The notes under the pieces were generated by a model, which made no database searches, had not been told where the DNA came from, and worked only from the letters and a program-made list of their open reading frames with translations. Source: Synechococcus sp. JA-2-3B'a(2-13) (lineage in GTDB: Bacteria; Cyanobacteriota; Cyanobacteriia; Thermostichales; Thermostichaceae). From it: a DNA stretch of 64,000 nucleotides. The stretch spans positions 825,277 to 889,276 of the forward strand of contig NC_007776.1 of the NCBI RefSeq assembly GCF_000013225.1, read 5' to 3'. This document shows positions 1 to 64,000 of the stretch, in pieces (the stretch's first letter is position 1; every line of letters starts with the position of its first letter). Position numbers and translations under genes: made by a program.

Positions 1-1
1 T

Positions 2-646
2 GTCCAAACATATAGACTCAAATATAGACTCAAAGGCAAGCAGACTACCCTTCCCATCTTCGACATTATCCCAAGAGACCCTGAGCTGGAGACGTTGACC
101 GACAGCCAGTCGCTAGCATATATCCAAAAGGGAACCCGACGCCTTCGAGATCTGATTGCCCCTCTTCGCAATGAGTATGATTACATCCTAATCGACTGCC
201 CAACTCAATGGCTTTACTTCAGCCAAAGTGGTGTTTTTGCTGCCGATGTTATTTTGATACCTACCCGCCCCGACGATCTGTCTTCCCTGAATAATGCTGC
301 TAGAGTAATCACCAGCTTTGTTCCAGAAACTGCTAAGTCACGACAGGATGGCGGCCCCAGGACTTTGCCTATCTTTTTCAACGGCGTTTCTTCGGGAAGT
401 GAATACACTATTCAACTAGCTAACGAAGAGATAGGTAAGCTTATCGACCAGGAGAAAAGTGTAGATCTACGTCCATATTTCTGGCCGCATTTTAAGAAAG
501 GTAATGAAAACAAAAGCATTTTTAGGATACCTGACTATGCAGTGATATCCTCTGCAAGCTTTGATCGAACTCCTGCCGTCTTTAGGGACAGGAGAGTTTT
601 AGAATACTACCAGAGTCTTGCCCGTGAGTACTTTATCGATGAGTGA
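2..646 (+). CDS. ParA/MinD-type P-loop ATPase, 5' end outside window
   Basis: The reading frame is open from the first bases of the window, so the N-terminus, including the Walker A loop, lies upstream. What remains is the C-terminal two thirds of a ParA-like ATPase: YDYILIDCPTQ (about residues 60-70 of the visible part) is the strand-and-Asp motif of this family, followed by VILIPTRPDD, typical of the switch region. A TTG at 95 could be read as a start but falls in mid-domain. The stop overlaps the next gene's ATG by eight bases, so the two are probably co-translated. ParA ATPases position DNA or protein cargo. Whether this one serves the chromosome, a plasmid remnant or a protein complex cannot be told. 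A 12-base tandem duplication lies at the window edge. Confidence 0.75.
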   Translation, partial: VQTYRLKYRLKGKQTTLPIFDIIPRDPELETLTDSQSLAYIQKGTRRLRDLIAPLRNEYDYILIDCPTQWLYFSQSGVFAADVILIPTRPDDLSSLNNAARVITSFVPETAKSRQDGGPRTLPIFFNGVSSGSEYTIQLANEEIGKLIDQEKSVDLRPYFWPHFKKGNENKSIFRIPDYAVISSASFDRTPAVFRDRRVLEYYQSLAREYFIDE

Positions 647-1289
647 GTTTTCAGATCTAGGTAGGTTGGTTAACTTACCCCTTGAGAGCATTACGCCCGC
701 CGATGGGTTTTCTGCTCCCTCCTTCCTTGTTGCCGCAGCCGCAGATCAGCTAAGGGCGACAGGAGGACACAACTGGGTTCCTCTGCTGGTGGTCGAGGCT
801 GGCGACTATCAGTACAAAGCCATTGGTAACCATTTTGTCTATGCAGTTGCTCGAGAGGCGGGGCTGGAGAGGCTATGGTGTATCGTTGTCGATCCTGATC
901 CAGAGCAGGTTAAGCAGGCCCAGATTCTCGCCAAAGAAATTGTTCCGAAGGTAAATTTGACCAATACATCGAGAGAGACTATCTTGGCTGCGCTAAGATA
1001 CCTAGCCGAGCGACCCAGCAGTCCCCTCAAGGGAGTCGATGTAACCATTGCAGCTGCCCGGATTGCAGAGGCGGATAGAAGTTGGTGGCAGGACTTAACC
1101 CCCATAACCAAGCTTGGGTGCAAAATTACGCGAGGCAAAAAACTGGATGCCCTATCGGAAGTATTTTTCGTAACTCCTACAGCGTTGCCCCCTACTCTGA
1201 AGAAATCATCCAAGAGATCTGCGGCATCCGCTGGCGCGAAGAAAGCGACCTCAACTCGCTCGCGGAAAACAACAGAGGGAGAGAGCTGA
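639..1289 (+). CDS. ParB-like domain protein, partner of the ParA-like ATPase
   Basis: The protein has 216 residues when started at the ATG at 639, which overlaps the upstream stop; an in-frame TTG at 618 is less likely. Residues about 10-95 resemble a ParB/sulfiredoxin-fold domain: a PLESITP opening, then an L..TGG...VPLLVV segment, a YKAIGNHFVYAVAREAG stretch in the place of the usual G.R...A box, and a hydrophobic CIVV strand. The C-terminus is a Ser/Lys/Arg/Thr-rich basic tail from about residue 185, plausible for nucleic acid contact. No helix-turn-helix of classic ParB is recognised. Partnership with the ATPase is inferred from the overlap; the cargo is unknown. Confidence 0.55.
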   Translation: MSEFSDLGRLVNLPLESITPADGFSAPSFLVAAAADQLRATGGHNWVPLLVVEAGDYQYKAIGNHFVYAVAREAGLERLWCIVVDPDPEQVKQAQILAKEIVPKVNLTNTSRETILAALRYLAERPSSPLKGVDVTIAAARIAEADRSWWQDLTPITKLGCKITRGKKLDALSEVFFVTPTALPPTLKKSSKRSAASAGAKKATSTRSRKTTEGES

Positions 1290-1777
1290 AAGGGATCCCT
1301 TCAAAAACATATTCTCCTCTCCACATCACCGAGGCCCGACTCCGCTTGCTGTGGGATGCCTGCCTCAAGCCTCCCTTTGAATGGCTACTGCCACCCAAAC
1401 AGCCTTGGCCGCTCTCAACAACAGCCTCCATGGCAGGTATGCTCTGCTTACCTAGGACGACCGGATCCATCTGGAGCTCATGCACAGGACGATCACCAGC
1501 ATCTTGGAGATCGACCTGACCCAAACCGTCCGGTATTATCTTGACCACAGGGATCCCCCCCTTATTGCCTGGATCCTGGGCCGTGATCAAGCGCTCCAGA
1601 CCTGTTGAAACCTCATATTGTTCAGGGTCAGGCCCCATTGGGATCCAACGCTGCCACAGATCCGAGGCTTTGTAGCTACAGAGTTTGAGGACTCGATAAA
1701 CTTATGAGGTCGAAGCTCAACGGCTGGAACCGGTAGGATTGACTTATCTTTGGCCAGTGTCCTGCTAGGAATGGATT
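1290..1777. other. Gene-free stretch with a possible decayed reading frame
   Basis: No intact gene is seen. On the plus strand a frame interrupted by a TAG near 1452 gives protein-like text on both sides, including RIHLELMHRTITSILEIDL and TVRYYLDHRDPPLL. This looks like a degraded gene of unknown family. The remaining open frames on either strand lack recognisable domains. Confidence 0.25.
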
Positions 1778-2221
1778 ATGGCGCTTTACAACTGCGACTT
1801 TTATGCCTGGACACAAGAACAAGCCGCGCTGCTGAGATCGGGGCAATGGGATCGATTGGATATTCCCAACTTGGTGGAGGAGATTGAGGCTTTGGGCAGG
1901 CAAGAACGCCGCGAATTGGTGAATCGGCTAGGGATCCTGGTGGGCCATCTGCTAAAGTGGCAGTTTCAGCCTCAACAACGAAGCAAAAGTTGGACAGCCA
2001 CAATCATCGAACAGCGGCAAGAAATCCAGGAGTTAATTGCGGATAATCCCAGCCTTAAATCTTATCTGGTTGAAGCAATAGAAAAAGCTTATCAAAAGGG
2101 CATACTGCTGGTGGCTAAAGAAACGCCTCTATCTCTGGACGATCTGCCTGCCCAGTGCCCCTACACATTGGATCAGGTGATGGATCCCGACTTTTACCCC
2201 GAACAGGAGAATTCCCAGTGA
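1778..2221 (+). CDS. DUF29 family protein
   Basis: A 147-residue protein starting at an ATG. The N-terminal DFYAWTQEQAALLRSGQWD, the NLVEEIEALGR.ERREL helix and the WQFQPQQRSKSW segment are the hallmarks of DUF29, a family of about 140-150 residues that is abundant and multi-copy in cyanobacteria. Function is unknown; the proteins are all-helical and soluble. It stands alone between a decayed region and the convergent Mrr gene, so the context gives no role. Confidence 0.85.
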   Translation: MALYNCDFYAWTQEQAALLRSGQWDRLDIPNLVEEIEALGRQERRELVNRLGILVGHLLKWQFQPQQRSKSWTATIIEQRQEIQELIADNPSLKSYLVEAIEKAYQKGILLVAKETPLSLDDLPAQCPYTLDQVMDPDFYPEQENSQ

Positions 2222-2341
2222 CGCTAGACCTCGATACTTATGCCCATACTTAAGAAGGCGATGGCACTACATGAACTTTGCTAGCTTTGCTCCTTGTGTT
2301 AACTCTGCTGGCCCTAGCAGCTCAATTTTCTCACTCCGATG

Positions 2342-3271
2342 TTAGATGCTCTCTTCAAAATAATCACTATCAATCTTCTTTACCGGATACAATGAAACTG
2401 TAGATACGCCAACGTCGTGCTCAATCATTAGATTTGTTAGTTGTTCGCCGTCAATCAAAACAATCTTACTGCCGATCTGCGAAACGTAGCTGCTAGCGTC
2501 TTCAGTAAACCTGGAGGTAGTGATAAAAATACCCTTGTTTGCTCTTTGAGCCTGTAAAGCACCCACAAACTGCATGACATCAGGACGACCTACCGGATTG
2601 CTATCCCAACGCTTTGCCTGAATATACACAACATCAAGACCGAGTTTGTCCTCTTTGATGATCCCATCAATTCCACCATCGCCACTCTTGCCAATTGCTT
2701 TGCCTGCATCTGCCCGTGAGCCTCCGTAGCCCATTTTAACCAGCAGCTCCACAACAACCTTTTCGAAGAAGGCGGGCGATACTTTCTTTAGCTTGGCAAG
2801 CAGTTCATCAGCCAGTTTGTCACGGAGACTTTCATATGCAGCTTCTAACTGTTCTAATGGTGTCGCTGCCGAAGTCTCTGATAAAGCTTTTTGTTTGCTT
2901 GCCTTGTTGCTGCTTCTTGTGTCTTTGGGCCCCTCAAATTCTCGGAATTCAGGATATTGCCTGAGTAACTCTACATTGATGGTTTTGGGCTGTTTTTCAA
3001 GAAGATCTCTTCCGCGGTCAGTAATTTGGTAGAATCCTCTGCGCGTTGTTTCCAGCAGCCCTGCCTTTTTCATATAAGTTGCAGCCCAGCCGACGCGATT
3101 GACAAAGGTTGGCTGTACACCGCTCGGCAGCATCTCCCTGAGATCGTCCTCTGTGAGGCCCAGTTCCTTTGCCAGAACTTCAACAGCTTCGCTGGTTGAT
3201 ATTTCGGTTTCTTTACGTGCTGCAAACTGGAGAAGTGGCAACATCAAGCTCTGATAATCGGGAACGGCCAT
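2342..3271 (-). CDS. mrr: Mrr-type restriction endonuclease
   Basis: A 309-residue protein. Residues 1-90 form the winged-helix Mrr N-terminal domain (VPDYQSLMLPLLQFAA, then YMKKAGLLETTRRGFYQIT). Residues about 165-290 form the PD-(D/E)XK Mrr catalytic domain: FFEKVVVELLVKMGYGG, GDGGIDGII and VVYIQAKRW, where the Asp of GIDG and the QAK motif are the likely active site. Mrr enzymes cut methylated DNA. No partner methyltransferase or specificity subunit is adjacent, as expected for a type IV enzyme. It lies convergent to the DUF29 gene; a tRNA gene lies 137 bases upstream on the same strand. Confidence 0.88.
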   Translation of the reverse strand: MAVPDYQSLMLPLLQFAARKETEISTSEAVEVLAKELGLTEDDLREMLPSGVQPTFVNRVGWAATYMKKAGLLETTRRGFYQITDRGRDLLEKQPKTINVELLRQYPEFREFEGPKDTRSSNKASKQKALSETSAATPLEQLEAAYESLRDKLADELLAKLKKVSPAFFEKVVVELLVKMGYGGSRADAGKAIGKSGDGGIDGIIKEDKLGLDVVYIQAKRWDSNPVGRPDVMQFVGALQAQRANKGIFITTSRFTEDASSYVSQIGSKIVLIDGEQLTNLMIEHDVGVSTVSLYPVKKIDSDYFEESI

Positions 3272-3408
3272 TTGTAGAACCGATGTGAAGACAGGGATCC
3301 CAAACCGAAGTAGGTTCCACCCATAACTTTACGCCAACCCTCTGCTGCAAGCCAGTTAGGGTATCCGCCAGGCCGGGAAGCCTCTGAAAAAAGAAAGTTT
3401 GACGTGGA

Positions 3409-3480
3409 TGGCTCAGGCGTGATTTGAACACGCGACCAAGGGCTTATGAGTCCCCTGCTCTACCGCTGAGCTACTGAGCC
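3409..3480 (-). tRNA. tRNA-Met (CAT anticodon), elongator type
   Basis: The minus strand folds into a 72-base cloverleaf: acceptor GGCTCAG/CTGAGCC with discriminator A, D stem GCTC/GAGC, anticodon loop CTCATAA, and T arm GCGTG-TTCAAAT-CACGC. CCA is not encoded. The perfectly paired first acceptor pair fits an elongator rather than the initiator tRNA. A CAT tRNA read as Ile (lysidine) cannot be fully excluded. The anticodon stem ends in an A-G mismatch next to the loop. Confidence 0.9.
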
Positions 3481-3579
3481 AGGATAGTGCTTAACTAGAA
3501 TAGCACTCTTGGTCCGGAACTGCGCCTCAGAAAATCCCCTCAGCCCCCTCTCGGGAAGAAGCCCCAGACAAGGCAATGC

Positions 3580-5040
3580 CTATCGGCAGGCCAGGGCAGC
3601 TTCGTAAACCCGTCGGTTGGCCGCGAGAGACTTCTCCAAATCCACCAGTGGGCGAGGGTAGTCCACCCCCAATCGGACTCCAAATTGCTTCTGCTCGGCA
3701 GCAGTGAGGCGATAGGGCTCGTGGATTTTATCCCCCGGGATCCCGGCCAATTCCGGCAACCAGTGGCGCAGATAGTCTCCTTTGGGATCGTACTCGCGAG
3801 ATTGTTTGGGGATGTGGAAGTAGCGGAAGCCACGGGCATCATTCCCTACGCCGGCGGTGTAGTTCCAATTGCCGTAGTTGCTGGCCACGTCGTAGTCGAT
3901 GAGCAACGACTCAAACCACTCAGCGCCCATGCGCCAGTCGATGCCCAGGTTCTTGGTCAAAAAGCTGGCCACATTCTGCCGTCCCCGGTTGGACATAAAT
4001 CCGGTAGCCGCCAGCTCCCGCATGTTGGCATCCACCAAGGGGTAGCCCGTCTCACCCCGACACCAAGCCTGAAAGCGCGGCCAATCCTGCTGCCAAGGGA
4101 TGGGGATCCCTTGGATCCCAGAAGGACGGAACAGTTTGGCGCCGTGCTTGGCCAAGATAAAGCGAAAATAATCCCGCCACAGCAGCTCAAACACCAGCCA
4201 GTAGGTGGACTCATTGCGCACCCGCTCCTGCTCGTAACGCTTGACCTCGGCATAGACGGTGCGAGGGGAGATGCAGCCCAGGGCCAACCAAGCAGAAAGC
4301 CGGGAGCTATCGTCGGGATCCAACATGCCGTTGCGGGTTTCTTTGTAGATGCGCAGCCGATCCAGATCCCAAAAGTAGGTTTGCAGGCGGGCATGGGCAG
4401 CAGTGCTGCCGCCGGTGTAGGTGAAGCGGGCCCGTGGATCCCTAGCAGGTGAAGATAGCCCCAGCGAGGCCAGGGTGGGCAGAGGGCCGGGATCCAAACC
4501 CGATGGCAGGGGGGGGATCGAGGGAATGGGCAAGGGATCCCGGATGGGGGTGCTTCCCTCGACTTGCTTTCGAAAGCGGGTGAACAGCTCCGGCAGTTGC
4601 GAGAGACAAAAGGGGAGATCCTCAGGGTGATAGAGGGTATGGCCCCAATCGACCTGCAGCCGGATCCCCAGAGACCGCAAAGCCCGCTCAACAGCAGCCG
4701 CCACCTCCTTCTCCTCGGTGCCCACCTCTTCATGGGCATAGACCGCCTCGACCCCCCACTCCTGTGCCAAGGTGGGGATCACCTGTTCTGGCTGTCCCTG
4801 GCGGATCACCAAATCCGAGCCGCGCGACCGCAACTGCTGCCGCAGATCTGCCAAACTCTCCAGCAAAAACTGACCGCGGAAAGGGCTGGTTCTGGGGCGG
4901 AGCCCAAGGGAAGTCTCGCCGAACTGGCGGGGATCCAAGCAATACAAGGGGATCAAAGGGGATCCCTGTTGGCAGGCCCGCGTCAGCGGCTGGTGATCCA
5001 GCAGGCGCAAGTCGGTGCGAAACCACAGCAGTACAGTCAT
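3580..5040 (-). CDS. DASH-type cryptochrome / photolyase
   Basis: A 486-residue protein beginning LLWFRTDLRLLDHQPL, the photolyase alpha/beta domain for the antenna cofactor (residues 1-130). The C-terminal FAD-binding helical domain carries LALGCISPR, ELLWRDYFRF, VDANMREL, TGFMSNRGRQNVASFL, SNYGNWNY and VGNDAR, the wording typical of the DASH subfamily rather than of CPD photolyases. DASH proteins bind FAD and usually methenyltetrahydrofolate and repair CPDs in single-stranded or looped DNA; some also act as blue-light sensors. The linker at about residues 165-200 is Pro-rich. The gene is 12 bases downstream of the HU gene on the same strand. Confidence 0.92.
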   Translation of the reverse strand: MTVLLWFRTDLRLLDHQPLTRACQQGSPLIPLYCLDPRQFGETSLGLRPRTSPFRGQFLLESLADLRQQLRSRGSDLVIRQGQPEQVIPTLAQEWGVEAVYAHEEVGTEEKEVAAAVERALRSLGIRLQVDWGHTLYHPEDLPFCLSQLPELFTRFRKQVEGSTPIRDPLPIPSIPPLPSGLDPGPLPTLASLGLSSPARDPRARFTYTGGSTAAHARLQTYFWDLDRLRIYKETRNGMLDPDDSSRLSAWLALGCISPRTVYAEVKRYEQERVRNESTYWLVFELLWRDYFRFILAKHGAKLFRPSGIQGIPIPWQQDWPRFQAWCRGETGYPLVDANMRELAATGFMSNRGRQNVASFLTKNLGIDWRMGAEWFESLLIDYDVASNYGNWNYTAGVGNDARGFRYFHIPKQSREYDPKGDYLRHWLPELAGIPGDKIHEPYRLTAAEQKQFGVRLGVDYPRPLVDLEKSLAANRRVYEAALACR

Positions 5041-5052
5041 TCTGCAGCTACC

Positions 5053-5382
5053 CTACACGGATCCCGCGGACTCAGACTTGGACACCCGAACCCCAGCTGG
5101 ACGCCCCAGCTCAGGGCTGGGAACAAAATGAGGCACATCGGCAGCCGGGATGTGAACAGGGGCCTTGGTGCGCGGATGATAGGTTTGCCGGGCGGGACGA
5201 TGGCGCAGCGAGAACGTGCCAAAGCGAGCCAGCCGCACGGATCCCCCCTGGGCCAGGCATTGGCTAATGCTGTCCAGCATAGCCTCCAGAGCAGCAGCAG
5301 CCATTTCCACGGTCAGGCCATCCACCTGCGCGGCCATCTGGCGGGCCAGCAAACGGCGAGTCAAATGAGGAGGAGAAGCCAC
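5053..5382 (-). CDS. HU/IHF family DNA-binding protein
   Basis: A GTG start at 5382 gives 109 residues; the frame stays open further upstream, but that part overlaps petP and has no homology-like text. The body shows the HU pattern: an N-terminal helical pair, then a GSVRLARFGTFSLRHRPAR segment matching the G.V.I.GFGTF core, an arm region TYHPRTKAPVHIP and ADVPHFVPSPEL. HU proteins bend and compact DNA as dimers. It lies 37 bases downstream of petP. Its C-terminal tail (GRPAGVRVSKSESAGSV) is longer than in Escherichia coli HU. Confidence 0.8.
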   Translation of the reverse strand: MASPPHLTRRLLARQMAAQVDGLTVEMAAAALEAMLDSISQCLAQGGSVRLARFGTFSLRHRPARQTYHPRTKAPVHIPAADVPHFVPSPELGRPAGVRVSKSESAGSV

Positions 5383-5419
5383 CAACCGACCCTCTAGACA
5401 ACAGAACACAGACAGGGGC

Positions 5420-5617
5420 TTAGAGCACCTCCAGTTCACTCTCGAAAAACCAATGTCGAGAGCGATCGGGAAACTCCAGAATGTAGCCGACACCGCTGCC
5501 ATCGACCACACGCCGTGCCAGCACCACAGCCTCTTTGCCCACCAGAGCGCTGAGGTTTTCTTGTCCGCGATCCTGGACAGAGCGAACTTTGACCTTATTT
5601 CCAACCTTGATCGCCAT
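5420..5617 (-). CDS. petP: Cytochrome b6f complex subunit PetP (DUF2862)
   Basis: A 65-residue protein from the ATG at 5617; an upstream TTG at 5644 would add nine residues. The text KVGNKVKVRSVQDR, a LVGKEAVVLARRVVDGSGVGYILEF core and the terminal WFFESELEVL match the SH3-like DUF2862 family. The Synechocystis member has been described as PetP, a peripheral subunit of cytochrome b6f on the stromal face that affects electron transport. It is the first gene of an apparent petP-HU-cryptochrome series on the minus strand. The assignment rests on overall pattern and size. Confidence 0.8.
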   Translation of the reverse strand: MAIKVGNKVKVRSVQDRGQENLSALVGKEAVVLARRVVDGSGVGYILEFPDRSRHWFFESELEVL

Positions 5618-5719
5618 AAAACCGCGAAGAGACTTACCACTCAAGATGGTACGGCAAAAGTCCCCTTGCCGAGCTCCTGCCGCACCTCTGCTGGGGTTGA
5701 CCCCGATGGGATTGCTAGA

Positions 5720-6202
5720 ATGGGGTCAGAGTGCCGTGCCCCAGGGAAGACTGCCTCCGTGATTGCCCTTTCCCTCAAACCCGCCCACTGCTCCTGGAGC
5801 GTTATCAGCTTTCCCTCCACCCTCTACACGCAGCCTGTCCTCGATCTCTTGATCTCAAAAGTCCCTCCTGCCTGGAGAGCGGAAATACGTTTGGGCCTAC
5901 AGGAAGCAATCATCAATGCCGTCCGCCACGGCAACGGCCTCGACCCCAACAAGAAGGTGATCATCGAGTACGCCAGCTCGGAGCCCTTTTACCAATGGCT
6001 GGTGCGAGATCAAGGGCCCGGCTTTTGTCCCCAAGAGAAGCTCCACCGATGCCAACATAACATCTTGGAAACCGAAGAGTCGGGCCGAGGAATGCTGCTG
6101 CTCACCCAAATCTTCGACTTTGTGGAGTGGAATGAAACAGGCAACCAGGTCTACCTGGCCAAATACATCCACGCCAACTGCCGGGATCCCTGGATAGTCT
6201 GA
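5720..6202 (+). CDS. Anti-sigma-factor-type serine/threonine kinase (RsbW/SpoIIAB-like ATPase)
   Basis: The ATG at 5720 gives 160 residues; the open frame extends upstream across petP on the other strand, which is unlikely to be coding. The GHKL ATPase signature is clear: RLGLQEAIINAVRHGNG is the N box, WLVRDQGPGF the G1 box and ESGRGMLLL the G2 box. Such proteins phosphorylate STAS-domain antagonists and sequester sigma factors. No STAS partner or sigma factor is next to it. It is convergent with the DUF3352 gene, leaving three bases between the stops. Confidence 0.8.
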   Translation: MGSECRAPGKTASVIALSLKPAHCSWSVISFPSTLYTQPVLDLLISKVPPAWRAEIRLGLQEAIINAVRHGNGLDPNKKVIIEYASSEPFYQWLVRDQGPGFCPQEKLHRCQHNILETEESGRGMLLLTQIFDFVEWNETGNQVYLAKYIHANCRDPWIV

Positions 6203-6205
6203 CCC

Positions 6206-8038
6206 TCAATACCACTCCCAAAACAGCTTGCCCATTTGGGTAATCTGGCAGCCCCGATCGGGGTAGGGAGCTTCAGAAACCGCTAGGGCTGTGGTGGCGA
6301 AGGCAAAGCGCGTGGATGACCAGCGGGATCCCTTAGCGCTCCGCGCCGCTGACGCGACCGGGTCGGGCAGCTCGCTTTCCAAGAGCAACCCCAGGGATCC
6401 ATAGCCATAGCCCAAATTGCGGTGGGGCAGGGAAGCCACCAACTTGCGCCAGGCGCGATTTGCACTCAAGGGGGGATCCGCGAGGGCCGTCTCCAGAGCC
6501 CCCAAAGAAGAGGCCAGGTAGGAATAGCCTTTGCGATCGGCATGATACACCTGTGCCGGCAGCGGGATCCCTGGCAGCGTTAGCGCTCCGCGCCGCTGAC
6601 GCGACTGGGGGAGAGCCTCTGCCGCCTGCAATGACGCGGATCCTCCTTTCCCACTGACTTCCAGCGGCTCGCCTGCCAACACAGGGATCTCCGGTCGATG
6701 GATAGAGCGGTAAGGACTCCGTCCCGCTGTCGCCACCGGCGGGGGTTCTGACGGCAAGGACTCCGTCTCCCCCGCAGGAGTGGTCGGTTGGGCCCAGGCA
6801 GTGGCGGTGCCGCGCTTCGTTGCCAGAGAGATTACCTGCCAGCCTTGGGCGCGTGCCCGCTCATCCAAGTCGAAATAAGGACTCCGTCCCGCTGTCGCGA
6901 CCGACTCATCCGGCAGCTTACCGACCCACAGCCAGGCTGGATCCCCGTCGCCGGGCAAAAGGGCAAAGGCAAACTCTCCCCGTTCCGGCAACAGACGCTG
7001 CCAGTCCAGCGCCACCTGAGATTGCAAGCGCTGCAGCCACTGGCCGGGATCCACCCGCAATCCCAGGGGATTTAGGGGCTGGATCTGCCCCAGGCTCTGC
7101 CAAACTGAGGCCAGATTCTCTCCGGAAATCAGCGCCAAGGTCTCATCCGGCAGATGTTGAAGGATCTGCGGGCGAAAGGCTTCTGCCGCCGGCAAGGAGA
7201 AGCCAGCGGGCGCATGCCAGAGGGCAGCACTTTCGGCCACCAAGCCCTGGAAGTTCACCCCCAACCCCAGCCCTACCGCCTGCAACGTCAGCCCGTCTGG
7301 AGAAACCGCCTCTGGATTCTGCCAGAAGGCCCAACCCACATGTGCCTCCCGCAGCGGCTGGATCACCCGCCGAAACAAGGGCTGAGCCACCAGAGACAAC
7401 TGCGGCAACTGCCAAGCATCGATTGCAGCCCGAATGGCAGCAGGCTGCTCCGCCAGCAACACGTATTGCTCGCCGAAAACGGCTGCCGAGAAACCCTGCA
7501 GGCCCGGAATCGGGCTAGACACCACCTGAATGCCCTTGTAAGTGTCCACCTGCACCGGCCTCCCGGCCAAGCTCTGCCGTTCCCACAACAGGTTCAGCTC
7601 AAACTGAGAGAGCGCCGCATCCCGCGTTTCCAGGGCAACCAAAGTGCCCCACTCCGGCAAACTGGCCAAGAGGGTACTCCTCCCCAGCCAGGGCCGCACC
7701 TCCCGCTCAAAATCAAGGGATCCCCCGGCCAGCAAGGATCCCAGCCAGCCTGGGCCTTCAGGGGAGAAAAACTTTTGCCACTGCTGACGGGCAGCGCGTC
7801 GCTGGGGGGCAGGAGTTGCCGCTTGCCAAAACGCTTGCACCTCGTCCAGGGGAACAGCCAACACCAGCAGCGCTTGTGCGGAGCGAGGGGCCAAACCCAC
7901 AATTGGCGGCAGTTCCGGGTGGGCCAGCAACAAAGCCACCGGACTGCGGGTGAGCAGCCATACGACAACCCACACCACCATGGCGGCCAGAAGACCCAAC
8001 CCGATTAGGATCCCGCGCAAGAGTTGCCGTCGTCCCAT
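6206..8038 (-). CDS. DUF3352 family membrane-anchored protein
   Basis: A 610-residue protein with one N-terminal membrane segment (GILIGLGLLAAMVVWVVVW, residues 9-27) and a long extracytoplasmic domain. It fits the cyanobacterial DUF3352 family, which has no known function. The reading frame has absorbed several copies of the window's 24-base dispersed element: two give the peptide VATAGRSPY (about residues 380 and 435), two more give RQRRGA and SAARSA texts in another frame, and a degraded fifth gives AGETESL. These inserts lengthen the protein without breaking it, pointing to surface loops that tolerate insertion. Confidence 0.7.
   Translation of the reverse strand: MGRRQLLRGILIGLGLLAAMVVWVVVWLLTRSPVALLLAHPELPPIVGLAPRSAQALLVLAVPLDEVQAFWQAATPAPQRRAARQQWQKFFSPEGPGWLGSLLAGGSLDFEREVRPWLGRSTLLASLPEWGTLVALETRDAALSQFELNLLWERQSLAGRPVQVDTYKGIQVVSSPIPGLQGFSAAVFGEQYVLLAEQPAAIRAAIDAWQLPQLSLVAQPLFRRVIQPLREAHVGWAFWQNPEAVSPDGLTLQAVGLGLGVNFQGLVAESAALWHAPAGFSLPAAEAFRPQILQHLPDETLALISGENLASVWQSLGQIQPLNPLGLRVDPGQWLQRLQSQVALDWQRLLPERGEFAFALLPGDGDPAWLWVGKLPDESVATAGRSPYFDLDERARAQGWQVISLATKRGTATAWAQPTTPAGETESLPSEPPPVATAGRSPYRSIHRPEIPVLAGEPLEVSGKGGSASLQAAEALPQSRQRRGALTLPGIPLPAQVYHADRKGYSYLASSLGALETALADPPLSANRAWRKLVASLPHRNLGYGYGSLGLLLESELPDPVASAARSAKGSRWSSTRFAFATTALAVSEAPYPDRGCQITQMGKLFWEWY
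6334..6357 (+). repeat. Dispersed 24-base double-hairpin element, GCGC variant
   Basis: GCGC-TCC-GCGC followed by CGCTGACGCGA. It lies inside the DUF3352 gene, near its 3' end. Confidence 0.75.
6581..6604 (+). repeat. Dispersed 24-base double-hairpin element, GCGC variant
   Basis: Second GCGC-TCC-GCGC copy followed by CGCTGACGCGA, in the DUF3352 gene in the same orientation as the first. Confidence 0.75.
6712..6735 (+). repeat. Dispersed 24-base double-hairpin element, GGAC variant
   Basis: AAGGAC-TCC-GTCC followed by CGCTGTCGCCA; it encodes VATAGRSPY on the minus strand. A degraded copy (AAGGACTCCGTC) follows at 6756-6767. Confidence 0.75.
6877..6900 (+). repeat. Dispersed 24-base double-hairpin element, GGAC variant
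   Basis: AAGGAC-TCC-GTCC followed by CGCTGTCGCGA; it again encodes VATAGRSPY inside the DUF3352 protein. Confidence 0.8.
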
Positions 8039-8161
8039 ATCTCAATCTCTGCACCGAGGGAGACATGGCTCGGACACCCAGGCCCTACTGCTCTGCACTG
8101 CTGGCATGAACAGGCCTAGTGAAGAAGCGCTGCCCTCAGTCCTGCATGATAAAACCTTACC

Positions 8162-8245
8162 ATGGAACAGAGGCTAACCCTGGTGTGCCAGCTGGAGCCC
8201 ACCGCTGAGCAGGCGGCCAAGTTTAGAGGCACCCCACAAGCCTTT
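8162..8245 (+). pseudogene. Remnant of a tnpB transposon gene (N-terminus only)
   Basis: An ATG begins MEQRLTLVCQLEPTAEQAA followed by KFRGTPQAF, which closely resembles the first 28 residues of a common cyanobacterial TnpB family. After this the frame continues with unrelated text into the uvrB start region, so only the N-terminal stub survives. No transposon end was recognised around it. It may still lie on the uvrB leader transcript. Confidence 0.5.
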
Positions 8246-8336
8246 GTGATCCGCACTACCATTCCAAACCAACGTGCAGATCAGCCCTGCCTTGACCAGC
8301 CCGGCAGCTATCTAGGCCCATCCGAAAGTCAAACCC

Positions 8337-10424
8337 ATGTCAGAGTTTCAACTGGTTTCTCCCTATCAACCCACCGGAGATCAACCTAAGGCAATTGCCG
8401 GCTTGGTGAAGTCGATTTCAGAAGGCCATCGTTTTCAAACCTTGCTGGGAGCAACCGGAACCGGCAAAACGTTTACCATCGCCCATACCATTCAGCAGGT
8501 AGGCAGGCCCACCTTAGTGATGGCCCACAATAAGACTTTGGCAGCACAACTGTGCAATGAGCTGCGGGAGCTTTTTCCTCACAATGCCGTTGAATACTTC
8601 ATCAGCTATTACGACTACTATCAACCGGAAGCCTATGTTCCCAGCACCGATACATACATTGCCAAATCTTCTTCCATCAACGATGAAATCGATATGTTGC
8701 GGCACTCGGCTACCCGCTCTTTGTTTGAACGGCGAGATGTGATTGTGGTGGCCTCGGTGAGCTGCATCTATGGTCTGGGCATGCCAGAGGAGTACCTGAA
8801 GGCTTCCATCCCCTTCAAAGTCGGCCAGGAGATTAACCAACGGGATGTCCTGCGGGATCTGGCCAGCATCCAGTACGAGCGCAATGACCTGGAGCTGGTG
8901 CGGGGGCGATTTCGCCTCAAAGGGGATGTGCTGGAAATTGTGCCGGCCTATGAGGATCGGGTCATTCGCATCGAATTTTTTGGCGATGAGATCGAGGCCA
9001 TTCGCTTAATTGATCCGGTTACAGGTGAGATTTTGAACAGCCTCAGCGCCCTCAGAGTTTATCCTGCTCGGCACTTTGTAACGCCGGAAGCACAATTGGA
9101 GCGGGCGATCCTCAATATCGAGCAAGAACTGGAAGAGCAACTGGCCCTCTTTCGCAAAGAAGGCAAGCTCCTGGAAGCCCAACGCCTAGAGCAGCGCACC
9201 CGCTACGACCTAGAAATGCTGCGGGAGGTGGGCTATTGCAATGGGATCGAAAACTACTCTAGACATTTAACGGGACGCAAAGCAGGAGAGCCCCCCGCCT
9301 GCTTGGTGGATTATTTCAAGGCCGACGATTGGCTGTTGGTGGTGGATGAGTCCCACGTCACTGTGCCCCAAATTCGCGGCATGTATAATGGCGACCGTGC
9401 CCGCAAGCAGGTGCTGGTGGATCACGGTTTTCGCCTGCCCAGCGCCCTCGACAATCGCCCCCTCAAAGCCGAAGAATTTTGGGCCAAGGTTCATCAGTGT
9501 ATCTTTGTTTCGGCTACTCCCGGCAACTGGGAACTGGAGCAGAGCGAGGCCCAATTTGAAACCCGGGTGGAAGATGGCAAGACCTTGAAGTTTTATGTGC
9601 AGGGCAGCGGTCGGGTTATCGAACAGGTGATTCGGCCCACTGGGGTGGTGGATCCCGAGGTGCATGTGCGCCCTACGGCTGGGCAAGTGGACGATTTGCT
9701 GGGAGAAATTTATTTGCGATTGGAGCGCTCTCAGCTGGGGCCTGCCGAACGGGTGATCGTGACCACCCTCACCAAACGGATGGCAGAGGACCTCACGGAA
9801 TATCTCCAGGAGCGAGGGATCCGAGTTCGCTATTTGCATTCCGAGATCACCTCGATTGAGCGAATTGAAATCCTACAAGACTTTCGAGAAGGGGCCTTTG
9901 ACGTGTTGGTAGGAGTTAACTTGCTCCGGGAAGGGTTGGACTTGCCAGAAGTTTCTTTGGTGGCCATTTTGGATGCCGACAAAGAAGGGTTTTTGCGAGC
10001 AGAGCGCTCCCTGATTCAGATGATTGGGAGGGCAGCACGAAATGTCCGCGGTATGGTGGTGATGTACGCCGACACCATGACCAGCAGCATGGCCCGGGCC
10101 ATTGCCGAAACCCAGCGTCGCCGCGAAATTCAATTGCAATACAACCGCCAACACAACATCACGCCCAAGCCCATCGTCAAGAAAAACAGCAATGCCATCT
10201 TGTCTTTTTTGGCCATCTCCCGCAAACTTAACGACCCAGATCTGGAAAAAGCCTTTCAAGCTGCGCAAGAGATCCCTCTCTCCGAGATTCCGGAGCTGAT
10301 CGGCCAACTGGAACTCAAGATGAAAGAGGCCGCCAAAAACCTAGAATTTGAGGAAGCCGCCCAGCTACGAGATAGAATCAAAAAGCTACGTCAACGCCTT
10401 CTAGGCCACCCTCAGGGCATCTAA
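8337..10424 (+). CDS. uvrB: UvrABC excision repair subunit B
   Basis: A 695-residue protein, close to the usual length of about 670. It has the Walker A loop [12 protein letters not shown] (residues 38-49), the beta-hairpin region with [12 protein letters not shown] and a [16 protein letters not shown] Walker B segment, and ends with helicase motifs V and VI ([24 protein letters not shown]) and a UVR domain ([17 protein letters not shown], residues about 660-678) for UvrC contact. UvrB loads on DNA with UvrA, verifies damage and recruits UvrC. It is monocistronic here; MscS follows after 85 bases. Confidence 0.97.
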
Positions 10425-10509
10425 AATCCTTGCTCAGATCGGCCAAAATTGAGGTCGGCTTGTGCCACCATGAGCTTACAGGGCAGCCCTCAGGGATCCC
10501 CAATTATCG

Positions 10510-12369
10510 ATGGGCGTTCGTATCAAACCGGCCATGCAGGACTCTGTCCCATTTCGGCGAGCAGTTCTCTTGATTGGGCTGGCGGTGGGGATAGGTCTCT
10601 GGCTTACCCCTGCCGTTGCCTCTGCCCCTTCATTGGCTCAAGCCCTTGAATTTCGGGATCCCAACTTTTTCCTGGCCGATCCCCGACCCACACCGGCTGA
10701 AGCGCCAACTCCTGAGGGATCCCCTGCTCCGGCTCCCAGCCCAGTCGGGATCCCTTTGACCGGCCAAGAGGGCACAGAGGTGTTGGTCGGGAACATACCG
10801 GTGTTCCGCCTGCAGACGGCAGACTACCCCAGCGATGTGCGGGCCGACAACGTTCGGGCGATCATCGAGCGCTTTCTCGAAGAAGGGCAGTTGCCACAGC
10901 CAGAGGTACGGGTAGCCCAGGATGCCAATGGGCAATACATCTTACGCCTGGGGGAAAGAGGCCGCTTTGAGGCCACCCAACGGTATTTGTTTACCGTCAC
11001 CTATGCCGATGCTGCCGCGGAGCGCAGGGTGGCACCGGGTCAGGTGAACCTGAATGACGTTCGTCTGGTGGCTAACAGTTGGGCGCGGCGGTTGGAGCAA
11101 GCGATTGCCGATTACCGCGAAGATCTGCTGGCTCTGCAGCGGGCCCAGGATCCGCGCGTGCTGGTTCTGACCCTTTTGGCAGGGATCGCCACCCTGGTGG
11201 TGGGGTTCTTTCTCTGGCGGCTGTTCGACCGCAGCCTAACCCGCTTGCAACGCTGGTTGGAGCTTAAGGCCGGAGAGGCCTGGGGCACCTGGATTGATGT
11301 GGGTGGGATGCTGCTGCGGGGCGTGGGGGCAATCCTCATCGCCGGCATCTCGCTGGATCGCGGCATCAGCTTCATACCTGCCCTGCGACCTTTTCAGCGC
11401 TCCTTTTACCTGGGCCTGGGTCGTGTGGTCGCCACGGCTCTGGGCGTTCTCACCCAGCCTCTGCCCAACTCCAGCGTTTCGATTGCCAGCTTGCTGGTCT
11501 TCCTCGTCCTCTCCATCTTGGTTTTCACCGGCGCCCACTACGTCAGTGTTGGCTTCAAGCAACGCTTTCTGGCACGCCTAGGGCTGGATCTGGGCACCCA
11601 AGAGTCTTCGGCGGCCATCTTCAAGTACATCCTGACCCTGTTCGGCATCCTTCTGGTCTTGCCCTTCAGCGGCCTTAATCTGGGCTCCTTGGCGGTTATT
11701 GCCGGGGCGGTGGGTTTGGGGATCGGCTTTGGTTTGCAAAACCTCTCCAACAACTACATCAGCTACATTGCCATTTTGCTGGAGCGCCCCATCCAAATCG
11801 GGGATCTGGTGGAAGTGGACAACCTGCTCGGCACAGTGGAGCGCATTGGCCCACGGGCTACCGTCTTGCGCACCCTGGATCGCATCTTTGTGATCGTGCC
11901 CAACTCCCGCTTTACCGAATCAAAGGTGGTGAACTGGAGCTACCGGGATCCCCGCTGTCGCATCCACATTCCGGTCGGCGTGGCCTACGGCTCCGATACC
12001 GCCTTGGTTACCGAAGCTCTGCTCAGCGCCGCCAGAGAAAATGCTCGGGTGTTGAGCAGCCCTGCCCCCCAAGTCTGGCTCAAGTCCTTTGGCCCTTCTG
12101 CACTTAACTTTGAGCTGCTGGTGTGGATCAACCGTCCTCAAGATCAGTTTGTCTTGATCAGCGAGCTAAACTTCCTAATCGAGGCTGAGTTTCGGCGACG
12201 TGGGATCCGCATCCCCTTCCCGCAACAAGATATTCATATCCGCAGCCTAGAGGGATTTGCCCCCCTCAGTCAAAATGGCGGATCCCCTTCTTTGCCCGAT
12301 ACCGACTCCATTCACTCTGCCCTCAAAGAAGCGGCTCAATCGCCGGAAGACCAAAATGGTGTTTCCTAA
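10510..12369 (+). CDS. MscS-family mechanosensitive channel
   Basis: A 619-residue protein with a signal peptide or first membrane helix (AVLLIGLAVGIGLWLTP) and cleavage region ending near ASA, then a roughly 150-residue Pro-rich periplasmic N-domain. Several membrane helices follow between about residues 215 and 410. The pore-lining helix is Gly/Ala-rich (LAVIAGAVGLGIGFGLQNL), followed by NNYISYIAILLERPIQIGDLV, the diagnostic start of the MscS beta domain. VPNSRFTESKVVNWSYRD matches the family signature. Such channels release solutes on hypo-osmotic shock. It is 33 bases upstream of dciA. Confidence 0.92.
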   Translation: MGVRIKPAMQDSVPFRRAVLLIGLAVGIGLWLTPAVASAPSLAQALEFRDPNFFLADPRPTPAEAPTPEGSPAPAPSPVGIPLTGQEGTEVLVGNIPVFRLQTADYPSDVRADNVRAIIERFLEEGQLPQPEVRVAQDANGQYILRLGERGRFEATQRYLFTVTYADAAAERRVAPGQVNLNDVRLVANSWARRLEQAIADYREDLLALQRAQDPRVLVLTLLAGIATLVVGFFLWRLFDRSLTRLQRWLELKAGEAWGTWIDVGGMLLRGVGAILIAGISLDRGISFIPALRPFQRSFYLGLGRVVATALGVLTQPLPNSSVSIASLLVFLVLSILVFTGAHYVSVGFKQRFLARLGLDLGTQESSAAIFKYILTLFGILLVLPFSGLNLGSLAVIAGAVGLGIGFGLQNLSNNYISYIAILLERPIQIGDLVEVDNLLGTVERIGPRATVLRTLDRIFVIVPNSRFTESKVVNWSYRDPRCRIHIPVGVAYGSDTALVTEALLSAARENARVLSSPAPQVWLKSFGPSALNFELLVWINRPQDQFVLISELNFLIEAEFRRRGIRIPFPQQDIHIRSLEGFAPLSQNGGSPSLPDTDSIHSALKEAAQSPEDQNGVS

Positions 12370-12402
12370 GCTATTGCCTGCCATTGACACCCTATCGACA
12401 CC

Positions 12403-12993
12403 ATGTTGCAGCGGTTAGATGAGGTACTGGGAAGCTTTGGCAGCCATCCCCGTTGGGCTGAACTGAAGCAAATGCAAACCCTGCGGCAGCTCTGGCCCGA
12501 ACTCGTCGGAGAGGCCGTAGCCGCCCAAACCTATCCCCTCAGCGTGCGCCGACAGGTGCTGCAAGTGGCCACCTCTACCCCGGCCTGGGCGCAAAATTTA
12601 ACCTTGCAACGTCAGCTCATTCTCAAGAAACTCAACAGCCGCATCCAACCTCCCCTCAGCGATATCCGCTTCAGCCCTGGTGCCTGGCACGAGGGATCCA
12701 GCCAAGCCACCCCCCACCCTGATGCGGAGCTGAGCAGCAAGTTTTATGGCGCTCCCCGCCTAGCAGACCAAGATGGACAACGCCCTGGATCCTGTCGCAG
12801 CCCCAATCCAAAACAGCCCACCTCCGACCCGAAAGTGGCTTTCGAGCGCTGGGCCAGAGTGGTGAAGCAACAACAAACCCAGGAGAACCTGTTCCCTTGC
12901 CCCGCCTGCCGCTGTCCTACCCCTGCCGCCGAATTGGAGCGTTGGTTTGTCTGTGGGTTCTGCCATCGACAATCCTTGCGCCCGCCCAGCTAA
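12403..12993 (+). CDS. dciA: DciA-like (DUF721) replicative helicase loader with C-terminal zinc ribbon
   Basis: A 196-residue protein. Residues about 10-95 fit DUF721/DciA (LWPELVGEAVAAQTYPLSVR, then WAQNLTLQRQLILKKLN). DciA is the ancestral bacterial loader of the DnaB helicase, used where DnaC or DnaI is absent. The C-terminus holds two CxxC pairs (FPCPAC and VCGFCH), a zinc ribbon that DciA proteins normally lack but that occurs in cyanobacterial versions. The middle (residues 100-150) is Pro/Ser-rich and probably disordered. Confidence 0.75.
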   Translation: MLQRLDEVLGSFGSHPRWAELKQMQTLRQLWPELVGEAVAAQTYPLSVRRQVLQVATSTPAWAQNLTLQRQLILKKLNSRIQPPLSDIRFSPGAWHEGSSQATPHPDAELSSKFYGAPRLADQDGQRPGSCRSPNPKQPTSDPKVAFERWARVVKQQQTQENLFPCPACRCPTPAAELERWFVCGFCHRQSLRPPS

Positions 12994-13156
12994 CTCAGGA
13001 AACTCGAATTACGGTTGCTTCAAATGGCAATCAAACGATTCGTCAGGTCGATCCCCAACTTCTTTCTTCCTCTGAGAGAGGTTGTGGATGGTTACGGCAG
13101 CGGCAAGGAGCGCTTGGGAAGCGTCTCAACCCAGTTTGAAATGCAACTGCGAACCC

Positions 13157-14539
13157 TTAATCGTTCATAGCCCGATAGGTGGCCACCGAAGACGGCGATA
13201 CACGGTTTAAATAGCGAAAGATCCAATACTTAAAAAGCGTATCTAGGAAAACCGGAAAAGTAGCAATAAAGCCGTAGATAAAATCGCGGTTCTCCGGTAC
13301 CCCCAAATGGGCAGCCAAATTACCCAGCAGCACCTCCCAACCGTGGGGAGAGTGATAACCGACAAACACATCGGTAAAGAGAATAATAATGAAAGCCTTG
13401 GCACTATCGCTGAGACCGTAGATCAGACGATCCAAAAAAGACTTGAGGACTTCGATTTCCTCACGCCCAACAAAGATAAGCCAGCCAAACACCAGCAGCG
13501 AAAGCAAATCAGCAAGGATATTCTTCAAGCCTTCCGAGTTCCTACGGCTATATTTTTTCAGCAGTTCCTCTGCCTTCATGGACAGTTGATCTGCTGATTC
13601 CAGATCCCACTCTGGAGATTGATGGTGCAAAGCTCGCTCAAATTCCATTCTTTCCTTGAAAAACTCGAACTCTGTCAGGGCTTTTTCTTGAAATTCGTGG
13701 CTCAGAGCCACAATGGCAGGCTCCCGTTGTTGCAAGTGATCTACCAATGGCCCAAACAGAAAGTTTTTCGAGAGGATCTGGGTGAGCAGAGGCAAAATGG
13801 CCAACAACAACAGAAAACGAATCGATACCAGTGTGCGAGTGCGAGCCTCGCGATACTCTTGGATCAGTTCCTCTTCGGCCTGGGAACTCAGCTCACGGCG
13901 GATTTGGCTGGCTGTGCGCAGAATAGAACGGGGCAGAATCGCAGCTTTGGAAGCGACCGGGGCAGCGCCATTGCCGGAGCCTGCCTTGACAGAGACATTA
14001 GAAGAACTGGGTTGGGTTGAGGTAGGTTGTTCTGGCCGTTCGAGAGGCTCAGGTGAAGTGGAAATTGAAGCAGAGATGGGCTGGGATTTTCTGGTCGGGC
14101 GTTTGTATCGAGAAGTCACCTGATCGATAAACTGCAGTTTCTCCAAGATGGAAAGATCTCGTCTTTGGCGACCATTCTCGGAGTTTTCGCTGCTGCTTTC
14201 AGAAACATTGGCCTCAGCGGCATGGAGTTGTTGAGCTTTATCTTGGGCAGAAGTAGGGCCGCTGCCATTTTGCTCGGGATCCGGCAGGCGAGAAAAGGCG
14301 CTGCTGGCTCTGAACTCTGCCAAACGCAGATCGATCTGGCGCAGCTGCCGGCGCAGTTGAATCTGAAAGTAGCGGCTGACATTCTGGCCGTGTTGCCCAT
14401 TGCTGCCAATGGACCCTCCCTGGAAGTATTGATCCTCAATGGCTTTAATGCGCAGGGCAGCCTCATAAGCTTGGTCGAGGGAGCGCAGGGGGGTATTCGA
14501 GATCCATTGGCCCAGCCTGCTCAATACGGATTCTCCCAT
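13157..14539 (-). CDS. pcxA: Proton extrusion protein PcxA (CemA/CotA family)
   Basis: The ATG at 14539 gives 460 residues; an upstream in-frame start at 14578 would add 13 atypical residues. The N-terminal half is hydrophilic with a Ser/Pro-rich stretch. The C-terminal half is the CemA domain: membrane helices starting at FLLLLAILPLLTQILSKNF, then LKNILADLLSLLVFGWLIF, SAKAFIIILFTDVFVGYHS and a final helix before RYLNRVSPSSVATY. In Synechocystis the protein is needed for light-induced proton extrusion and helps CO2 uptake at the cytoplasmic membrane. It is monocistronic, convergent with dciA. Confidence 0.9.
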   Translation of the reverse strand: MGESVLSRLGQWISNTPLRSLDQAYEAALRIKAIEDQYFQGGSIGSNGQHGQNVSRYFQIQLRRQLRQIDLRLAEFRASSAFSRLPDPEQNGSGPTSAQDKAQQLHAAEANVSESSSENSENGRQRRDLSILEKLQFIDQVTSRYKRPTRKSQPISASISTSPEPLERPEQPTSTQPSSSNVSVKAGSGNGAAPVASKAAILPRSILRTASQIRRELSSQAEEELIQEYREARTRTLVSIRFLLLLAILPLLTQILSKNFLFGPLVDHLQQREPAIVALSHEFQEKALTEFEFFKERMEFERALHHQSPEWDLESADQLSMKAEELLKKYSRRNSEGLKNILADLLSLLVFGWLIFVGREEIEVLKSFLDRLIYGLSDSAKAFIIILFTDVFVGYHSPHGWEVLLGNLAAHLGVPENRDFIYGFIATFPVFLDTLFKYWIFRYLNRVSPSSVATYRAMND

Positions 14540-14719
14540 TGCTCGTTCCCGTGGCACTCCCCATGGGGGCCGATCCACACATTACAGTGATCCGATTGAC
14601 TAATTATTGTAACGAGTCCTGGGTGCCTAGGCGGGAATCCCAACGGTGGAGAAGTACTTGCAGAGACTGGCCCTGCCTCGACAGAAGTACAGACCGGCAC
14701 CTTTGGGTCAGAGCAAACT

Positions 14720-16132
14720 TCAGTATCCCTTAAAGCGCTTGAGGGCAAAGCCACAGATCTGCAGCAGCCGCAGCCCCTCTCGCACATGGTGAATGTTGGA
14801 GCGACCATAGGTTCTGGGGAAATAGCGCACGGGGATATCCAGGATCTTCAGGGTGCGCTTGGCGGATCCCAGCAACAGGTCAAAATCTCCAAACGGGTCG
14901 AAATCCCCCCACTCTTGGCACAGCTTGGCAATCTGCTGGTAATCCTCCCGCCACAGGGCCTTGGTGCCACAGAGGGAATCTTTGATGCGGATGCCGAGAA
15001 TGTAGGAGAGGAGAGCGGCAAAAAAACGATTGGCCCATTGGTTTAGCCGAGGCATTGCCTCTGGTTTCAGGGGATAGATAAGGCGACAACCATTGGCAAA
15101 ATCACATCGCCCGGAAGCCACAGCCCGGAAAAACTTGGGCATGTCCTCTGCCTGTACCGTCAAATCGGCATCGAGGATGATCAACACATCCCCTGTAGCG
15201 GCGGCTAGCCCCTTGCGCACCGCATCCCCCTTGCCCTTGCCCTCCTGCCGTAGAGCCCGGATATTGCGGATCCCTTGGTATTCCGCCTGTACCCGCTGGA
15301 TCTCGGCCCAAGTCCCGTCGCTGGAATGCCCCTCCACAAAAATGATCTCGGTGCGGGATCCCATCTCGGGCAAATGTTCCACGCAGCGGCGGATGTTGCC
15401 CGCTTCATTCCGAGCCGGAATCACCACGGTGCAGGAAGGCTGCTGCTCAGGGGGGGGATCCCAGGCAGGGTCGGGCTGCAGGCGAGCGATCGTGTACTCT
15501 GTCAGGCAGAGGGCGTTGATCCCGGGCAATGGGGCAATCACCCGGTTGATCACAGTCGAAAGGAACGGGATCCGCCGCGGCAACAACAGCCGCTTGCCCT
15601 GCTGAATGACCTCGTATCCTGCCAAGTGCAGCAGGTTGGCCACATCGGCTGCCGATAACCAGTTGGCTGCCGGCAGAGGCATCCGTTGCTTCAGAGCGGT
15701 TGCCAAGCCCAGAATCGGCTCCCAGAGCGGGTTGTGGTGGGAGAGGATCAGGCGGGTGCGTGGGGTACAGAAGCGGCGCAACTGCTGGAGAACCTGCTGG
15801 ATGTCGGCCAGGTAGCCCAGGGTATTGACGAGCAAGATCACATCAAAAGGCTCCGCCAAGACGGGATCCCCTTTGTCCAGCGTGTGGGCATCTTGCACCC
15901 GGAAATGGAGATGGGGAAACTCTGCCTGAGCTTGGGCAACAATGTCCGCATCCCGGTCGATCCCCACCCCGAAGCTGGGCTGCAAGGCATTGAGCAGGGA
16001 TCCCGTGCCGGAACCAATCTCCAAGATGCGCAAACCGGCAGGGACAAAAAAGCGATGCAGCCGCTCCAGATCCTCGTGGTAGTAGCGGTTTTTTTGCCGC
16101 CAGTAATACAAGGGGTGGGTCAACGCTGGCAA
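14720..16132 (-). CDS. Fusion of a SAM-dependent methyltransferase with a family 2 glycosyltransferase
   Basis: A 470-residue protein. Residues 1-200 form a class I methyltransferase: ILEIGSGTGSLLNAL is the SAM-binding motif I, followed by VGIDRDADIV and FDVILLVNTLGYL. Residues about 230-470 form a GT2 domain of the dolichyl-phosphate mannose synthase type: CTVVIPARNEAGNIRRCVE, then IIFVEGHSSDGTW, KGDAVRKGLAAATGDVLIILDADLT with the DAD metal motif, and a conserved SLCGTKALWR segment. The fusion suggests that one pathway methylates and glycosylates a lipid or polysaccharide intermediate. The substrate is unknown and no other cell-wall gene is adjacent. Confidence 0.85.
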   Translation of the reverse strand: MPALTHPLYYWRQKNRYYHEDLERLHRFFVPAGLRILEIGSGTGSLLNALQPSFGVGIDRDADIVAQAQAEFPHLHFRVQDAHTLDKGDPVLAEPFDVILLVNTLGYLADIQQVLQQLRRFCTPRTRLILSHHNPLWEPILGLATALKQRMPLPAANWLSAADVANLLHLAGYEVIQQGKRLLLPRRIPFLSTVINRVIAPLPGINALCLTEYTIARLQPDPAWDPPPEQQPSCTVVIPARNEAGNIRRCVEHLPEMGSRTEIIFVEGHSSDGTWAEIQRVQAEYQGIRNIRALRQEGKGKGDAVRKGLAAATGDVLIILDADLTVQAEDMPKFFRAVASGRCDFANGCRLIYPLKPEAMPRLNQWANRFFAALLSYILGIRIKDSLCGTKALWREDYQQIAKLCQEWGDFDPFGDFDLLLGSAKRTLKILDIPVRYFPRTYGRSNIHHVREGLRLLQICGFALKRFKGY

Positions 16133-16379
16133 GGGATCCCTGGGGTATCGCTGGATAGTCTTCGATCATAAGGTGTGATCGTTTGCAATAACGGCTTCAA
16201 GCACCTTAGATCTCAATCTGTTGGTCACCCAACCCAGCTGGATCCCCGACAACAGGGGCGAAGCCCTCCAGCGATTGCGTACCGCAGCCACATCTTGCCA
16301 CCCCAGTCTCTCCCCACCCAGCGATAGCAGTACAGGGAAAAGGGAAGCATTGGCGGGCAAGTGCCAACGAGCGGGGATC

Positions 16380-16496
16380 TCAGCGACGACGCACTTTATC
16401 CCTTTGGCTGACAAAGATGATGGCGCCAAAGAGAGCCCCCAGCACAACTGCACCAGCCACCAAGCTCCAGAGGAAGTTAGCAAGTGAGGGAGTCAT
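16380..16496 (-). CDS. psbX: Photosystem II protein PsbX
   Basis: A 38-residue membrane protein from the ATG at 16496, preceded by a strong ribosome-binding site (GAGGAGG, ten bases upstream). MTPSLANFLWSLVAGAVV begins a single helix that continues through LGALFGAIIFVSQ and ends DKVRRR, matching PsbX in length and in the SQxDKV motif. PsbX sits at the edge of photosystem II near cytochrome b559 and the QB quinone exchange site. The longer open frame upstream of this ATG is not needed. Confidence 0.9.
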   Translation of the reverse strand: MTPSLANFLWSLVAGAVVLGALFGAIIFVSQRDKVRRR

Positions 16497-16600
16497 AAAA
16501 GCGTTTCCTCCTCGTGCAAATAACCGTTGCCCAACAGCTTTCCGATTATACCGAGCCCTGTCACCCTTCCAAAGCCTGCCTTTGTCCCTGCCGGGCGCTG

Positions 16601-16957
16601 TCATTTGGTAGTTTGGTATTCCAGGGGCACCTCCTCTAGGGTTTGGCTCTTGCCGGCAAAGGGGTTATCCGGCGTTAAGAACAGCATACAGTGACATTCC
16701 TTTCGCTCCCGCATGGGTACACAGGGGCAATTCCAATAGCCTGCTTTTGCTTCTGCCTCTTTGTCTTCATAAAAACGACAGGGACACAGCGGGGCGCCCA
16801 ATTGCTCTTTGTGCAGAGCCAAGCCTTCGATCACCGCCGTCGTAATTGATGGATCCGAGCAGAAAAAGGTCTCGGAGCGTTTGGCGTAGGTTTCTGCGAA
16901 ATGCCGCATCAACTCAAAGCTCTTCTGTGAGGACTTTTTGTAACCACGACTTTCCAT
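16601..16957 (-). CDS. ftrC: Ferredoxin-thioredoxin reductase, catalytic beta chain
   Basis: The ATG at 16957 gives 118 residues, the usual size; the frame is open upstream without homology-like text. All seven family cysteines are visible in the FFCSDPS, CPCRFY, NCPCVP and ECHC motifs. They hold the 4Fe-4S cluster and the adjacent redox disulfide that pass electrons from ferredoxin to thioredoxin. MRHFAETYAKRS is the typical N-terminal helix. The variable chain FtrV is not in the window. psbX follows after about 100 bases on the same strand. Confidence 0.95.
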   Translation of the reverse strand: MESRGYKKSSQKSFELMRHFAETYAKRSETFFCSDPSITTAVIEGLALHKEQLGAPLCPCRFYEDKEAEAKAGYWNCPCVPMRERKECHCMLFLTPDNPFAGKSQTLEEVPLEYQTTK

Positions 16958-17240
16958 GACGATTCCCAAAAGTGGAACTAACCGGCTGTTGCTAGCAATG
17001 GGGTTCACAGCTTTTTCCGACGACGCCTCCCGAAGCCAGTACAGACGTGTAGGGGGCCGGGATTCTATTAACTCCACAGATAACTCCACAGACCTCCCAC
17101 AACGTCGAGAAAAGCTGTATCTCGCTCTTCGTTGTACAGCAGACCTCTAGGCAGGACAAAAGATTATGCCCTTGCTGTTACACAAGGCAACATCTAGGGG
17201 CCGTAGCAAGAGCCAGCCTTGGCGTACTCTACAGAATACC

Positions 17241-17441
17241 TTGACATCCTCCCCGGCCTGAAGGCTGGAGATTCCTACCACGCTGCGCATGGATGGCTCC
17301 TTGCGCAGTCGTCTCGGCGGGTTCCTGCTTCCGACCGCCCGTGCGGTTCGATCCACAGGCCATCCGGGCTGACACGGGTGGTTGATCCACCCGCATCCCG
17401 ACCGCAGCGTCGGTCGTGTCCTGCCCTTCGTCTCGCAACAG
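17241..17441 (-). ncRNA. Candidate reRNA (omega RNA) scaffold of the TnpB nuclease
   Basis: In this superfamily the guide RNA comes from the 3' end of tnpB plus the right end of the element, with the guide copied from flanking DNA. Here about 200 non-coding bases separate the tnpB stop from the right-end hairpin. The guide would be the minus strand of roughly 17221-17240. This is inferred from element architecture; no promoter or expression evidence is visible. Confidence 0.45.
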
Positions 17442-18668
17442 CTATATCCCGCGAGCAAGGATGTTGATGGCACCGACCAGAAAGGCCTCCGGCCCGCTGC
17501 CGCGAAAGGCCTCCGGCCCGCTGCCGCGAAAGGCCTCCGGCCCGCTGCCGCGAAAGGCCTCCGGCCCGCTGCCGCGATCGGCGTTATTCTCATAGCCGCA
17601 CGCCACGCACTCGAACCAGGCTTGGGTCTGGCGGTTGTCTGATGAAACATGGCCGCAACATGGACAGGTGCGGCTCGGGTTCTGCGGCGGCACGACAATG
17701 AGCCTGCCACCTTTCCAGGCCAGCTTGTACTCCAGCATGCAGCGGAACTCATACCACCCCTGGTCGAGAATGGCTTTGTTTAACGCTGACTTGGCGCGGA
17801 CGTTCTTCCCAGGAGCATCTGCCGTCCCTGCCGCCAACTTGGACATATTCCGCACCCGCAAGTCCTCGATGCACACGATTGCCTGGCTTTTGCTAATCGC
17901 GGTCGAGACCTTGTGCAGGAAGTCGCGGCGGGCGTTGGCCATCTGAGAATGAATACGCTGGAGGCGGGCTTTTGCCTTCTTCCAGTTGTTGCTGAACTTG
18001 ACTTTGCGGGAGAGCGCTTGCTGGGCCTTGCGCAAGCGCGCCTCGTGCCGCTTGAAGCTGTTGAGGGGCGCGTAGAACGTGCCGTCCGAGAGGGTAGCCA
18101 AGCGGGCAATGCCCATGTCCATGCCCACTGCGCCCCCCTGCGGAATAGGCCGATCAACCTCCCGCTCGGTCTGGATCGACACGAACCACTTGCCAGCGTG
18201 CTTGGATACGGTGACGCTCTTGACCTTGCCCACCACGTCGCGGCTGTTGCGGTAGCGCAGCCAGCCAAGTTTGGGCAGAAAGATGCGGCTGTTGGCCTGG
18301 TCCAGCTGGATTTGCTTGGGCGCGGGATAACGGAAACTGTCCGACCGGCCTTTTTTCTTGAACTTCGGGAAGCCGGCGCGCTGGGCGAAGAAGTGGCTGT
18401 AGGCTCGCTCCAAATCCTTGAGTGCCTGTTGCAGCGGATGCACCGGCGCATCCGCCAGCCACGCTGTATCTGCGCTGTGGCGCCACGCGGTGAGCAGCTG
18501 GCACAAGCCCGCATAGCCTAGCTTTTTCTGGCCTTGCTCGTGACGCTCCTTCTGCAACGCCAGTGCTTTGTTGTAGAGGAACCGGCAGGAGCCAGCAAAG
18601 CGGCGCATCTGCCGTTCCTGCTGGCTGTTGGGCAGCAATTCGTACTTGAAGGCTTGAAGTCGTTGCAC
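17442..18668 (-). CDS. tnpB: TnpB RNA-guided nuclease with a tandem-repeat insertion in RuvC-III
   Basis: A 408-residue protein of the TnpB/Fanzor/Cas12 ancestor family. YELLPNSQQERQMRRFAGSC is the helix-turn-helix start. The RuvC-I Asp is in AVGMDMGIARL (about residue 183), the RuvC-II Glu in IVCIEDLRVRN (about 270), and a zinc finger follows (CPCCGH and CVACGY). The RuvC-III Asp is in ENNAD (about 364). Immediately after that Asp, four copies of the octapeptide GSGPEAFR interrupt what would otherwise read NADLVGAINILARG, the normal motif. The frame is kept, but the Asp is moved away from its helix by 32 residues, so nuclease activity is doubtful. Confidence 0.9.
   Translation of the reverse strand: MQRLQAFKYELLPNSQQERQMRRFAGSCRFLYNKALALQKERHEQGQKKLGYAGLCQLLTAWRHSADTAWLADAPVHPLQQALKDLERAYSHFFAQRAGFPKFKKKGRSDSFRYPAPKQIQLDQANSRIFLPKLGWLRYRNSRDVVGKVKSVTVSKHAGKWFVSIQTEREVDRPIPQGGAVGMDMGIARLATLSDGTFYAPLNSFKRHEARLRKAQQALSRKVKFSNNWKKAKARLQRIHSQMANARRDFLHKVSTAISKSQAIVCIEDLRVRNMSKLAAGTADAPGKNVRAKSALNKAILDQGWYEFRCMLEYKLAWKGGRLIVVPPQNPSRTCPCCGHVSSDNRQTQAWFECVACGYENNADRGSGPEAFRGSGPEAFRGSGPEAFRGSGPEAFLVGAINILARGI
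17482..17577 (+). repeat. Four tandem copies of the 24-base double-hairpin element, GGCC variant
   Basis: Copies begin at 17482, 17506, 17530 and 17554 and are identical: AAGGCC-TCC-GGCC followed by CGCTGCCGCGA. The 96 bases keep the tnpB frame. Confidence 0.95.
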
Positions 18669-19002
18669 CGCTCAATCGTATTCTTGGCCTATGCGTGATG
18701 ACAACGATATTCACATGGCCGACACTGCGTTTTTAAAGGGCGTCGGCTACGGTCGGCGCTATCCTTCCCCGCCCTGAAGGACGGGGCTTGCCGCGCCTTT
18801 TGGTCAAGTTTCTGAAGCCTACACCAGCAAGACCTATAGTTGGAGTGCCGAGAAGGCTCAGAGGGCATTCGTATGCACCGAGACCTGAATGGCGCATGGG
18901 GGATTTTCCTGCATGCTTAGGTAGAACTGCCCTGTTCCGGCAATCTGCATTGGTGAAAGATGCTAGCTTTTTTAGCATCCAGTAGCCCAAAAAGTGCGGA
19001 CT
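18669..19002. other. Left end of the tnpB element and ferredoxin leader
   Basis: No gene is seen. The stretch holds the upstream region of tnpB, the left-end hairpin of the element (about 18764-18795) and about 190 bases of leader for the ferredoxin gene. Confidence 0.5.
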
Positions 19003-19488
19003 ATGGTCAAGCGTGTGCGGTTGGATCCCATTGCCCAAGTGTCTGAAATCGCCACCAACAGCAATTTGCTCTCGGTGCTGCTGCAAGAAGAGCTGAATGT
19101 GTTGAAAGAGTGCGGTGGGCGCGGCCTCTGCGCCACCTGTCATGTGTACGTTAAGGAGGGGATGGAGTCTTTATCCCCGATGAGCAAGCGGGAGCAGCGC
19201 ACCCTGGAGGTGATCACCACCTGCAAGCCTAACTCTCGCTTGGCCTGCCAAGCGCGGGTGCTGGGGGAAGGGGTGGTGGTGGAATTGCCTGCCGGGATGT
19301 ACATCCATGCTTTTCAGGATATCGAGGCGTTGATCGGTCGGCGAGCGGAGCAGCCACTTTTGCACCCTGTAACCGGCGCGGTTTTGGTGCAGGAGGGCAA
19401 GCTGATCACCCGCTCGGTGCTGGAATCGGTGAGAGGGCTGGATCTGGATATCCAAGAAGCACTGGCTCGGAGCAGCCAGGAGTTTTGA
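19003..19488 (+). CDS. Plant/bacterial-type [2Fe-2S] ferredoxin with C-terminal extension
   Basis: The ATG at 19003 gives 161 residues (a GTG at 18994 is in frame). ECGGRGLCATCHVYV with the later RLACQARV supplies the four cysteines (CX5CX2C...C) of a [2Fe-2S] cluster; the spacing and the SPMSKREQRTLE stretch resemble the adrenodoxin-like or CheW-linked cyanobacterial group rather than photosynthetic PetF. The extension after residue 110 (DIEALIGRRAEQPLLHP) is characteristic of a conserved cyanobacterial subfamily of low-potential accessory ferredoxins. The redox partner is unknown. Confidence 0.85.
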   Translation: MVKRVRLDPIAQVSEIATNSNLLSVLLQEELNVLKECGGRGLCATCHVYVKEGMESLSPMSKREQRTLEVITTCKPNSRLACQARVLGEGVVVELPAGMYIHAFQDIEALIGRRAEQPLLHPVTGAVLVQEGKLITRSVLESVRGLDLDIQEALARSSQEF

Positions 19489-19583
19489 GATTTTGATCCC
19501 ATCTTTTGAGCCAGTTTGGGCCCCTTTTTGAGGCCACTTGGCCACCCCGTATATAAACAAAGCATTCTCAGGTGAGTATTCCT

Positions 19584-20969
19584 ATGCCCCCTGTGTTTCT
19601 TGGGATCGATCTGGGCACTTCTGGGATGCGGGTGGTGGCCCTCTCAGAGCAGGGGGAGGTGGTGGCCAAAAGCGAGCGCCAGTGGGATCCCCCAGAGACC
19701 AATCCGGGCCGCTGGTTGCGAACCCTGAAAGCCCTTTTGGGACAACTGACCGCGCAACTGGGGGAGCAGTATTCCATTGCCGCTCTGAGTGCTTGCAGCA
19801 CTTCCGGCACCATTCTGCCGGTGGATGGTCGAGGCATGCCGTTGGAACAGGCGTGGCTGTATTCTGACCCACGGGGCCAGGCTCAGGCCAAGCAATTGGG
19901 GATCCCTGCCAGTTGGGGTCTCAGCCGTTGGCTGTGGTGGGCGGAAGCCTATCCTGATCAGTATCGAGACAGCTACTTGGCCCATCCGGCGGACTTTTTG
20001 CTGAGCCAACTGGGGGGGCGCAGGCAGGTGACCGATCACACCCATGCCCTCAAGAGCGGTTTCGACCTGGAGGCCTACACCTGGCCTCAGGAGTGGTTGG
20101 CGCGGCAGGGCCTAAACCCCAAGCATTTCCCCGAGGTGGTACCGCCGGGAACGGTTTTAGGAACGGTGCGAGCAGACTGGGGGTTGGGGCCGGAAGTGCT
20201 GATCGCGGCAGGGATCACCGATGGCTGTGCCGGGCAACTGGCGGCAGGGGCTATTCGCTTGGGGCAGGTTTCCACCAGCTTGGGCACAACCCTTATTTTT
20301 AAGGCCAACAGTCCGGATCCCATACAAACCCCAAGCATCTATTCCCATTTGCACCCGGACTGTGCTCCACACCGCTGTCGCGAACGAATGGTTTGGTGGC
20401 CGGGGGCCGCCTCTTTTTGTGGAGGCGGAGTTTTGCCTCATTACTTCCCCGACGGCAACCTGCAAATGCTGGATCAGCAAGCTCAGGCTTATCTGCCCAC
20501 CGGGCTGGTCAGCTATCCCCTTTGTCAGCCGGGAGAGCGTTTTCCCATTGTCGATCCCCAGTTTGCCGGGTTCTTGCCGGAGGCAGAAGAGGGATCCCCC
20601 CGTTTTTACGCTGCTTTGTTGGAGGGGGTAGCGATGGTGGAGCGGCTGGGGCTGGAAACGTTGGCCGCTCAAGGGATCCCAGTGCCAGAGCAGAGCCCGA
20701 TTTTCACCACCGGTGGAGGCAGCAAAAGCCCTCTCTGGTTGCGCCTACGCGCCAGCATCCTTGCTCGTCCCTTGGCTGTGGTGAAACACCCGGAGCCGGC
20801 TGTGGGGGCAGCCATCTTGGCCGCTTCTGCCTATTGGTGCTGCTCTGTCCAACAGGCTGCCGATCGATTGGTACAGGTAGAACGCTATGTTCAACCGGAT
20901 CCAGAGTGGGTGAAGTCTTACGCAGAGATCTACTCGGTCTTTCACAGCCGCCTGAGCAACCTGCTTTGA
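19584..20969 (+). CDS. FGGY-family carbohydrate kinase, possibly D-ribulose kinase
   Basis: The ATG at 19584 is preceded by AGGTGAG at good spacing and gives 461 residues; a GTG at 19572 would add four. The ATPase-fold start VFLGIDLGTSGMRVVAL and the later TDGCAGQLAAGA and TTGGGSKSPLWLR segments define the FGGY fold. Cyanobacterial and plant proteins of this subgroup were shown to phosphorylate D-ribulose, which I take as the most likely activity; another pentulose is possible. A copy of the dispersed 24-base element lies within the gene, encoding the CAPHRCRERM text. Confidence 0.85.
   Translation: MPPVFLGIDLGTSGMRVVALSEQGEVVAKSERQWDPPETNPGRWLRTLKALLGQLTAQLGEQYSIAALSACSTSGTILPVDGRGMPLEQAWLYSDPRGQAQAKQLGIPASWGLSRWLWWAEAYPDQYRDSYLAHPADFLLSQLGGRRQVTDHTHALKSGFDLEAYTWPQEWLARQGLNPKHFPEVVPPGTVLGTVRADWGLGPEVLIAAGITDGCAGQLAAGAIRLGQVSTSLGTTLIFKANSPDPIQTPSIYSHLHPDCAPHRCRERMVWWPGAASFCGGGVLPHYFPDGNLQMLDQQAQAYLPTGLVSYPLCQPGERFPIVDPQFAGFLPEAEEGSPRFYAALLEGVAMVERLGLETLAAQGIPVPEQSPIFTTGGGSKSPLWLRLRASILARPLAVVKHPEPAVGAAILAASAYWCCSVQQAADRLVQVERYVQPDPEWVKSYAEIYSVFHSRLSNLL
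20360..20383 (+). repeat. Dispersed 24-base double-hairpin element inside the kinase gene
   Basis: GTGC-TCC-ACAC (one mismatch in the stem) followed by CGCTGTCGCGA. Confidence 0.6.
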
Positions 20970-21053
20970 CATGTTCCCCGCTCTACTGGCTTGCTTCCCC
21001 GTAGCGGTAGGGTGAGGATTCTTGTTACTGGTTCCACAACAGCCCTTGCCGCA

Positions 21054-21077
21054 AAGGATCCCGTCCCGCTTTCGCCA
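21054..21077 (+). repeat. Dispersed 24-base element, diverged intergenic copy
   Basis: AAGGAT-CCC-GTCC followed by CGCTTTCGCCA. Confidence 0.6.
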
Positions 21078-21374
21078 GTAGGTTTCCCCTCTAAAACAGC
21101 GATGATGGTTTCCCAGTTGTTCAGGCTACAGACTTATGACTATGTAAGTATTAAGCGGTCACGGGATACAGCTGCCTACCTACGTTTTTTGAGCTTCGTG
21201 AATGCTCAGCCGTGGAAACGAGATTCTTTTTAAACGGAAATGAAACATTTTCGTTGCATTGCTTCCTAACTTTCCTTCTCTCCTAACTAAAGAGAAGCTA
21301 GGGGTGAGGGTCGGCAGCGAGGTGTCTCAATCTTGTTTGAAGCGACTGTAAAAGCATTCTGACATCGAAAAGCA

Positions 21375-21407
21375 GGGATCCCCGCTTGGGGATCCCCGAT
21401 TTTATTT
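21375..21407. terminator. Bidirectional intrinsic terminator
   Basis: A nine-base stem (GGGATCCCC / GGGGATCCC) with loop GCTT is followed by CGATTTTATTT on the plus strand and by TGCTTTTC on the minus strand. It is 20 bases past the stop of the minus-strand gene at 21428. Its arms contain the GGGATCCC palindrome. Confidence 0.65.
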
Positions 21408-21427
21408 GGCCGGAGCCGCAAGCCAAG

Positions 21428-21649
21428 CTAGGGCTGCCGCCGGAAGCTCCTGACTTCCAAAACCGGCCCTACCTGAGCCACCGTCACCATGTCTTCTCTG
21501 ATCTGTCCCTGGATGGTGACCTCTAGTCCCTCTTGCAAGAGCTCTTTGGGGGCACGGAAAAGGGCATAGTGCTCGCCGGAAGGCAGCGTCAGCACCCACA
21601 CTCCCCCTTCGATATCCAGGAACTGGATGGTACCGCTGTACTCTTGCAT
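21428..21649 (-). CDS. Small hypothetical protein coupled to the subtilase gene
   Basis: A 73-residue protein whose ATG (21649) overlaps the subtilase stop as TGATG, indicating coupled translation. It begins MQEYSGTIQFLDIEGGVWVL and has alternating hydrophobic strands (GEHYALFR, LEVTIQGQIRED, VGPVLEVRSF), which suggests a small beta-barrel of OB-like type. No named family is recognised. The frame is open further upstream, but that part overlaps the protease. It may act with the protease; this is inferred only from coupling. Confidence 0.6.
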   Translation of the reverse strand: MQEYSGTIQFLDIEGGVWVLTLPSGEHYALFRAPKELLQEGLEVTIQGQIREDMVTVAQVGPVLEVRSFRRQP

Positions 21650-23502
21650 CACTGCCTCAGCGCCAGCCCGGTTGCCGTGGATTGAGATTCCGTAGCCGCT
21701 TGCGCTCCCAAGTAGGCCAGGCCCAGGCAGAGCAAGCCATTGAAGAGCAAGAAGGAGCGACCCAACCAAGCAGAGGATCCAAGCCATAGCACCCCCTCAT
21801 AAAACAGGGATCCGGACAAGAGCAGATGCGAGGCCATGCCGATGCACAAGCCAATCACCGCCCAGCGCCAGCGCCGATGGCCCAGGAGCAGCAACATCAA
21901 CAGGCCTGGGATCAACACGCTGGCAAATAGGGGGTTCAAGGCATTGGTCTGGGCAAAGGCGGTGCCCAACTCCGGCAGGGAGCTACCCGCCAATTGGAAG
22001 GGCCAACGGGGGCCACCGACAATCGCCAACCCCTGCAAGGGGAAAAGACCGGCACTGCCCAAAAGCATCCCAGCCAGCAAAGGCACCGTCTGCAGCAGCC
22101 GCTTGGGAGCCAGCCACCAGCGGATCAGCACCAGGATAATGTAGCCGCCCACCACCATCAGCAGCTTCGGCACCAGAGCAATCGGGCCACCATCGAACCA
22201 GAAGCGTGGGTTGAGGTAGCCATTGTTGTTCAGGTACTGCAGGAAGTCCTTCAACCAGAGCACCAAGGGGTTTTCCTCCTGTTGCCCTGTGGCCCTGGCC
22301 AGCGCCTTGGCTGCATCCAAACGACCAGCCCCGTAGAAGTTCTGTTTGTCGCCGGGCACCGGGGTAGCCGACATTTTCAGCACTTCTTCCACCTTGTCCG
22401 GGTCTTTGATGCCCTGAGCCTGGATCAGGGCTGCCACACCGGCTACGTGGGGAGTGGCCATGCTGGTGCCTTGGAAGTAGGCAAAGACCGGCTCGTTGGG
22501 GTTACGACGATTGATGGTTTGCTGCAGAATGCCGTACTCGGGGTGATCAGGCGTTTTGGCTCCGCCGGGAGCAGAGATGTCCACCCCCACCCCATAGTTG
22601 GAGTAGGGGGCTTTCTCCCCGTTGGGCCCCGTGGCCGAGACAGCGATCACATGCGGGTAGCGGGCCGGGTAGCTCACCTGGTTGGAGTTTTCGTTGCCAG
22701 CGGCTGCGATCACCGTCACCCCCTTACTGTGGGCATAGGCCACCGCCTCTTCCATCAGTTGGGCAGAAGCGCGGCTACCCAGGCTGAGGTTGATGATCGT
22801 AGCCCCGTGGTCGGCAGCATAGCGGATCCCTTCCACCACATCCGACAGGGATCCAAAGCCATTGGCATCCAACACCCGTACCGGCATGATCTTGGCCTTG
22901 AAGGCAATGCCGGCTACACCCAAGACATTGTTGGTGGATTGGGCGATGGTTCCCGCCACATGGGTGCCGTGGCCGTTGAGGTCTTCCGGCTCCTCATCGT
23001 CGTCCACAAAGTCATAGCCCTTAACAAATTGGGTTTGGGCCAGGTCGGGAACTCGGGTTACTCCTGTGTCCACCACGGCTACCGTCACCCCTTCCCCTTG
23101 GGAGATGTCCCAGGCTTCCGGCATGCGGATGGCCCTGAGGTTCCATTGCTGGGGATAGAGGCGGTCGTTGGGCACGAAAGCCGCCTGGAATTGATAGTTG
23201 GGGTGAGCATACTCGATCAAAGCTTCGTCGGTGAGCCGCTTAACCAGCCGCCGCGTGGATCCCAGGTGGTTGGCATCCACGTCAAACAGATAGATCGCTT
23301 CCTGGCGGGCAAAAGCGCTGTCGCTGCTGGGGCGGAGCGTCAAATGATACTCTTTAGCGATAGCAGCAATCTGACTGGGGGTGGCCGTGTTTACAAAATT
23401 GACCACGATGCTGTCGTAGGGGGCGGATCCCTTGCCGCAAGCCGTCAACAGCAAGGCCATCAAGCCGGCGCAGCAAAGACCCAACCAGCGTCTGAATTTC
23501 AT
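21649..23502 (-). CDS. Lipoprotein subtilase (S8 family) with C-terminal membrane domain
   Basis: A 617-residue protein. An N-terminal signal ends in a lipobox (LLLTAC, Cys22), so it is probably lipid-anchored outside the cytoplasmic membrane. Residues about 30-110 look like an inhibitor-type propeptide. The catalytic triad is visible: Asp145 (VAVVDTGV), His178 (NGHGTHVAG) and Ser347 (GTSMATPHVAG), with the oxyanion Asn in AAAGNEN. After about residue 425 the protein has hydrophobic segments such as LLMVVGGYIILVLI and VLIPGLLMLLLL, an unusual polytopic C-terminus for a subtilase. A small ORF is translationally coupled downstream. Confidence 0.9.
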   Translation of the reverse strand: MKFRRWLGLCCAGLMALLLTACGKGSAPYDSIVVNFVNTATPSQIAAIAKEYHLTLRPSSDSAFARQEAIYLFDVDANHLGSTRRLVKRLTDEALIEYAHPNYQFQAAFVPNDRLYPQQWNLRAIRMPEAWDISQGEGVTVAVVDTGVTRVPDLAQTQFVKGYDFVDDDEEPEDLNGHGTHVAGTIAQSTNNVLGVAGIAFKAKIMPVRVLDANGFGSLSDVVEGIRYAADHGATIINLSLGSRASAQLMEEAVAYAHSKGVTVIAAAGNENSNQVSYPARYPHVIAVSATGPNGEKAPYSNYGVGVDISAPGGAKTPDHPEYGILQQTINRRNPNEPVFAYFQGTSMATPHVAGVAALIQAQGIKDPDKVEEVLKMSATPVPGDKQNFYGAGRLDAAKALARATGQQEENPLVLWLKDFLQYLNNNGYLNPRFWFDGGPIALVPKLLMVVGGYIILVLIRWWLAPKRLLQTVPLLAGMLLGSAGLFPLQGLAIVGGPRWPFQLAGSSLPELGTAFAQTNALNPLFASVLIPGLLMLLLLGHRRWRWAVIGLCIGMASHLLLSGSLFYEGVLWLGSSAWLGRSFLLFNGLLCLGLAYLGAQAATESQSTATGLALRQ

Positions 23503-23701
23503 AATTCACGCCCTCGGGATCCAAAAAATGTTGCAACCAGTATGCCCTCTGGATTGACAATTGACGAGATGAGATCCGGCATGGGGGCAAAATTGCCAAA
23601 AGGTGCAATCTTCGCCGCGCAAGAAGGGATCCCAGCCCTGCCGAGAAAGTGCTATGACAAGATGAGCGTAAATTGCCGCTTGGAGGGGGGAATCAGGATC
23701 G

Positions 23702-24418
23702 ATGGATAGAGTCTTGCAGCTCATGATCCAGGGTTGGTACTACTCCATCCCCCTGTTGACGTTCTCGGTCTTCTCAGTGGCCTGTTGCATTGAGCGGGTG
23801 CTGTTTTGGTGGAAGATCACCCATCGGCAGGAGGAGGTGGTGCAGCAAGCCCTGAGCCAGTACCGCCGCAACCCACGCGCTGCCCAGTATTTGCTGGAGC
23901 AAAATGCCGATCTGCCGATTGCCCGCATCTTTTTGGCCGGGTTGGAGCTGAACGAGGCCAGCCCGGAAGATTTTAAGCTGGCTCTGGAAACGGCCCTGGC
24001 GGCAGAAGTGCCTCTGCTGAAGCGCTTCAACACTGTCTTCGACACCGTAATCACCGTTGCCCCCTTCTTGGGCTTGTTGGGCACCGTCACCGGCATCATC
24101 CAGATCCTCAGCTCCATTCAACTGGGGGATATCGGCGGCACCGATACCCAGGGGGTAGGTCGGGGGATCGCCGAAGCCTTGTACTCGACGGCCTTTGGAC
24201 TGATTGTGGCTATTCCCACCCTGTTGATTTCCAACGTCTTCCGCTCTTTGTACCTGCGGCAACTCTCTAAGATCCAAGAGTACGGCGGCATGCTGGAGCT
24301 GCTGCATCGGCAGCGGCAAGAGATGCAGGCCCAACAGCTTTCCCAGTATTCCTACACCCAATCTAGCCCCAGTGGCAGCTCCACCCTTCCCCCCTACTCC
24401 TCGCTTGAGCCCTCCTAA
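23702..24418 (+). CDS. exbB: ExbB/TolQ/MotA-type proton channel subunit
   Basis: A 238-residue protein with three membrane helices: residues about 15-33 (IPLLTFSVFSVACCIER), then two near the middle (TVAPFLGLLGTVTGIIQIL and STAFGLIVAIPTLLISN). The APFLGLLGTVTGI and GI.EAL..TA.GL.VAIP patterns are diagnostic. ExbB forms a pentameric channel around an ExbD dimer and converts proton flow into force on an outer membrane partner. exbD starts three bases after the stop. No tonB lies in the window. The C-terminus is Gln/Ser-rich. Confidence 0.92.
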   Translation: MDRVLQLMIQGWYYSIPLLTFSVFSVACCIERVLFWWKITHRQEEVVQQALSQYRRNPRAAQYLLEQNADLPIARIFLAGLELNEASPEDFKLALETALAAEVPLLKRFNTVFDTVITVAPFLGLLGTVTGIIQILSSIQLGDIGGTDTQGVGRGIAEALYSTAFGLIVAIPTLLISNVFRSLYLRQLSKIQEYGGMLELLHRQRQEMQAQQLSQYSYTQSSPSGSSTLPPYSSLEPS

Positions 24419-24421
24419 CCT

Positions 24422-24847
24422 ATGCGCATCCCCGAAGAGAACTTCCGAGCTGGCGAGATCAACATCGTGCCCCTGATCGATGTCATCTTCTCGATCTTGG
24501 TGTTTTTCGTGATCGCCAGCCTGGTGCTCACCCGCTCCGAGGCTCTGGATGTGAACCTGCCGGACGCGACCACAGCCGAAGTTCGTCTGCAGCCGGATGT
24601 AACGGTGAGCCTGACGGCGGAAGGACAGATTGCTGTCAATCAGGAGAAGATTGCCGATATCTCTGCTCTGATCCCAGCAGTGGAACGCATCCTGGCCGAG
24701 AAGCCGGCTGAAGGGCGCCGCTTGGTGGTGATCAACGCTGATTTGGCCCTCTCCCACGGCAAGGTGGTGGAGGTGATGGATACTCTGCAGCGGGTGCCCA
24801 ATGTCAGCCTGGCAATTGCCGCCCGCCGCCCCAGCAGTAATCGGTAG
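24422..24847 (+). CDS. exbD: ExbD/TolR biopolymer transport protein
   Basis: A 141-residue protein: short cytoplasmic N-terminus, one membrane helix with the essential Asp (NIVPLIDVIFSILVFFVIAS; Asp near residue 20), then a periplasmic domain ending LSLAIAARRPSSNR in character. The length matches the family. It forms an operon with exbB, three bases apart. Confidence 0.92.
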   Translation: MRIPEENFRAGEINIVPLIDVIFSILVFFVIASLVLTRSEALDVNLPDATTAEVRLQPDVTVSLTAEGQIAVNQEKIADISALIPAVERILAEKPAEGRRLVVINADLALSHGKVVEVMDTLQRVPNVSLAIAARRPSSNR

Positions 24848-24919
24848 CCAGCTTAGGATTTGGGCCAGTTTTGTCAAATATAGTCATTTCAGGTTAGGGT
24901 GAGACGCCTAGGCTACTGG

Positions 24920-24943
24920 TCGCGCCAGCGGGACGGAGTCCTT
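24920..24943 (-). repeat. Dispersed 24-base double-hairpin element, GGAC variant
   Basis: Minus-strand AAGGAC-TCC-GTCC followed by CGCTGGCGCGA, in the exbD-argF intergenic region. Confidence 0.8.
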
Positions 24944-24983
24944 GAAAAACCTTCTGGCCCTCTGCATTATCGCTCCGCAACGC

Positions 24984-25007
24984 TATTGCTCTGCAACGCC
25001 GACGCGA
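24984..25007 (+). repeat. Dispersed 24-base double-hairpin element, TTGC variant
   Basis: TTGC-TCT-GCAA followed by CGCCGACGCGA. A weaker partial copy precedes it at about 24966. Confidence 0.6.
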
Positions 25008-25117
25008 CCAACGTTTGGGGTGTGGGTGCAGTGTCCTGGTTTAAATCGAAATGACCATAGACCCAGTTTTCCGGTAAGCTCATTTGCTAACCCGCTCTCT
25101 AGCCTGGGGGTGAGGGG

Positions 25118-26062
25118 TCATCCTGCGCCCAGCACCTGAATCAGGAGTGCCTTTTGCACATGTAGGCGATTTTCCGCCTGATCCCACACGCGGGACTGGG
25201 ATCCCTCCAGTACTTCAGTGGTGATTTCCTCTTCCCGGTGGGCCGGCAGGCAGTGCAGCACAATGGCTTGCGGATCCGCCCGTTGCAGCAGCTCGGCATT
25301 GACCTGGTAGGGCAGAAAGGTGGCCTTGCGGGCCTCGGCCTCAGCTTCTTGACCCATGCTGGCCCACACGTCGGTATAGACCACCTGGGATCCAGAGACG
25401 GCTTCCTGGGGATCCTGCAGCACCAACACCTGGGATCCCTGGGCCAGAGTGCGGGCTTGCTCCACCACTGCCGCATCCGGCTCGTAACCGGGGGGGGTGG
25501 CGACGCGGATGTGGATCCCGCTCATGGCACAGCCCAGCAGCAGGGAGTGGGCAACGTTATTGCCATCGCCGCAATAGGCCAGGGTCAGGCCCGCCAGTTG
25601 GCCAAAGTTCTCCTGAATGGTGAGCAGATCGGCTAACACCTGACAGGGGTGAAACTGATCGGTGAGGGCGTTGATCACCGGAACATCGGCATACTCGGCA
25701 AAGGTTTCCAGCTCCTTCTGGTCGTAGGTGCGAATGGCGATCACATCCAGGTAGCGGGAGAGGACGCGGGCCGTATCCTGCAGGGGCTCGCCGCGGCTCA
25801 CCTGCATCACTGTCGGCACCAGATCGAGGGTGCTGCCCCCGCATTGGGCCATGGCTGCCGTAAAACTGGCGCGGGTGCGGGTAGAAGCCTTCTGAAACAA
25901 CAGCCCCAACACCCGACCCCGCAGCTCCACCCGATAGGGATCCCGCTTTAACTCAGCCGCCTGGGCTAGCAGGGCCGACAGCTCCGCCGGGGTTAGGTCG
26001 CTGAGCTTGAGCAGATCCCGTCCGGCCAAGTTTATGGATCCCGCGATCTTCGACCCCGCCAT
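25118..26062 (-). CDS. argF: Ornithine carbamoyltransferase
   Basis: The ATG at 26062 gives 314 residues (a GTG at 26077 is in frame). The carbamoyl phosphate loop is QKASTRTRASF; HPCQVLADLLTI, the ornithine-side VYTDVWASMGQE motif and HCLPAHREEEIT complete the family signature. It makes citrulline from ornithine and carbamoyl phosphate in arginine synthesis. It is monocistronic here, convergent with exbBD. Confidence 0.96.
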   Translation of the reverse strand: MAGSKIAGSINLAGRDLLKLSDLTPAELSALLAQAAELKRDPYRVELRGRVLGLLFQKASTRTRASFTAAMAQCGGSTLDLVPTVMQVSRGEPLQDTARVLSRYLDVIAIRTYDQKELETFAEYADVPVINALTDQFHPCQVLADLLTIQENFGQLAGLTLAYCGDGNNVAHSLLLGCAMSGIHIRVATPPGYEPDAAVVEQARTLAQGSQVLVLQDPQEAVSGSQVVYTDVWASMGQEAEAEARKATFLPYQVNAELLQRADPQAIVLHCLPAHREEEITTEVLEGSQSRVWDQAENRLHVQKALLIQVLGAG

Positions 26063-26239
26063 TGTGCTACGCGCCACCTACAGAAACAATAAAAGCATCC
26101 CCAGCCCGGCGCTGGTCAACACTCCTCGAATAACTCGAATGAGAAGAGTCTTAATAGTCTTAAATAGCTTGGGCCTCGGCTTAACCCCAGTCTCAGGAGT
26201 GCCAGATCTGAGACCCATCAAAACCGCCCCCAACACCGG

Positions 26240-27535
26240 CTAACGTGAAGAGGAACGAATGACCTCCTGGGCCTGTTGCCGACGGGCAGAGATCTGAGCC
26301 TGCAGAGCCTGGATGGCAGCAGCATACTGTGGGTCGGCTGGGGTGGCCACCAATTCTCGGTTCTGGCTGAGCCGCTTCAGATCTTCCTCGGACAATTCCA
26401 CCAAAATGTCGGGGGTAATGCCCTTGTGGTCGATGTCGTTACCGTTGGGAGTGCGATAACGGGCAATGGTTACCGCCAGCCCAGATCCATCGGACAGGGG
26501 ATGCACCGACTGCACCAGGCCCTTGCCGAAAGTTTGCGTGCCGACAATCACGGCGCGACGGTTATCCTGCAGAGCCCCCGACAGAATCTCGCTGGCGCTG
26601 GCCGAGCCACCATCCACCAAAACGGCCAAAGGTTTATCGGTGAGGGCCGTGTTGTTGGCCGTCAGGCGATCCTGCTCCCCTTGGCGGTTCACCGTCGAGA
26701 CAATGCTGCCCCGGTTAATCCACATGCGGGCAATCTCGGCGCTGGAGTAGAGCAGGCCCCCTGGGTTGGCGCGCAAATCCAGAACGTAGGCGGCTACCCC
26801 TTGTTTTTCCAGCTCGCGAATGGCTTGGCGCATCTTCTCGGCGGCGTTGCCGGAAAACTGGGTAATCCGGATATAGCCAATGGGCAGGCCGTTTTCCTCG
26901 TGAACCTCGTAGCGCACGGTGGCCAGCTCAATTCTTTCCCGCACCAAATCGAACACCTTTAGCCCTTCCCCCTCGCGGCGAATGGTCAGCCGCACCCGCG
27001 TACCCGGCTCGCCCCGAATGAGGTTGACTGCAGCGTTGGTGTCCATGCCTTCGGTGGACTTGTCGTCGATGCGCACGATCACGTCTTTGGATTTGATCCC
27101 AGCCCGGTCGGCAGGAGACCCTTCAATGGGGGAGATCACCACCAGCTCGTTTGTCTCCTGATCCATGCCCAGCGTGATCCCCACCCCGGTCAGCTCGCCG
27201 GATGTATCGATTTGCATGCTGGCAAACTGATCCGGATCCAGAAATCGGGTGTAGGGATCGTTGAGTTTCTTCAGGGCTTCCCGGATGGCCGCGTAGGCAT
27301 CTTCTCGGGTGGCATACTCTCGGCTGAGCAGATCCCGCCGCACCGCTTCCCAATCCAGGGAATTAAAAGACGGATCCACATATTCCCGGTTAACAATTTG
27401 CCAAACCTCGTCCACCACCTCTTTGGGATCCCGGCGAAACCCTGCCCAGCCCGGCATGGATAGCTGCACGCCGACCAGCGATACCGCTGTCATCACTGCA
27501 GCCGTTGCACTGACCACAAACCCACGCTTTCTCAT
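26240..27535 (-). CDS. ctpA: Carboxyl-terminal processing protease CtpA/CtpB (S41)
   Basis: A 431-residue protein with an N-terminal signal sequence (VVSATAAVMTAVSLVG). A PDZ domain spans about residues 110-195 (ELTGVGITLGM, SPADRAGIKSKDVIVRID). The S41 core follows: VLDLRANPGGLL, the serine motif GGSASASEILSGAL and the general-base Lys in TFGKGLVQSV. Cyanobacterial Ctp proteases act in the lumen or periplasm; CtpA removes the C-terminal extension of the D1 precursor. Whether this is CtpA proper or the paralogue CtpB cannot be decided without a tree. Confidence 0.9.
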   Translation of the reverse strand: MRKRGFVVSATAAVMTAVSLVGVQLSMPGWAGFRRDPKEVVDEVWQIVNREYVDPSFNSLDWEAVRRDLLSREYATREDAYAAIREALKKLNDPYTRFLDPDQFASMQIDTSGELTGVGITLGMDQETNELVVISPIEGSPADRAGIKSKDVIVRIDDKSTEGMDTNAAVNLIRGEPGTRVRLTIRREGEGLKVFDLVRERIELATVRYEVHEENGLPIGYIRITQFSGNAAEKMRQAIRELEKQGVAAYVLDLRANPGGLLYSSAEIARMWINRGSIVSTVNRQGEQDRLTANNTALTDKPLAVLVDGGSASASEILSGALQDNRRAVIVGTQTFGKGLVQSVHPLSDGSGLAVTIARYRTPNGNDIDHKGITPDILVELSEEDLKRLSQNRELVATPADPQYAAAIQALQAQISARRQQAQEVIRSSSR

Positions 27536-27866
27536 TGGCTCTCCTGGAAGGCGCTAAAAGTCAAGGTTGACGAGGTGGATCTCCAGAGGTGGATCTCTAA
27601 TTGTCAGGGAACTGGGTTTCGAGCAAGGGTCTTCCCCTATCCAAACTTCAGCTTAGAAGCATCGAGAGCAAGGAAAGGCTCCCCTGCTGCAGCAAGTGGG
27701 ATCCGGATTTTGGTAGGCTACAGATAACCCCAACCGACTGTGCCCAACCTAGCATAGGGATCCCTGCCGGGGGTGCTTCTAGGATCACAGTTCAACACAA
27801 CTTTGTTACAACCTATCATCGCAACCCTTTTCTTCCAAATGGGCACTTTGCCCCCTTTCTGACTCT
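27536..27866. other. Divergent intergenic region between ctpA and proA
   Basis: No gene is seen. It must carry the promoters of both divergent genes. Two GGGATCCC-type palindromes are present; no operator was recognised. Confidence 0.5.
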
Positions 27867-29234
27867 ATGTCCCTTGCCACCGATTGCCCCAGCTCGCTTG
27901 CATCTGCCTCAGAGCGCCCGCTGCTGTCCCAAGTGCAGTTGGCCCGCGCTGCTGCCCAACACACGGCCACCTTGCCCACGGCTATTAAGAATGCCGCTCT
28001 GGAGGCCATGGCCACTGCCTTGTTGGAGCACCAAGAGCCTATCTTGGCCGCCAACCGGGCGGATTTGGAGCGGGCAGCAGAGATGGTGAAAGCCGGGGAG
28101 TTGTCGGCATCTGCCTATGCCCGCCTGAAGCTGGATGCCCACAAACTGGCAGATATGGTGGCCGGAGTGCGGCAGGTGATCCGGCTGGGGGATCCGGTGG
28201 GCCGAGCTTTGCTGATCCGGGAACTGGACGAGGGGCTAATTTTGGAACGGCGCACCTACCCTTTGGGGGTGCTGGGGGTGATCTTCGAGTCGCGGCCCGA
28301 TGCTTTGGTGCAAATTGCTGCCCTGGCGGTGAAAACCGGCAATAGCGTCTTGCTCAAGGGGGGATCCGAAGCTTTGCTCTCCTGTCAAGCCTTGATGGCG
28401 GCCATCCAGGCGGGCCTGCAACAGATCCCGGAGTTCCCCCAGGGATCCCTGCAGTTGCTCACCAGCCGCGCCGAGGTCAAGGCCCTACTGCAACTGGAAG
28501 GGCTGGTAGACCTGATCATCCCCCGCGGCTCCAGCAGCTTTGTCCGCTACATCCTGGAGAATACCCGCATCCCGGTATTGGGCCATGCCGATGGCCTGTG
28601 TCACCTGTACGTGGATCGGGCAGCGGATGTGGACATGGCGATCAAGCTGACGGTGGACAGCAAAACCCAGTACCCCGCCGCCTGCAATGCCATCGAGACC
28701 CTGTTGGTCCACAAGGCCATAGCCCCCCACTTTTTGCCTCTGGCGGTCAAGGCCCTGCGGGAAAAGGGGGTGGAATTGCGGGGGGATCCCCTCTGCCGCG
28801 AGCTGGTGCCGGATCTGATCCCGGCCACCGAGGACGACTGGAGCACCGAGTATGCCGATTTGATCCTCTCTATTAAAGTGGTGGGCTCCCTTGACGAGGC
28901 CATTGCCCACATCCAGCAGTACGGATCCCGCCATACCGAGGCGATTGTAACCGAGGATGCCGCTGCTGCCCGGCGATTTTTGGATGAAGTGGATGCGGCA
29001 GGGGTCTTTCACAATGCTTCCACCCGCTTTGCCGACGGGTTTCGCTACGGCTTTGGGGCAGAAGTGGGCATCAGCACCCAAAAACTGCCGCCGCGCGGCC
29101 CGGTGGGCTTAGAAGGCTTGGTGACCTACCGCTACCAACTGCGAGGGCAAGGACATCTTGTAGCCGACTACACAGGCCCCCAGGCCCGACCTTTTCAACA
29201 TCGGGATCGCCTGAACAACACCGGCTTAGCTTAG
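27867..29234 (+). CDS. proA: Gamma-glutamyl phosphate reductase
   Basis: A 455-residue protein, slightly longer than the usual 415-435 because of about 20 extra residues at each end. The aldehyde dehydrogenase fold shows [17 protein letters not shown], the LKGGSEAL nucleotide region, [12 protein letters not shown] and the catalytic Cys in [15 protein letters not shown]. It reduces gamma-glutamyl phosphate to the semialdehyde in proline synthesis. proB is not adjacent. Confidence 0.96.
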
Positions 29235-29487
29235 CTGCAAAAGCCGGCTGTACAAACCGGCTGTACAAAGCAGTCGTTCACAAAAACCGTTCTCCTCGTC
29301 TTCGCGGCTCCAGGTTGAGGTAAATTAAAAAATAGCTTCGTGATTGCCAAGGGTTGCGCTTTGCGGCGCGCTATGGTGTGACAATGGACTACCGGGTTCC
29401 GGGTTTGATGTTATGGGCTTGAGCGCCCTAGATGTAGCGCTTTGCATTTTGGCCTTTTGTTATTTCGATTAGGAGCTTCGCTGGATC

Positions 29488-30015
29488 ATGCCTGTGCGTC
29501 TGTATGTTGGAAATCTGCCGGAAGAGGTGGATCGTCAGGCACTGGAGAAGCTCTTTCGCTCTGCCGGTGAGGTCATTTCCACCAAGGTGATCCGGGATCG
29601 GAAGACAGGCAAATGCCGCGGCTTCGGCTTTGTAACGGTGAACACCGAAGAGCAGGCGCAGCAGTACATCGAAAAGTTCAACGGCCACAGCTTTGGGGAT
29701 GTCAACTTGCGCATTGAGCTCGCCCAGCCGCGCGACCGAGGGGAAGAAGGCGAATCCAAAACAGCGACCTCTGAGCCTTCATCCAAAGAGTCCAGAGGTT
29801 CCAAAGATTCCAGAGCGTCCAGAGATTCTGAGGCCAAGGGCTCTAAAGAGTCGGCAGAAAACCCTGCCCCCAGCAAAAAGCAACGCCAGCGCGGCAATAA
29901 GGGTGGGCGCTCCACCGTCGTCGCCGAAAGTGAGGCAGCCTCTGAGCCGGATCCCCGCTGGGCCAGCCAGTTGCAGCGGATCAAGGAGCAGCTTCTGCAG
30001 GTCACCAATTCCTAA
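29488..30015 (+). CDS. Single-RRM RNA-binding protein (cyanobacterial Rbp type)
   Basis: A 175-residue protein. One RRM occupies residues 1-80, with RNP2 LYVGNL and RNP1 CRGFGFVTV. Instead of the Gly-rich tail of cold-induced Rbps, the C-terminus is a long Ser/Lys/Glu-rich stretch with repeated SKES, SRGS and KDS units, ending in a helix (WASQLQRIKEQLLQ). Cyanobacterial Rbps bind AU-rich RNA, some help place photosystem mRNAs near thylakoids, and several are cold-induced. About 250 bases upstream are free of genes and could be a regulatory leader. Confidence 0.9.
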   Translation: MPVRLYVGNLPEEVDRQALEKLFRSAGEVISTKVIRDRKTGKCRGFGFVTVNTEEQAQQYIEKFNGHSFGDVNLRIELAQPRDRGEEGESKTATSEPSSKESRGSKDSRASRDSEAKGSKESAENPAPSKKQRQRGNKGGRSTVVAESEAASEPDPRWASQLQRIKEQLLQVTNS

Positions 30016-30106
30016 CCCCCCCGAACGAGTGATAGACACTGTTGGGATCTGACAGTAGGCTGGGTGAGTTGCGACGGCTCTAGGCATGTTTGAGAGGGGG
30101 GTTGGG

Positions 30107-30901
30107 ATGCATAGGCTGGTGAGGATTTTTCGCGCTTGGGCTCGAGCTGGGCTTTTGTTCGGGCTGACGGTTCTGCTGGGAGTGGGAAGTGGAGCTTCGG
30201 TTTTCCTACCCTCGGCGGCGGCTGCCCCGGCGGATTTGGAAGAGCAAGTGCTGCAGATCATTCGGAAGAACCCCCAGGTGATTCTGGAAGCCGTGCAGGA
30301 ATACCAGCAGCGACAGTACCAAGAGCAGCAGCAGCAACAGCAGCGGCTGGCAGAAGAATTTGGCCGTCAACTGCGGGAGAACCCACGCGCCGTCATCGGA
30401 GATTCCCCTCGACTGGGATCCGACGCTCTGCGGTTGGTGTTGGTGGAGTTCTCCGATTTTCAATGCCCCTTCTGCGCCCGCGCCCACAGCACCCTCAAGC
30501 AGTTCATGGCCGACCACGGGGATGAGGTGACCTTGGTGTACAAGCACCTGCCCCTGACCAGCATCCACCCAGAAGCGATGTCGGCTGCCCGGGCTGCTTG
30601 GGCCGCCCAACGTCAAGGTAAGTTCTGGGAGTTTCACGACGAGCTGTTTGCCAACCAATCTCAGCTTGGGGATGGGTTTTATGTGGCCACTGCTGAGAAG
30701 CTGGGCCTGAATATAGAAAAATTCAATCGGGATCGGCGCAGTCGGGCGGCAGAACGCGCCATTCAGCGAGATATTGACTTGGCCTCTCAACTGGGCATTG
30801 GTGGCACTCCCCATTTCATCTTGAACGGCATTGCCTTCTCCGGTGCGCAGCCGCTGGAGGTGTTTGAGCAGACGCTGCAGCAGGCTAAGCAAGCCCTCTA
30901 G
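30107..30901 (+). CDS. Secreted DsbA-like thiol oxidoreductase
   Basis: The ATG at 30107 follows a GAGGGGGG purine tract; an ATG at 30086 is also in frame. It encodes 264 residues with a signal peptide (LLFGLTVLLGVGSGASVFL, then AAAAP). After a Gln-rich coiled segment (about 60-85) comes a thioredoxin fold: LVEFSDFQCPFCARAH with the CPFC active site and the cis-Pro loop GGTPHFILNG. This belongs to the DsbA/DsbG-like Thioredoxin_4 group that oxidises or isomerises disulfides outside the cytoplasm. A VKOR-type partner is not in the window. Confidence 0.88.
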   Translation: MHRLVRIFRAWARAGLLFGLTVLLGVGSGASVFLPSAAAAPADLEEQVLQIIRKNPQVILEAVQEYQQRQYQEQQQQQQRLAEEFGRQLRENPRAVIGDSPRLGSDALRLVLVEFSDFQCPFCARAHSTLKQFMADHGDEVTLVYKHLPLTSIHPEAMSAARAAWAAQRQGKFWEFHDELFANQSQLGDGFYVATAEKLGLNIEKFNRDRRSRAAERAIQRDIDLASQLGIGGTPHFILNGIAFSGAQPLEVFEQTLQQAKQAL

Positions 30902-30907
30902 CCGGGA

Positions 30908-30931
30908 AAGTGCTCCGCACCGCTGACGCAA
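30908..30931 (+). repeat. Dispersed 24-base double-hairpin element, GTGC variant
   Basis: GTGC-TCC-GCAC followed by CGCTGACGCAA, immediately after the DsbA-like stop codon. Confidence 0.65.
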
Positions 30932-30949
30932 ACAGAGTCTCAAGTCCAG

Positions 30950-31312
30950 ATGTCGAGCCCCTACTGCTGTCCGGAGTGCGGGGATGGGCTCCTGTTTCGA
31001 CTGGATCCCTGTCCCACCTGCGCCAGCCGACAACGCCAGAAGCAGCAAGCTGCCCCTGCTGGGGAAAAACGGAGCAGCTACGACCTGACAGGGCGGGTGG
31101 CTGCTGCCGAGTTTTGGCAACTGTTGCGTTGGTACCCCTGTTGTCCCCGCTGTGGCAAGCCCTGGTCGAAGGTGGGATTGTTCTGGAGGGGAAGGAGGAG
31201 AGCGTTTATGGCGGAAGTGGCTCTTGGCTACTCCACGGGCAGGATGCGGGCATCGAACCCTGCTTCGGCCAGAGAGCGCCGCGCCTGTTCGGCGTTGGCC
31301 CGTTGCCGGTAG
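30950..31312 (+). CDS. Small zinc-ribbon-like hypothetical protein
   Basis: 120 residues from an ATG. Three cysteine pairs (CCPECG, CPTC and CCPRCG) in the first 75 residues look like a zinc ribbon or rubredoxin-like fold. The last 28 residues overlap the convergent SPOR gene and are Arg/Ala-rich shadow text, so the natural stop may have been lost. It could equally be a decayed gene. No family is recognised. Confidence 0.4.
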   Translation: MSSPYCCPECGDGLLFRLDPCPTCASRQRQKQQAAPAGEKRSSYDLTGRVAAAEFWQLLRWYPCCPRCGKPWSKVGLFWRGRRRAFMAEVALGYSTGRMRASNPASARERRACSALARCR

Positions 31313-32469
31313 GTGCCCACCTGAATCACTGAGCCCCGCAGGAAGGCATCAGGGGCAAACTGTTGCAGCTTGGGTAGGGCCTCTTCCCCAGCCGGCACCA
31401 CCACCCAAAATCCGCTGCCACCTTCTTCCCCAAGAGGAACAGCCTGGGCAGGCGAGGAGGAGACGGGATCCGCTTGCAAAAGAGGCTGAGAGCGGCGCAG
31501 ATCGGCGGGGAAGATCCCCGCTTCATAGCCTTGGCCGGCCAAGTAACGCACCTGCTCGGCGGCAGCAGCAGGGTCGGCAAACCCACCTGTGCGCACCACC
31601 CGCAGGTCATCGTAGATCAAGGGCAGGGATCCCTCTAGGAGTTGTTTTAGCGCAGGCCATTTCTCCCCGGTGGGATCGGCCACCAACACCCAATAGCGCT
31701 CTCCTTGTGCTGGGTTGGAGATGGGATCCTGGCCAGCATTTTCTCCTACCAGCGACACCGCCACTGCCGGTAACCCCTGAGCGGTTAGCCAGCGGGCTTG
31801 ATCCTGGGCCAACGACAGGCGGGAGAAGGTTCCCGTTTGCAAAGCAACCTGGCCGCGGTACTGCACCACAGTGGCTCCTGGAAAGAAGCGGCGCACCCGT
31901 TCTTCCAAACGGGGATCACCGGTGGGGTTGGGCACGTGGGTGGCAAAGGGACGCTGGGGATCCAAGGGGGGAGCCGTTGGCGTCGGCGGCACAGAGGCTT
32001 TTGAGCTGGCAGCAGGGCGGCTGGGTGCTGCTTGGGCAGGAAAAGCAGGGGGCAGAGGGGGATCCGTCTCTTGGCGGCTCACCACCCGCACCGATAACCC
32101 CAGCCGTTCCAAGTCGGCCTGACGGCGTTGAGCATGGCTACGGTTGATGAATGTCCCCGCCAAAATGAAAACCTGCCCATCCCCTTGCACAAAATAGGCA
32201 TCCGGCACCTGGGTGCGCACCTGGGCCAACTCCGCCGCCCCATCCGCCAGTACATGCACTTGGTAACGGGTCAGGGCCAAAGCAGCCGGCAGGACGTTCC
32301 CATTAACGGCGTGGAGCACAAGGGCAAAGGCCGCCAGGGATCCGGCAAAGAGGGCCGGTTGCGCTGGCAACAGGGGTACGGAGCATTTCAGCCAGCCGTA
32401 GTCCTGACGGGTGTTGCACATGGGATCCATCTCCTCTGGCGGGATTGGCGGCAACTCAAACCTCTGCAT
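31228..32469 (-). CDS. Membrane protein with four SPOR-like repeats
   Basis: The ATG at 32469 gives 413 residues; the longer frame upstream lacks protein-like text. A single membrane helix (ALFAGSLAAFALVLHAVNG) follows a short N-terminus. Then come four related units of about 70 residues, each with a hydrophobic strand, a G.F....A region and a helix ending L...G: around QVFILAGTF, QVALQTGTFSRLSLA, RVVRTGGFADPAAAA and SVIQVGTYRQRANAE. SPOR domains bind denuded glycan strands at the division septum. Repetition of four is unusual. A Pro/Ala-rich linker separates the first and second unit. Confidence 0.65.
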   Translation of the reverse strand: MQRFELPPIPPEEMDPMCNTRQDYGWLKCSVPLLPAQPALFAGSLAAFALVLHAVNGNVLPAALALTRYQVHVLADGAAELAQVRTQVPDAYFVQGDGQVFILAGTFINRSHAQRRQADLERLGLSVRVVSRQETDPPLPPAFPAQAAPSRPAASSKASVPPTPTAPPLDPQRPFATHVPNPTGDPRLEERVRRFFPGATVVQYRGQVALQTGTFSRLSLAQDQARWLTAQGLPAVAVSLVGENAGQDPISNPAQGERYWVLVADPTGEKWPALKQLLEGSLPLIYDDLRVVRTGGFADPAAAAEQVRYLAGQGYEAGIFPADLRRSQPLLQADPVSSSPAQAVPLGEEGGSGFWVVVPAGEEALPKLQQFAPDAFLRGSVIQVGTYRQRANAEQARRSLAEAGFDARILPVE

Positions 32470-32754
32470 CCGGGATGGAGTCTTTGCCTGGGCCTGCGGG
32501 GATCCCCCACAGTGCCAGAGCTCGCAGTTCACCCCTTGCGGGAAGGACAACTCAAAGCTAGCGTAAGCCGAAGTTTGGGCAAGGCTGTGCCAGGGATGGG
32601 CTTGCAGATGCCGCCCACCACCGATAGAATGCTCCGCACTGCCACCGCAAAGATGCAGCCCAGTTGGGTTCACGGGAGAAACACAGATCTAGTGCATCTC
32701 CAGTATAGACAGGCCGGCAAGACTCTATCGCTATGGCTTGTTGGGGAGTTTGCT

Positions 32755-33198
32755 TCAGGGGCGACGGCGGCGCCGTTCACGGCAGCGGGATGGAGTTCTT
32801 GCAACAAGGGTGCGGGATCCCCCCAGGGCAAAGCGGATGATCTCCGTCTTGTACTGCTGCGAGCCCTCGGTGTAGCGGGCAAGCTGAATGGCAGATCCCT
32901 GGCCGGAAGGAAGCAAGAACCGTTCGCGACAGTGGTGGGCAGCACTCTCTTGAGTTTCCGCTTCGAGGGCAATGAAAAACCGCAGACGCAGCAGCACTTC
33001 CAACTTGGACAAGTGCTCGGTTTGCTCTGGCACCAAGCGGCCTAACGAGATTTGTAGGCGCGGCCTGCGTCGCCGAGATCCGGGGCGGCCCCAAAGCTGC
33101 TGGGCCAGTGTCCACAGAGAGGTCTGCTCAGAGGACTTGACCAACAGCTTTAAGCCTGTCAGCGGGTTAAGACCATAGGTAAGCAGCAGAGAATACAT
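32755..33198 (-). CDS. Conserved-looking hypothetical protein
   Basis: 147 residues from the ATG at 33198. MYSLLLTYGLNPLTGLKLLV opens the protein; a helical, positively charged centre (RRRRPRLQISLGRLVPEQ) is followed by SKLEVLLRLRFFIALEAETQ and SAIQLARYTEGSQQYKTEIIRFALG. The C-terminus is a run of Arg. No family is recognised. The gene is divergent from recJ, about 110 bases apart. Codon use matches the neighbours. Confidence 0.5.
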   Translation of the reverse strand: MYSLLLTYGLNPLTGLKLLVKSSEQTSLWTLAQQLWGRPGSRRRRPRLQISLGRLVPEQTEHLSKLEVLLRLRFFIALEAETQESAAHHCRERFLLPSGQGSAIQLARYTEGSQQYKTEIIRFALGGSRTLVARTPSRCRERRRRRP

Positions 33199-33310
33199 CG
33201 GCGGCAGGAAAGATTCAGAGGAGCGTTTTGAGCTAACGTCAAAAGGATACCCTATAGGCCAACTGTAGCACTGCCTACCCTCTATCCCCATCCAAGCCCC
33301 ACCCTTCCCT

Positions 33311-35983
33311 ATGGCCGGGATCCCTGCTCAACGCTGGCTGTTTCATCCGGTGGACAAGTTGGCTGCCCAGAGCTTGGCCGAGGCAGTGGGGATCTCGCCC
33401 ATATTGGCTCAGATCTTACTCAATCGCGGGCTCTCCAGCCCTGCTGCCGTGCAGCAGTACCTGCAGCCGGATCCCGCCCACCTGCCCCCACCCAGCCGGG
33501 ATTTTGCCGATTTGCCCCTGGCGGTGGACTTGCTGGACGGGGCGATTCGCCGACAAGAGCCCATTGCCATTTGCGGCGACTACGATGCCGACGGCATGAC
33601 CAGCACGGCCCTGCTGCTGCGGGCTTTGCAGGACGCTCCAGTGCATTACCGCATCCCCAGCCGCATGACGGAGGGCTATGGCCTCAACAGCCGCATGGTG
33701 CAAGAGCTGCACCGAGAGGGGGTGCGCCTCATTCTCACCGTGGACAACGGCATCTCCGCCCACGAGCCCATCCAACTGGCCAAAGCTCTAGGCTTGACAG
33801 TGATCGTGACGGATCACCACGACTTGCCGCCCCAGTTGCCCCCTGCCGATGCCATCCTCAATCCCAAGCAGCTCCCCGTTTCTTCTCCCTATCGGGGGAT
33901 GGCCGGGGTGGGAGTTGCCTACCTCCTGGCCCAGGCGCTGGCCGAGCGCCGTGGTGATGGCCATCTGCAGCGGGTGGCCCTGGAACTGTTTACTGTGGGC
34001 ACCATTGCCGATCTGGCGCCGCTGACGGGGGTTAACCGCCTTTGGGTGCGGCAGGGGCTGCACCTCTTGCCCACCTCCCAGGTGGCAGGGATCCGCGCCC
34101 TTCTGCAGGTGATGGGCATGCAGGGATCCCTGGAGGGGCTGCGGCCTGAGTGGATTGGGTTTGGCCTGGGGCCGCGCATCAATGCCGTTGGGCGAATTGG
34201 CCGGGCGAGAATGGGGATCCAGTTGCTGACCACCGACGATCCCCTGCAAGCAGAGAAACTGGCCCGCCGCTGCGAGCGGCTCAACCAGGTGCGGCAGCAG
34301 ATGTGCGGGCGCATCGAGGCAGAAGCCCTAGAGCAAATTGCCCAGCAAGGCCGGGATTTGCAGCAGGAACGGGTATTGACGATTTTGGGATCCCCTCAGC
34401 GGAGATGGCATAAAGGGGTGATCGGCATTGTGGCCTCGCGGTTGGCAGAGCGTTTTGGCTGTCCGGTGTTCATCGGCAGCCAGTCGCGGCAAGGGGAGAT
34501 CAGTGGCTCGGCGCGGCAGGGGATCCCCGAGTTTGACGTGTTTCAAGCGTTGGAGTTTTGCAAGGATCTGTTCACCAAGCACGGCGGCCACCCCGCTGCC
34601 GGGGGATTTAGCCTGAGAGCAGAAGACTGGCCTTTTTTTGAAGAACGGTTGCGGCAGTTTGCCCAACAGCAGTTGCAGCCGGAGCAGATCCAGCCGCTGG
34701 TGCAAATCGATGCCGAAGTGTCGCTGTCAGATCTCACCCTTGACCTCTATCGAGAGCTGCAGCATCTGCAGCCCTGTGGCATCGGCAATCCTGAGCCGGT
34801 CTTCTACAGCCGCAACCTGCAGGTTCTGCAACAGCAGCGATTTGGCCCAGTTCCCGGCCACCTGAAGCTGCTGCTCCGGGATCCTGCTCTCCCTACGCAA
34901 CGCTCCCATGGGTTACGTGCTACTCGGACGGAGTCCTCTTGTCCGGGCAGGAGCGACTCAGCTGTCAAAACCTCCAGTTACGACACTGATGGGTTATCGC
35001 TGGGCAACGCTTTGGGCAACACTTTGGCGAACGGGTCAGCAGTGGGGAGCACAAACCCGAGGCCACAGCGCCCCCTCTGGGCTATCCGTTGGCGGGGAGC
35101 GGAAACCCATCCGCTGCCGGAGCGAGTTGATGTAGCCTACACGCTCAAGGCCAAAACATGGCAGGGAGAAACCCAACTGGAGCTGGAAATTGTCGGGATC
35201 CAACCTGCCCAAGAGGCTGCCACTGCCGGCAACCCCCCTCTCGAGAAAACAGCGCCCCGCACCCCTGATGGGAGCAAGTCTCCCATCTCCCCCGCCTCTC
35301 TGGATGCCACTCCTCCCATGCCCAACTCCAAGCCCTCGACTGGCTCCCAGAGGGGGACAGAGCCCTCACCTCTGTTGATCTGGCGCCCCACCCCCCAGCC
35401 CACCCAGCCTTTGCGTTGGCAAGCTGTAGACCGATTTTCTGTCCTCTGGCCTCAGGCGCAGGGAACCATCCTGTTCTACGGCTTCCGCCGCCCCTCGCTG
35501 GTCTTGTCTTCAAGGCCTACGGCCCGCTATCGCGAACGGCGGTACCTGACTCTCCACTACGACCGTCCCCAAGCCGGCCACCGCTATGATCAACTCTGGT
35601 TGTGGAGCTGGCCCCCTTCTCTGGATCACCTCAAGTGGCTGCTCTGTTGCACCCCCAGCAGCGAGCTGTTGATTGCCGTCCATCAGCAAGCGGTGCCCCT
35701 GCCCTCCGCTGCCAGCTTGCAACGCCAGCTCCGCCAATACCTGCAAACCCACAGCCAGGTGGATCTGCTGCGCTTGGCCCAGCAGTGGTGGCTGTCTCCG
35801 GCAGTGTTGGTGGCAGGATTACGCTCCCTGGGGTATGCCTGCCCGGATTTTGGCCCCACGGGATCCCTCGGCGAAGAACTGGAAGCCCAGCAAGCTTGGT
35901 ACAGCAGCTCCTGGCAGCAGGTTGCCGCCCTGCTTCAGCGATCCCACCTGGATTCTTCTGCTGCAGAGGCCCATGGGGATTAA
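33311..35983 (+). CDS. recJ: Single-strand-specific exonuclease RecJ, with expanded C-terminus
   Basis: An 890-residue protein, far longer than the usual 560-600. The DHH core is intact: AICGDYDADGMTSTALLL (about residue 85), VDNGISAHEPI and VTDHHDLPP (about 165). The DHHA1 part has SGSARQG and GGHPAAGGFSL. Two low-complexity insertions sit in and after the OB region, around residues 525-595 (within which there is a degraded dispersed element) and 640-700 (Pro/Ser/Thr-rich). RecJ degrades ssDNA 5' to 3' in recombination and mismatch repair. The stop overlaps the start of the next gene by 11 bases. Confidence 0.93.
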   Translation: MAGIPAQRWLFHPVDKLAAQSLAEAVGISPILAQILLNRGLSSPAAVQQYLQPDPAHLPPPSRDFADLPLAVDLLDGAIRRQEPIAICGDYDADGMTSTALLLRALQDAPVHYRIPSRMTEGYGLNSRMVQELHREGVRLILTVDNGISAHEPIQLAKALGLTVIVTDHHDLPPQLPPADAILNPKQLPVSSPYRGMAGVGVAYLLAQALAERRGDGHLQRVALELFTVGTIADLAPLTGVNRLWVRQGLHLLPTSQVAGIRALLQVMGMQGSLEGLRPEWIGFGLGPRINAVGRIGRARMGIQLLTTDDPLQAEKLARRCERLNQVRQQMCGRIEAEALEQIAQQGRDLQQERVLTILGSPQRRWHKGVIGIVASRLAERFGCPVFIGSQSRQGEISGSARQGIPEFDVFQALEFCKDLFTKHGGHPAAGGFSLRAEDWPFFEERLRQFAQQQLQPEQIQPLVQIDAEVSLSDLTLDLYRELQHLQPCGIGNPEPVFYSRNLQVLQQQRFGPVPGHLKLLLRDPALPTQRSHGLRATRTESSCPGRSDSAVKTSSYDTDGLSLGNALGNTLANGSAVGSTNPRPQRPLWAIRWRGAETHPLPERVDVAYTLKAKTWQGETQLELEIVGIQPAQEAATAGNPPLEKTAPRTPDGSKSPISPASLDATPPMPNSKPSTGSQRGTEPSPLLIWRPTPQPTQPLRWQAVDRFSVLWPQAQGTILFYGFRRPSLVLSSRPTARYRERRYLTLHYDRPQAGHRYDQLWLWSWPPSLDHLKWLLCCTPSSELLIAVHQQAVPLPSAASLQRQLRQYLQTHSQVDLLRLAQQWWLSPAVLVAGLRSLGYACPDFGPTGSLGEELEAQQAWYSSSWQQVAALLQRSHLDSSAAEAHGD
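35512..35535 (+). repeat. Dispersed 24-base double-hairpin element, GGCC variant
   Basis: AAGGCC-TAC-GGCC followed by CGCTATCGCGA, inside recJ, encoding SRPTARYRE. Confidence 0.75.
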
Positions 35984-36638
35984 ACTGCTGCTCGGCTCCG
36001 ACTACCACGGCAGCCCTCGGCTGATCCGGCAGGCCCTTGCCCATCTGCCGGAGGTGGATGCTTACATCAACTGTGGGGATTTCTGTTCCAAGGCCGGCAA
36101 ACCTTCCCGCAAGGCCACCCAGGGCTTTCATCCGGCAGCCCAAGCAGAGGTGGTTCATCTGCAATCCTTTTTGGCGGCAGTGGAGAGCCTGGGCAAACCC
36201 TGGCTCTTTTTACCTGGCAACCACGATCCAGCAGCTTCGGTTTTGAATTCGCTGGTTGGCTGTTGGGGGCGGGCCATCACCCAGTCCTGCTGCTTTGAGT
36301 GGCTGGGGTTACAGGTTTTGGCTGTGCCCTGGACTCCCCCCTGTGGTTGGAGCTGGTCTCTCACCTCCGCCCATTTGCAGGAGCTGCTCACCCTCTACAG
36401 TCAGCCCCCCCGGCCCATTGACCTGCTGCTCACCCACGCTCCGCCGCGAGGCTTTTTGGATGAAGGCGGGAAGTGGTATCACCGTCGCACACCCACCTTG
36501 CGCCCCCTTTTGGAACAGGTGCAGCCCCGCTACTACATCTGCGGACACATGCACTGGGATGGGGGCAAGGTAGAGCGATGGGGATCCACCCTGGTGATTA
36601 ACACAGCCCTGCACAACATGGTTCTCGAGATCCATTAG
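35973..36638 (+). CDS. Calcineurin-like metallophosphoesterase
   Basis: The ATG at 35973, overlapping the recJ stop by 11 bases, gives 221 residues. Metal-binding motifs are visible in order: LLLGSDYHG (D.H), INCGDFCS (GD), PGNHD (GNHD), LLLTHAPP (H) and ICGHMH (GH.H). The small size fits the YfcE/Rv-type phosphodiesterase group, whose substrate cannot be inferred. Overlap with recJ suggests co-translation, hinting at a role in nucleotide or DNA end metabolism. Confidence 0.88.
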   Translation: MGIKLLLGSDYHGSPRLIRQALAHLPEVDAYINCGDFCSKAGKPSRKATQGFHPAAQAEVVHLQSFLAAVESLGKPWLFLPGNHDPAASVLNSLVGCWGRAITQSCCFEWLGLQVLAVPWTPPCGWSWSLTSAHLQELLTLYSQPPRPIDLLLTHAPPRGFLDEGGKWYHRRTPTLRPLLEQVQPRYYICGHMHWDGGKVERWGSTLVINTALHNMVLEIH

Positions 36639-36696
36639 GCAGGAAGCCCTTGGACAGCCTTCCGCCTCCTCAGATTTCCACTCGTAGGAACCTTCC

Positions 36697-37308
36697 ATGA
36701 CCCGTCCTTTGATCTTGGCCAGCAGTAGCCCCGGCAAATGGCGCGAGTTCAATGCCTTTTTCCAGGCCCATGCCCCTGCTTGGGAGCTGCGCCGCATGCC
36801 CTCAGAAATTGAGGTGGAAGAAACCGGCACCACCTTTGCCGAAAATGCCCTTCTCAAAGCCAGAGCCGTGGCCAAGTCTCTGGGGGAGTGGGCCATTGCC
36901 GACGATTCCGGCCTAGCGGTAGAAGCCCTTGGCGGCGTCCCTGGGATCCGCTCGGCTCGCTATGCCCCCAACGATGCTGCCCGCATCGAGCGGTTGCTCA
37001 GGGAAATGGAAGGGATCCCAAATCGCCGAGCCACCTTTCACTGCGCCATCGCCCTGGTGGATCCCCAAGGTGTAGTGCATGCCCTGGTGGAAGGGGTATG
37101 CTCGGGAGAGATCTTGACCCAGCCGCGGGGAGAGGGGGGGTTTGGCTATGACCCCCTGTTTTGGGTGCCCGAAGTGGGGCTAACCTTTGCCGAGATGAGC
37201 CCAGCTCAAAAAGAGGCCATCGGCCACCGAGGCCGAGCCTTGCGCGCCTTGAAAGCGCAGTTGCCTCTCCTGGAGAAGCGTATGGGCTGGCTTGGATCCC
37301 AGGAATAG
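36697..37308 (+). CDS. rdgB: Inosine/xanthosine triphosphate pyrophosphatase (RdgB/HAM1)
   Basis: A 203-residue protein of the expected length. ILASSSPGKWREF is the N-terminal nucleotide loop (SxxxK pattern), ETGTTFAENALLKARA and IADDSGLAVEAL carry the catalytic acids, and GGFGYDPLFWVPE and SHRGRA-like GHRGRALRAL complete the signature. It hydrolyses dITP, ITP and XTP to keep non-canonical purines out of DNA and RNA. It follows the phosphoesterase by 58 bases on the same strand. Confidence 0.95.
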   Translation: MTRPLILASSSPGKWREFNAFFQAHAPAWELRRMPSEIEVEETGTTFAENALLKARAVAKSLGEWAIADDSGLAVEALGGVPGIRSARYAPNDAARIERLLREMEGIPNRRATFHCAIALVDPQGVVHALVEGVCSGEILTQPRGEGGFGYDPLFWVPEVGLTFAEMSPAQKEAIGHRGRALRALKAQLPLLEKRMGWLGSQE

Positions 37309-37419
37309 CATCCGATGTCCTGGCTGGGGAGCTGCTAGCATACAATAGTCCCTTCCCTTCGGGGGAGTGAAATTGAAAGCCGTCTTGCCTTGGCAGCTGA
37401 GGGGAGCGCTCGAAGAACT

Positions 37420-38664
37420 ATGGGTTTTTCTGAGTTTGAGGATCAAGATCCCATTGCAGCAGCGGAACGGACTGCTGCCCCCGATCCCAGCCGCCATTCC
37501 CCGGATTCTGCCGGTGAGGAAGCCGCGATCTCCTCGGTTGCAAACTCTGGTGAAGGAAGGGAGCGGCAAGGTCGTCGTTCTCCACCCCCTTTGCCGGAAG
37601 AGGGCTCAACCTTTGCAGGCGCAGAAGATTGGCTGGACGTTCGCGGTAGCGGGACGGAGTCCTTGGAGAATGGGCGGGATAGCTACAGGGAGTCCGCGCA
37701 AGGGGCCACTTCTCGCCCTTCCAACCGCTCCCCCCAGACTGGCCGAGACGAGGGGTCTCGTGTTGACAGCGAAAAGGGGGGGCAGAAAGCCGCTGCAGGA
37801 GGAGCTGGTGAGCGCCCTGGGCAAGCGCTAGTTCCCCGCCGTTCTGTCTCCAGCAACCGCAGCTACGACGGATCCGCCCGTTCCTCTGCCTTTCGCGGTA
37901 GCGGGACGGAGTCCTTTGCTGGCCGCTCGCGTAAGCGGGACGGAGTCCTTGGGGAATCCGGCTACCGCAGTGACTACAGCCGTTCCGCTCCTTATGGCTA
38001 CACCTCCAGCTATGTTGGCGGTGGGGGATATGGCGGTGGTGGGCGAGGCGGCAGCTCCAGCGGGGGGGTCTCCTCCTCCGATCTGACGATCCTGCTGGTG
38101 GTGGCCCTGCTGGCCTTCTTCGGGGGATTCGCTATCCGCAACATCTTCGCCGAGTCGGGCGGCTTTGACGATGAGCGCCCCATCCGCGCTGCCAATGTGC
38201 CCGCAGCCTTTCGCGATTTTTGCTTTGCCTATAACGGCACTGCCTCCTTTACTGTGGTGCAACTGACCAGCGTTTCTGCTCTGACCATGGCCTCAGTGCC
38301 CGTTTACAAGATGGATACTTGCACCATCCCCGTCAGCCAAACGGCCAATGCCCTCCAAGCTTTGGGCATCCGCGGCCGGGCCAACACCTTGGGCCCCCAG
38401 CTGGGGGGATCCAACCTCACCCTGATCCAGCTCCCCTTGGCCAGCAGCTTGGCGCGCGCCGTGTACAGCCAGTTTCCTGGCTTGGCTACTCAGGGCAACG
38501 AGGCGCAGGTTTTGTCCCAACTGGAAGCCACCATCAACAACGCCCTGCGCTCCAACATCGAAGGGTTAGCCCTGCAAAGCCTGGAGCCCACCAACATCCC
38601 CGACGTCTACGTGATGGTGCCGGGGCACTCCTTTAATTTGCAGCCCCAACTCAACCTGCGCTAA
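37420..38664 (+). CDS. Hypothetical membrane protein with repeat-bearing low-complexity N-terminus
   Basis: The ATG at 37420 gives 414 residues. The first 200 are Ser/Gly/Arg-rich and disordered and contain three copies of the dispersed element: two encode RGSGTES and one, in another frame, RKRDGVLG. A Gly-rich stretch (YVGGGGYGGGGRGGSSSGG) precedes one membrane helix (LTILLVVALLAFFGGFAI). The remaining 180 residues are an apparently folded domain with FCFAYNGTASFTVVQL, a YKMDTCTIPVSQTANAL segment and IPDVYVMVPGHSF. It is not recognised; probably a cyanobacterial envelope protein. Confidence 0.65.
   Translation: MGFSEFEDQDPIAAAERTAAPDPSRHSPDSAGEEAAISSVANSGEGRERQGRRSPPPLPEEGSTFAGAEDWLDVRGSGTESLENGRDSYRESAQGATSRPSNRSPQTGRDEGSRVDSEKGGQKAAAGGAGERPGQALVPRRSVSSNRSYDGSARSSAFRGSGTESFAGRSRKRDGVLGESGYRSDYSRSAPYGYTSSYVGGGGYGGGGRGGSSSGGVSSSDLTILLVVALLAFFGGFAIRNIFAESGGFDDERPIRAANVPAAFRDFCFAYNGTASFTVVQLTSVSALTMASVPVYKMDTCTIPVSQTANALQALGIRGRANTLGPQLGGSNLTLIQLPLASSLARAVYSQFPGLATQGNEAQVLSQLEATINNALRSNIEGLALQSLEPTNIPDVYVMVPGHSFNLQPQLNLR
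37641..37664 (-). repeat. Dispersed 24-base double-hairpin element, GGAC variant
   Basis: Minus-strand AAGGAC-TCC-GTCC followed by CGCTACCGCGA; codes for RGSGTESL on the plus strand. Confidence 0.8.
37893..37916 (-). repeat. Dispersed 24-base double-hairpin element, GGAC variant
   Basis: Same sequence as the copy at 37641; codes for RGSGTESF. Confidence 0.8.
37927..37950 (-). repeat. Dispersed 24-base double-hairpin element, GGAC variant
   Basis: AAGGAC-TCC-GTCC followed by CGCTTACGCGA; ten bases after the previous copy and in a different reading frame (RKRDGVLG). Confidence 0.8.
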
Positions 38665-38686
38665 CCCTCCTGCAGAGGACGACGGT

Positions 38687-39307
38687 GTGTTCATCACCCT
38701 AGAAGGCGGGGAAGGGGTGGGCAAAACCACCCAACAGGCCCTCTTGGTTGAGCGGCTGCGCCAAGAAGGCTACGCTTGCCTGTGTACCCGCGAGCCGGGG
38801 GGCACGGCGCTGGGCAAAACGCTGCGGGAGCTGTTGCTGCACGGGGATCCCTTTAGTCCTCTGGCGGAGTTGCTCCTGTACGCGGCGGATCGGGCTGAAC
38901 ACGTGAGCAAAGTCATCGCGCCGGCTCTGGCGGCAGGGCAGGTGGTGGTTTGTGACCGCTTTACCGATTCCACCCTGGCCTACCAGGGCTACGGTCGGGG
39001 GCTGGACTTGGAGAAGATCCGCCAGCTCAACCACTTAGCCACCGGCGGGTTGCAGCCGCACCTCACCCTGTGGCTGGATCTTCCACCAGAGGTGGGACTG
39101 GCGCGGGCAAAGGCTCGCGACAGGCTTGAACAAGAACGCCTGGAGTTCCACCGCCGCGTCTACCAAGGGTTCCAGGCTCTGGCTGCCGCCGAACCACAGC
39201 GGATTGTCCGCATTTCAGCCCAGGGATCCCCCGCAGAGGTGGCTGCCCGCCTCTGGTCAGTGGTCGAACCCCGCCTACCACTTGCGACAGCAGGCCGGGA
39301 GCCCTAG
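38687..39307 (+). CDS. tmk: Thymidylate kinase
   Basis: A 206-residue protein from a GTG with an AGAGGA purine tract upstream. FITLEGGEGVGKTTQ is the P-loop, TREPGGTALG the DRE-region equivalent, VVCDRFTDSTLAYQGYGRG the dTMP-binding DRY/F motif, and LDLPPEVGLARAKARDR the LID. It phosphorylates dTMP to dTDP. The gene follows the repeat-bearing membrane protein by 22 bases. Confidence 0.96.
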   Translation: MFITLEGGEGVGKTTQQALLVERLRQEGYACLCTREPGGTALGKTLRELLLHGDPFSPLAELLLYAADRAEHVSKVIAPALAAGQVVVCDRFTDSTLAYQGYGRGLDLEKIRQLNHLATGGLQPHLTLWLDLPPEVGLARAKARDRLEQERLEFHRRVYQGFQALAAAEPQRIVRISAQGSPAEVAARLWSVVEPRLPLATAGREP

Positions 39308-39783
39308 ACTGATACATTTACGCTGAACATTGCTGAACATCACTGTTCAACTATGCAGCGATAGCATTCTGTTTGTTTCCAAACAGAATGGCGGTATCCC
39401 GCAAAGCTTTGAGTAGAATACCCAAGGCGCAGTTTCTGTGTCGTCTTACTACCAATTTTCTGCTTTGCTTTGGCTACCATGTTGGCAGACTCGAAAGTAA
39501 ACAGAAAGATCAACTGGTAGTAATCCGTACTGAACATATTATACATTATTTTCAGTATAGTTGAGCTTATTATTGACTAGAGTCATGCTCTGTTCCGCTG
39601 ACGGGAATGGCGCGACAGGCCAAAGCTCGCGACAGTTTCCCTGGCCACAGCCTGCTCGGTTTACCAAGGTTAAGATTAGGTTAAAAAGGAAGAGGCGGGG
39701 GTAACCTCAAGCTAGGCTGAATGACCTATGTGAAAAGAGCCTGCTGCCCTCTTGGTTCTCGTTTTGGGTAGAGGAGACTGGCT
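39308..39783. other. AT-rich intergenic island, possible MITE or IS remnant
   Basis: No convincing gene. The segment is visibly richer in A/T than its surroundings. It has a perfect 11-base-stem hairpin at 39365-39390 (CATTCTGTTTG, loop TTTC), the word CTGAACAT three times, and imperfect inverted ends: GTTCAACTATGC at 39345-39356 against GCTCAACTATAC read on the minus strand from 39566. Overlapping open frames of 63 and 68 codons lie on opposite strands inside it; neither shows a domain. Confidence 0.4.
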
Positions 39784-40761
39784 GTGGACGCTGTTGCTGC
39801 TGAGCTGAAAACCGATCGCGTCAGCGGGACGGAGTCCTTGCACTTGACCTTGCCCTCATCTGCGCCCTTGCCAACCGTGGCCGCCTGGGCCCACCAGCTG
39901 TTGAGCCAGCAATGGCAGCGGCTGCAGAAACACGTAAAGCGAGTTCTGACCCAGCATCCAGAAGCGGCAGAGTCTCTGCACCAAATCCGGGTGACCCTGC
40001 GCCGTATTGGCACCTGGGTGCAGGTATTTCAGGGATCCGTCCGGCTGCCCAAGCCTCTCAAGCCCAAACGCCTGCAAAAGCTGGCCAGTGCTTTGGGCAA
40101 GCAGCGGGATCTGGACGTGCTGCTGGAAATCCTGCAGGAACCTTGTTGGGAAGGGATCCCGGCAGCCCAGCAGGCAGAACTGGAGAAGCTAAAACAAGAT
40201 CTGCAGCAACGTCGAACCCAAGCCGAGAAACGCTCCCGCCGCATTCTTGAAGATGCTGACTTCCTGGCGTTTCAAGCTGCCTGCGAGCAGTGGCTGGCTC
40301 ACCCCCGCTATAAGCCCCAGGCGGAGCTGCCTTTGCCGGAAAGCTTGCCCCACTTGCTGACTCCTCTGCTGGCCCAGTGGCTGCTGCAGCCAGGCTGGCG
40401 GATCCCTGCTTTCCCCGCAACGGAAGCCCAAGCTGAGCAACTGCACGAGCTGCGCAAGGCCACCAAACGGCTGCGCTATCAGGTGGAGTTTTTTGCGCCC
40501 TTTTACGGGGAAACCATGCAAGATTGGATAGCAACCCTGAAGTGCTTGCAGGATCAACTGGGCCGCTTTAACGATTTGCAGGTTTTGCAAGGCGAGCTGC
40601 CTGCAGACTCAGACCTACAAACCCTTCTCCAGGAACAACAAAAACTAGCCCTCCAGGAGTGGCCTGAGCACCAACAGCGCTGCCTGGCCTCTGCCGAGCA
40701 GCACCGGCTTTACTCTAATCTTTTCTCTGTTTCCAATTTCTTTCCAACCGGGGATCCCTAA
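39784..40761 (+). CDS. CHAD domain protein
   Basis: A 325-residue all-helical protein from a GTG. The CHAD signature is present twice: LHQIRVTLRRIGTWVQVF (about 66-83) and LHELRKATKRLRYQVEFF (about 221-238), the basic helices whose His/Arg/Lys residues bind polyphosphate. It lies upstream of the CRISPR array in the opposite direction. Two oddities: a dispersed element encodes RVSGTESL near residue 14, and the last 11 residues (SVSNFFPTGDP) are encoded by a degenerate copy of the CRISPR repeat, so the natural C-terminus was probably replaced when the array end formed. Confidence 0.85.
   Translation: MDAVAAELKTDRVSGTESLHLTLPSSAPLPTVAAWAHQLLSQQWQRLQKHVKRVLTQHPEAAESLHQIRVTLRRIGTWVQVFQGSVRLPKPLKPKRLQKLASALGKQRDLDVLLEILQEPCWEGIPAAQQAELEKLKQDLQQRRTQAEKRSRRILEDADFLAFQAACEQWLAHPRYKPQAELPLPESLPHLLTPLLAQWLLQPGWRIPAFPATEAQAEQLHELRKATKRLRYQVEFFAPFYGETMQDWIATLKCLQDQLGRFNDLQVLQGELPADSDLQTLLQEQQKLALQEWPEHQQRCLASAEQHRLYSNLFSVSNFFPTGDP
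39816..39839 (-). repeat. Dispersed 24-base double-hairpin element, GGAC variant
   Basis: Minus-strand AAGGAC-TCC-GTCC followed by CGCTGACGCGA, in the first codons of the CHAD gene. Confidence 0.8.
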
Positions 40762-41909
40762 GTTTCCAATTCTATAGATCCCCCCGAAGGAAAAACCCCG
40801 CCTTATTGGCGGGGGATTTTTTGTGGCTATAGGGTTTCCAATTTCTAGGGATCCCCCCGAAGGGGGAACAGCTTCGATCCAGCTCACGAGAGCGAGGATA
40901 CGAGCAACATGTTTCCAATTTCTAGGGATCCCCCCGAAGGGGGAACGGAGTTGGAATGGCAACGCAGGCTAGCAGGGTGTCAAGTTTCCAATTTCTAGGG
41001 ATCCCCCCGAAGGGGGAACGGAGTTGGAATGGCAACGCAGGCTAGCAGGGTGTCAAGTTTCCAATTTCTAGGGATCCCCCCGAAGGGGGAACACATATTG
41101 GCGGCAGGGCTTGCCGACCTTAATGGGCAGCGTTTCCAATTTCTAGGGATCCCCCCGAAGGGGGAACGATATAGGCATGATTTCTTCCTAAGATAGGAAA
41201 GTTTCCAATTTCTAGGGATCCCCCCGAAGGGGGAACGTTCCATATCAACTCCTCCCTTATCGGGGAATAAAGAACAGTTTCCAATTTCTAGGGATCCCCC
41301 CGAAGGGGGAACACCCAGCGTTACAGGCCTTTTCCACGGCTGCTGCCGCTGTTTCCAATTTCTAGGGATCCCCCCGAAGGGGGAACATGGTACTGGCAAA
41401 CCTGGAACGGTTTGCCAATCAAGTTTCCAATTTCTAGGGATCCCCCCGAAGGGGGAACCCAAGCGAAAGGTGCCGAGGAACTCTCAGAAGTGGACGTTTC
41501 CAATTTCTAGGGATCCCCCCGAAGGGGGAACCTACCAACCTGGGTACCCGCGCTCCCGGAGACTCAACCGTGTTTCCAATTTCTAGGGATCCCCCCGAAG
41601 GGGGAACTCGGTGTACCAGGTCACAATTTTCCGTCACCTAGAAAGTTTCCAATTTCTAGGGATCCCCCCGAAGGGGGAACGGTCAGCTGGATAGAAGCTG
41701 GCCGGTTCATCCGATCTCGTTTCCAATTTCTAGGGATCCCCCCGAAGGGGGAACTTAATCGTCTACACTACATGATCCGGCTCCTCGTCACCGCACGGCA
41801 GTTTCCAATTTCTAGGGATCCCCCCAAAGGGGGAACGGGGGAGGTTGGTTGGGAGGTTGGTGGGAGTTAGACTGTTTCCAATTTCTAGGGATCCCCCCGA
41901 AGGGGGAAC
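40762..41909 (-). CRISPR. CRISPR array, 36-base repeats, 15 full copies plus a degenerate terminal copy
   Basis: In plus orientation each repeat starts GTTTCCAATTTC and ends GGGGGAAC. Read on the minus strand it ends ATTGGAAAC, like the 3' handle of type III repeats, so the array is taken to be transcribed on the minus strand from a leader at 41910-42160. Full repeats start at 40834, 40911, 40984, 41057, 41132, 41201, 41277, 41351, 41423, 41496, 41572, 41645, 41719, 41801 and 41874; the 14 spacers are 33-46 bases. Each repeat RNA can form five C-G pairs closed by a UUCG tetraloop. The repeat at 41801 has A for G in the loop region. Spacers 40947-40983 and 41020-41056 are identical. Distal copies at 40762 and 40729 are degenerate. 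Confidence 0.98.
40791..40822. terminator. Bidirectional intrinsic terminator at the distal end of the CRISPR array
   Basis: Stem CCCCGCC / GGCGGGG with loop TTATT, followed by GATTTTTT on the plus strand and preceded by AAAAA, which gives a U-run on the minus strand. It sits between a degenerate repeat (40762) and the first full repeat (40834) and can end both the CHAD mRNA and the array transcript. Confidence 0.85.
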
Positions 41910-42160
41910 TCTACCCCTATTAAACCCAAGCAGGGCAAGGAATGCAAGACCCATTTGCGAGGGGGTCGGTCGAAGAGGGCAAAGAAGAGCTTGGGAGAGG
42001 GGGGTGAGAGGCCTGAAAGCCTTGTGGCGCAAGGCATCGAGCGGGTCAACGAAAGAATCGGCCTTTGCGGGTTTTGGCGAGGCGCTCGCAAAAGCGTTGA
42101 TACCGTTTTTGTGTGCTTTTGAGAACATCAAGTACTGAAGTGGGTGGAGAGTTGCTTGAG
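41910..42160 (-). promoter_or_regulatory. CRISPR leader
   Basis: The 251 bases between cas2 and the leader-proximal repeat carry no gene and, by position and orientation, are the leader holding the array promoter and the integration site. Unlike many leaders it is not AT-rich. The plus strand has purine-rich runs. No promoter boxes could be assigned with confidence. Confidence 0.6.
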
Positions 42161-42439
42161 CTAGACAACGATCGAGTGGGGGGGTGCAGTTAAGGGGGGC
42201 CCACCCCAGATTTCCACTTGGTCAAGGGCGTGGCTGGTGAGGGGATAGAAGCGGACGCTGTCTTCATCGGGCTTGACCCTTTTCCGGAGCCGTAGCTTGA
42301 GCTCCTCGAACTTGTCTTTGTCGAGGACACACTCGAACACGCTGTATTGCACGCGCTTGCCGTAGCCTTCTAGCAGGTCGGCAATTTTCTTGCGGCGCTT
42401 ATCACAAGGGGTGTCGTAGGTAACGACATAAAGAAACAT
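42161..42439 (-). CDS. cas2: CRISPR adaptation protein Cas2
   Basis: A 92-residue protein beginning FLYVVTYDTPCDKRRKKIA, with the conserved Asp at the end of strand 1, then YGKRVQYSVFECVLD, the standard Cas2 ferredoxin-fold wording. Its ATG overlaps the cas1 stop as TGATG. Cas2 dimers bridge two Cas1 dimers for spacer integration. It is the last gene before the leader. Confidence 0.96.
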   Translation of the reverse strand: MFLYVVTYDTPCDKRRKKIADLLEGYGKRVQYSVFECVLDKDKFEELKLRLRKRVKPDEDSVRFYPLTSHALDQVEIWGGPPLTAPPHSIVV

Positions 42440-43428
42440 CAGCGAATCCGGTAAGGCTGATACAGGTCTTGAGGATTATAGACAGAATGCTTAAATTTCT
42501 TAACCTGCTGCGTCAGCAAATCCCAGCGGGGTTGATCCCCATCGGGGGTTTGGATGGATCCCTCCATTCTTTGGATGAAAGCTGTAAGGTACTTTTTCCT
42601 GCCACTATCACTTAGAAAACAGCCACCATCGCGATACTCAAAGTCTTCTTCGATGTTCAAAATGCCCTTGTTGATCAGCCAGAGGACTATTGAATCTACA
42701 ATAGGCGCCCGAAATTCTTCCAGTAAGTCCGAAACCAGAGCAGCATGGCGTTCACTGCTAGCGTGCAAGCAACCCTGATAGGGATCCAAATCTTGCAGCT
42801 CAATCAGGGTTAATAGATGGTTCCAGAGCACCATGTAGCCAAAGCTGAGCATGGCATTAACCGGGTTAGTGGGCGGCTGTCGAGTGCGGTTAAGCAAAAC
42901 AAAGCCCCTTTGCTGAAGGCAATTTCCCAATTCCGGGAAATACAGAGCCGCAGCCGCTCCTTCAATGCCCCGCAATTGATCTAGAGACTTGGCCTCAAGA
43001 GCTTGAGCAGCCAAATGTTCCAGACTGCGCAGGGTCAGATCCCCTGTTTCAGTGGGGCGTTGCCTGAGCTGCCTCATCAGCAGCACCCGGCTATTGAGCA
43101 GCTTGGCTCGCACCATCTGGACTGCCGTTTGCAATCGCCATTCTTCAGGGAGCGCTTGTTGCAAATGAGCTAAGCGGCGGTACCCCCTCTCTATAGGAAC
43201 AAGGCGACCATAGCAATAGCCTAGCCGGGAGAGATAGGCAATAGGAATATTCCGCCTCAGGCACGCTCTCACTACGTCTGTGGTGACCTGGGATCGGCCA
43301 AAGATTAAAATTTGCTCCAGCAAGGGTAGAGGCACCTCCTGCAAGAGCGACTCGCCCAAATAGACCATTACGAACTCTTGCTTAAGGCTTAGCCTACACC
43401 CCTGCTGAGAGACATATAAAGTTCGCAT
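42439..43428 (-). CDS. cas1: CRISPR integrase Cas1
   Basis: A 329-residue protein. The N-terminal beta domain starts MRTLYVSQQGCRLSL; the catalytic helical domain has Glu156 (LRGIEGAAAALYF), His222 (GCLHASSERHAAL) and Glu237 (DLLEEFRAPIVD) as metal ligands. The start overlaps the upstream stop as TAATG. It is not fused to a reverse transcriptase, so spacers are expected to come from DNA. A full adaptation module beside a cmr operon suggests the array is, or was recently, active. Confidence 0.96.
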   Translation of the reverse strand: MRTLYVSQQGCRLSLKQEFVMVYLGESLLQEVPLPLLEQILIFGRSQVTTDVVRACLRRNIPIAYLSRLGYCYGRLVPIERGYRRLAHLQQALPEEWRLQTAVQMVRAKLLNSRVLLMRQLRQRPTETGDLTLRSLEHLAAQALEAKSLDQLRGIEGAAAALYFPELGNCLQQRGFVLLNRTRQPPTNPVNAMLSFGYMVLWNHLLTLIELQDLDPYQGCLHASSERHAALVSDLLEEFRAPIVDSIVLWLINKGILNIEEDFEYRDGGCFLSDSGRKKYLTAFIQRMEGSIQTPDGDQPRWDLLTQQVKKFKHSVYNPQDLYQPYRIR

Positions 43429-43727
43429 TATTCGTCATGACGACGCAGATCTTCAGCGCCTCGCCTCTGATCTATGGCATTGCCGGGTTTAGAGCGGCCA
43501 CGCTCCGGTAAAATCTCCACATCAATTTCAGGACTTGACAAGAAACCCATCACGATCTCTGCCAGACTGCCCGAAAAGAAGCTGGCAATCGCGACAAGAA
43601 CGGTATTGGTAATCACGGCTGCCAATCCCAAAGGAGCAATTAGCAGGATGGCCAGCGTGATCGAGCCGTTGACCACAGCTGTAACAAGGTTTCTAAGAAC
43701 TTTGGCATTGATCCTCTTTTTGGACAT
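43428..43727 (-). CDS. Small membrane protein of the Csx18 type
   Basis: 99 residues from the ATG at 43727, six bases after a GGAGG ribosome site. Two hydrophobic segments (SITLAILLIAPLGLAAVI and TVLVAIASFFSGSLAEIVMG) flank a short turn, and the C-terminus is charged and Arg-rich. Size, the IAPLGLAAVI text and position between the effector genes and cas1 match Csx18, a membrane protein associated with type III loci, as I remember the family. Its function is not established. The stop overlaps the cas1 ATG, which ties it to the adaptation module. Confidence 0.55.
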   Translation of the reverse strand: MSKKRINAKVLRNLVTAVVNGSITLAILLIAPLGLAAVITNTVLVAIASFFSGSLAEIVMGFLSSPEIDVEILPERGRSKPGNAIDQRRGAEDLRRHDE

Positions 43728-43756
43728 TTTATTCCTCCAGAGATTCTCCAAGATCT

Positions 43757-45580
43757 CTACTTCAAGGGCCAGATTATTCCAAAATCATCAGCATTTTTCC
43801 TGAGCTGTTCAAGATAACTTTTCCTAGGATTCACCGTTGCCCTAAAAACGGTAACCACCTGATAGTCATCCAAATCTGCAATCCAAACAGGGGACGGCGT
43901 GCCTGTGTCGCCGCAGAGAAACTTGTCGTATTTTCCTGGCGCTATCTTGCCTACCTTGTGCAAAACAGCCAAAGCATAGGGCTTATTAAACTCTTCTGGG
44001 CCGCTGCAGACTACAATCCTGCAATGGGCATCCACAGCTTCAGGCAACTTTTCTTTGCCGACCTGACCAAAGCTCCTGGGATTGCTGGGATCAATGGCCT
44101 GCCCAGTCAAAACCTGGAGCGCCTCAAAAAAGCCCCGCAGCCGCTTCTGAAAGAGTTTCTGGAATTCCTCTACCGACTCTGGCAGATTCCAAAATGAATC
44201 TTCGGAGTTGGGAATGAGGGTGGATCCCCGCCACCAAGGAGCTCTACCGCGGTCTTGGCGAGAGTAGCAGGGCCTTCTTGCCCCCTGGCCAATACCTCCC
44301 AGGTGAAACAGCATCCAGGTCAGATTCCGAAAGAGCTTTTGCACCGCTTTCTGGTTCTCCTTTGAAGCATGGTTGTGGCACTCCTCAGAAAGGCTGAGAA
44401 TGAGGATCCCTTCTTGCCGTCCGGCACGCTTCCCCTTTCCCGCTTGGTTGGGTTCCGGCTCTGGTTGAGTTACTCGCCCCTTCAAAAGATCCACGTGGAT
44501 CCAGCCATGTTTTTGCTGGGGAGTGATGGCCCCAAAAAGTTGCCCCTCCCATTCCTGCACCTGCTTCACGGGCAAAACACCCAGGGCAAAGGTTCGAAAC
44601 CAGTAGCGCAGCATGTTCTTAAAGGCTACCGGTCGGACTTCGGCAATTGATTTGTTGTCATACCGGTTCTTATCAGGTCTCCAGTTGACCACTTGCCGCC
44701 CGTGGATCAACTGACCCTCCAGCTCAAAAGGCAGCCGCAAGAATTCTCCCTTGTATTGAGATAGAGTTTTGCCAGTTTGAATCAGCCGACCGTAGCCGGT
44801 ATTGACTTGGGATCCCACTCCTTGCTCCAGCCCGCGGATGAGCCATTCTTTCACTTGGGCTAACATCTCGTCGGTGCAGCCTGGGCCTTTGCGGATCCCG
44901 ATCAAAAACGTGGCCTGTTTGAGAGAAAAAAAGACATTGGGATTTGGGCTATATTTCAAGCTATTGCCATCCCAACTCCAAACGTTATTGGCAATATCAA
45001 CAGCCAAGCCTCCCGACCTGGAGTTATCGGGATCCCCTTGTCTTTGAGTCCTGGTCGGCACAGGGTAGGCATCCAAAAAGATCACCTTGCCAGCACTATC
45101 TTTGTCCTCAGCTTCTAGATGCCCAAGCCAGGGTGCCACTGCTTTATCTGCCTCCTCCCAAGACAGATTGTGCTTCTGCATCAACTCTCGAATAGCCTGG
45201 GCGCGGGCTACCCCCCGCAAGGTGGAGCTGGGAAGGTAAGGGATCCCTAAGGGATCGAAAGCGGGGAGCAGCATGCTCTCCGGGCCTTTGGCTCCACCCA
45301 CCCGAATTCGCCAGGGACAGGTGACCTGAAAAGTGTTTTTTTCTCCGGCAATGCGTTTGATGCGAGCATTCAGAACTTGAAGACGCGCTCCGTAGTTTGC
45401 CTTTGCTTCTGCCTGGTGCACCAGATCGACTTTGGCTCCGTCTTTGAAAGGAGTTGCTGGAGCCCTCATCCAACGCAGATATTCAATAAAGCTCGCTGTG
45501 GGATCTGGGCTGGGGTTGGGATCCAAGGGATGCCCTAGCCAGGGAGAAGGTTGGGAGTTGGCAGGACGATTGCTAGGCAT
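43757..45580 (-). CDS. Cmr6-Cmr1 fusion, type III-B effector RAMP protein
   Basis: A 607-residue protein, about twice the length of one RAMP subunit. Residues 1-275 fit Cmr6: LGIPYLPSSTLRGVARAQ (110-127), GKVIFLDAYPVP and the Gly-rich GVGSQVNTGYGRL (254-266). Residues about 285-607 fit Cmr1: RPVAFKNMLRYWFRTFALG (316-334), EGQLFGAI, LSEECHNH region, GGIGQGARRPCYS and PWWRGSTL. Cmr6 and Cmr1 are neighbours at the crRNA 3' end of the Cmr complex, so the fusion order suits the structure. The gene lies 30 bases after the Uma2 gene and 29 before the Csx18-like gene. Confidence 0.85.
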   Translation of the reverse strand: MPSNRPANSQPSPWLGHPLDPNPSPDPTASFIEYLRWMRAPATPFKDGAKVDLVHQAEAKANYGARLQVLNARIKRIAGEKNTFQVTCPWRIRVGGAKGPESMLLPAFDPLGIPYLPSSTLRGVARAQAIRELMQKHNLSWEEADKAVAPWLGHLEAEDKDSAGKVIFLDAYPVPTRTQRQGDPDNSRSGGLAVDIANNVWSWDGNSLKYSPNPNVFFSLKQATFLIGIRKGPGCTDEMLAQVKEWLIRGLEQGVGSQVNTGYGRLIQTGKTLSQYKGEFLRLPFELEGQLIHGRQVVNWRPDKNRYDNKSIAEVRPVAFKNMLRYWFRTFALGVLPVKQVQEWEGQLFGAITPQQKHGWIHVDLLKGRVTQPEPEPNQAGKGKRAGRQEGILILSLSEECHNHASKENQKAVQKLFRNLTWMLFHLGGIGQGARRPCYSRQDRGRAPWWRGSTLIPNSEDSFWNLPESVEEFQKLFQKRLRGFFEALQVLTGQAIDPSNPRSFGQVGKEKLPEAVDAHCRIVVCSGPEEFNKPYALAVLHKVGKIAPGKYDKFLCGDTGTPSPVWIADLDDYQVVTVFRATVNPRKSYLEQLRKNADDFGIIWPLK

Positions 45581-45610
45581 TTGATCTTCTCCTAAAGATG
45601 GAAAGCAGTA

Positions 45611-46252
45611 TTAGGAATTGCGAAGCGTTTCCCGAAATTCGCGCAACATAGCGCTGGTGCCAATTTCTAAGGCGCGTCGAATGAGTTGAGGCACAAGCCT
45701 GGGGATGTCGAAGTCTGGGAAAAGTCGGCTGCAGCTCGATTCTACGTAGTCTTCTCCCTGCAGAATAAATATCCGCAAACTTCGCTCACCCAAGAGCCAA
45801 ACTTCCGGCACGCCAATAGCTTTATAGGCATCGATAAAGGTCCGGGAAGTAACGTCGGACTCAATGGCCAGATCAGGCGGAGGCAACAGATCGACATCGA
45901 TCCTTCCCTCACACCCTCGCACCTGCTCTAGGTGATGGACATAGAAGCAGGTGTAAGGCTCCACCCCAGCACTACCAGACTTTTTAAGGCTTGTTGAGCC
46001 AAAGTCTTCCCAGTCTCTCCCTTGAGAATCGAGAATGGCTGAGACAATGTAGCCGGCAATGCGATGAGGGCGCTCGTGTTTGGATAAGGGAGACATAATC
46101 TCTAAAGTGCCGTTGTAATAGGCAACGCGAGTGTGGCGATCTTCGCCCAGCTCTTCCAGAATGCTCTCAAAGTCTTGCCAAGTCAGCGAATGGATAACCA
46201 CTTGGCTTCCTTCATACAGGGAAATAGACTGGATTGGAACAGCTACACTCAT
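45611..46252 (-). CDS. Uma2-family PD-(D/E)XK nuclease inside the cmr operon
   Basis: A 213-residue protein of the Uma2/DUF820 family, abundant in cyanobacteria. YYNGTLEIMSPLSKHE is the N-terminal motif; RIDVDLLPPPDLAIESDVTS holds the putative catalytic acids, and YKAIGVPEVWLL is the C-terminal signature. The usual Lys of the nuclease core is Arg here (SRTFIDAY). The ATG overlaps the cmr5 stop as TAATG, so it is translated with the complex. It may be an extra effector or a passenger; no CARF or other sensor domain is present. Confidence 0.85.
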   Translation of the reverse strand: MSVAVPIQSISLYEGSQVVIHSLTWQDFESILEELGEDRHTRVAYYNGTLEIMSPLSKHERPHRIAGYIVSAILDSQGRDWEDFGSTSLKKSGSAGVEPYTCFYVHHLEQVRGCEGRIDVDLLPPPDLAIESDVTSRTFIDAYKAIGVPEVWLLGERSLRIFILQGEDYVESSCSRLFPDFDIPRLVPQLIRRALEIGTSAMLREFRETLRNS

Positions 46253-46644
46253 TAGTCCCCCCCGCTAACGTCATGGTAAATGGCTGTAGCCCAGAAGCTG
46301 AATTCTTGCGCCAAAGCAAGTCCCAGCCCTGTTAAGCCCAGGTACTCTTCAACTCCTAACCCCATGAGACGATCCAGGCCGTTGGATTTGGCAATTTCGT
46401 TTTGACCGGAGATCTTTTCTAGGCAATCGAAAAACTCCTTGACCACCTCTTTTTTACCCTCTTGGCTAAGGGCATCTTCTTCGGCCTTGAGGCGCAGCAG
46501 GCCCCAAGTAGAAAGATAGGTGTAGAGCTCCACAGCCTGGTTTTTTTGCTCTTTTAGCCTTTCTGGATCCTTGGTTTGCGCTCTGAGCTGGCACAGGGAT
46601 TCGTAAACGGGCTTGGCCAATGTACGCGGGTCAAAGCTATTCAT
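46252..46644 (-). CDS. cmr5: Cmr5, small subunit of the type III-B effector
   Basis: A 130-residue all-helical protein in the Cmr5 position and size range. YLSTWGLLRLKAEEDAL matches the central helix of the family and LGLALAQEFSFWATAIYH the C-terminal one. Cmr5 lines the target RNA channel of the Cmr filament. It starts 24 bases after cmr4 and overlaps the Uma2 gene by one base. Confidence 0.85.
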   Translation of the reverse strand: MNSFDPRTLAKPVYESLCQLRAQTKDPERLKEQKNQAVELYTYLSTWGLLRLKAEEDALSQEGKKEVVKEFFDCLEKISGQNEIAKSNGLDRLMGLGVEEYLGLTGLGLALAQEFSFWATAIYHDVSGGD

Positions 46645-46668
46645 AAAACCTCCCTCCTAGGTTGAGAT

Positions 46669-47439
46669 CTAGTTCAAAGACAGCTCCACAAAGCCTCGGC
46701 CCAAGCTTTCCTGGCCGCCAATCTGCATAATCTGGTTGGATTGCAGCAGCTTTTGAAACTCTTCTGCTGTCTGTCGAGAACTGCCATTTGCTTGGGCTGT
46801 AACCCCCCAGGTAAAGTACATCAAGCTATCGGGAGGAATAGCCTCTTCGTAGCGGAAGCCTCCTTCCACAACCTTGTGCTCGCTAAGCTTGACTTTCACC
46901 TGCCGCCACAGGCTCATTTGAATGAGGGTGGCACAATGCTGATCGGGTAAAACAATCACGCGACTGATGTTGGGGTCTTTGGTGTAGCTCTTCCATTCCG
47001 ACCATTGTCGAAGACCCTCTTTGAGAATGGCATCTTTGAGGTAAATGGGTCGGTCGGCCTTCAAGCTCGTACTGTAGGGATCCGGCACTGACAGATTCTG
47101 GCCTGTTAGCCGCAGCCAGCGCTTGAGCAGAAGCGGGCAGCTTATCCACACCACCCCGTGGCTGAGGGAGGGCACCGGGATCCACAGCAAAGAGCCATCT
47201 CCAATCCAAATGGATCCTTGGGTAAGCTGATCCCCTTCCCCAATTTCGTTGCCAAAGAGCTCAAATTTTTTGTCTTTATCGGCCACGCTGGCCCGCAACC
47301 TGCCCCGAATGGTGCTGGAAGGGATGTAGGGCAAATGGGTGTGGGATTCGCGGGCAATGCCCAAGAGGTTGCCTTCTTGGGTGGTGCCGCCAGTGTGCAG
47401 GGGAGTCAATAGATGGAGGTAGGCAATCTGAAAAGTCAT
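46669..47439 (-). CDS. cmr4: Cmr4, Cas7-type backbone subunit; catalytic Asp apparently replaced
   Basis: A 256-residue RAMP protein. YLHLLTPLHTGG opens the fold and LPYIPSSTIRGRLRA follows the thumb-loop region; IGGQESLGRGFVEL is the C-terminal Gly-rich loop. Cmr4 forms the repeated backbone and normally cuts target RNA every six bases with an Asp in a VDxPIxRE motif (Asp26 in Pyrococcus furiosus). Here the aligned text is GNLLGIARE, with Leu where Asp is expected. The protein is also shorter than the usual 280-300 residues. Backbone function seems intact; slicing is doubtful. Confidence 0.85.
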   Translation of the reverse strand: MTFQIAYLHLLTPLHTGGTTQEGNLLGIARESHTHLPYIPSSTIRGRLRASVADKDKKFELFGNEIGEGDQLTQGSIWIGDGSLLWIPVPSLSHGVVWISCPLLLKRWLRLTGQNLSVPDPYSTSLKADRPIYLKDAILKEGLRQWSEWKSYTKDPNISRVIVLPDQHCATLIQMSLWRQVKVKLSEHKVVEGGFRYEEAIPPDSLMYFTWGVTAQANGSSRQTAEEFQKLLQSNQIMQIGGQESLGRGFVELSLN

Positions 47440-47486
47440 GGATGGGCTCCTTTTGCGAGTAAGTATTCAAGGACTGAAAGCAAAAC

Positions 47487-51610
<4,124 letters not shown>

Positions 51611-51812
51611 GGTGTTTTCGCTGGAGAAACAGAACAGTTAGGAACTCCTCGAACAAGGAACAAAACCCCGGTAGCCACCCGATGTCGTGGCTACAGAAGC
51701 TACAAAACAAAATCGATCTGATCCCGGCCAGCCCTCAGTTTTCTTCAGTATTTCTCAATAGCCGTTGTTTGACCAAAAACCCAGAACCTGAGGGCGAACC
51801 GATGTCTTTAGC

Positions 51813-53147
51813 CTACGGAGAAGTGGAAAGATCCCCTTCCAACTTCCCTTCTGCCCAGGTCAATTTGGGAAACAGCTCTTCCAGGCCAGGCAGCAGGTCT
51901 TGCAAAACAAAGCTTTCTAGAGCTTCGCTGTTCAAAGGGTCTGGATTCATCTGCACATGGGCAACATCGTTGCGGTACTGGCTGAGGCGAGACCAGAGAT
52001 CGGCAAGCTGCTTGGCGTCGGGCACATGGGCGGTAATAGGAGGAAGCGCCTGGGGCTGGTCTTCCCGTGGGATGAGGGATCGGCCCGATTCGCCAGTCGC
52101 AGGGGGATCTCCAAGGGGCTGGTCTTCTCGTGGAATGAGGGATGCCAACTGGTGTTCAATTCCCTGCCGCTCTTCTCGTTCGAGGTAGTTTTGGATCCCC
52201 TCACAGAGGCAAAGGGCGGAGACCACCCACTCCCGGGCCAGTAGAAGAGCTTGGGTGATGAGGCGCTTTTCTACATACCAGCGCAGCAGTTGAAATTGCT
52301 TTTGAACTTGGGCTTTGGGATCCGAAGCCCTGTCCGCGGGTAGAGCCAGTTGGCTGTAGCTATCCTGAATGCTTCGCAGCAGCAGGCCAAAAGGCTTGGC
52401 AAATTGACCCACCTCTTGCTCCAGATCCGCGGTGGAGTGCTTTTGCAAATTGGGCAAGTCCTCTTTTAGGAGATTGACAGGTCTTACCAGTTCAAGAGAG
52501 CGGGAAACATTGCGGATGGCTCGGCCAAAGCTTTGCAGCCGAGTAGGTCTGGGATCCCCTTTGCCAGACTTTTGTCGGCGGTAAAAGTCCCGTTGAACCG
52601 TATCCAAAAGTTGACCCAACTCCAGCGCCGAGCCGGTGCTGATGAATTTGTCGGTAGCCGTCAGCCAATCCAAAAGACGAAGGGCGGGGGTGAGATCGAT
52701 AATGGGGGTTTCCGCTTGGCCAGAGCGGTACAGACCATAGTAGAGACCCTGAATCTCTACATTTTTGGCCTTGCGCAAAAGGGCAGCTCCCAAGAGCACC
52801 AGCACGGGGATGGAGCGAAAGGCGTGGGTGATATCGAAAACCAGCCGCGTATGGGGCTCGATGCTATCGACCAGCACATCGAAGATCTCCCAGGTCTCTG
52901 CCTCGGTTTTCCCTTCAGGAATGGCCTTGGCAATTTTCTCCACGTGGGGGGGTAGGCAGTCCTGTAGATGCTTCCAATGGGTGTCATGTGCTTCTTGGGT
53001 TAGCAGCACAATCACCCTCTCGATGTCAAAGAGCTGACAGAGGGCTTTGGCAACATAACGGGTTCTATCGGCTTTCCGCTCCCCAAAAACATACACCGTC
53101 TCGCTGTAGGGGCTGGTGCCTAGAGTGGTCAAAAGGGTATTAGCCAT
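51813..53147 (-). CDS. csx1: CARF-HEPN ribonuclease of the Csx1/Csx2 family
   Basis: The ATG at 53147 gives 444 residues. The N-terminal CARF domain starts LLTTLGTSPYSETVYVFG and contains the DxTHxFR motif FDITHAFRSIPVLV (about 104-117) of Csx2-type proteins, which bind cyclic oligoadenylate. The C-terminal HEPN domain has YRNDVAHVQM, the R-X4-H active site near residue 400. The linker contains a small duplication, the text SLIPREDQP occurring twice. Activated Csx1 cuts RNA non-specifically and slows the cell. It is the first gene of the minus-strand CRISPR series. Confidence 0.9.
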   Translation of the reverse strand: MANTLLTTLGTSPYSETVYVFGERKADRTRYVAKALCQLFDIERVIVLLTQEAHDTHWKHLQDCLPPHVEKIAKAIPEGKTEAETWEIFDVLVDSIEPHTRLVFDITHAFRSIPVLVLLGAALLRKAKNVEIQGLYYGLYRSGQAETPIIDLTPALRLLDWLTATDKFISTGSALELGQLLDTVQRDFYRRQKSGKGDPRPTRLQSFGRAIRNVSRSLELVRPVNLLKEDLPNLQKHSTADLEQEVGQFAKPFGLLLRSIQDSYSQLALPADRASDPKAQVQKQFQLLRWYVEKRLITQALLLAREWVVSALCLCEGIQNYLEREERQGIEHQLASLIPREDQPLGDPPATGESGRSLIPREDQPQALPPITAHVPDAKQLADLWSRLSQYRNDVAHVQMNPDPLNSEALESFVLQDLLPGLEELFPKLTWAEGKLEGDLSTSP

Positions 53148-53463
53148 AGGGATCCTCTCGATGACGGCTTTCAAGCATTGAAGCACGGGCATCTTCAAGC
53201 TACTGCAGCTTGGAAGCCCCCCCTTCTCAAGTTGCCTGGAGAGGGTTCTGGGTTGAATGTTGCCCTATCCTCTCCCGAAAAGTGGCATCCTCTGCTCAGC
53301 CGGTGCCAGAAAGATGGGGATCTCTACCCCCAAAATTGAGTGGAGCCATCTTGCCGCTGGATTTGGATCCCTGCTCGACAACTGTTTCAAAACGGTGAAG
53401 GTGGGGGATGTCAGAGCTAGCCTAGACAGAGATTCGGCCATCCTAAACAACGGGGATCCTGTG

Positions 53464-54063
53464 ATGCTATCGACTCCAGAGTTGTCCATTTCAGGTCAAA
53501 AGCTAACTCCCGAACAGTTTCTGGCCTTGCCGGAGGGGGATATTGTCTATGAGCTAGTCGATGGGCGGGCCCTCTCCAAAAACGAACCCATGTCGCCAAA
53601 ACGCTTCCATGCTCGTCTCCAACCGGTGTTGTGGCAAATTTTGGAGGACTGGTGCTCTAGCCCTGAGTGTCCTAAGCCTGGGTCAGCACATACTGAGTGG
53701 GCAGTTGTTTTAACACGAAAGGCAGAGCCCTGGATCCCAGTTCCTGATGTTACTTACATCTCTAACGAGCGGTTGCCGGTTGAGGCCATGACCGATGAAG
53801 CTTGTTTTGCCATTCCCGAGTTGGTGATCGAGATCCTTTCTCCTGGCCAGAGTTTTGGAGCCATAGCCCAGAAGGCAACCGATTATCTAGAAGCTGGGAT
53901 CCCCCGCGTTTGGGTTGTGGATCCCCAAGCCAAGAGCATCACCGTCTTCTATCCCGATGCCCCGCCGCGCACCTTTACGGGATCCCAAGCCATTCAAGAT
54001 GATTTCCTGCCGGGTCTAAAGGTGATCCCTCAAGATGTATTCGCTCAAGCCCGGATCCCTTAG
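53464..54063 (+). CDS. Uma2-family PD-(D/E)XK nuclease, divergent to csx1
   Basis: 199 residues from the ATG at 53464; the longer upstream frame lacks conserved text. LTPEQFLALPEGDIVYELVD and the acidic core PVPDVTYIS, then ELVIEILSPGQSFGAIAQKATDYLEAGIPRVWVVDP give the full D-E-X-K-type Uma2 signature, including the Lys that the cmr-linked paralogue lacks. Biological role unknown. It is the second Uma2 gene bordering this CRISPR locus, though such genes are common in cyanobacteria. Confidence 0.88.
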   Translation: MLSTPELSISGQKLTPEQFLALPEGDIVYELVDGRALSKNEPMSPKRFHARLQPVLWQILEDWCSSPECPKPGSAHTEWAVVLTRKAEPWIPVPDVTYISNERLPVEAMTDEACFAIPELVIEILSPGQSFGAIAQKATDYLEAGIPRVWVVDPQAKSITVFYPDAPPRTFTGSQAIQDDFLPGLKVIPQDVFAQARIP

Positions 54064-54195
54064 GGGGTACCTAGCGAGCCCACGATAATCAGAGTTAGTT
54101 CCAGAAAGAGAGCATCCGGCAGAGGTGGCCACCCGCTCGGGTCTGGAGCTGATTGGCTCAGGAATGCCGAAGGGATCCCGAAGCGATATTCCCTG

Positions 54196-54756
54196 CTATG
54201 GGCTAATGGCGAGACGGAAAAGCTTCTCATCGGCCAGTTGAAGAACTTCCTGCCCTGCAGCCGCCAGTTGTTCCGAGGGCAAGTTCTGGTATTTGTCAAT
54301 AAACTCGGGCAAAACTTGAAACTCCACCCGCTTGCCGGTCTCTCGGTGGATGACCACGCTGCGCATTTTTTCAAGAGATTCGACCTCCACCAGCTTCAAG
54401 TTCAACTTGCCCAAACTGGCCCCTGTTGCAGCATGCAAGCCATCCACAATGCACACGAACGGGATCTCTGCCGGCGACTCGTGAATGACCTCCACCAGAA
54501 AACGGTTCCTAGAAGTGTGGGGAGTTGGACTCATCAAGCCCAGCTCCTGCAGAGCGCGCATCCCCATGCGATAGCCGACCACGGCCCAAGGCCCAGCTCC
54601 GCCATGAATTTCCGTTACTCGCTGAATGGCCGCCGCCGTCGAGTCCGTTGCAGAACTGGTGACCGGATGAGCTGTCGCCGGCGCTCCCAGAGTTAGCTGA
54701 AGTGCAATCAGCAAAAGAGAAAGCTGCTGTGGCTTGGCAATGGATGACAGGTTCAT
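54196..54756 (-). CDS. Secreted FmdE-domain protein
   Basis: A 186-residue protein with a signal peptide (SLLLIALQLTLGAPATAHP). The domain IQRVTEIHGGAGPWAVVGYRMGMRAL matches FmdE, named after a subunit of formylmethanofuran dehydrogenase, and FVCIVDGLHAATGASLGKL contains the conserved region where the Cys and Asp/Gly of FmdE lie. In bacteria without methanofuran these proteins have an unknown, probably metal-related role. The gene stands alone. Confidence 0.75.
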   Translation of the reverse strand: MNLSSIAKPQQLSLLLIALQLTLGAPATAHPVTSSATDSTAAAIQRVTEIHGGAGPWAVVGYRMGMRALQELGLMSPTPHTSRNRFLVEVIHESPAEIPFVCIVDGLHAATGASLGKLNLKLVEVESLEKMRSVVIHRETGKRVEFQVLPEFIDKYQNLPSEQLAAAGQEVLQLADEKLFRLAISP

Positions 54757-54902
54757 AGGCAGCGAGAGAGCTGATAAAGAGGAGATGGGTCAAGCCATCA
54801 TAAGCTCTACCCTTCGAGGTTGCCTATGCGGGGGTAGGGGATCCAGCCCTCTTCTGGGAACTCTTCCGAAAATCACCTCCTGACTGAAGAGGGCTAAGAC
54901 CA

Positions 54903-55153
54903 GTGGTATTGTCAGAGGTAAGCCCCTGGGCGTTGAGCACAGGCCCCTGTAGGAGTAAGGGTAGTACTAGAGTACCGTGATTTTCCTCTGATTGCCGTAA
55001 GGCGTTGAGCACAGCCAGGATCCACCTTCCACTTTGAGGTTTACGGAGGGGTGATTTTCCTCTGATTGCCGTAAGGCGTTGAGCACGGGATGAAAAAAAG
55101 GATCCCGTATGGGATCCCTTGGAAGTGATTTTCCTCTGATTGCCGTAAGGCGT
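54903..55153. CRISPR. Orphan mini-array with a different 36-base repeat
   Basis: Two identical 36-base repeats (54977-55012 and 55051-55086) start GTGATTTTCCTCTGATTGCC and end GGCGTTGAGCAC. A third copy at 55125 matches for 29 bases and then diverges, and a degenerate one at about 54903-54940 keeps GTG and GGCGTTGAGCAC. Intervals are 36, 38 and 38 bases. The repeat is unrelated to the cmr-linked one. No cas gene of a matching type is adjacent. The loss of the 3' part in the last copy suggests a plus-strand orientation. Confidence 0.75.
55092..55120 (-). terminator. Intrinsic terminator of the S1-domain gene, lying inside a mini-array spacer
   Basis: On the minus strand GGATCCC-ATAC-GGGATCC is followed by seven T residues. 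It is 84 bases past the stop at 55204. The arms contain the GGGATCCC palindrome, and the whole hairpin is within the 38-base interval between two CRISPR-like repeats. Confidence 0.65.
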
Positions 55154-55203
55154 CTTGCTTTCCCTCTGCAGGTTTTGCATCCGAACTCGAGGCAGAGATG
55201 GGA

Positions 55204-56118
55204 TCAGATGACTTGGCCGTCGGATGTTATTCTCCCCTTGAGTTTACCGGCCCGCTCTTCGGCCTCCTCCATAACCCTGTCCAGCTGCTCCAGCACCTCG
55301 CCCGGATGCTTTTCCAGCACCCGCAGGGAGAGGGCCATCCGTCCCTTGGCCTCATCTACATCGATGACAACAGCTTTGATGCGTTGGCCTGGTTTGAACA
55401 AATCCGGTAGCGAGGCTACAAAACTTTGGCTGACCTGCTTGATGTGCAACAGCCCGGTTACCCCTTCTTCCAAGTCCACAAACACACCGAAGGGTTTTAG
55501 TCCGCTGACTTTGCCTTCCACCACTTGGCCACTGGTGTAGCGGCTCAGGTTCTCGGACTTTACAGCCGCCCTTTGGGAGAGCACCAGCTTGTTGGCTTCT
55601 GGGTTCACCTCGATAAAGCTTGCTGTCAAGGATTGCCCCACCAACTCCTCCAGACCTTCCCGTTGGCTGAGGTGGGAGCGGGGAATGAAGCCGCGCAGCC
55701 CCTGCACATCCACCACCACCCCCCCTTTGTTGGTGGCGATCACTGGAACGGTTACCGTCTGGCCGTTGGCTTGCTTCTGGGCCAGCTCTTCCCAAAGCCG
55801 CTTCAGCCTCAGCCGCCGCGCCGAGAGCACAATTTGTCCTTCTGCATCTTCCCGCAGGATGAGAAACTCGGCTTCTGTCTTTAAAGGAAAGAGCGCACTC
55901 AAATCTTCCCCTGGGCGGATCCCTGCTTCCTTGAGGGGCAAAAAGGCCGGGGATTTGCCGCCAATATCCACCAGAGCGCCATCGTTCTGATGTTGGAAGA
56001 TGCGGCCTTGCACCACCTGCCCCGGTTGAAAGCTGAGGTTTTGCTTGTCTAAAGCCTGGGCAAAATCTTCCGCGGAAAACGTATCGGCAGCCTGAGAGCG
56101 AGAAGAGCGAACGGTCAT
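55204..56118 (-). CDS. Protein with three S1 RNA-binding domains (ribosomal protein S1-like)
   Basis: The ATG at 56118 gives 304 residues (a TTG at 56130 is in frame). Three S1 domains are visible: GQVVQGRIFQHQNDGALVDI (about 30-100), a divergent second around VPVIATNKGGVVVDVQGLRG (about 125-195) and GQVVEGKVSGLKPFGVFVDL (about 205-280). Three domains and about 300 residues match the short cyanobacterial/chloroplast S1 proteins (Rps1 or Nbp1) involved in mRNA binding at the 30S subunit. Which paralogue this is cannot be told here. Confidence 0.88.
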   Translation of the reverse strand: MTVRSSRSQAADTFSAEDFAQALDKQNLSFQPGQVVQGRIFQHQNDGALVDIGGKSPAFLPLKEAGIRPGEDLSALFPLKTEAEFLILREDAEGQIVLSARRLRLKRLWEELAQKQANGQTVTVPVIATNKGGVVVDVQGLRGFIPRSHLSQREGLEELVGQSLTASFIEVNPEANKLVLSQRAAVKSENLSRYTSGQVVEGKVSGLKPFGVFVDLEEGVTGLLHIKQVSQSFVASLPDLFKPGQRIKAVVIDVDEAKGRMALSLRVLEKHPGEVLEQLDRVMEEAEERAGKLKGRITSDGQVI

Positions 56119-56195
56119 GGAAGGGCTCAATTCAAAAAGCAGTGGGTTTCAGGATAACCCAAAACTTGCCAGGGATCCCAGCTCCAGCCTCTGGC

Positions 56196-56645
56196 CTAGA
56201 TGTAGTACATGAGCCGAGCTTGTTGCTGTTGTGCCTGCCGGTCGCAGAGGTCTTGTAGGGTGGTCTTCTGGAGAATGGCTACCGCCGCAGCTTGGGCATC
56301 TTGCCAGGCCTTCAGGAGCACTTCCCGCTCTGGGGTGAGATCGCCCGAGGGCAAGTCGCGGGAGCGGCTGAGATCTTCCCCCTCGATGGCCTGGATAACA
56401 TCCAGCAGCGAGATCTGCCAGGGTGCTCGGGCCAGGAAGTAGCCTCCCTTGGATCCCCGTTGGCTGCGCACCAACCCCTGTCTGCGCAAGGTGGCCAGCA
56501 ATTGCTCCAAGTAGCGGTCGGGTATGGACTGATGGGCCGCAATTTCTTTGATCTGCAGCACCTGGCCATCGCTGTAGTGCTGGGCCAATTCCAGAAGGGC
56601 CAGGAGAGCATATTCACTTTTGCAAGACAGTTCCAAGATATCCAT
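56196..56645 (-). CDS. Rrf2-family transcriptional regulator without cluster cysteines
   Basis: The ATG at 56645 gives 149 residues; the open frame upstream overlaps the moxR start on the other strand. MDILELSCKSEYALLALLEL and the winged-helix text IPDRYLEQLLATLRRQGLVRSQRGSKGGY are typical of Rrf2. IscR- and NsrR-type members bind Fe-S clusters with three cysteines in the central region. Here only two cysteines occur, near the N-terminus and near residue 133, so cluster binding of that kind is unlikely. It is divergent from moxR and may regulate it. Confidence 0.9.
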   Translation of the reverse strand: MDILELSCKSEYALLALLELAQHYSDGQVLQIKEIAAHQSIPDRYLEQLLATLRRQGLVRSQRGSKGGYFLARAPWQISLLDVIQAIEGEDLSRSRDLPSGDLTPEREVLLKAWQDAQAAAVAILQKTTLQDLCDRQAQQQQARLMYYI

Positions 56646-56766
56646 CCTTGTGGAGGGCTTAGGTCTATGATACTCCGGTTTTTTAGTGGGGTTTAGCGGG
56701 ATCCCGCCCTGAGCTGGCAATGGGATCCAGCCTGTAAGGTGGAATAGGCCCCTTTGGGAATGGTTT

Positions 56767-57762
56767 ATGGCGAGTGTCAGCACCCGGTCTGGTTCAGCAC
56801 GGATCCCAGCGGAGCGATTACAAACCTTGCACCAACAGATTGGCAAGCTGATTGCCAATATCGAATCCGTGTTTCAGGGCAAATCGCAGGTGGTGCAGGC
56901 GGTGGTCACGGCCTTGGTTGCGGAAGGTCATGTTTTGCTTGAAGATGTGCCCGGTGTAGGCAAGACCACTTTGGCGCGGGCTATTGCCCAGAGTTTGGGG
57001 GCCAAGTTTCAGCGGATTCAATTTACCAGCGACCTATTGCCGACAGATATCCTTGGCCTCACCCTTTTCAACAAAGAAAAAGGGGATTTTGAATTTCGTC
57101 CCGGCCCCATTTTTGCCCACGTGGTCTTGGCGGATGAAATCAACCGCACCTCGCCCCGCACCCAGAGTGCTCTGCTCGAGGCAATGGCGGAAAAGCAGGT
57201 TTCGCTGGACGATCGCACCTACCCGCTGCCCAGCCCATTTATGGTGTTGGCCACCCAAAATCCTTTGGAGTACCACGGCACCTATCCCCTCCCAGAAAGC
57301 CAGTTGGATCGGTTTTTGGTACGGCTGTCGATTGGCTACCCCAGCCCTGAGGTAGAGCGAGCTTTACTCTTGCAACGGCAACAGGCCGAGCCGGTGGATG
57401 CTCTGCAGCCGGTTCTCTCCCTGATGGAGTTGCGAGAGATTCAGTCGGCGGTGGATCAGGTGTATTTGGATGGATCCCTGGCGGACTATCTTCTGCAGGT
57501 GGTGCAGGCCACCCGCGTGTCCAAGCTGCTGCGGGCGGGGGTATCCACCCGTGGAGCCCTGGCCTTGGCGCGGGCAGCACGGGCTCAGGCGCTGGTGAAA
57601 GGGCGCAGCTTTTGTCTACCAGAAGATCTGCAAGCACTGTTCGTGCCGGTACTGACCCATCGGGTTTCTCTGGCCGGGTCGGGAGAGATGGCCGGCAACC
57701 GACGGCAAGAGGCTGAGGCGGTGATTCGGGATATTGTCTCCACAATTGAGCCGCCTGTTTGA
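56767..57762 (+). CDS. MoxR-family AAA+ ATPase
   Basis: A 331-residue protein. Walker A is LLEDVPGVGKTTLARA (about 58-73), Walker B VVLADEINRTSPRTQSALLEAM, and sensor 1 VLATQNPLEYHGTYPLPESQLDRF, all classical MoxR wording. MoxR ATPases are chaperones that often work with von Willebrand domain proteins to insert metals or assemble complexes. No such partner follows; the next gene is convergent. Confidence 0.93.
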   Translation: MASVSTRSGSARIPAERLQTLHQQIGKLIANIESVFQGKSQVVQAVVTALVAEGHVLLEDVPGVGKTTLARAIAQSLGAKFQRIQFTSDLLPTDILGLTLFNKEKGDFEFRPGPIFAHVVLADEINRTSPRTQSALLEAMAEKQVSLDDRTYPLPSPFMVLATQNPLEYHGTYPLPESQLDRFLVRLSIGYPSPEVERALLLQRQQAEPVDALQPVLSLMELREIQSAVDQVYLDGSLADYLLQVVQATRVSKLLRAGVSTRGALALARAARAQALVKGRSFCLPEDLQALFVPVLTHRVSLAGSGEMAGNRRQEAEAVIRDIVSTIEPPV

Positions 57763-57786
57763 GGGATCCGTAGCAGCAATGGTTAA

Positions 57787-58815
57787 CTACAGCAGTGAGT
57801 CGGGTCGGATCCGGGGATCCACCCACATCAGGAGCAAATCGGCCAACAAATTGCCCAGAATGAGCATCACGGCCCCCAGCAGAAGCCCCGCCATCACCAC
57901 ATTGATGTCGAAACTTTGAACAGCCTCCAAGAGCAGCTTGCCCAGCCCCGGCCAATTGAAGAAAAACTCGGCAATAAAAGAGCCGCTGAGCAGATTGGCA
58001 AACTCAAAGCCCAAGATCGTGATCAAGGGGTTGACGGCGTTGCGCAGCGCGTGCAACCAGATCACCCGCCACTCTGGGATCCCACGGGCCCGCGCCGCCT
58101 GGATGTATTCCTGCCGCAGCACATCCAAGAAATTGCCGCGCGTAATCCGCTGCAGCCCGGCAAAGCTGGTGATGCTCAGGGCCAGCGTGGGCAGGAGCAG
58201 GTGGCGGCCCAGATCCAGCAACTTTTCCCCCAAACTAAGCTCGGCAAAATAAACACTGGTCATCCCCCCTACCGGCAGCCAGCTCACGTTTTGGGCCACA
58301 ATTAGCAGCAAAATGGCCAGCACGAAGCTGGGCATGGCCTGGCCCAGGTAGCTGAGCAACTGCAACGCCCGATCCAGGGGGGTGTTCTGCCGCAGCGCCC
58401 CCAGGATCCCTAGGGGAATGGCGACCAGCCAAGTCAGCACCACAGAGGACACCGCCAACAGCAAGGTAGCGCCGGCGCGGGAGAGGATGAGCTGTGCTAC
58501 CGGCACGCGATAGGTGTAGCTCACCCCGAAATCCCCTTGCAGCAGGTTGCCCAGCCAGGTCAAATACTGCCAAACCAAGGGCTTATCCAACCCCAGCCGC
58601 GCTTCCTCTTGGGCAATAAACTCCTGGCTGACACTGGGATCCGCCCGCAAGGGATCCAAAAAATCTCCGGGGGCCAGCTGCAAGAGCAAAAAGCTGAGCA
58701 CCGTGATCAACAGCAGCACCGGCACCGCTTGGGTCAGCCGCTGCAAAACCAAGGCCAGCGGCGGCCAAAGGCCAAAAGCGCGGGAACGGGAAGGCGGAGA
58801 AGAGGTTACAGCCAC
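57787..58815 (-). CDS. Peptide/nickel-type ABC transporter permease (DppB/OppB family)
   Basis: A 342-residue protein with about six membrane helices. The first is AVPVLLLITVLSFLLLQLAPGDF, the FLLLQLAPGDP-like start of DppB. The EAA loop that contacts the ATPase is QEYIQAARARGIPEWRVIWLHALRNAVNPLI, and the end LLADLLLMWVDPRIR is family-typical. The other permease, binding protein and ATPases are not adjacent, so the system must be encoded at several sites, as is common in cyanobacteria. Confidence 0.92.
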   Translation of the reverse strand: MAVTSSPPSRSRAFGLWPPLALVLQRLTQAVPVLLLITVLSFLLLQLAPGDFLDPLRADPSVSQEFIAQEEARLGLDKPLVWQYLTWLGNLLQGDFGVSYTYRVPVAQLILSRAGATLLLAVSSVVLTWLVAIPLGILGALRQNTPLDRALQLLSYLGQAMPSFVLAILLLIVAQNVSWLPVGGMTSVYFAELSLGEKLLDLGRHLLLPTLALSITSFAGLQRITRGNFLDVLRQEYIQAARARGIPEWRVIWLHALRNAVNPLITILGFEFANLLSGSFIAEFFFNWPGLGKLLLEAVQSFDINVVMAGLLLGAVMLILGNLLADLLLMWVDPRIRPDSLL

Positions 58816-59024
58816 AGATGCAGATGGATATTCGGATATGCTCTTTGAGTTGGATTCTTGTCGAACTATGCTGACATCCTTGCGGGCAAATTTCCAGTGT
58901 GGGGTTTGCCAAGCCGAGCGGCTCTCTTGCAGGGGAATTGAGGGTTCAGGCAGTCCGGCAGACAGAAGCTGAAGCGGTACACTAGTCAGAAGCTTTTTTC
59001 ATCGAGTCCCGTTGGGAAGACCTC

Positions 59025-59981
59025 TTGCGAAACCTGTTTCTTACCGGCGCTAGCGGCTGCCTGGGGCACTATGTGTTGGAGCGCCTGGCCCAGCAAAGGG
59101 ATCCCGAGTTTCCGGAGCGGCCCGCCTACCACCTGTACGTTCTCATCCGCGAGACCAGCCGCCTACGGCTGCCCCTGGAACGGCTGCCCGCCCCTATCAC
59201 CCTAGTACCCGGCGATCTCCTGCGCATCCGGGAACAGGCTGCCCTGCTACGGCAGATGGACGGGCTGATCCACATGGCGGCAGCTTGGGGGGATCCCGCC
59301 CTGGCTTGGGCCGTGAATGTTACCCACACCCTGGAGCTCTTTCAGTTGTTGGATCCGGAGCGCTGTCAGCAGGTGATCTACTTTTCCACGGCCAGCCTTT
59401 TGAACCAGGACCTGGAGCCTTTGGCCATTGCCGGACGGGCCGGCACCGACTACATCCGCAGCAAGTACGAGATGCTGCTGCGGCGGCAGGAAAGCGGCTT
59501 CTGGCCGGAGCGCCTGCTCACCCTTTATCCCACCCTGCTCTTTGGCGGCAGCCCCCACCACCCCTACTCCCACATCACTGCCGGCCTCAAGGACGTTCTC
59601 CGCTGGCTGGATCTGATCCGCTTTTTGCGGGTGGATGCCAGCTTCCACTTTATCCACGCTGCCGATGTGGCCGAGATGGTCGCCCACTGGGTGGCTCATC
59701 CCCCAGGCGCAGGAGATTGGGTGTTGGGCAACTCCCCCTTGTCTTTGGATGAGTGCGTGGAACAGGTGTGTGCCTATTTCAAAAAGCGGATTTATTTCCG
59801 CGTGCCCCTGCCTTTGGCTTTGGTTCGCGGCTTGGCCTTCTTGTTTCGGGTGCGGCTTTCCGAGTGGGATGAATATTGTCTGCGCCAGCGCCATTTTGTT
59901 TACCCGGCCATTTCCCCAGAAACCCTGGGTTTGCGCTGCCGGTTTCCCACTTTGGCCTCTCTTTTGGATACCTACCTCTAG
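59025..59981 (+). CDS. NAD-dependent epimerase/dehydratase family protein
   Basis: A 318-residue extended SDR from a TTG. NLFLTGASGCLGHYVLERL is the nucleotide-binding GxxGxxG loop, LIHMAAAWGD the conserved strand 4, and YIRSKYEMLL the YxxxK catalytic pair. The C-terminal half resembles thioester-reductase and sterol dehydrogenase-like SDRs rather than UDP-glucose epimerase. Substrate unknown. It stands between an ABC permease and the cobW gene and is convergent with the latter. Confidence 0.85.
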   Translation: MRNLFLTGASGCLGHYVLERLAQQRDPEFPERPAYHLYVLIRETSRLRLPLERLPAPITLVPGDLLRIREQAALLRQMDGLIHMAAAWGDPALAWAVNVTHTLELFQLLDPERCQQVIYFSTASLLNQDLEPLAIAGRAGTDYIRSKYEMLLRRQESGFWPERLLTLYPTLLFGGSPHHPYSHITAGLKDVLRWLDLIRFLRVDASFHFIHAADVAEMVAHWVAHPPGAGDWVLGNSPLSLDECVEQVCAYFKKRIYFRVPLPLALVRGLAFLFRVRLSEWDEYCLRQRHFVYPAISPETLGLRCRFPTLASLLDTYL

Positions 59982-60084
59982 ACCACCTTTGAGTAACAGT
60001 AGAACTGGACGCTGCTTCCTTTCCCTCTGGGACGGGGGGATGAGAGCCGAGGACCCAAGGGATCCCACTCGCCTCCGACAGGGA

Positions 60085-61143
60085 TCAGCCGGTGGGGGAC
60101 ACCGTTTCTCTGATGGCCAAGGCCTGGAGCTGGGCGGCAATGCGCTCGCGGTTGAGGTTTTGCCCAATCAGCACCAGTCGGGTCAAGCGCGGCTCCTGGG
60201 GTCGCCAGGGGCGGTCGTAGTAGGTTTCAAATCGGGATCCCACCCCCTGCAGCACCAGGCGCATCGGCTTGTAGGGGACGGCCACAAACCCTTTTATCCG
60301 GTAAAGACATTCCTCTTGGGCCAACTGGCGTAGCTGAGCCACCAGGGATCCCGGCTCATAACCTCCCTCCAAGCTGAGGTAGAAAGACTCAAAAGCTTCG
60401 TGCTCATGCTCCTCCCCGTGATCGTGGTGGCTGGGGCGGCGCTCGAGCTGGTCTTCCACCGCCGCATTAAAGCCCAAGAGCACTTCTGGGGGAACCTGCC
60501 CCCGCTCACAAGGGAGGATTTGAACCTCAGGGCGCAAGTGGTGCCGCAGCCAGCTTTCCACCCGAGCTTGCTCCTCTTGGGTAATCTGATCCACCTTGGT
60601 GAGCACCACCAAATCGGCACAGCTCAACTGATCCTCAAACAATTCCTCAAGCGGAGTCTCATGGTCCAAACTTTCGTCAGCCTGCCGCTGCGCCTCCAGG
60701 GCCGCCGGATCCCCCACCAGTTGCCCGGAGGCCAGAGCCTGACCATCCACCACCGTAATCACCGCATCCACCGTGGCGCCTGTACGAATGGTGGGCCAGC
60801 GGAAAGCCTGCACCAGGGGCTTGGGCAAGGCCAATCCTGAAGTCTCGATCAGGATGCAGTCCAGCTCTGCCCGCCGTTGCAACAAAGCTTCCATGGTGGG
60901 CAAGAACTCCTCCTGCACCGTGCAGCAGAGACAGCCGTTGGCCAGCTCCAAAATGGGGATGGATCCCTCCCCCTCACACCGTTGGCAGTCCCGCAGCAAC
61001 TCGCCGTCGATGCCCACTTCGCCAAACTCGTTAACCAACACGGCAATGCGGCGGCCCTGGTTGTTGAGCAAAAGGTGACGGATCACCGTGGTCTTGCCGG
61101 ATCCCAGAAATCCGGTGATGACGGTAACAGGGATCTTGTGCAT
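60085..61143 (-). CDS. CobW/COG0523 metallochaperone GTPase
   Basis: The ATG at 61143 gives 352 residues. The P-loop is VITGFLGSGKTTVIRHLL, followed by NEFGEVGIDGEL, the metal-binding CxCC motif in ANGCLCCTVQEEF, IETSGLA and the base-recognition TKVD. Residues about 245-262 contain a His/Glu-rich stretch (HHDHGEEHEHE) that may bind metal, and the CobW C-terminal domain follows. These GTPases deliver cobalt or zinc. Which metal cannot be decided; no cob gene or Zur site is visible nearby. Confidence 0.92.
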   Translation of the reverse strand: MHKIPVTVITGFLGSGKTTVIRHLLLNNQGRRIAVLVNEFGEVGIDGELLRDCQRCEGEGSIPILELANGCLCCTVQEEFLPTMEALLQRRAELDCILIETSGLALPKPLVQAFRWPTIRTGATVDAVITVVDGQALASGQLVGDPAALEAQRQADESLDHETPLEELFEDQLSCADLVVLTKVDQITQEEQARVESWLRHHLRPEVQILPCERGQVPPEVLLGFNAAVEDQLERRPSHHDHGEEHEHEAFESFYLSLEGGYEPGSLVAQLRQLAQEECLYRIKGFVAVPYKPMRLVLQGVGSRFETYYDRPWRPQEPRLTRLVLIGQNLNRERIAAQLQALAIRETVSPTG

Positions 61144-61216
61144 CTGCTCTGATGACTCAGCGCTCTTCAGTTTCCACCCCAAACTTTCTTTCTGCCAATC
61201 CTTGAGGGGGGGATGC

Positions 61217-61243
61217 CCAAAAAAGGCCCCCGGTATGGGGGCC
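61217..61243 (-). terminator. Intrinsic terminator of psbC
   Basis: The minus strand forms GGCCCCC-ATACC-GGGGGCC followed by TTTTTTGG, 37 bases after the psbC stop. Confidence 0.9.
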
Positions 61244-61279
61244 AAGCCAAACCATTGAGACCGTTGTGCTAACCCAAAG

Positions 61280-62659
61280 TTAGCGGATCGGCTTCATCCG
61301 GTAAACCGGCTCGTTCTCGCGGCTTATCCCTTTCTCAAAGCCAGCAGCGGCAGCGCGAGCGCGACCGGCATGCCACAGGTGGCCGACAAAGAACAGGAAG
61401 CCGAAGATGAAGTTGTGAGCGGCCAACCAGGTGCGCGGGCTGGTGAAGTTCACCGTGTTGATCTCGGTAGCCACACCACCCACCGAGTTCAGGGATCCCA
61501 GCGGCGCATGGGTCATGTACTCCACTGCACGGCGGGCTTGCCAGGGCTGAATGTCGTTTTTCAGCTTATCCAGATCCAACCCATTGGGGCCCAGCAGCGG
61601 CTCTTTCCAGGGAGCCCGCACATCCCAGAAGCGCATCGTCTCGCCGCCGAAGATGATCTCGCCCGTAGGGGAGCGCATCAGGTATTTACCCAGACCGGTG
61701 GGACCTTGGGCTTGGCCAATGTTGGCCCCCAAGCGCTGGTCGCGCACGATGAAGGTGAGGGCTTGCGCTTGCGAGGCTTCTGGGCCAGTGGGGCCGTAGA
61801 ACTCGCTGGGGTAGACGGTGTTGTTGAACCAGATGTAGCAGGTGGCAATGAAGCTCATCAGGGAAACCGCCGCCAAGCTGTAGGAGAGATAGGCCTCCCC
61901 AGACCAGATGAAGGCGCGGCGGGCCCAACCGAAGGGCTTGGTGAGGATGTGCCAGATCCCACCGGCAATGCAGATAATGCCGATGTAAATGTGGCCACCG
62001 ATTACATCCTCCATGTTGTCGACGCTGATGATCCAGCCTTCCCCACCAAAGGGAGATTTGAACAAGTAGCCGAAGATCACAGCGGGGTTCAAGGTGGGGT
62101 TGGTAATTACCCGCACATCGCCACCCCCTGGAGCCCAGGTGTCATAGACACCGCCAAACCACATGGCCTTGGCCACCAATAGGAAAGCCCCCAACCCCAA
62201 CAGGATCAGGTGGATCCCCAGGATGGTGGTCATCTTGTTCTTGTCTTTCCAGTCGTAGCCGAAGAAGGGGAAAGACTGCTCCAGAGTTTCTGGGCCGCGA
62301 ATGGCGTGATAAATGCCCCCCAACCCCAGCACGGCGCTGGAGATCAGGTGCAGCACCCCGATGACAAAGTAGGGGTAGGTGTCAATCACCTCGCCCCCCG
62401 GGCCAACCCCCCAGCCCAGAGTGGCCACGTGGGGCATCAGGATCAGGCCCTGCTCATACATAGGCCGATCCGGCGTGAAGTGAGCCACCTCAAACAGCAG
62501 CATCGCCCCCGCCCAGAAGACGATCAGGCCAGCGTGAGCCACATGGGCGCCCAAAAGCCGACCGGAGAGATTAATCAAGCGGGCATTCCCAGCCCACCAG
62601 GCAAATCCGCCTTGGGTGCGATCTTGCACCACTGCAGAACCAAATGTTGTCGAGGTCAC
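61280..62659 (-). CDS. psbC: Photosystem II chlorophyll-binding protein CP43
   Basis: The GTG at 62659, nine bases after GGAGG, gives 459 residues starting [21 protein letters not shown]. The six-helix core antenna protein is complete: [21 protein letters not shown] (helix I), the luminal loop E with [18 protein letters not shown], which holds the Glu and Arg contacting the Mn cluster, and the final [21 protein letters not shown] helix. In most cyanobacteria psbC overlaps psbD by some bases; here 187 bases separate them. That spacer contains two GGGATCC-type words and no gene. Confidence 0.98.
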
Positions 62660-62846
62660 AGAGACCAACCTCCAATGATAGTCAGGAACAAGAGACACCA
62701 AAAAAAGTTTAGTTAACGCGAGCGCCTGCCGTTGGGCTCCCTGTCCACTGGGATCCGCGGCAGGGGATCCCTTGGGCAAGCGCTCATCCTCACAGAGCAG
62801 ATCTCTAGGGATCTACCGCAGCTAAAGTCGAGCGAGCTCAGTGGGT

Positions 62847-63905
62847 TTAGAGCGCATTGCCGCGGGGGAGGACTTCTTCAGGGAACTCAAAGCGCTCATG
62901 GGGCTGGTCCTGCGGCGCCATCCACGCCCGAATCCCCTCGTTCAGCAAAATGTTCTTCGTGTAAAACGTCTCAAACTCCGGGTCTTCCGCTGCCCGCACC
63001 TCCTGACTGATAAAGTCATACGCCCGCAGGTTCAGCGCCAACCCCACTACCCCAATGCTCGACATCCACAAACCCGTCACCGGCACAAACAACATGAAAA
63101 AGTGCAGCCACCGCTTGTTGGAAAACGCTATCCCAAAAATCTGGCTCCAGTACCGGTTGGCCGTCACCATCGAGTAGGTCTCCTCCGACTGCGTCGGCTC
63201 AAAAGCCCGAAAGGTGCTGGCCGCCTCCCCATCCTGAAACAGGGTGTTCTCCACCGTCGCCCCGTGGATGGCACACAACAGCGCTCCACCCAAAACGCCA
63301 GCCACCCCCATCATGTGGAACGGGTTCAGCGTCCAGTTGTGAAACCCCTGGAAAAACAGCAAAAAGCGGAAAATCCCCGCCACCCCAAAGCTGGGCGCAA
63401 AAAACCAGCTGCTCTGCCCCAGCGGGTAAATCAAAAACACGCTCACAAACACCGCTATCGGCGCGCTAAACGCAATGGCGTTGTAGGGCCGCACCCCCAC
63501 CAGCCGGGCAATCTCAAATTGCCGCAGCATAAAGCCAATCAGCCCCAGCGCTCCGTGCAGGGCCACAAAGGTCCACAGCCCCCCAATCTGGCACCAGCGG
63601 GTGAAGTCCCCCTGGGCTTCGGGGCCCCACAGCAGCAGCAGGCTGTGCCCCATGCTGTCGGCGGGGGTGGAGACGGCTACGGTCAAAAAGTTGCACCCTT
63701 CCAGGTAGGAGCTGGCCAATCCGTGGGTGTACCAGGAAGTTACAAAGGTGGTGCCGGTGAGCCAGCCGCCCAGGGCTAGGTAAGCGCAGGGGAACAGCAG
63801 CAGCCCGGACCAGCCGATAAACACGAATCTGTCGCGCTTGAGCCAGTCATCGACGATGTCGAACCATCCTCGCTCCTGACGCACGCGCCCTACCGCTATG
63901 GTCAT
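62847..63905 (-). CDS. psbD: Photosystem II reaction centre protein D2
   Basis: A 352-residue protein of the exact usual length. It has five membrane helices, starting near [21 protein letters not shown]. The redox Tyr-D region, the [15 protein letters not shown] segment, the chlorophyll and iron His ligands in [32 protein letters not shown], and the C-terminal [19 protein letters not shown] are all present. AAGGAG is nine bases before the ATG. D2 pairs with D1 to hold the photosystem II cofactors. It precedes psbC in the same direction. Confidence 0.99.
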
Positions 63906-64000
63906 CTGAACTACTCCTTAAAGACATCTAAATGAATGAGGACGTTAATGAAACTACAAAGTTTGCTTCTTCGAAGCAGGAGCGGAGCCTAGGTATAAGG

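Follow-up and report, generated by a model that had tools for sequence, protein, structure and literature searches.

The Cmr4 backbone protein of the type III-B CRISPR system in Synechococcus sp. JA-2-3B'a(2-13), a cyanobacterium of hot springs, has no acid at the position of the catalytic aspartate of Pyrococcus furiosus Cmr4. Judged from sequence, there is a type III-B lineage that has the signalling motifs and lacks the slicing residue, and the Asp-less state is lineage-wide and old rather than peculiar to the source genome, a point that the initial annotation of this DNA had left out. We infer that slicing itself may be absent in this complex. The reading that we favour, to which we give an even chance, is that the III-Bv lineage lost the Cmr4 Asp, that the target RNA would be held uncut or cut slowly, and that signalling would last while the target is bound.

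The window, as we call the whole 64,000-nucleotide stretch analysed, belongs to a genome of 3,046,682 bases and carries the operon on its minus strand, in the order Csx1-type CARF-HEPN gene, cas10, cmr3, cmr4, putative cmr5, Uma2-family gene, a gene for a 607-aa fusion protein, csx18, cas1, cas2 and the CRISPR array (Table 1). The operon was assigned to type III-B (Cmr) on the matches of Cas10/Cmr2, Cmr3 and Cmr4 to TIGR02577, PF09700 and TIGR02580, respectively; Cmr3 scored under the NCBIfam cut-off and well over the Pfam cut-off, and Cmr4 scored 125.7 bits against a cut-off of 87. The 607-aa protein matched RAMP and, below the cut-off, Cmr6 models, and its other half is presumably Cmr1, by comparison with the published Microcystis Cmr1-6 protein (PMC11855584). 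The 130-aa product placed as Cmr5 by position alone gave no matches to Pfam or NCBIfam family models. No cas6 gene was seen in the window operon; the genome has a Cas6 near its type III-D locus. In named relatives, the gene for the fusion protein has CARF-HEPN genes as neighbours. The Uma2-family nuclease-like gene occurs in several relatives at varying positions, for example between cas10 and cmr3 in locus L228.

Table 1. Features of the type III-B locus, in window coordinates
Feature	Position	Strand	Basis
Csx1-type CARF-HEPN effector	51813..53198	minus	TIGR02221 E=3.9e-32; PADLOC CARF-HEPN E=2.6e-111
Csx1 motif DITHA (CARF)	52821-52835	minus	sequence
Csx1 motif RNDVAH (RxxxxH, HEPN)	51957-51974	minus	sequence
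cas10/cmr2, 995 aa, HD + palm domains	48623..51610	minus	TIGR02577 E=3.7e-52; PADLOC Cas10b
Cas10 HD motif, His14-Asp15	51566..51571	minus	sequence
Cas10 GGDD cyclase motif, residues 751-754	49349..49360	minus	sequence
cmr3; listed ORF may begin upstream of the real start	47487..48884	minus	PF09700 E=1e-98
cmr4 (Cas7 backbone subunit, 256 aa), without catalytic Asp	46669..47439	minus	TIGR02580 E=3e-36; RAMP fold, Z 21.6 to 4w8w
Remodelled Cmr4 loop, residues 21-31 QEGNLLGIARE	47347..47379	minus	alignment and translation
Leu25/Leu26 codons, at the Pyrococcus Asp26 position	47362-47367	minus	alignment
Glu22 codon; invariant clade-A acid, candidate Asp26 substitute	47374..47376	minus	alignment
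Putative cmr5/cas11, 130 aa	46252..46644	minus	gene order and conservation only; homologues in clade-A loci
Uma2-family gene	45611..46252	minus	PF05685 E=2.8e-12
cmr6-cmr1 fusion, 607 aa (Cmr1 half presumed)	43757..45580	minus	PF03787; TIGR01898 under cut-off; homologues in relatives
csx18	43428..43751	minus	NF040558 E=3e-22
cas1	42439..43428	minus	PF01867 E=2.4e-84
cas2	42161..42439	minus	TIGR01573 E=6.2e-18
CRISPR array, 15 repeats + 1 degenerate	40763..41912	minus	RF01371; minus-strand repeat ends ATTGGAAAC

The loop of the window Cmr4 reads QEGNLLGIARE where that of Pyrococcus reads ELGVVDQPIQRE, and the acid at the Asp26 position is absent. In the alignment to P. furiosus Cmr4 (HPGSGTELGVVDQPIQRE), a gap between Leu25 and Leu26 occupied the Asp26 column, and counting back from the conserved Arg, Asp26 corresponds to Leu25. 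Because the loop is shorter by one residue, the change can equally well be described as “Leu for Asp” or as “Asp deleted”. The alignment therefore bears out the claim of the initial annotation that the catalytic Asp is missing from Cmr4; its more specific wording, Leu for Asp, holds by the Arg count, with the gap reading equally valid. The Pro of PIxRE is also gone, Gly27 standing there, and the protein does not show the catalytic Asp before PIxRE that is the mark of an RNA-slicing Cas7/Cmr4. Glu22 is the sole acid from His15 to Arg30. An Asp hidden by misalignment was rejected, there being no Asp at all over that span. We also considered whether the Cmr6 portion of the fusion protein supplies a compensating Asp; the aligned loop of that portion, ESMLLPAFDPLG, has an Asp opposite the Cmr4 Arg-Glu, off the catalytic place, which is not decisive. 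The RAMP fold is kept, as the same annotation had stated: the predicted structure (mean pLDDT 84) matched Pyrococcus Cmr4 (4w8w) with Z 21.6 and rmsd 2.7 over 224 residues.

The Cmr4 proteins that we aligned came from a survey of the phylum, in which 386 genomes were searched and 89 gave Cmr4-family matches, together with a scan of genome contigs and plasmid records. Clade A was defined as Cmr4s scoring >250 bits to the window protein; some loci were counted twice, one copy per genome collection, and the clade comprises 74 sequences at <90% identity. Asp26 was absent in 107/107 members of clade A and in 9/9 of clade A2. The other 56 aligned Cmr4s of the cyanobacterial phylum had a gap (50), an Asp (4) or another residue (2), and three of the four with Asp come from another class in that phylum. 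Outside the phylum, Asp was kept in all 13 Cmr4s sampled (Pyrococcus and 12 plasmid records from Deinococcota, Bacteroidota, Thermomicrobiota, Pseudomonadota, Bacillota and Campylobacterota). The genome-contig scan for relatives returned cyanobacterial loci exclusively; since its search patterns were derived from clade A itself, absence of relatives elsewhere is not established by this result. Two scans of viral sequences gave no phage-borne relatives. Four Csm3-like Cmr4 homologues (L124, L126, L128, L129) read GNNNP(I/V)FR, with Asn for Asp, and lie adjacent to a GGDD Cas10.

A Cmr4 tree of 102 rows was built with the loop columns excluded, to keep the trait from influencing the topology. 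One branch (SH-aLRT 99) sets off 82 Asp-less cyanobacterial rows, and the tree implies two state changes overall, the main loss and a separate one in L049, L066 and L081. The main loss thus probably happened once, long ago; a single event is likely, short of proven, because the tree was a quick one and its Asp-bearing outgroup is long-branched. The three loci of the second loss belong to another class in the cyanobacterial phylum. No GGDD was found among their long same-strand ORFs, whereas the main Asp-less lineage retains this motif.

A strain-specific mutation or sequencing error was rejected, because a second genome, with a Cmr4 92% identical to that of the window, has the identical loop text, dN/dS is low and the 107 relatives agree. 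Between the window and this nearest relative, dN/dS is ~0.19 (0.049/0.254), and cmr4 is by this measure under purifying selection. Within clade A, loop residues 21–31 have a mean entropy of 0.16 bits, compared with 1.19 bits for the whole of Cmr4, and only 7 of 246 Cmr4 windows, the loop included, are as low. These values, the 107 conserved homologues and the completeness of the window operon, which has Cas1/Cas2 and an array, make it very improbable that the system is degenerate or dying and that the loss of Asp is a symptom of its decay. One relative would fit such decay: L189 (Oscillatoria sp. SIO1A7, clade A), in which the GGDD of Cas10 is broken and reads SPSD.

The same conservation, with Q21, E22, G23 and N24 invariant throughout clade A, would also favour a Cmr4 that still slices, in which Glu22, directly ahead of GN in the shortened loop, would take the place of Asp26 as metal ligand. 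We regard this as a serious alternative, less probable than loss of slicing. Glu22 is the sole acid gained near the loop, and its position is acidic in 107/107 clade-A sequences vs 1/17 Asp-bearing Cmr4s; an acid lies within two residues before GN in 115/117 members of A/A2, 35/35 of clade C and 10/10 of clade B vs 4/17 Asp-bearing proteins. Moreover, His15 and the Glu of YEE, both conserved in Asp-bearing Cmr4s, are retained, which speaks against loss of slicing because it would be expected if the site were still in use. However, the acid occupies different positions in A/A2, B and C, the Csm3-like group has no acid before GN, and L097 and L098 read QAGN, the latter adjoining an intact GGDD/HD Cas10. 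The rows without Asp may also share one event, so that the correlation may amount to a single change. In the predicted structure, the loop is the weakest part (residues 19–25, pLDDT <50) and the placement of Glu22 is uncertain. It is rather unlikely that slicing was lost without any new regulation, with Cmr4 serving as a scaffold, host RNases such as RNase E clearing the targets and the system behaving in vivo as usual for type III. The participation of host RNases in III-Bv crRNA maturation accords with this proposal (RNase E and RNase J; PMC13383573 for the latter), but action of host RNases on target bound to Cas10 would be a further assumption.

Returning to loss of slicing with signalling kept, the parts that such a complex would need are largely in place. 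Among the scorable Asp-less loci, Cas10 carries GGDD in 128/131; the others are AGDD, one cut short and the broken L189. The HD pair was present in 64/93 clade-A GGDD loci, the rest having substitutions, gaps or a partial Cas10. Target cleavage is regarded as the timer that ends type III signalling. The initial annotation had likewise said that slicing normally ends cOA synthesis, and this general logic fits the coupling of cOA output to target cleavage in Sulfolobus Csm, where slower cleavage gave more cOA (PMC6053304). In Pyrococcus, Cmr4-D26N abolished target RNA cleavage and retained DNase activity, and the strain was obtainable only with HD and Csx1 inactivated, a barrier that the authors explained by constitutively active complexes (PMC7192623). 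These two sets of results predict that a complex naturally devoid of the Asp would go on signalling while its target is bound. That a non-slicing Cmr4 keeps Cas10 signalling on, as first proposed, is thus plausible given the retained GGDD, HD and CARF/HEPN motifs, provided that the complex indeed cannot slice.

Under loss of slicing, crRNA-guided binding of invader RNA would turn Cas10 on in the usual way, and the Cmr4 filament would keep hold of the target with no cut or a very slow one, so that immunity would rest on cOA signalling to Csx1 and, wherever HD is retained, on the Cas10 DNase. Since the equivalent Pyrococcus mutant was unobtainable with intact effectors, some further safeguard would be required in a natural system that cannot slice and carries HD and Csx1, and the cyanobacteria should have either another off-switch or a moved acid. 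Signalling may be switched off when the target is released or is degraded by host RNases, together with the action of ring nucleases such as a genome-encoded Csx3. Csx3 belongs to a family with characterised cA4 ring nuclease activity (PMC9676260), and a Csx3 gene lies at genome position 608489, near the type III-D locus. An alternative candidate is stricter self-discrimination, for which the crRNA tag of Synechocystis CRISPR3, 13 nt instead of 8 nt (PMC3575380), may be compared. More broadly, and with a little less confidence than an even chance, we suggest that nearly all III-B systems of photosynthetic cyanobacteria derive from one complex that lost slicing and kept the cyclase and often the DNase, a sense-and-signal device whose off-switch would be something other than cleavage, such as ring nucleases, host RNases or the 13-nt tag.

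The catalytic Asp has been described as common to all type III active sites (PMC11026444). A natural Asp-less lineage with GGDD, and often HD, contradicts this generalisation as far as sequences go, and it provides a ready-made opportunity to test the function of slicing; the behaviour of Pyrococcus D26N makes the lineage worth testing, and either answer, another off-switch or a moved acid, would be informative. The literature searched, which lacked key III-Bv papers, contained no statement of Asp loss in III-Bv, no report of slicing by the window or Synechocystis 6803 III-Bv complex and no cleavage assay for the window complex or any clade member. The source genome also has a type III-D locus (L131, G000:C1:587500-607400) with Csx10, several Cas7 genes, a GGDD Cas10 and Cas6. 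The Cas7 loops of this locus retain Asp (GSDLPVLKD, LADKPLLKD), and the genome therefore has type III systems of both states.

The III-B system of P. furiosus shares with the window the Cmr4 fold, an HD and GGDD Cas10 and Csx1, and differs in having the catalytic Asp26 and in that Cmr1 and Cmr6 are separate proteins. Loss of Cas7 catalytic residues is recorded for III-G, III-H and type VII in the 2025 classification, the palm also being inactive in III-G and III-H (PMC12669027); the window resembles III-G and III-H in the former respect, but GGDD is kept here and in nearly all of the Asp-less loci. The closest named counterpart is CRISPR3 of Synechocystis sp. PCC 6803 (III-Bv, pSYSA), whose Cmr4, Sll7087, has 63% identity to the window protein at 91% query coverage, lies in the same tree clade and shares the identical QEGNLLGIARE loop without Asp. 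The gene set is also the same, with an HD and GGDD Cas10, one large RAMP protein after cmr4 and csx18-cas1-cas2 adjacent, all of which places the window system with III-Bv; the window differs in its Csx1 gene upstream of cas10 and its Uma2-family gene within the operon, neither of which lies at the corresponding place in the 6803 stretch read. The III-B system of Microcystis aeruginosa FACHB-524, Cluster 4, has a Cmr1-6 fusion, Csx1 and Uma2 like the window. With Csx1 left out, its complex gave E. coli protection against T4, and the authors of that study supposed Asp-based Cmr4 cleavage (PMC11855584). The exact Cluster 4 repeat was found in Microcystis loci L114, L115, L117 and L146-L148, and the Cmr4s of the first three read QEGNLVGIARE. 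From this shared repeat and loop, that is, from near relatives, the Cmr4 of FACHB-524 very probably lacks the supposed Asp, and the phage protection would then be read as the work of the HD DNase or of signalling, not of Asp-based slicing.

What the first reader, a model, noticed from the sequence alone, without database searches (positions are those of the whole stretch)
54903..55153. Orphan mini-array whose interval is a transcription terminator
Two perfect and two imperfect copies of a 36-base repeat, unrelated to the cmr repeat, lie downstream of the S1-domain gene. The interval 55087-55124 is not a random spacer: it forms the S1 gene's terminator (GGGATCC arms plus a T run). Either a relict array was built around an existing terminator, or the repeats spread by another route. 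The main array likewise has a terminator between its last two repeats.
Basis: partly seen in the sequence, partly recalled or inferred. Interest (0 to 1): 0.58.

Follow-up and report, generated by a model that had tools for sequence, protein, structure and literature searches.

The report
Fossil CRISPR array with terminator-like spacer
This is the leftover tail of a bacterial immune-memory array whose partner genes were deleted, and its last memory slot happens to hold a stop signal of the host's own kind that could now end transcription of the neighbouring gene.

Summary
Window 54929-55160 carries a 12-nt stub, two perfect copies and one degenerate last copy of a 36-nt repeat, spaced 72/74/74 nt. 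The genome is Synechococcus JA-2-3B'a (OS-B'); this repeat is none of the three types published for it. In a sister genome (MAG M44_DOE_062) the same place beside the same S1 gene holds an intact subtype I-B (MYXAN) locus: cas genes, leader, 15 repeats, same degenerate last repeat. OS-B' has no leader match and no I-B cas7 or cas8; its left flank matches the sister to base 54925, three bases before the stub. So this is a deletion relict of a real CRISPR locus, not a dispersed repeat. The terminator-like interval has spacer length and phase, and no terminator was found after S1 in five of five relatives, so 'built around an existing terminator' is unsupported. The hairpin is a host-style pair of GGATCC palindromes, as after psbD and glnA. 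Most likely it is a spacer taken from host-type DNA that may now end S1 transcription; that last step is inferred.

The parts
54196..54756 (-). FmdE-domain gene, left neighbour, co-directional with the S1 gene
   Evidence: Pfam PF02663, E 4e-18
54757..54925 (.). Left flank conserved in sister genome G004:C61, whose contig ends there
54926..54928 (.). Deletion junction (3 nt between conserved flank and repeat stub)
   Evidence: alignment; exact breakpoint inferred
54929..54940 (+). 3' stub (12 nt, GGCGTTGAGCAC) of a truncated repeat
   Evidence: exact, in phase; 12-mer found nowhere else in the window outside the array
54941..54976 (+). Interval 0, 36 nt spacer
   Evidence: 27 nt of it has no other match in 6 genus genomes at up to 3 mismatches; a 22-mer of it gave 0 in IMG/VR
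54977..55012 (+). Perfect repeat 1
55013..55050 (+). Interval 1, 38 nt spacer
   Evidence: 35 nt of it has no other match in 6 genus genomes; a 22-mer of it gave 0 in IMG/VR
55051..55086 (+). Perfect repeat 2
55087..55124 (+). Interval 2, 38 nt spacer holding two GGATCC palindromes
   Evidence: 35 nt of it has no other match in 6 genus genomes; the only 1 of 245 intervals with full GGGATCCC
55090..55120 (-). Intrinsic-terminator-like hairpin plus T run, S1 direction
55125..55160 (+). Trailer-end degenerate repeat (first 29 of 36 nt kept), same junction as in G004
55204..56130 (-). S1-domain gene (three S1 stretches); its region is 92% identical to G004 over 2.8 kb

Best explanation
This is the trailer end of a former subtype I-B (MYXAN-type) CRISPR-Cas locus between an FmdE-family gene and an S1-domain gene. 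One deletion removed the cas operon, leader and leader-side repeats. It joined the left flank (to 54925) to the last 12 nt of an internal repeat, leaving three spacers, two intact repeats and the degenerate last repeat. Without leader or I-B cas genes it should neither acquire spacers nor give immunity (inferred). Interval 2 was acquired as an ordinary spacer from host-type DNA that contained a GGATCC-pair terminator (inferred: protospacer not found). Because S1 is transcribed toward the array, that spacer now sits 83 nt after its stop as an intrinsic terminator. It may insulate the co-directional FmdE gene that the deletion brought next to S1 (inferred).
For: G004:C27 has the same repeat (35/36, differing only at base 1), 15 copies, the same last repeat end (GTAAGGCGTCTTGCTTTCCC) and the same S1 gene. 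Its cas genes score as Cas3b, Cas8a1/Csx13 MYXAN, Cas7b, Cas5b, Cas4-Cas1 fusion, Cas2b and Cas6 MYXAN. Genus-wide, I-B cas7 and cas8 are found in 3 of 6 genomes: G004, G002 (cas8 with 3 in-frame stops) and G003 (fragments plus one lone repeat); not in G000, G001, G005. Left flank homology runs to 54925. Interval lengths 36/38/38 fall in the 34-39 range of G004. Terminator; none in 5 of 5 relatives in about 500 nt after S1. GGATCC-pair terminator pattern at 9 distinct places in the genome against 0 for the reversed control, one 77 nt after psbD and one about 25 nt after glnA (gene names recalled from the protein sequence). Unmutated repeats argue against later mutation of the intervals.
Against: G004's contig C61 ends at the 54925 equivalent and C27 begins at cas6, so their adjacency in G004 is inferred. 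No protospacer was found for any interval. All 3 OS-B' repeats begin with G and all 15 G004 repeats with A, and no spacer is shared, so OS-B' did not simply lose part of a G004-like array; recombination or turnover is needed. Termination is predicted only.
Confidence: 0.75

Rival explanations
1. Plain fossil: the hairpin in interval 2 is a fortuitous spacer sequence and has no role in S1 termination.
For: Terminator-like intervals of similar score exist elsewhere: 7 of 169 intervals scored 16 or more and 3 of 169 (this one included) scored 20 or more. No S1 terminator was found in the relatives, so S1 may not need one.
Against: The site is strong (z -3.57), points the right way and matches the host's own terminator style.
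Confidence: 0.25
2. The terminator arose in place after the cas loss, by mutation or spread of GGGATCCC-type palindromes into a neutral spacer.
For: Both fully bounded intervals carry GGATCC, against 9 of 243 intervals elsewhere; 9.5% of random window 38-mers carry it.
Against: The 72 nt of the two full repeats are identical to each other and differ from G004's only at base 1, so many changes confined to the interval are unlikely.
Confidence: 0.1
3. The array formed around an existing S1 terminator.
For: Position and orientation fit S1.
Against: Interval has spacer length and phase; no terminator found after S1 in five of five relatives; the sister array has another last spacer at the same junction.
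Confidence: 0.04
4. A working orphan array served in trans by another Cas set in the genome.
For: Two repeats intact; other cas genes exist (Cmr proteins and Cas1 in the window).
Against: No leader match in the window, no I-B cas7/cas8, no other listed repeat type is similar.
Confidence: 0.04
5. A dispersed intergenic repeat, not CRISPR.
For: One lone copy upstream of the sigA-like gene at C1:2827389, shared in decayed form with G004.
Against: Arrays with cas genes in G004, G002 and G055; only one lone copy in 3.05 Mb.
Confidence: 0.01

Closest known systems
Intact subtype I-B (MYXAN) locus of Synechococcus MAG M44_DOE_062 (DVDX01000011.1)
   Same: Repeat 35/36, trailer repeat, junction and S1 neighbour
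   Different: It has cas genes, a leader and 14 spacers, none shared; its last spacer is not a terminator; repeat base 1 is A rather than G
Orphan arrays of Synechococcus OS-A/OS-B' (Heidelberg 2009, PMC2612747)
   Same: Arrays without adjacent cas genes in the same genome; also the single type III repeat left in OS-B' where OS-A has the locus
   Different: Different repeats; those type I and II arrays have a cas set of their type elsewhere in the genome, for this one none was found
MYXAN-column CRISPR repeats of Leptospira (PMC4758666 table)
   Same: Shared 3' half of the GCCGAAAGGCGTTGAGCA kind
   Different: Different 5' half; distant phylum
GGGATCCC high-frequency palindrome of OS-A/OS-B' (PMC4390886)
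   Same: Arms of the hairpin are this palindrome
   Different: That paper holds the words terminator and CRISPR 0 times

Membership tests
Relict CRISPR array of subtype I-B (MYXAN) | Regular repeats with unique spacers of near-constant length | tested here: met
   72/74/74 spacing; intervals 36/38/38
Relict CRISPR array of subtype I-B (MYXAN) | Same repeat in an array next to I-B cas genes elsewhere | tested here: met
   G004:C27; G002 and G055 have similar repeats with cas
Relict CRISPR array of subtype I-B (MYXAN) | Loss of cas genes and leader | tested here: met
   No I-B cas7/cas8 in own genome; no leader match in window
Relict CRISPR array of subtype I-B (MYXAN) | Spacers match mobile elements | tested here: inconclusive
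   0 exact hits in IMG/VR for three 22-mers; no phage match; three weak plasmid records, E 0.5
Published OS-A/OS-B' repeat types I, II, III | Repeat consensus | tested here: not met
   Table 1 of PMC2612747 holds no such repeat
Intrinsic (Rho-independent) terminator | GC-rich hairpin followed by T run downstream of a gene | tested here: met
Intrinsic (Rho-independent) terminator | RNA 3' ends at the T run | not testable with these tools
   No transcript data held
Working CRISPR immunity locus | Leader plus cognate cas genes | tested here: not met

The most novel reading that the evidence does not exclude
A CRISPR spacer captured from host-type DNA has been exapted as the working transcription terminator of a chromosomal gene, and this helped keep the array remnant after its cas genes were deleted.
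Probability: 0.25. Interest if true: 0.5.

Novelty: new member of a known kind. Interest (0 to 1): 0.3.

Why it matters
It adds a fourth repeat family to a much-studied hot-spring Synechococcus genome (not among the types of PMC2612747). It also shows graded decay of one I-B system across a genus: intact, with stop codons, fragments plus a lone repeat, mini-array only. If the terminator works, it is a concrete, easily tested example of spacer DNA reused as a regulatory part.

Tried and rejected
Trailer-end rule: I asked whether last intervals in general tend to be terminators. In the first set (11 arrays, 169 intervals; the set that suggested the idea) 3 of 11 last intervals against 4 of 158 others scored 16 or more (Fisher p 0.006, post hoc). 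In a fresh set of 7 OS-A arrays it was 1 of 7 against 0 of 73 (p 0.09; the one hit is a single-interval array). Folding energy over 17 arrays, 17 against 228 intervals, gave p 0.11. Not supported as a rule. The truncated interval 0 was not among the mini-array's intervals in these counts.

Protospacers: three IMG/VR exact scans of 22-mers, genus genomes at up to 3 mismatches, phages and plasmids gave nothing significant. A looser search for the hairpin with free loop found GGATCC-pair sequences in G002, G003 and G005 at 2-3 mismatches and weaker ones in G000, G004 and G005, none convincing as the source. An exact IMG/VR scan for part of the repeat gave 0.

Lone repeat upstream of sigA: present in OS-B' and, differently decayed, in G004; not visible in the aligned G002 sequence. 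Considered as a sign of dispersal; rejected because it is a single site in the genome.

Papers: searches for last-spacer terminators (0 papers; 4 papers, listing only), for the repeat letters (only PMC4758666), and for relict or exapted arrays (listings only). Any statement of absence from print is limited to these searches. Seen: PMC2612747, passages and parts 1 and 2 of 4 of section 4; passages of PMC5017753, PMC4477158, PMC4390886 and PMC4758666.

Failed scripts: locus missing from the file read, redone; time limit, redone with a simpler scan.

Full report
What is there. The finding lies in a 3,046,682-base genome at C1:825277-889276. Its main array starts where Heidelberg et al. 2009 (PMC2612747, Table 1) place OS-B' CRISPR-IIA (866,037), so the genome is Synechococcus JA-2-3B'a(2-13). 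Four copies of a 36-nt repeat were reported. Two are perfect (54977-55012, 55051-55086) and one, at 55125-55160, keeps its first 29 of 36 nt. The fourth is only a 12-nt 3' stub at 54929-54940, in exact phase, and that 12-mer occurs nowhere else in the window outside the array. The repeat is not one of the three types listed for OS-A and OS-B'. The same paper says that its metagenome search found no new CRISPRs.

What it came from. Among 59 genomes searched at up to 3 mismatches, 5 had the repeat, the own genome included. G004, named as MAG Synechococcus sp. M44_DOE_062, has 15 copies, a leader region and a full cas set: cas6, cas3, cas8 (MYXAN), cas7, cas5, cas4-cas1 fusion, cas2. Its last repeat carries the same altered end and runs into the same S1 gene. 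The alignment starts inside the array and continues 2.8 kb at 92%. In the other four genus members no array adjoins S1; homology begins at the gene's end.

How it was lost. The window's left flank aligns with G004:C61 up to 54925, where that contig ends. The repeat stub starts at 54929. The simplest reading is one deletion of cas genes, leader and leader-side repeats. No leader match exists in the window, and no I-B cas7 or cas8 in the genome. The genus shows other stages of decay. G002 has all seven cas genes and at least four repeats, but cas8 holds three in-frame stops. G003 has only a cas8 end, cas7 (interrupted), cas5 and one repeat. G007 (family level) has cas4-1, cas2, a leader match and one repeat on a short contig.

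Not a simple shortening. OS-B' repeats all begin with G (3 of 3) and G004 repeats with A (15 of 15), the last one included, and no spacer is shared. A crossover inside the conserved part of the last repeat, or long independent turnover, would explain this; it is inferred.

The terminator interval. On the S1 strand, interval 2 forms a 10-pair stem with a four-base loop and a T run. The stem starts 83 nt after the S1 stop. With the scan no site scored 15 or more in about 500 nt after S1 in G001-G005, 0 of 5 (start positions were approximate for G001, G002, G003 and G005). Its arms are the genome's own overrepresented palindrome GGGATCCC (88 in the window against 2.35 expected; described for both strains in PMC4390886). 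The pattern GGATCC-N3-10-GGATCC-N0-2-T5 occurs at 9 distinct places in the genome, this one included, with 0 for the reversed control. Two of the others lie just after genes that I recognise from their sequence as psbD and glnA. So this is a host-style terminator; the other six places were not looked at.

Spacer or older feature? Its length (38) and phase are those of a spacer. Among 245 intervals of 17 arrays it is the only one with a full GGGATCCC; 9 of 243 intervals outside this array carry GGATCC, against 9.5% of random window 38-mers. It therefore looks host-derived and unlike other spacers. The repeats beside it are unmutated, which argues against later creation in place. No source copy was found within 3 mismatches in six genus genomes.

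Function. Shown: anatomy, absence of I-B cas7/cas8 and leader, host-like terminator. Inferred: the array is dead; the spacer ends S1 transcription; it may shield the co-directional FmdE gene. The main array also has a terminator-like last interval, with T runs on both strands, but a test on fresh arrays did not support a general rule.

Verdict. An ordinary kind of object, a relict orphan array, with one unusual and testable detail.

Noticed in passing
G000:C1:2827389-2827418 (L005 about 5388-5422): Lone decayed I-B repeat upstream of a sigA-like gene (name recalled from sequence), shared with G004 in a differently decayed form.
   Followed up: partly
window 40762-40835: Main (type IIA) array: last repeat degenerate, last interval a terminator-like hairpin with T runs on both strands.
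   Followed up: yes
window 40908-41053: Two adjacent main-array units carry the same spacer (73-nt unit, 99% identical): a recent tandem duplication.
   Followed up: no
window 43757-45580: 607-aa protein matches Cmr6 and, more weakly, Cmr1 and Csm3 models: possible fused Cmr RAMP protein.
   Followed up: no
window 45611-46252: Gene between cmr genes matching PADLOC candidate defence family PDC-S17 (E 1e-32).
   Followed up: no
window 17480-17577: Perfect 24-bp tandem repeat, 4.1 copies.
   Followed up: no
genome-wide, 9 places: Pairs of the GGATCC palindrome followed by T runs look like a terminator style of this genome, after psbD and glnA among others.
   Followed up: partly
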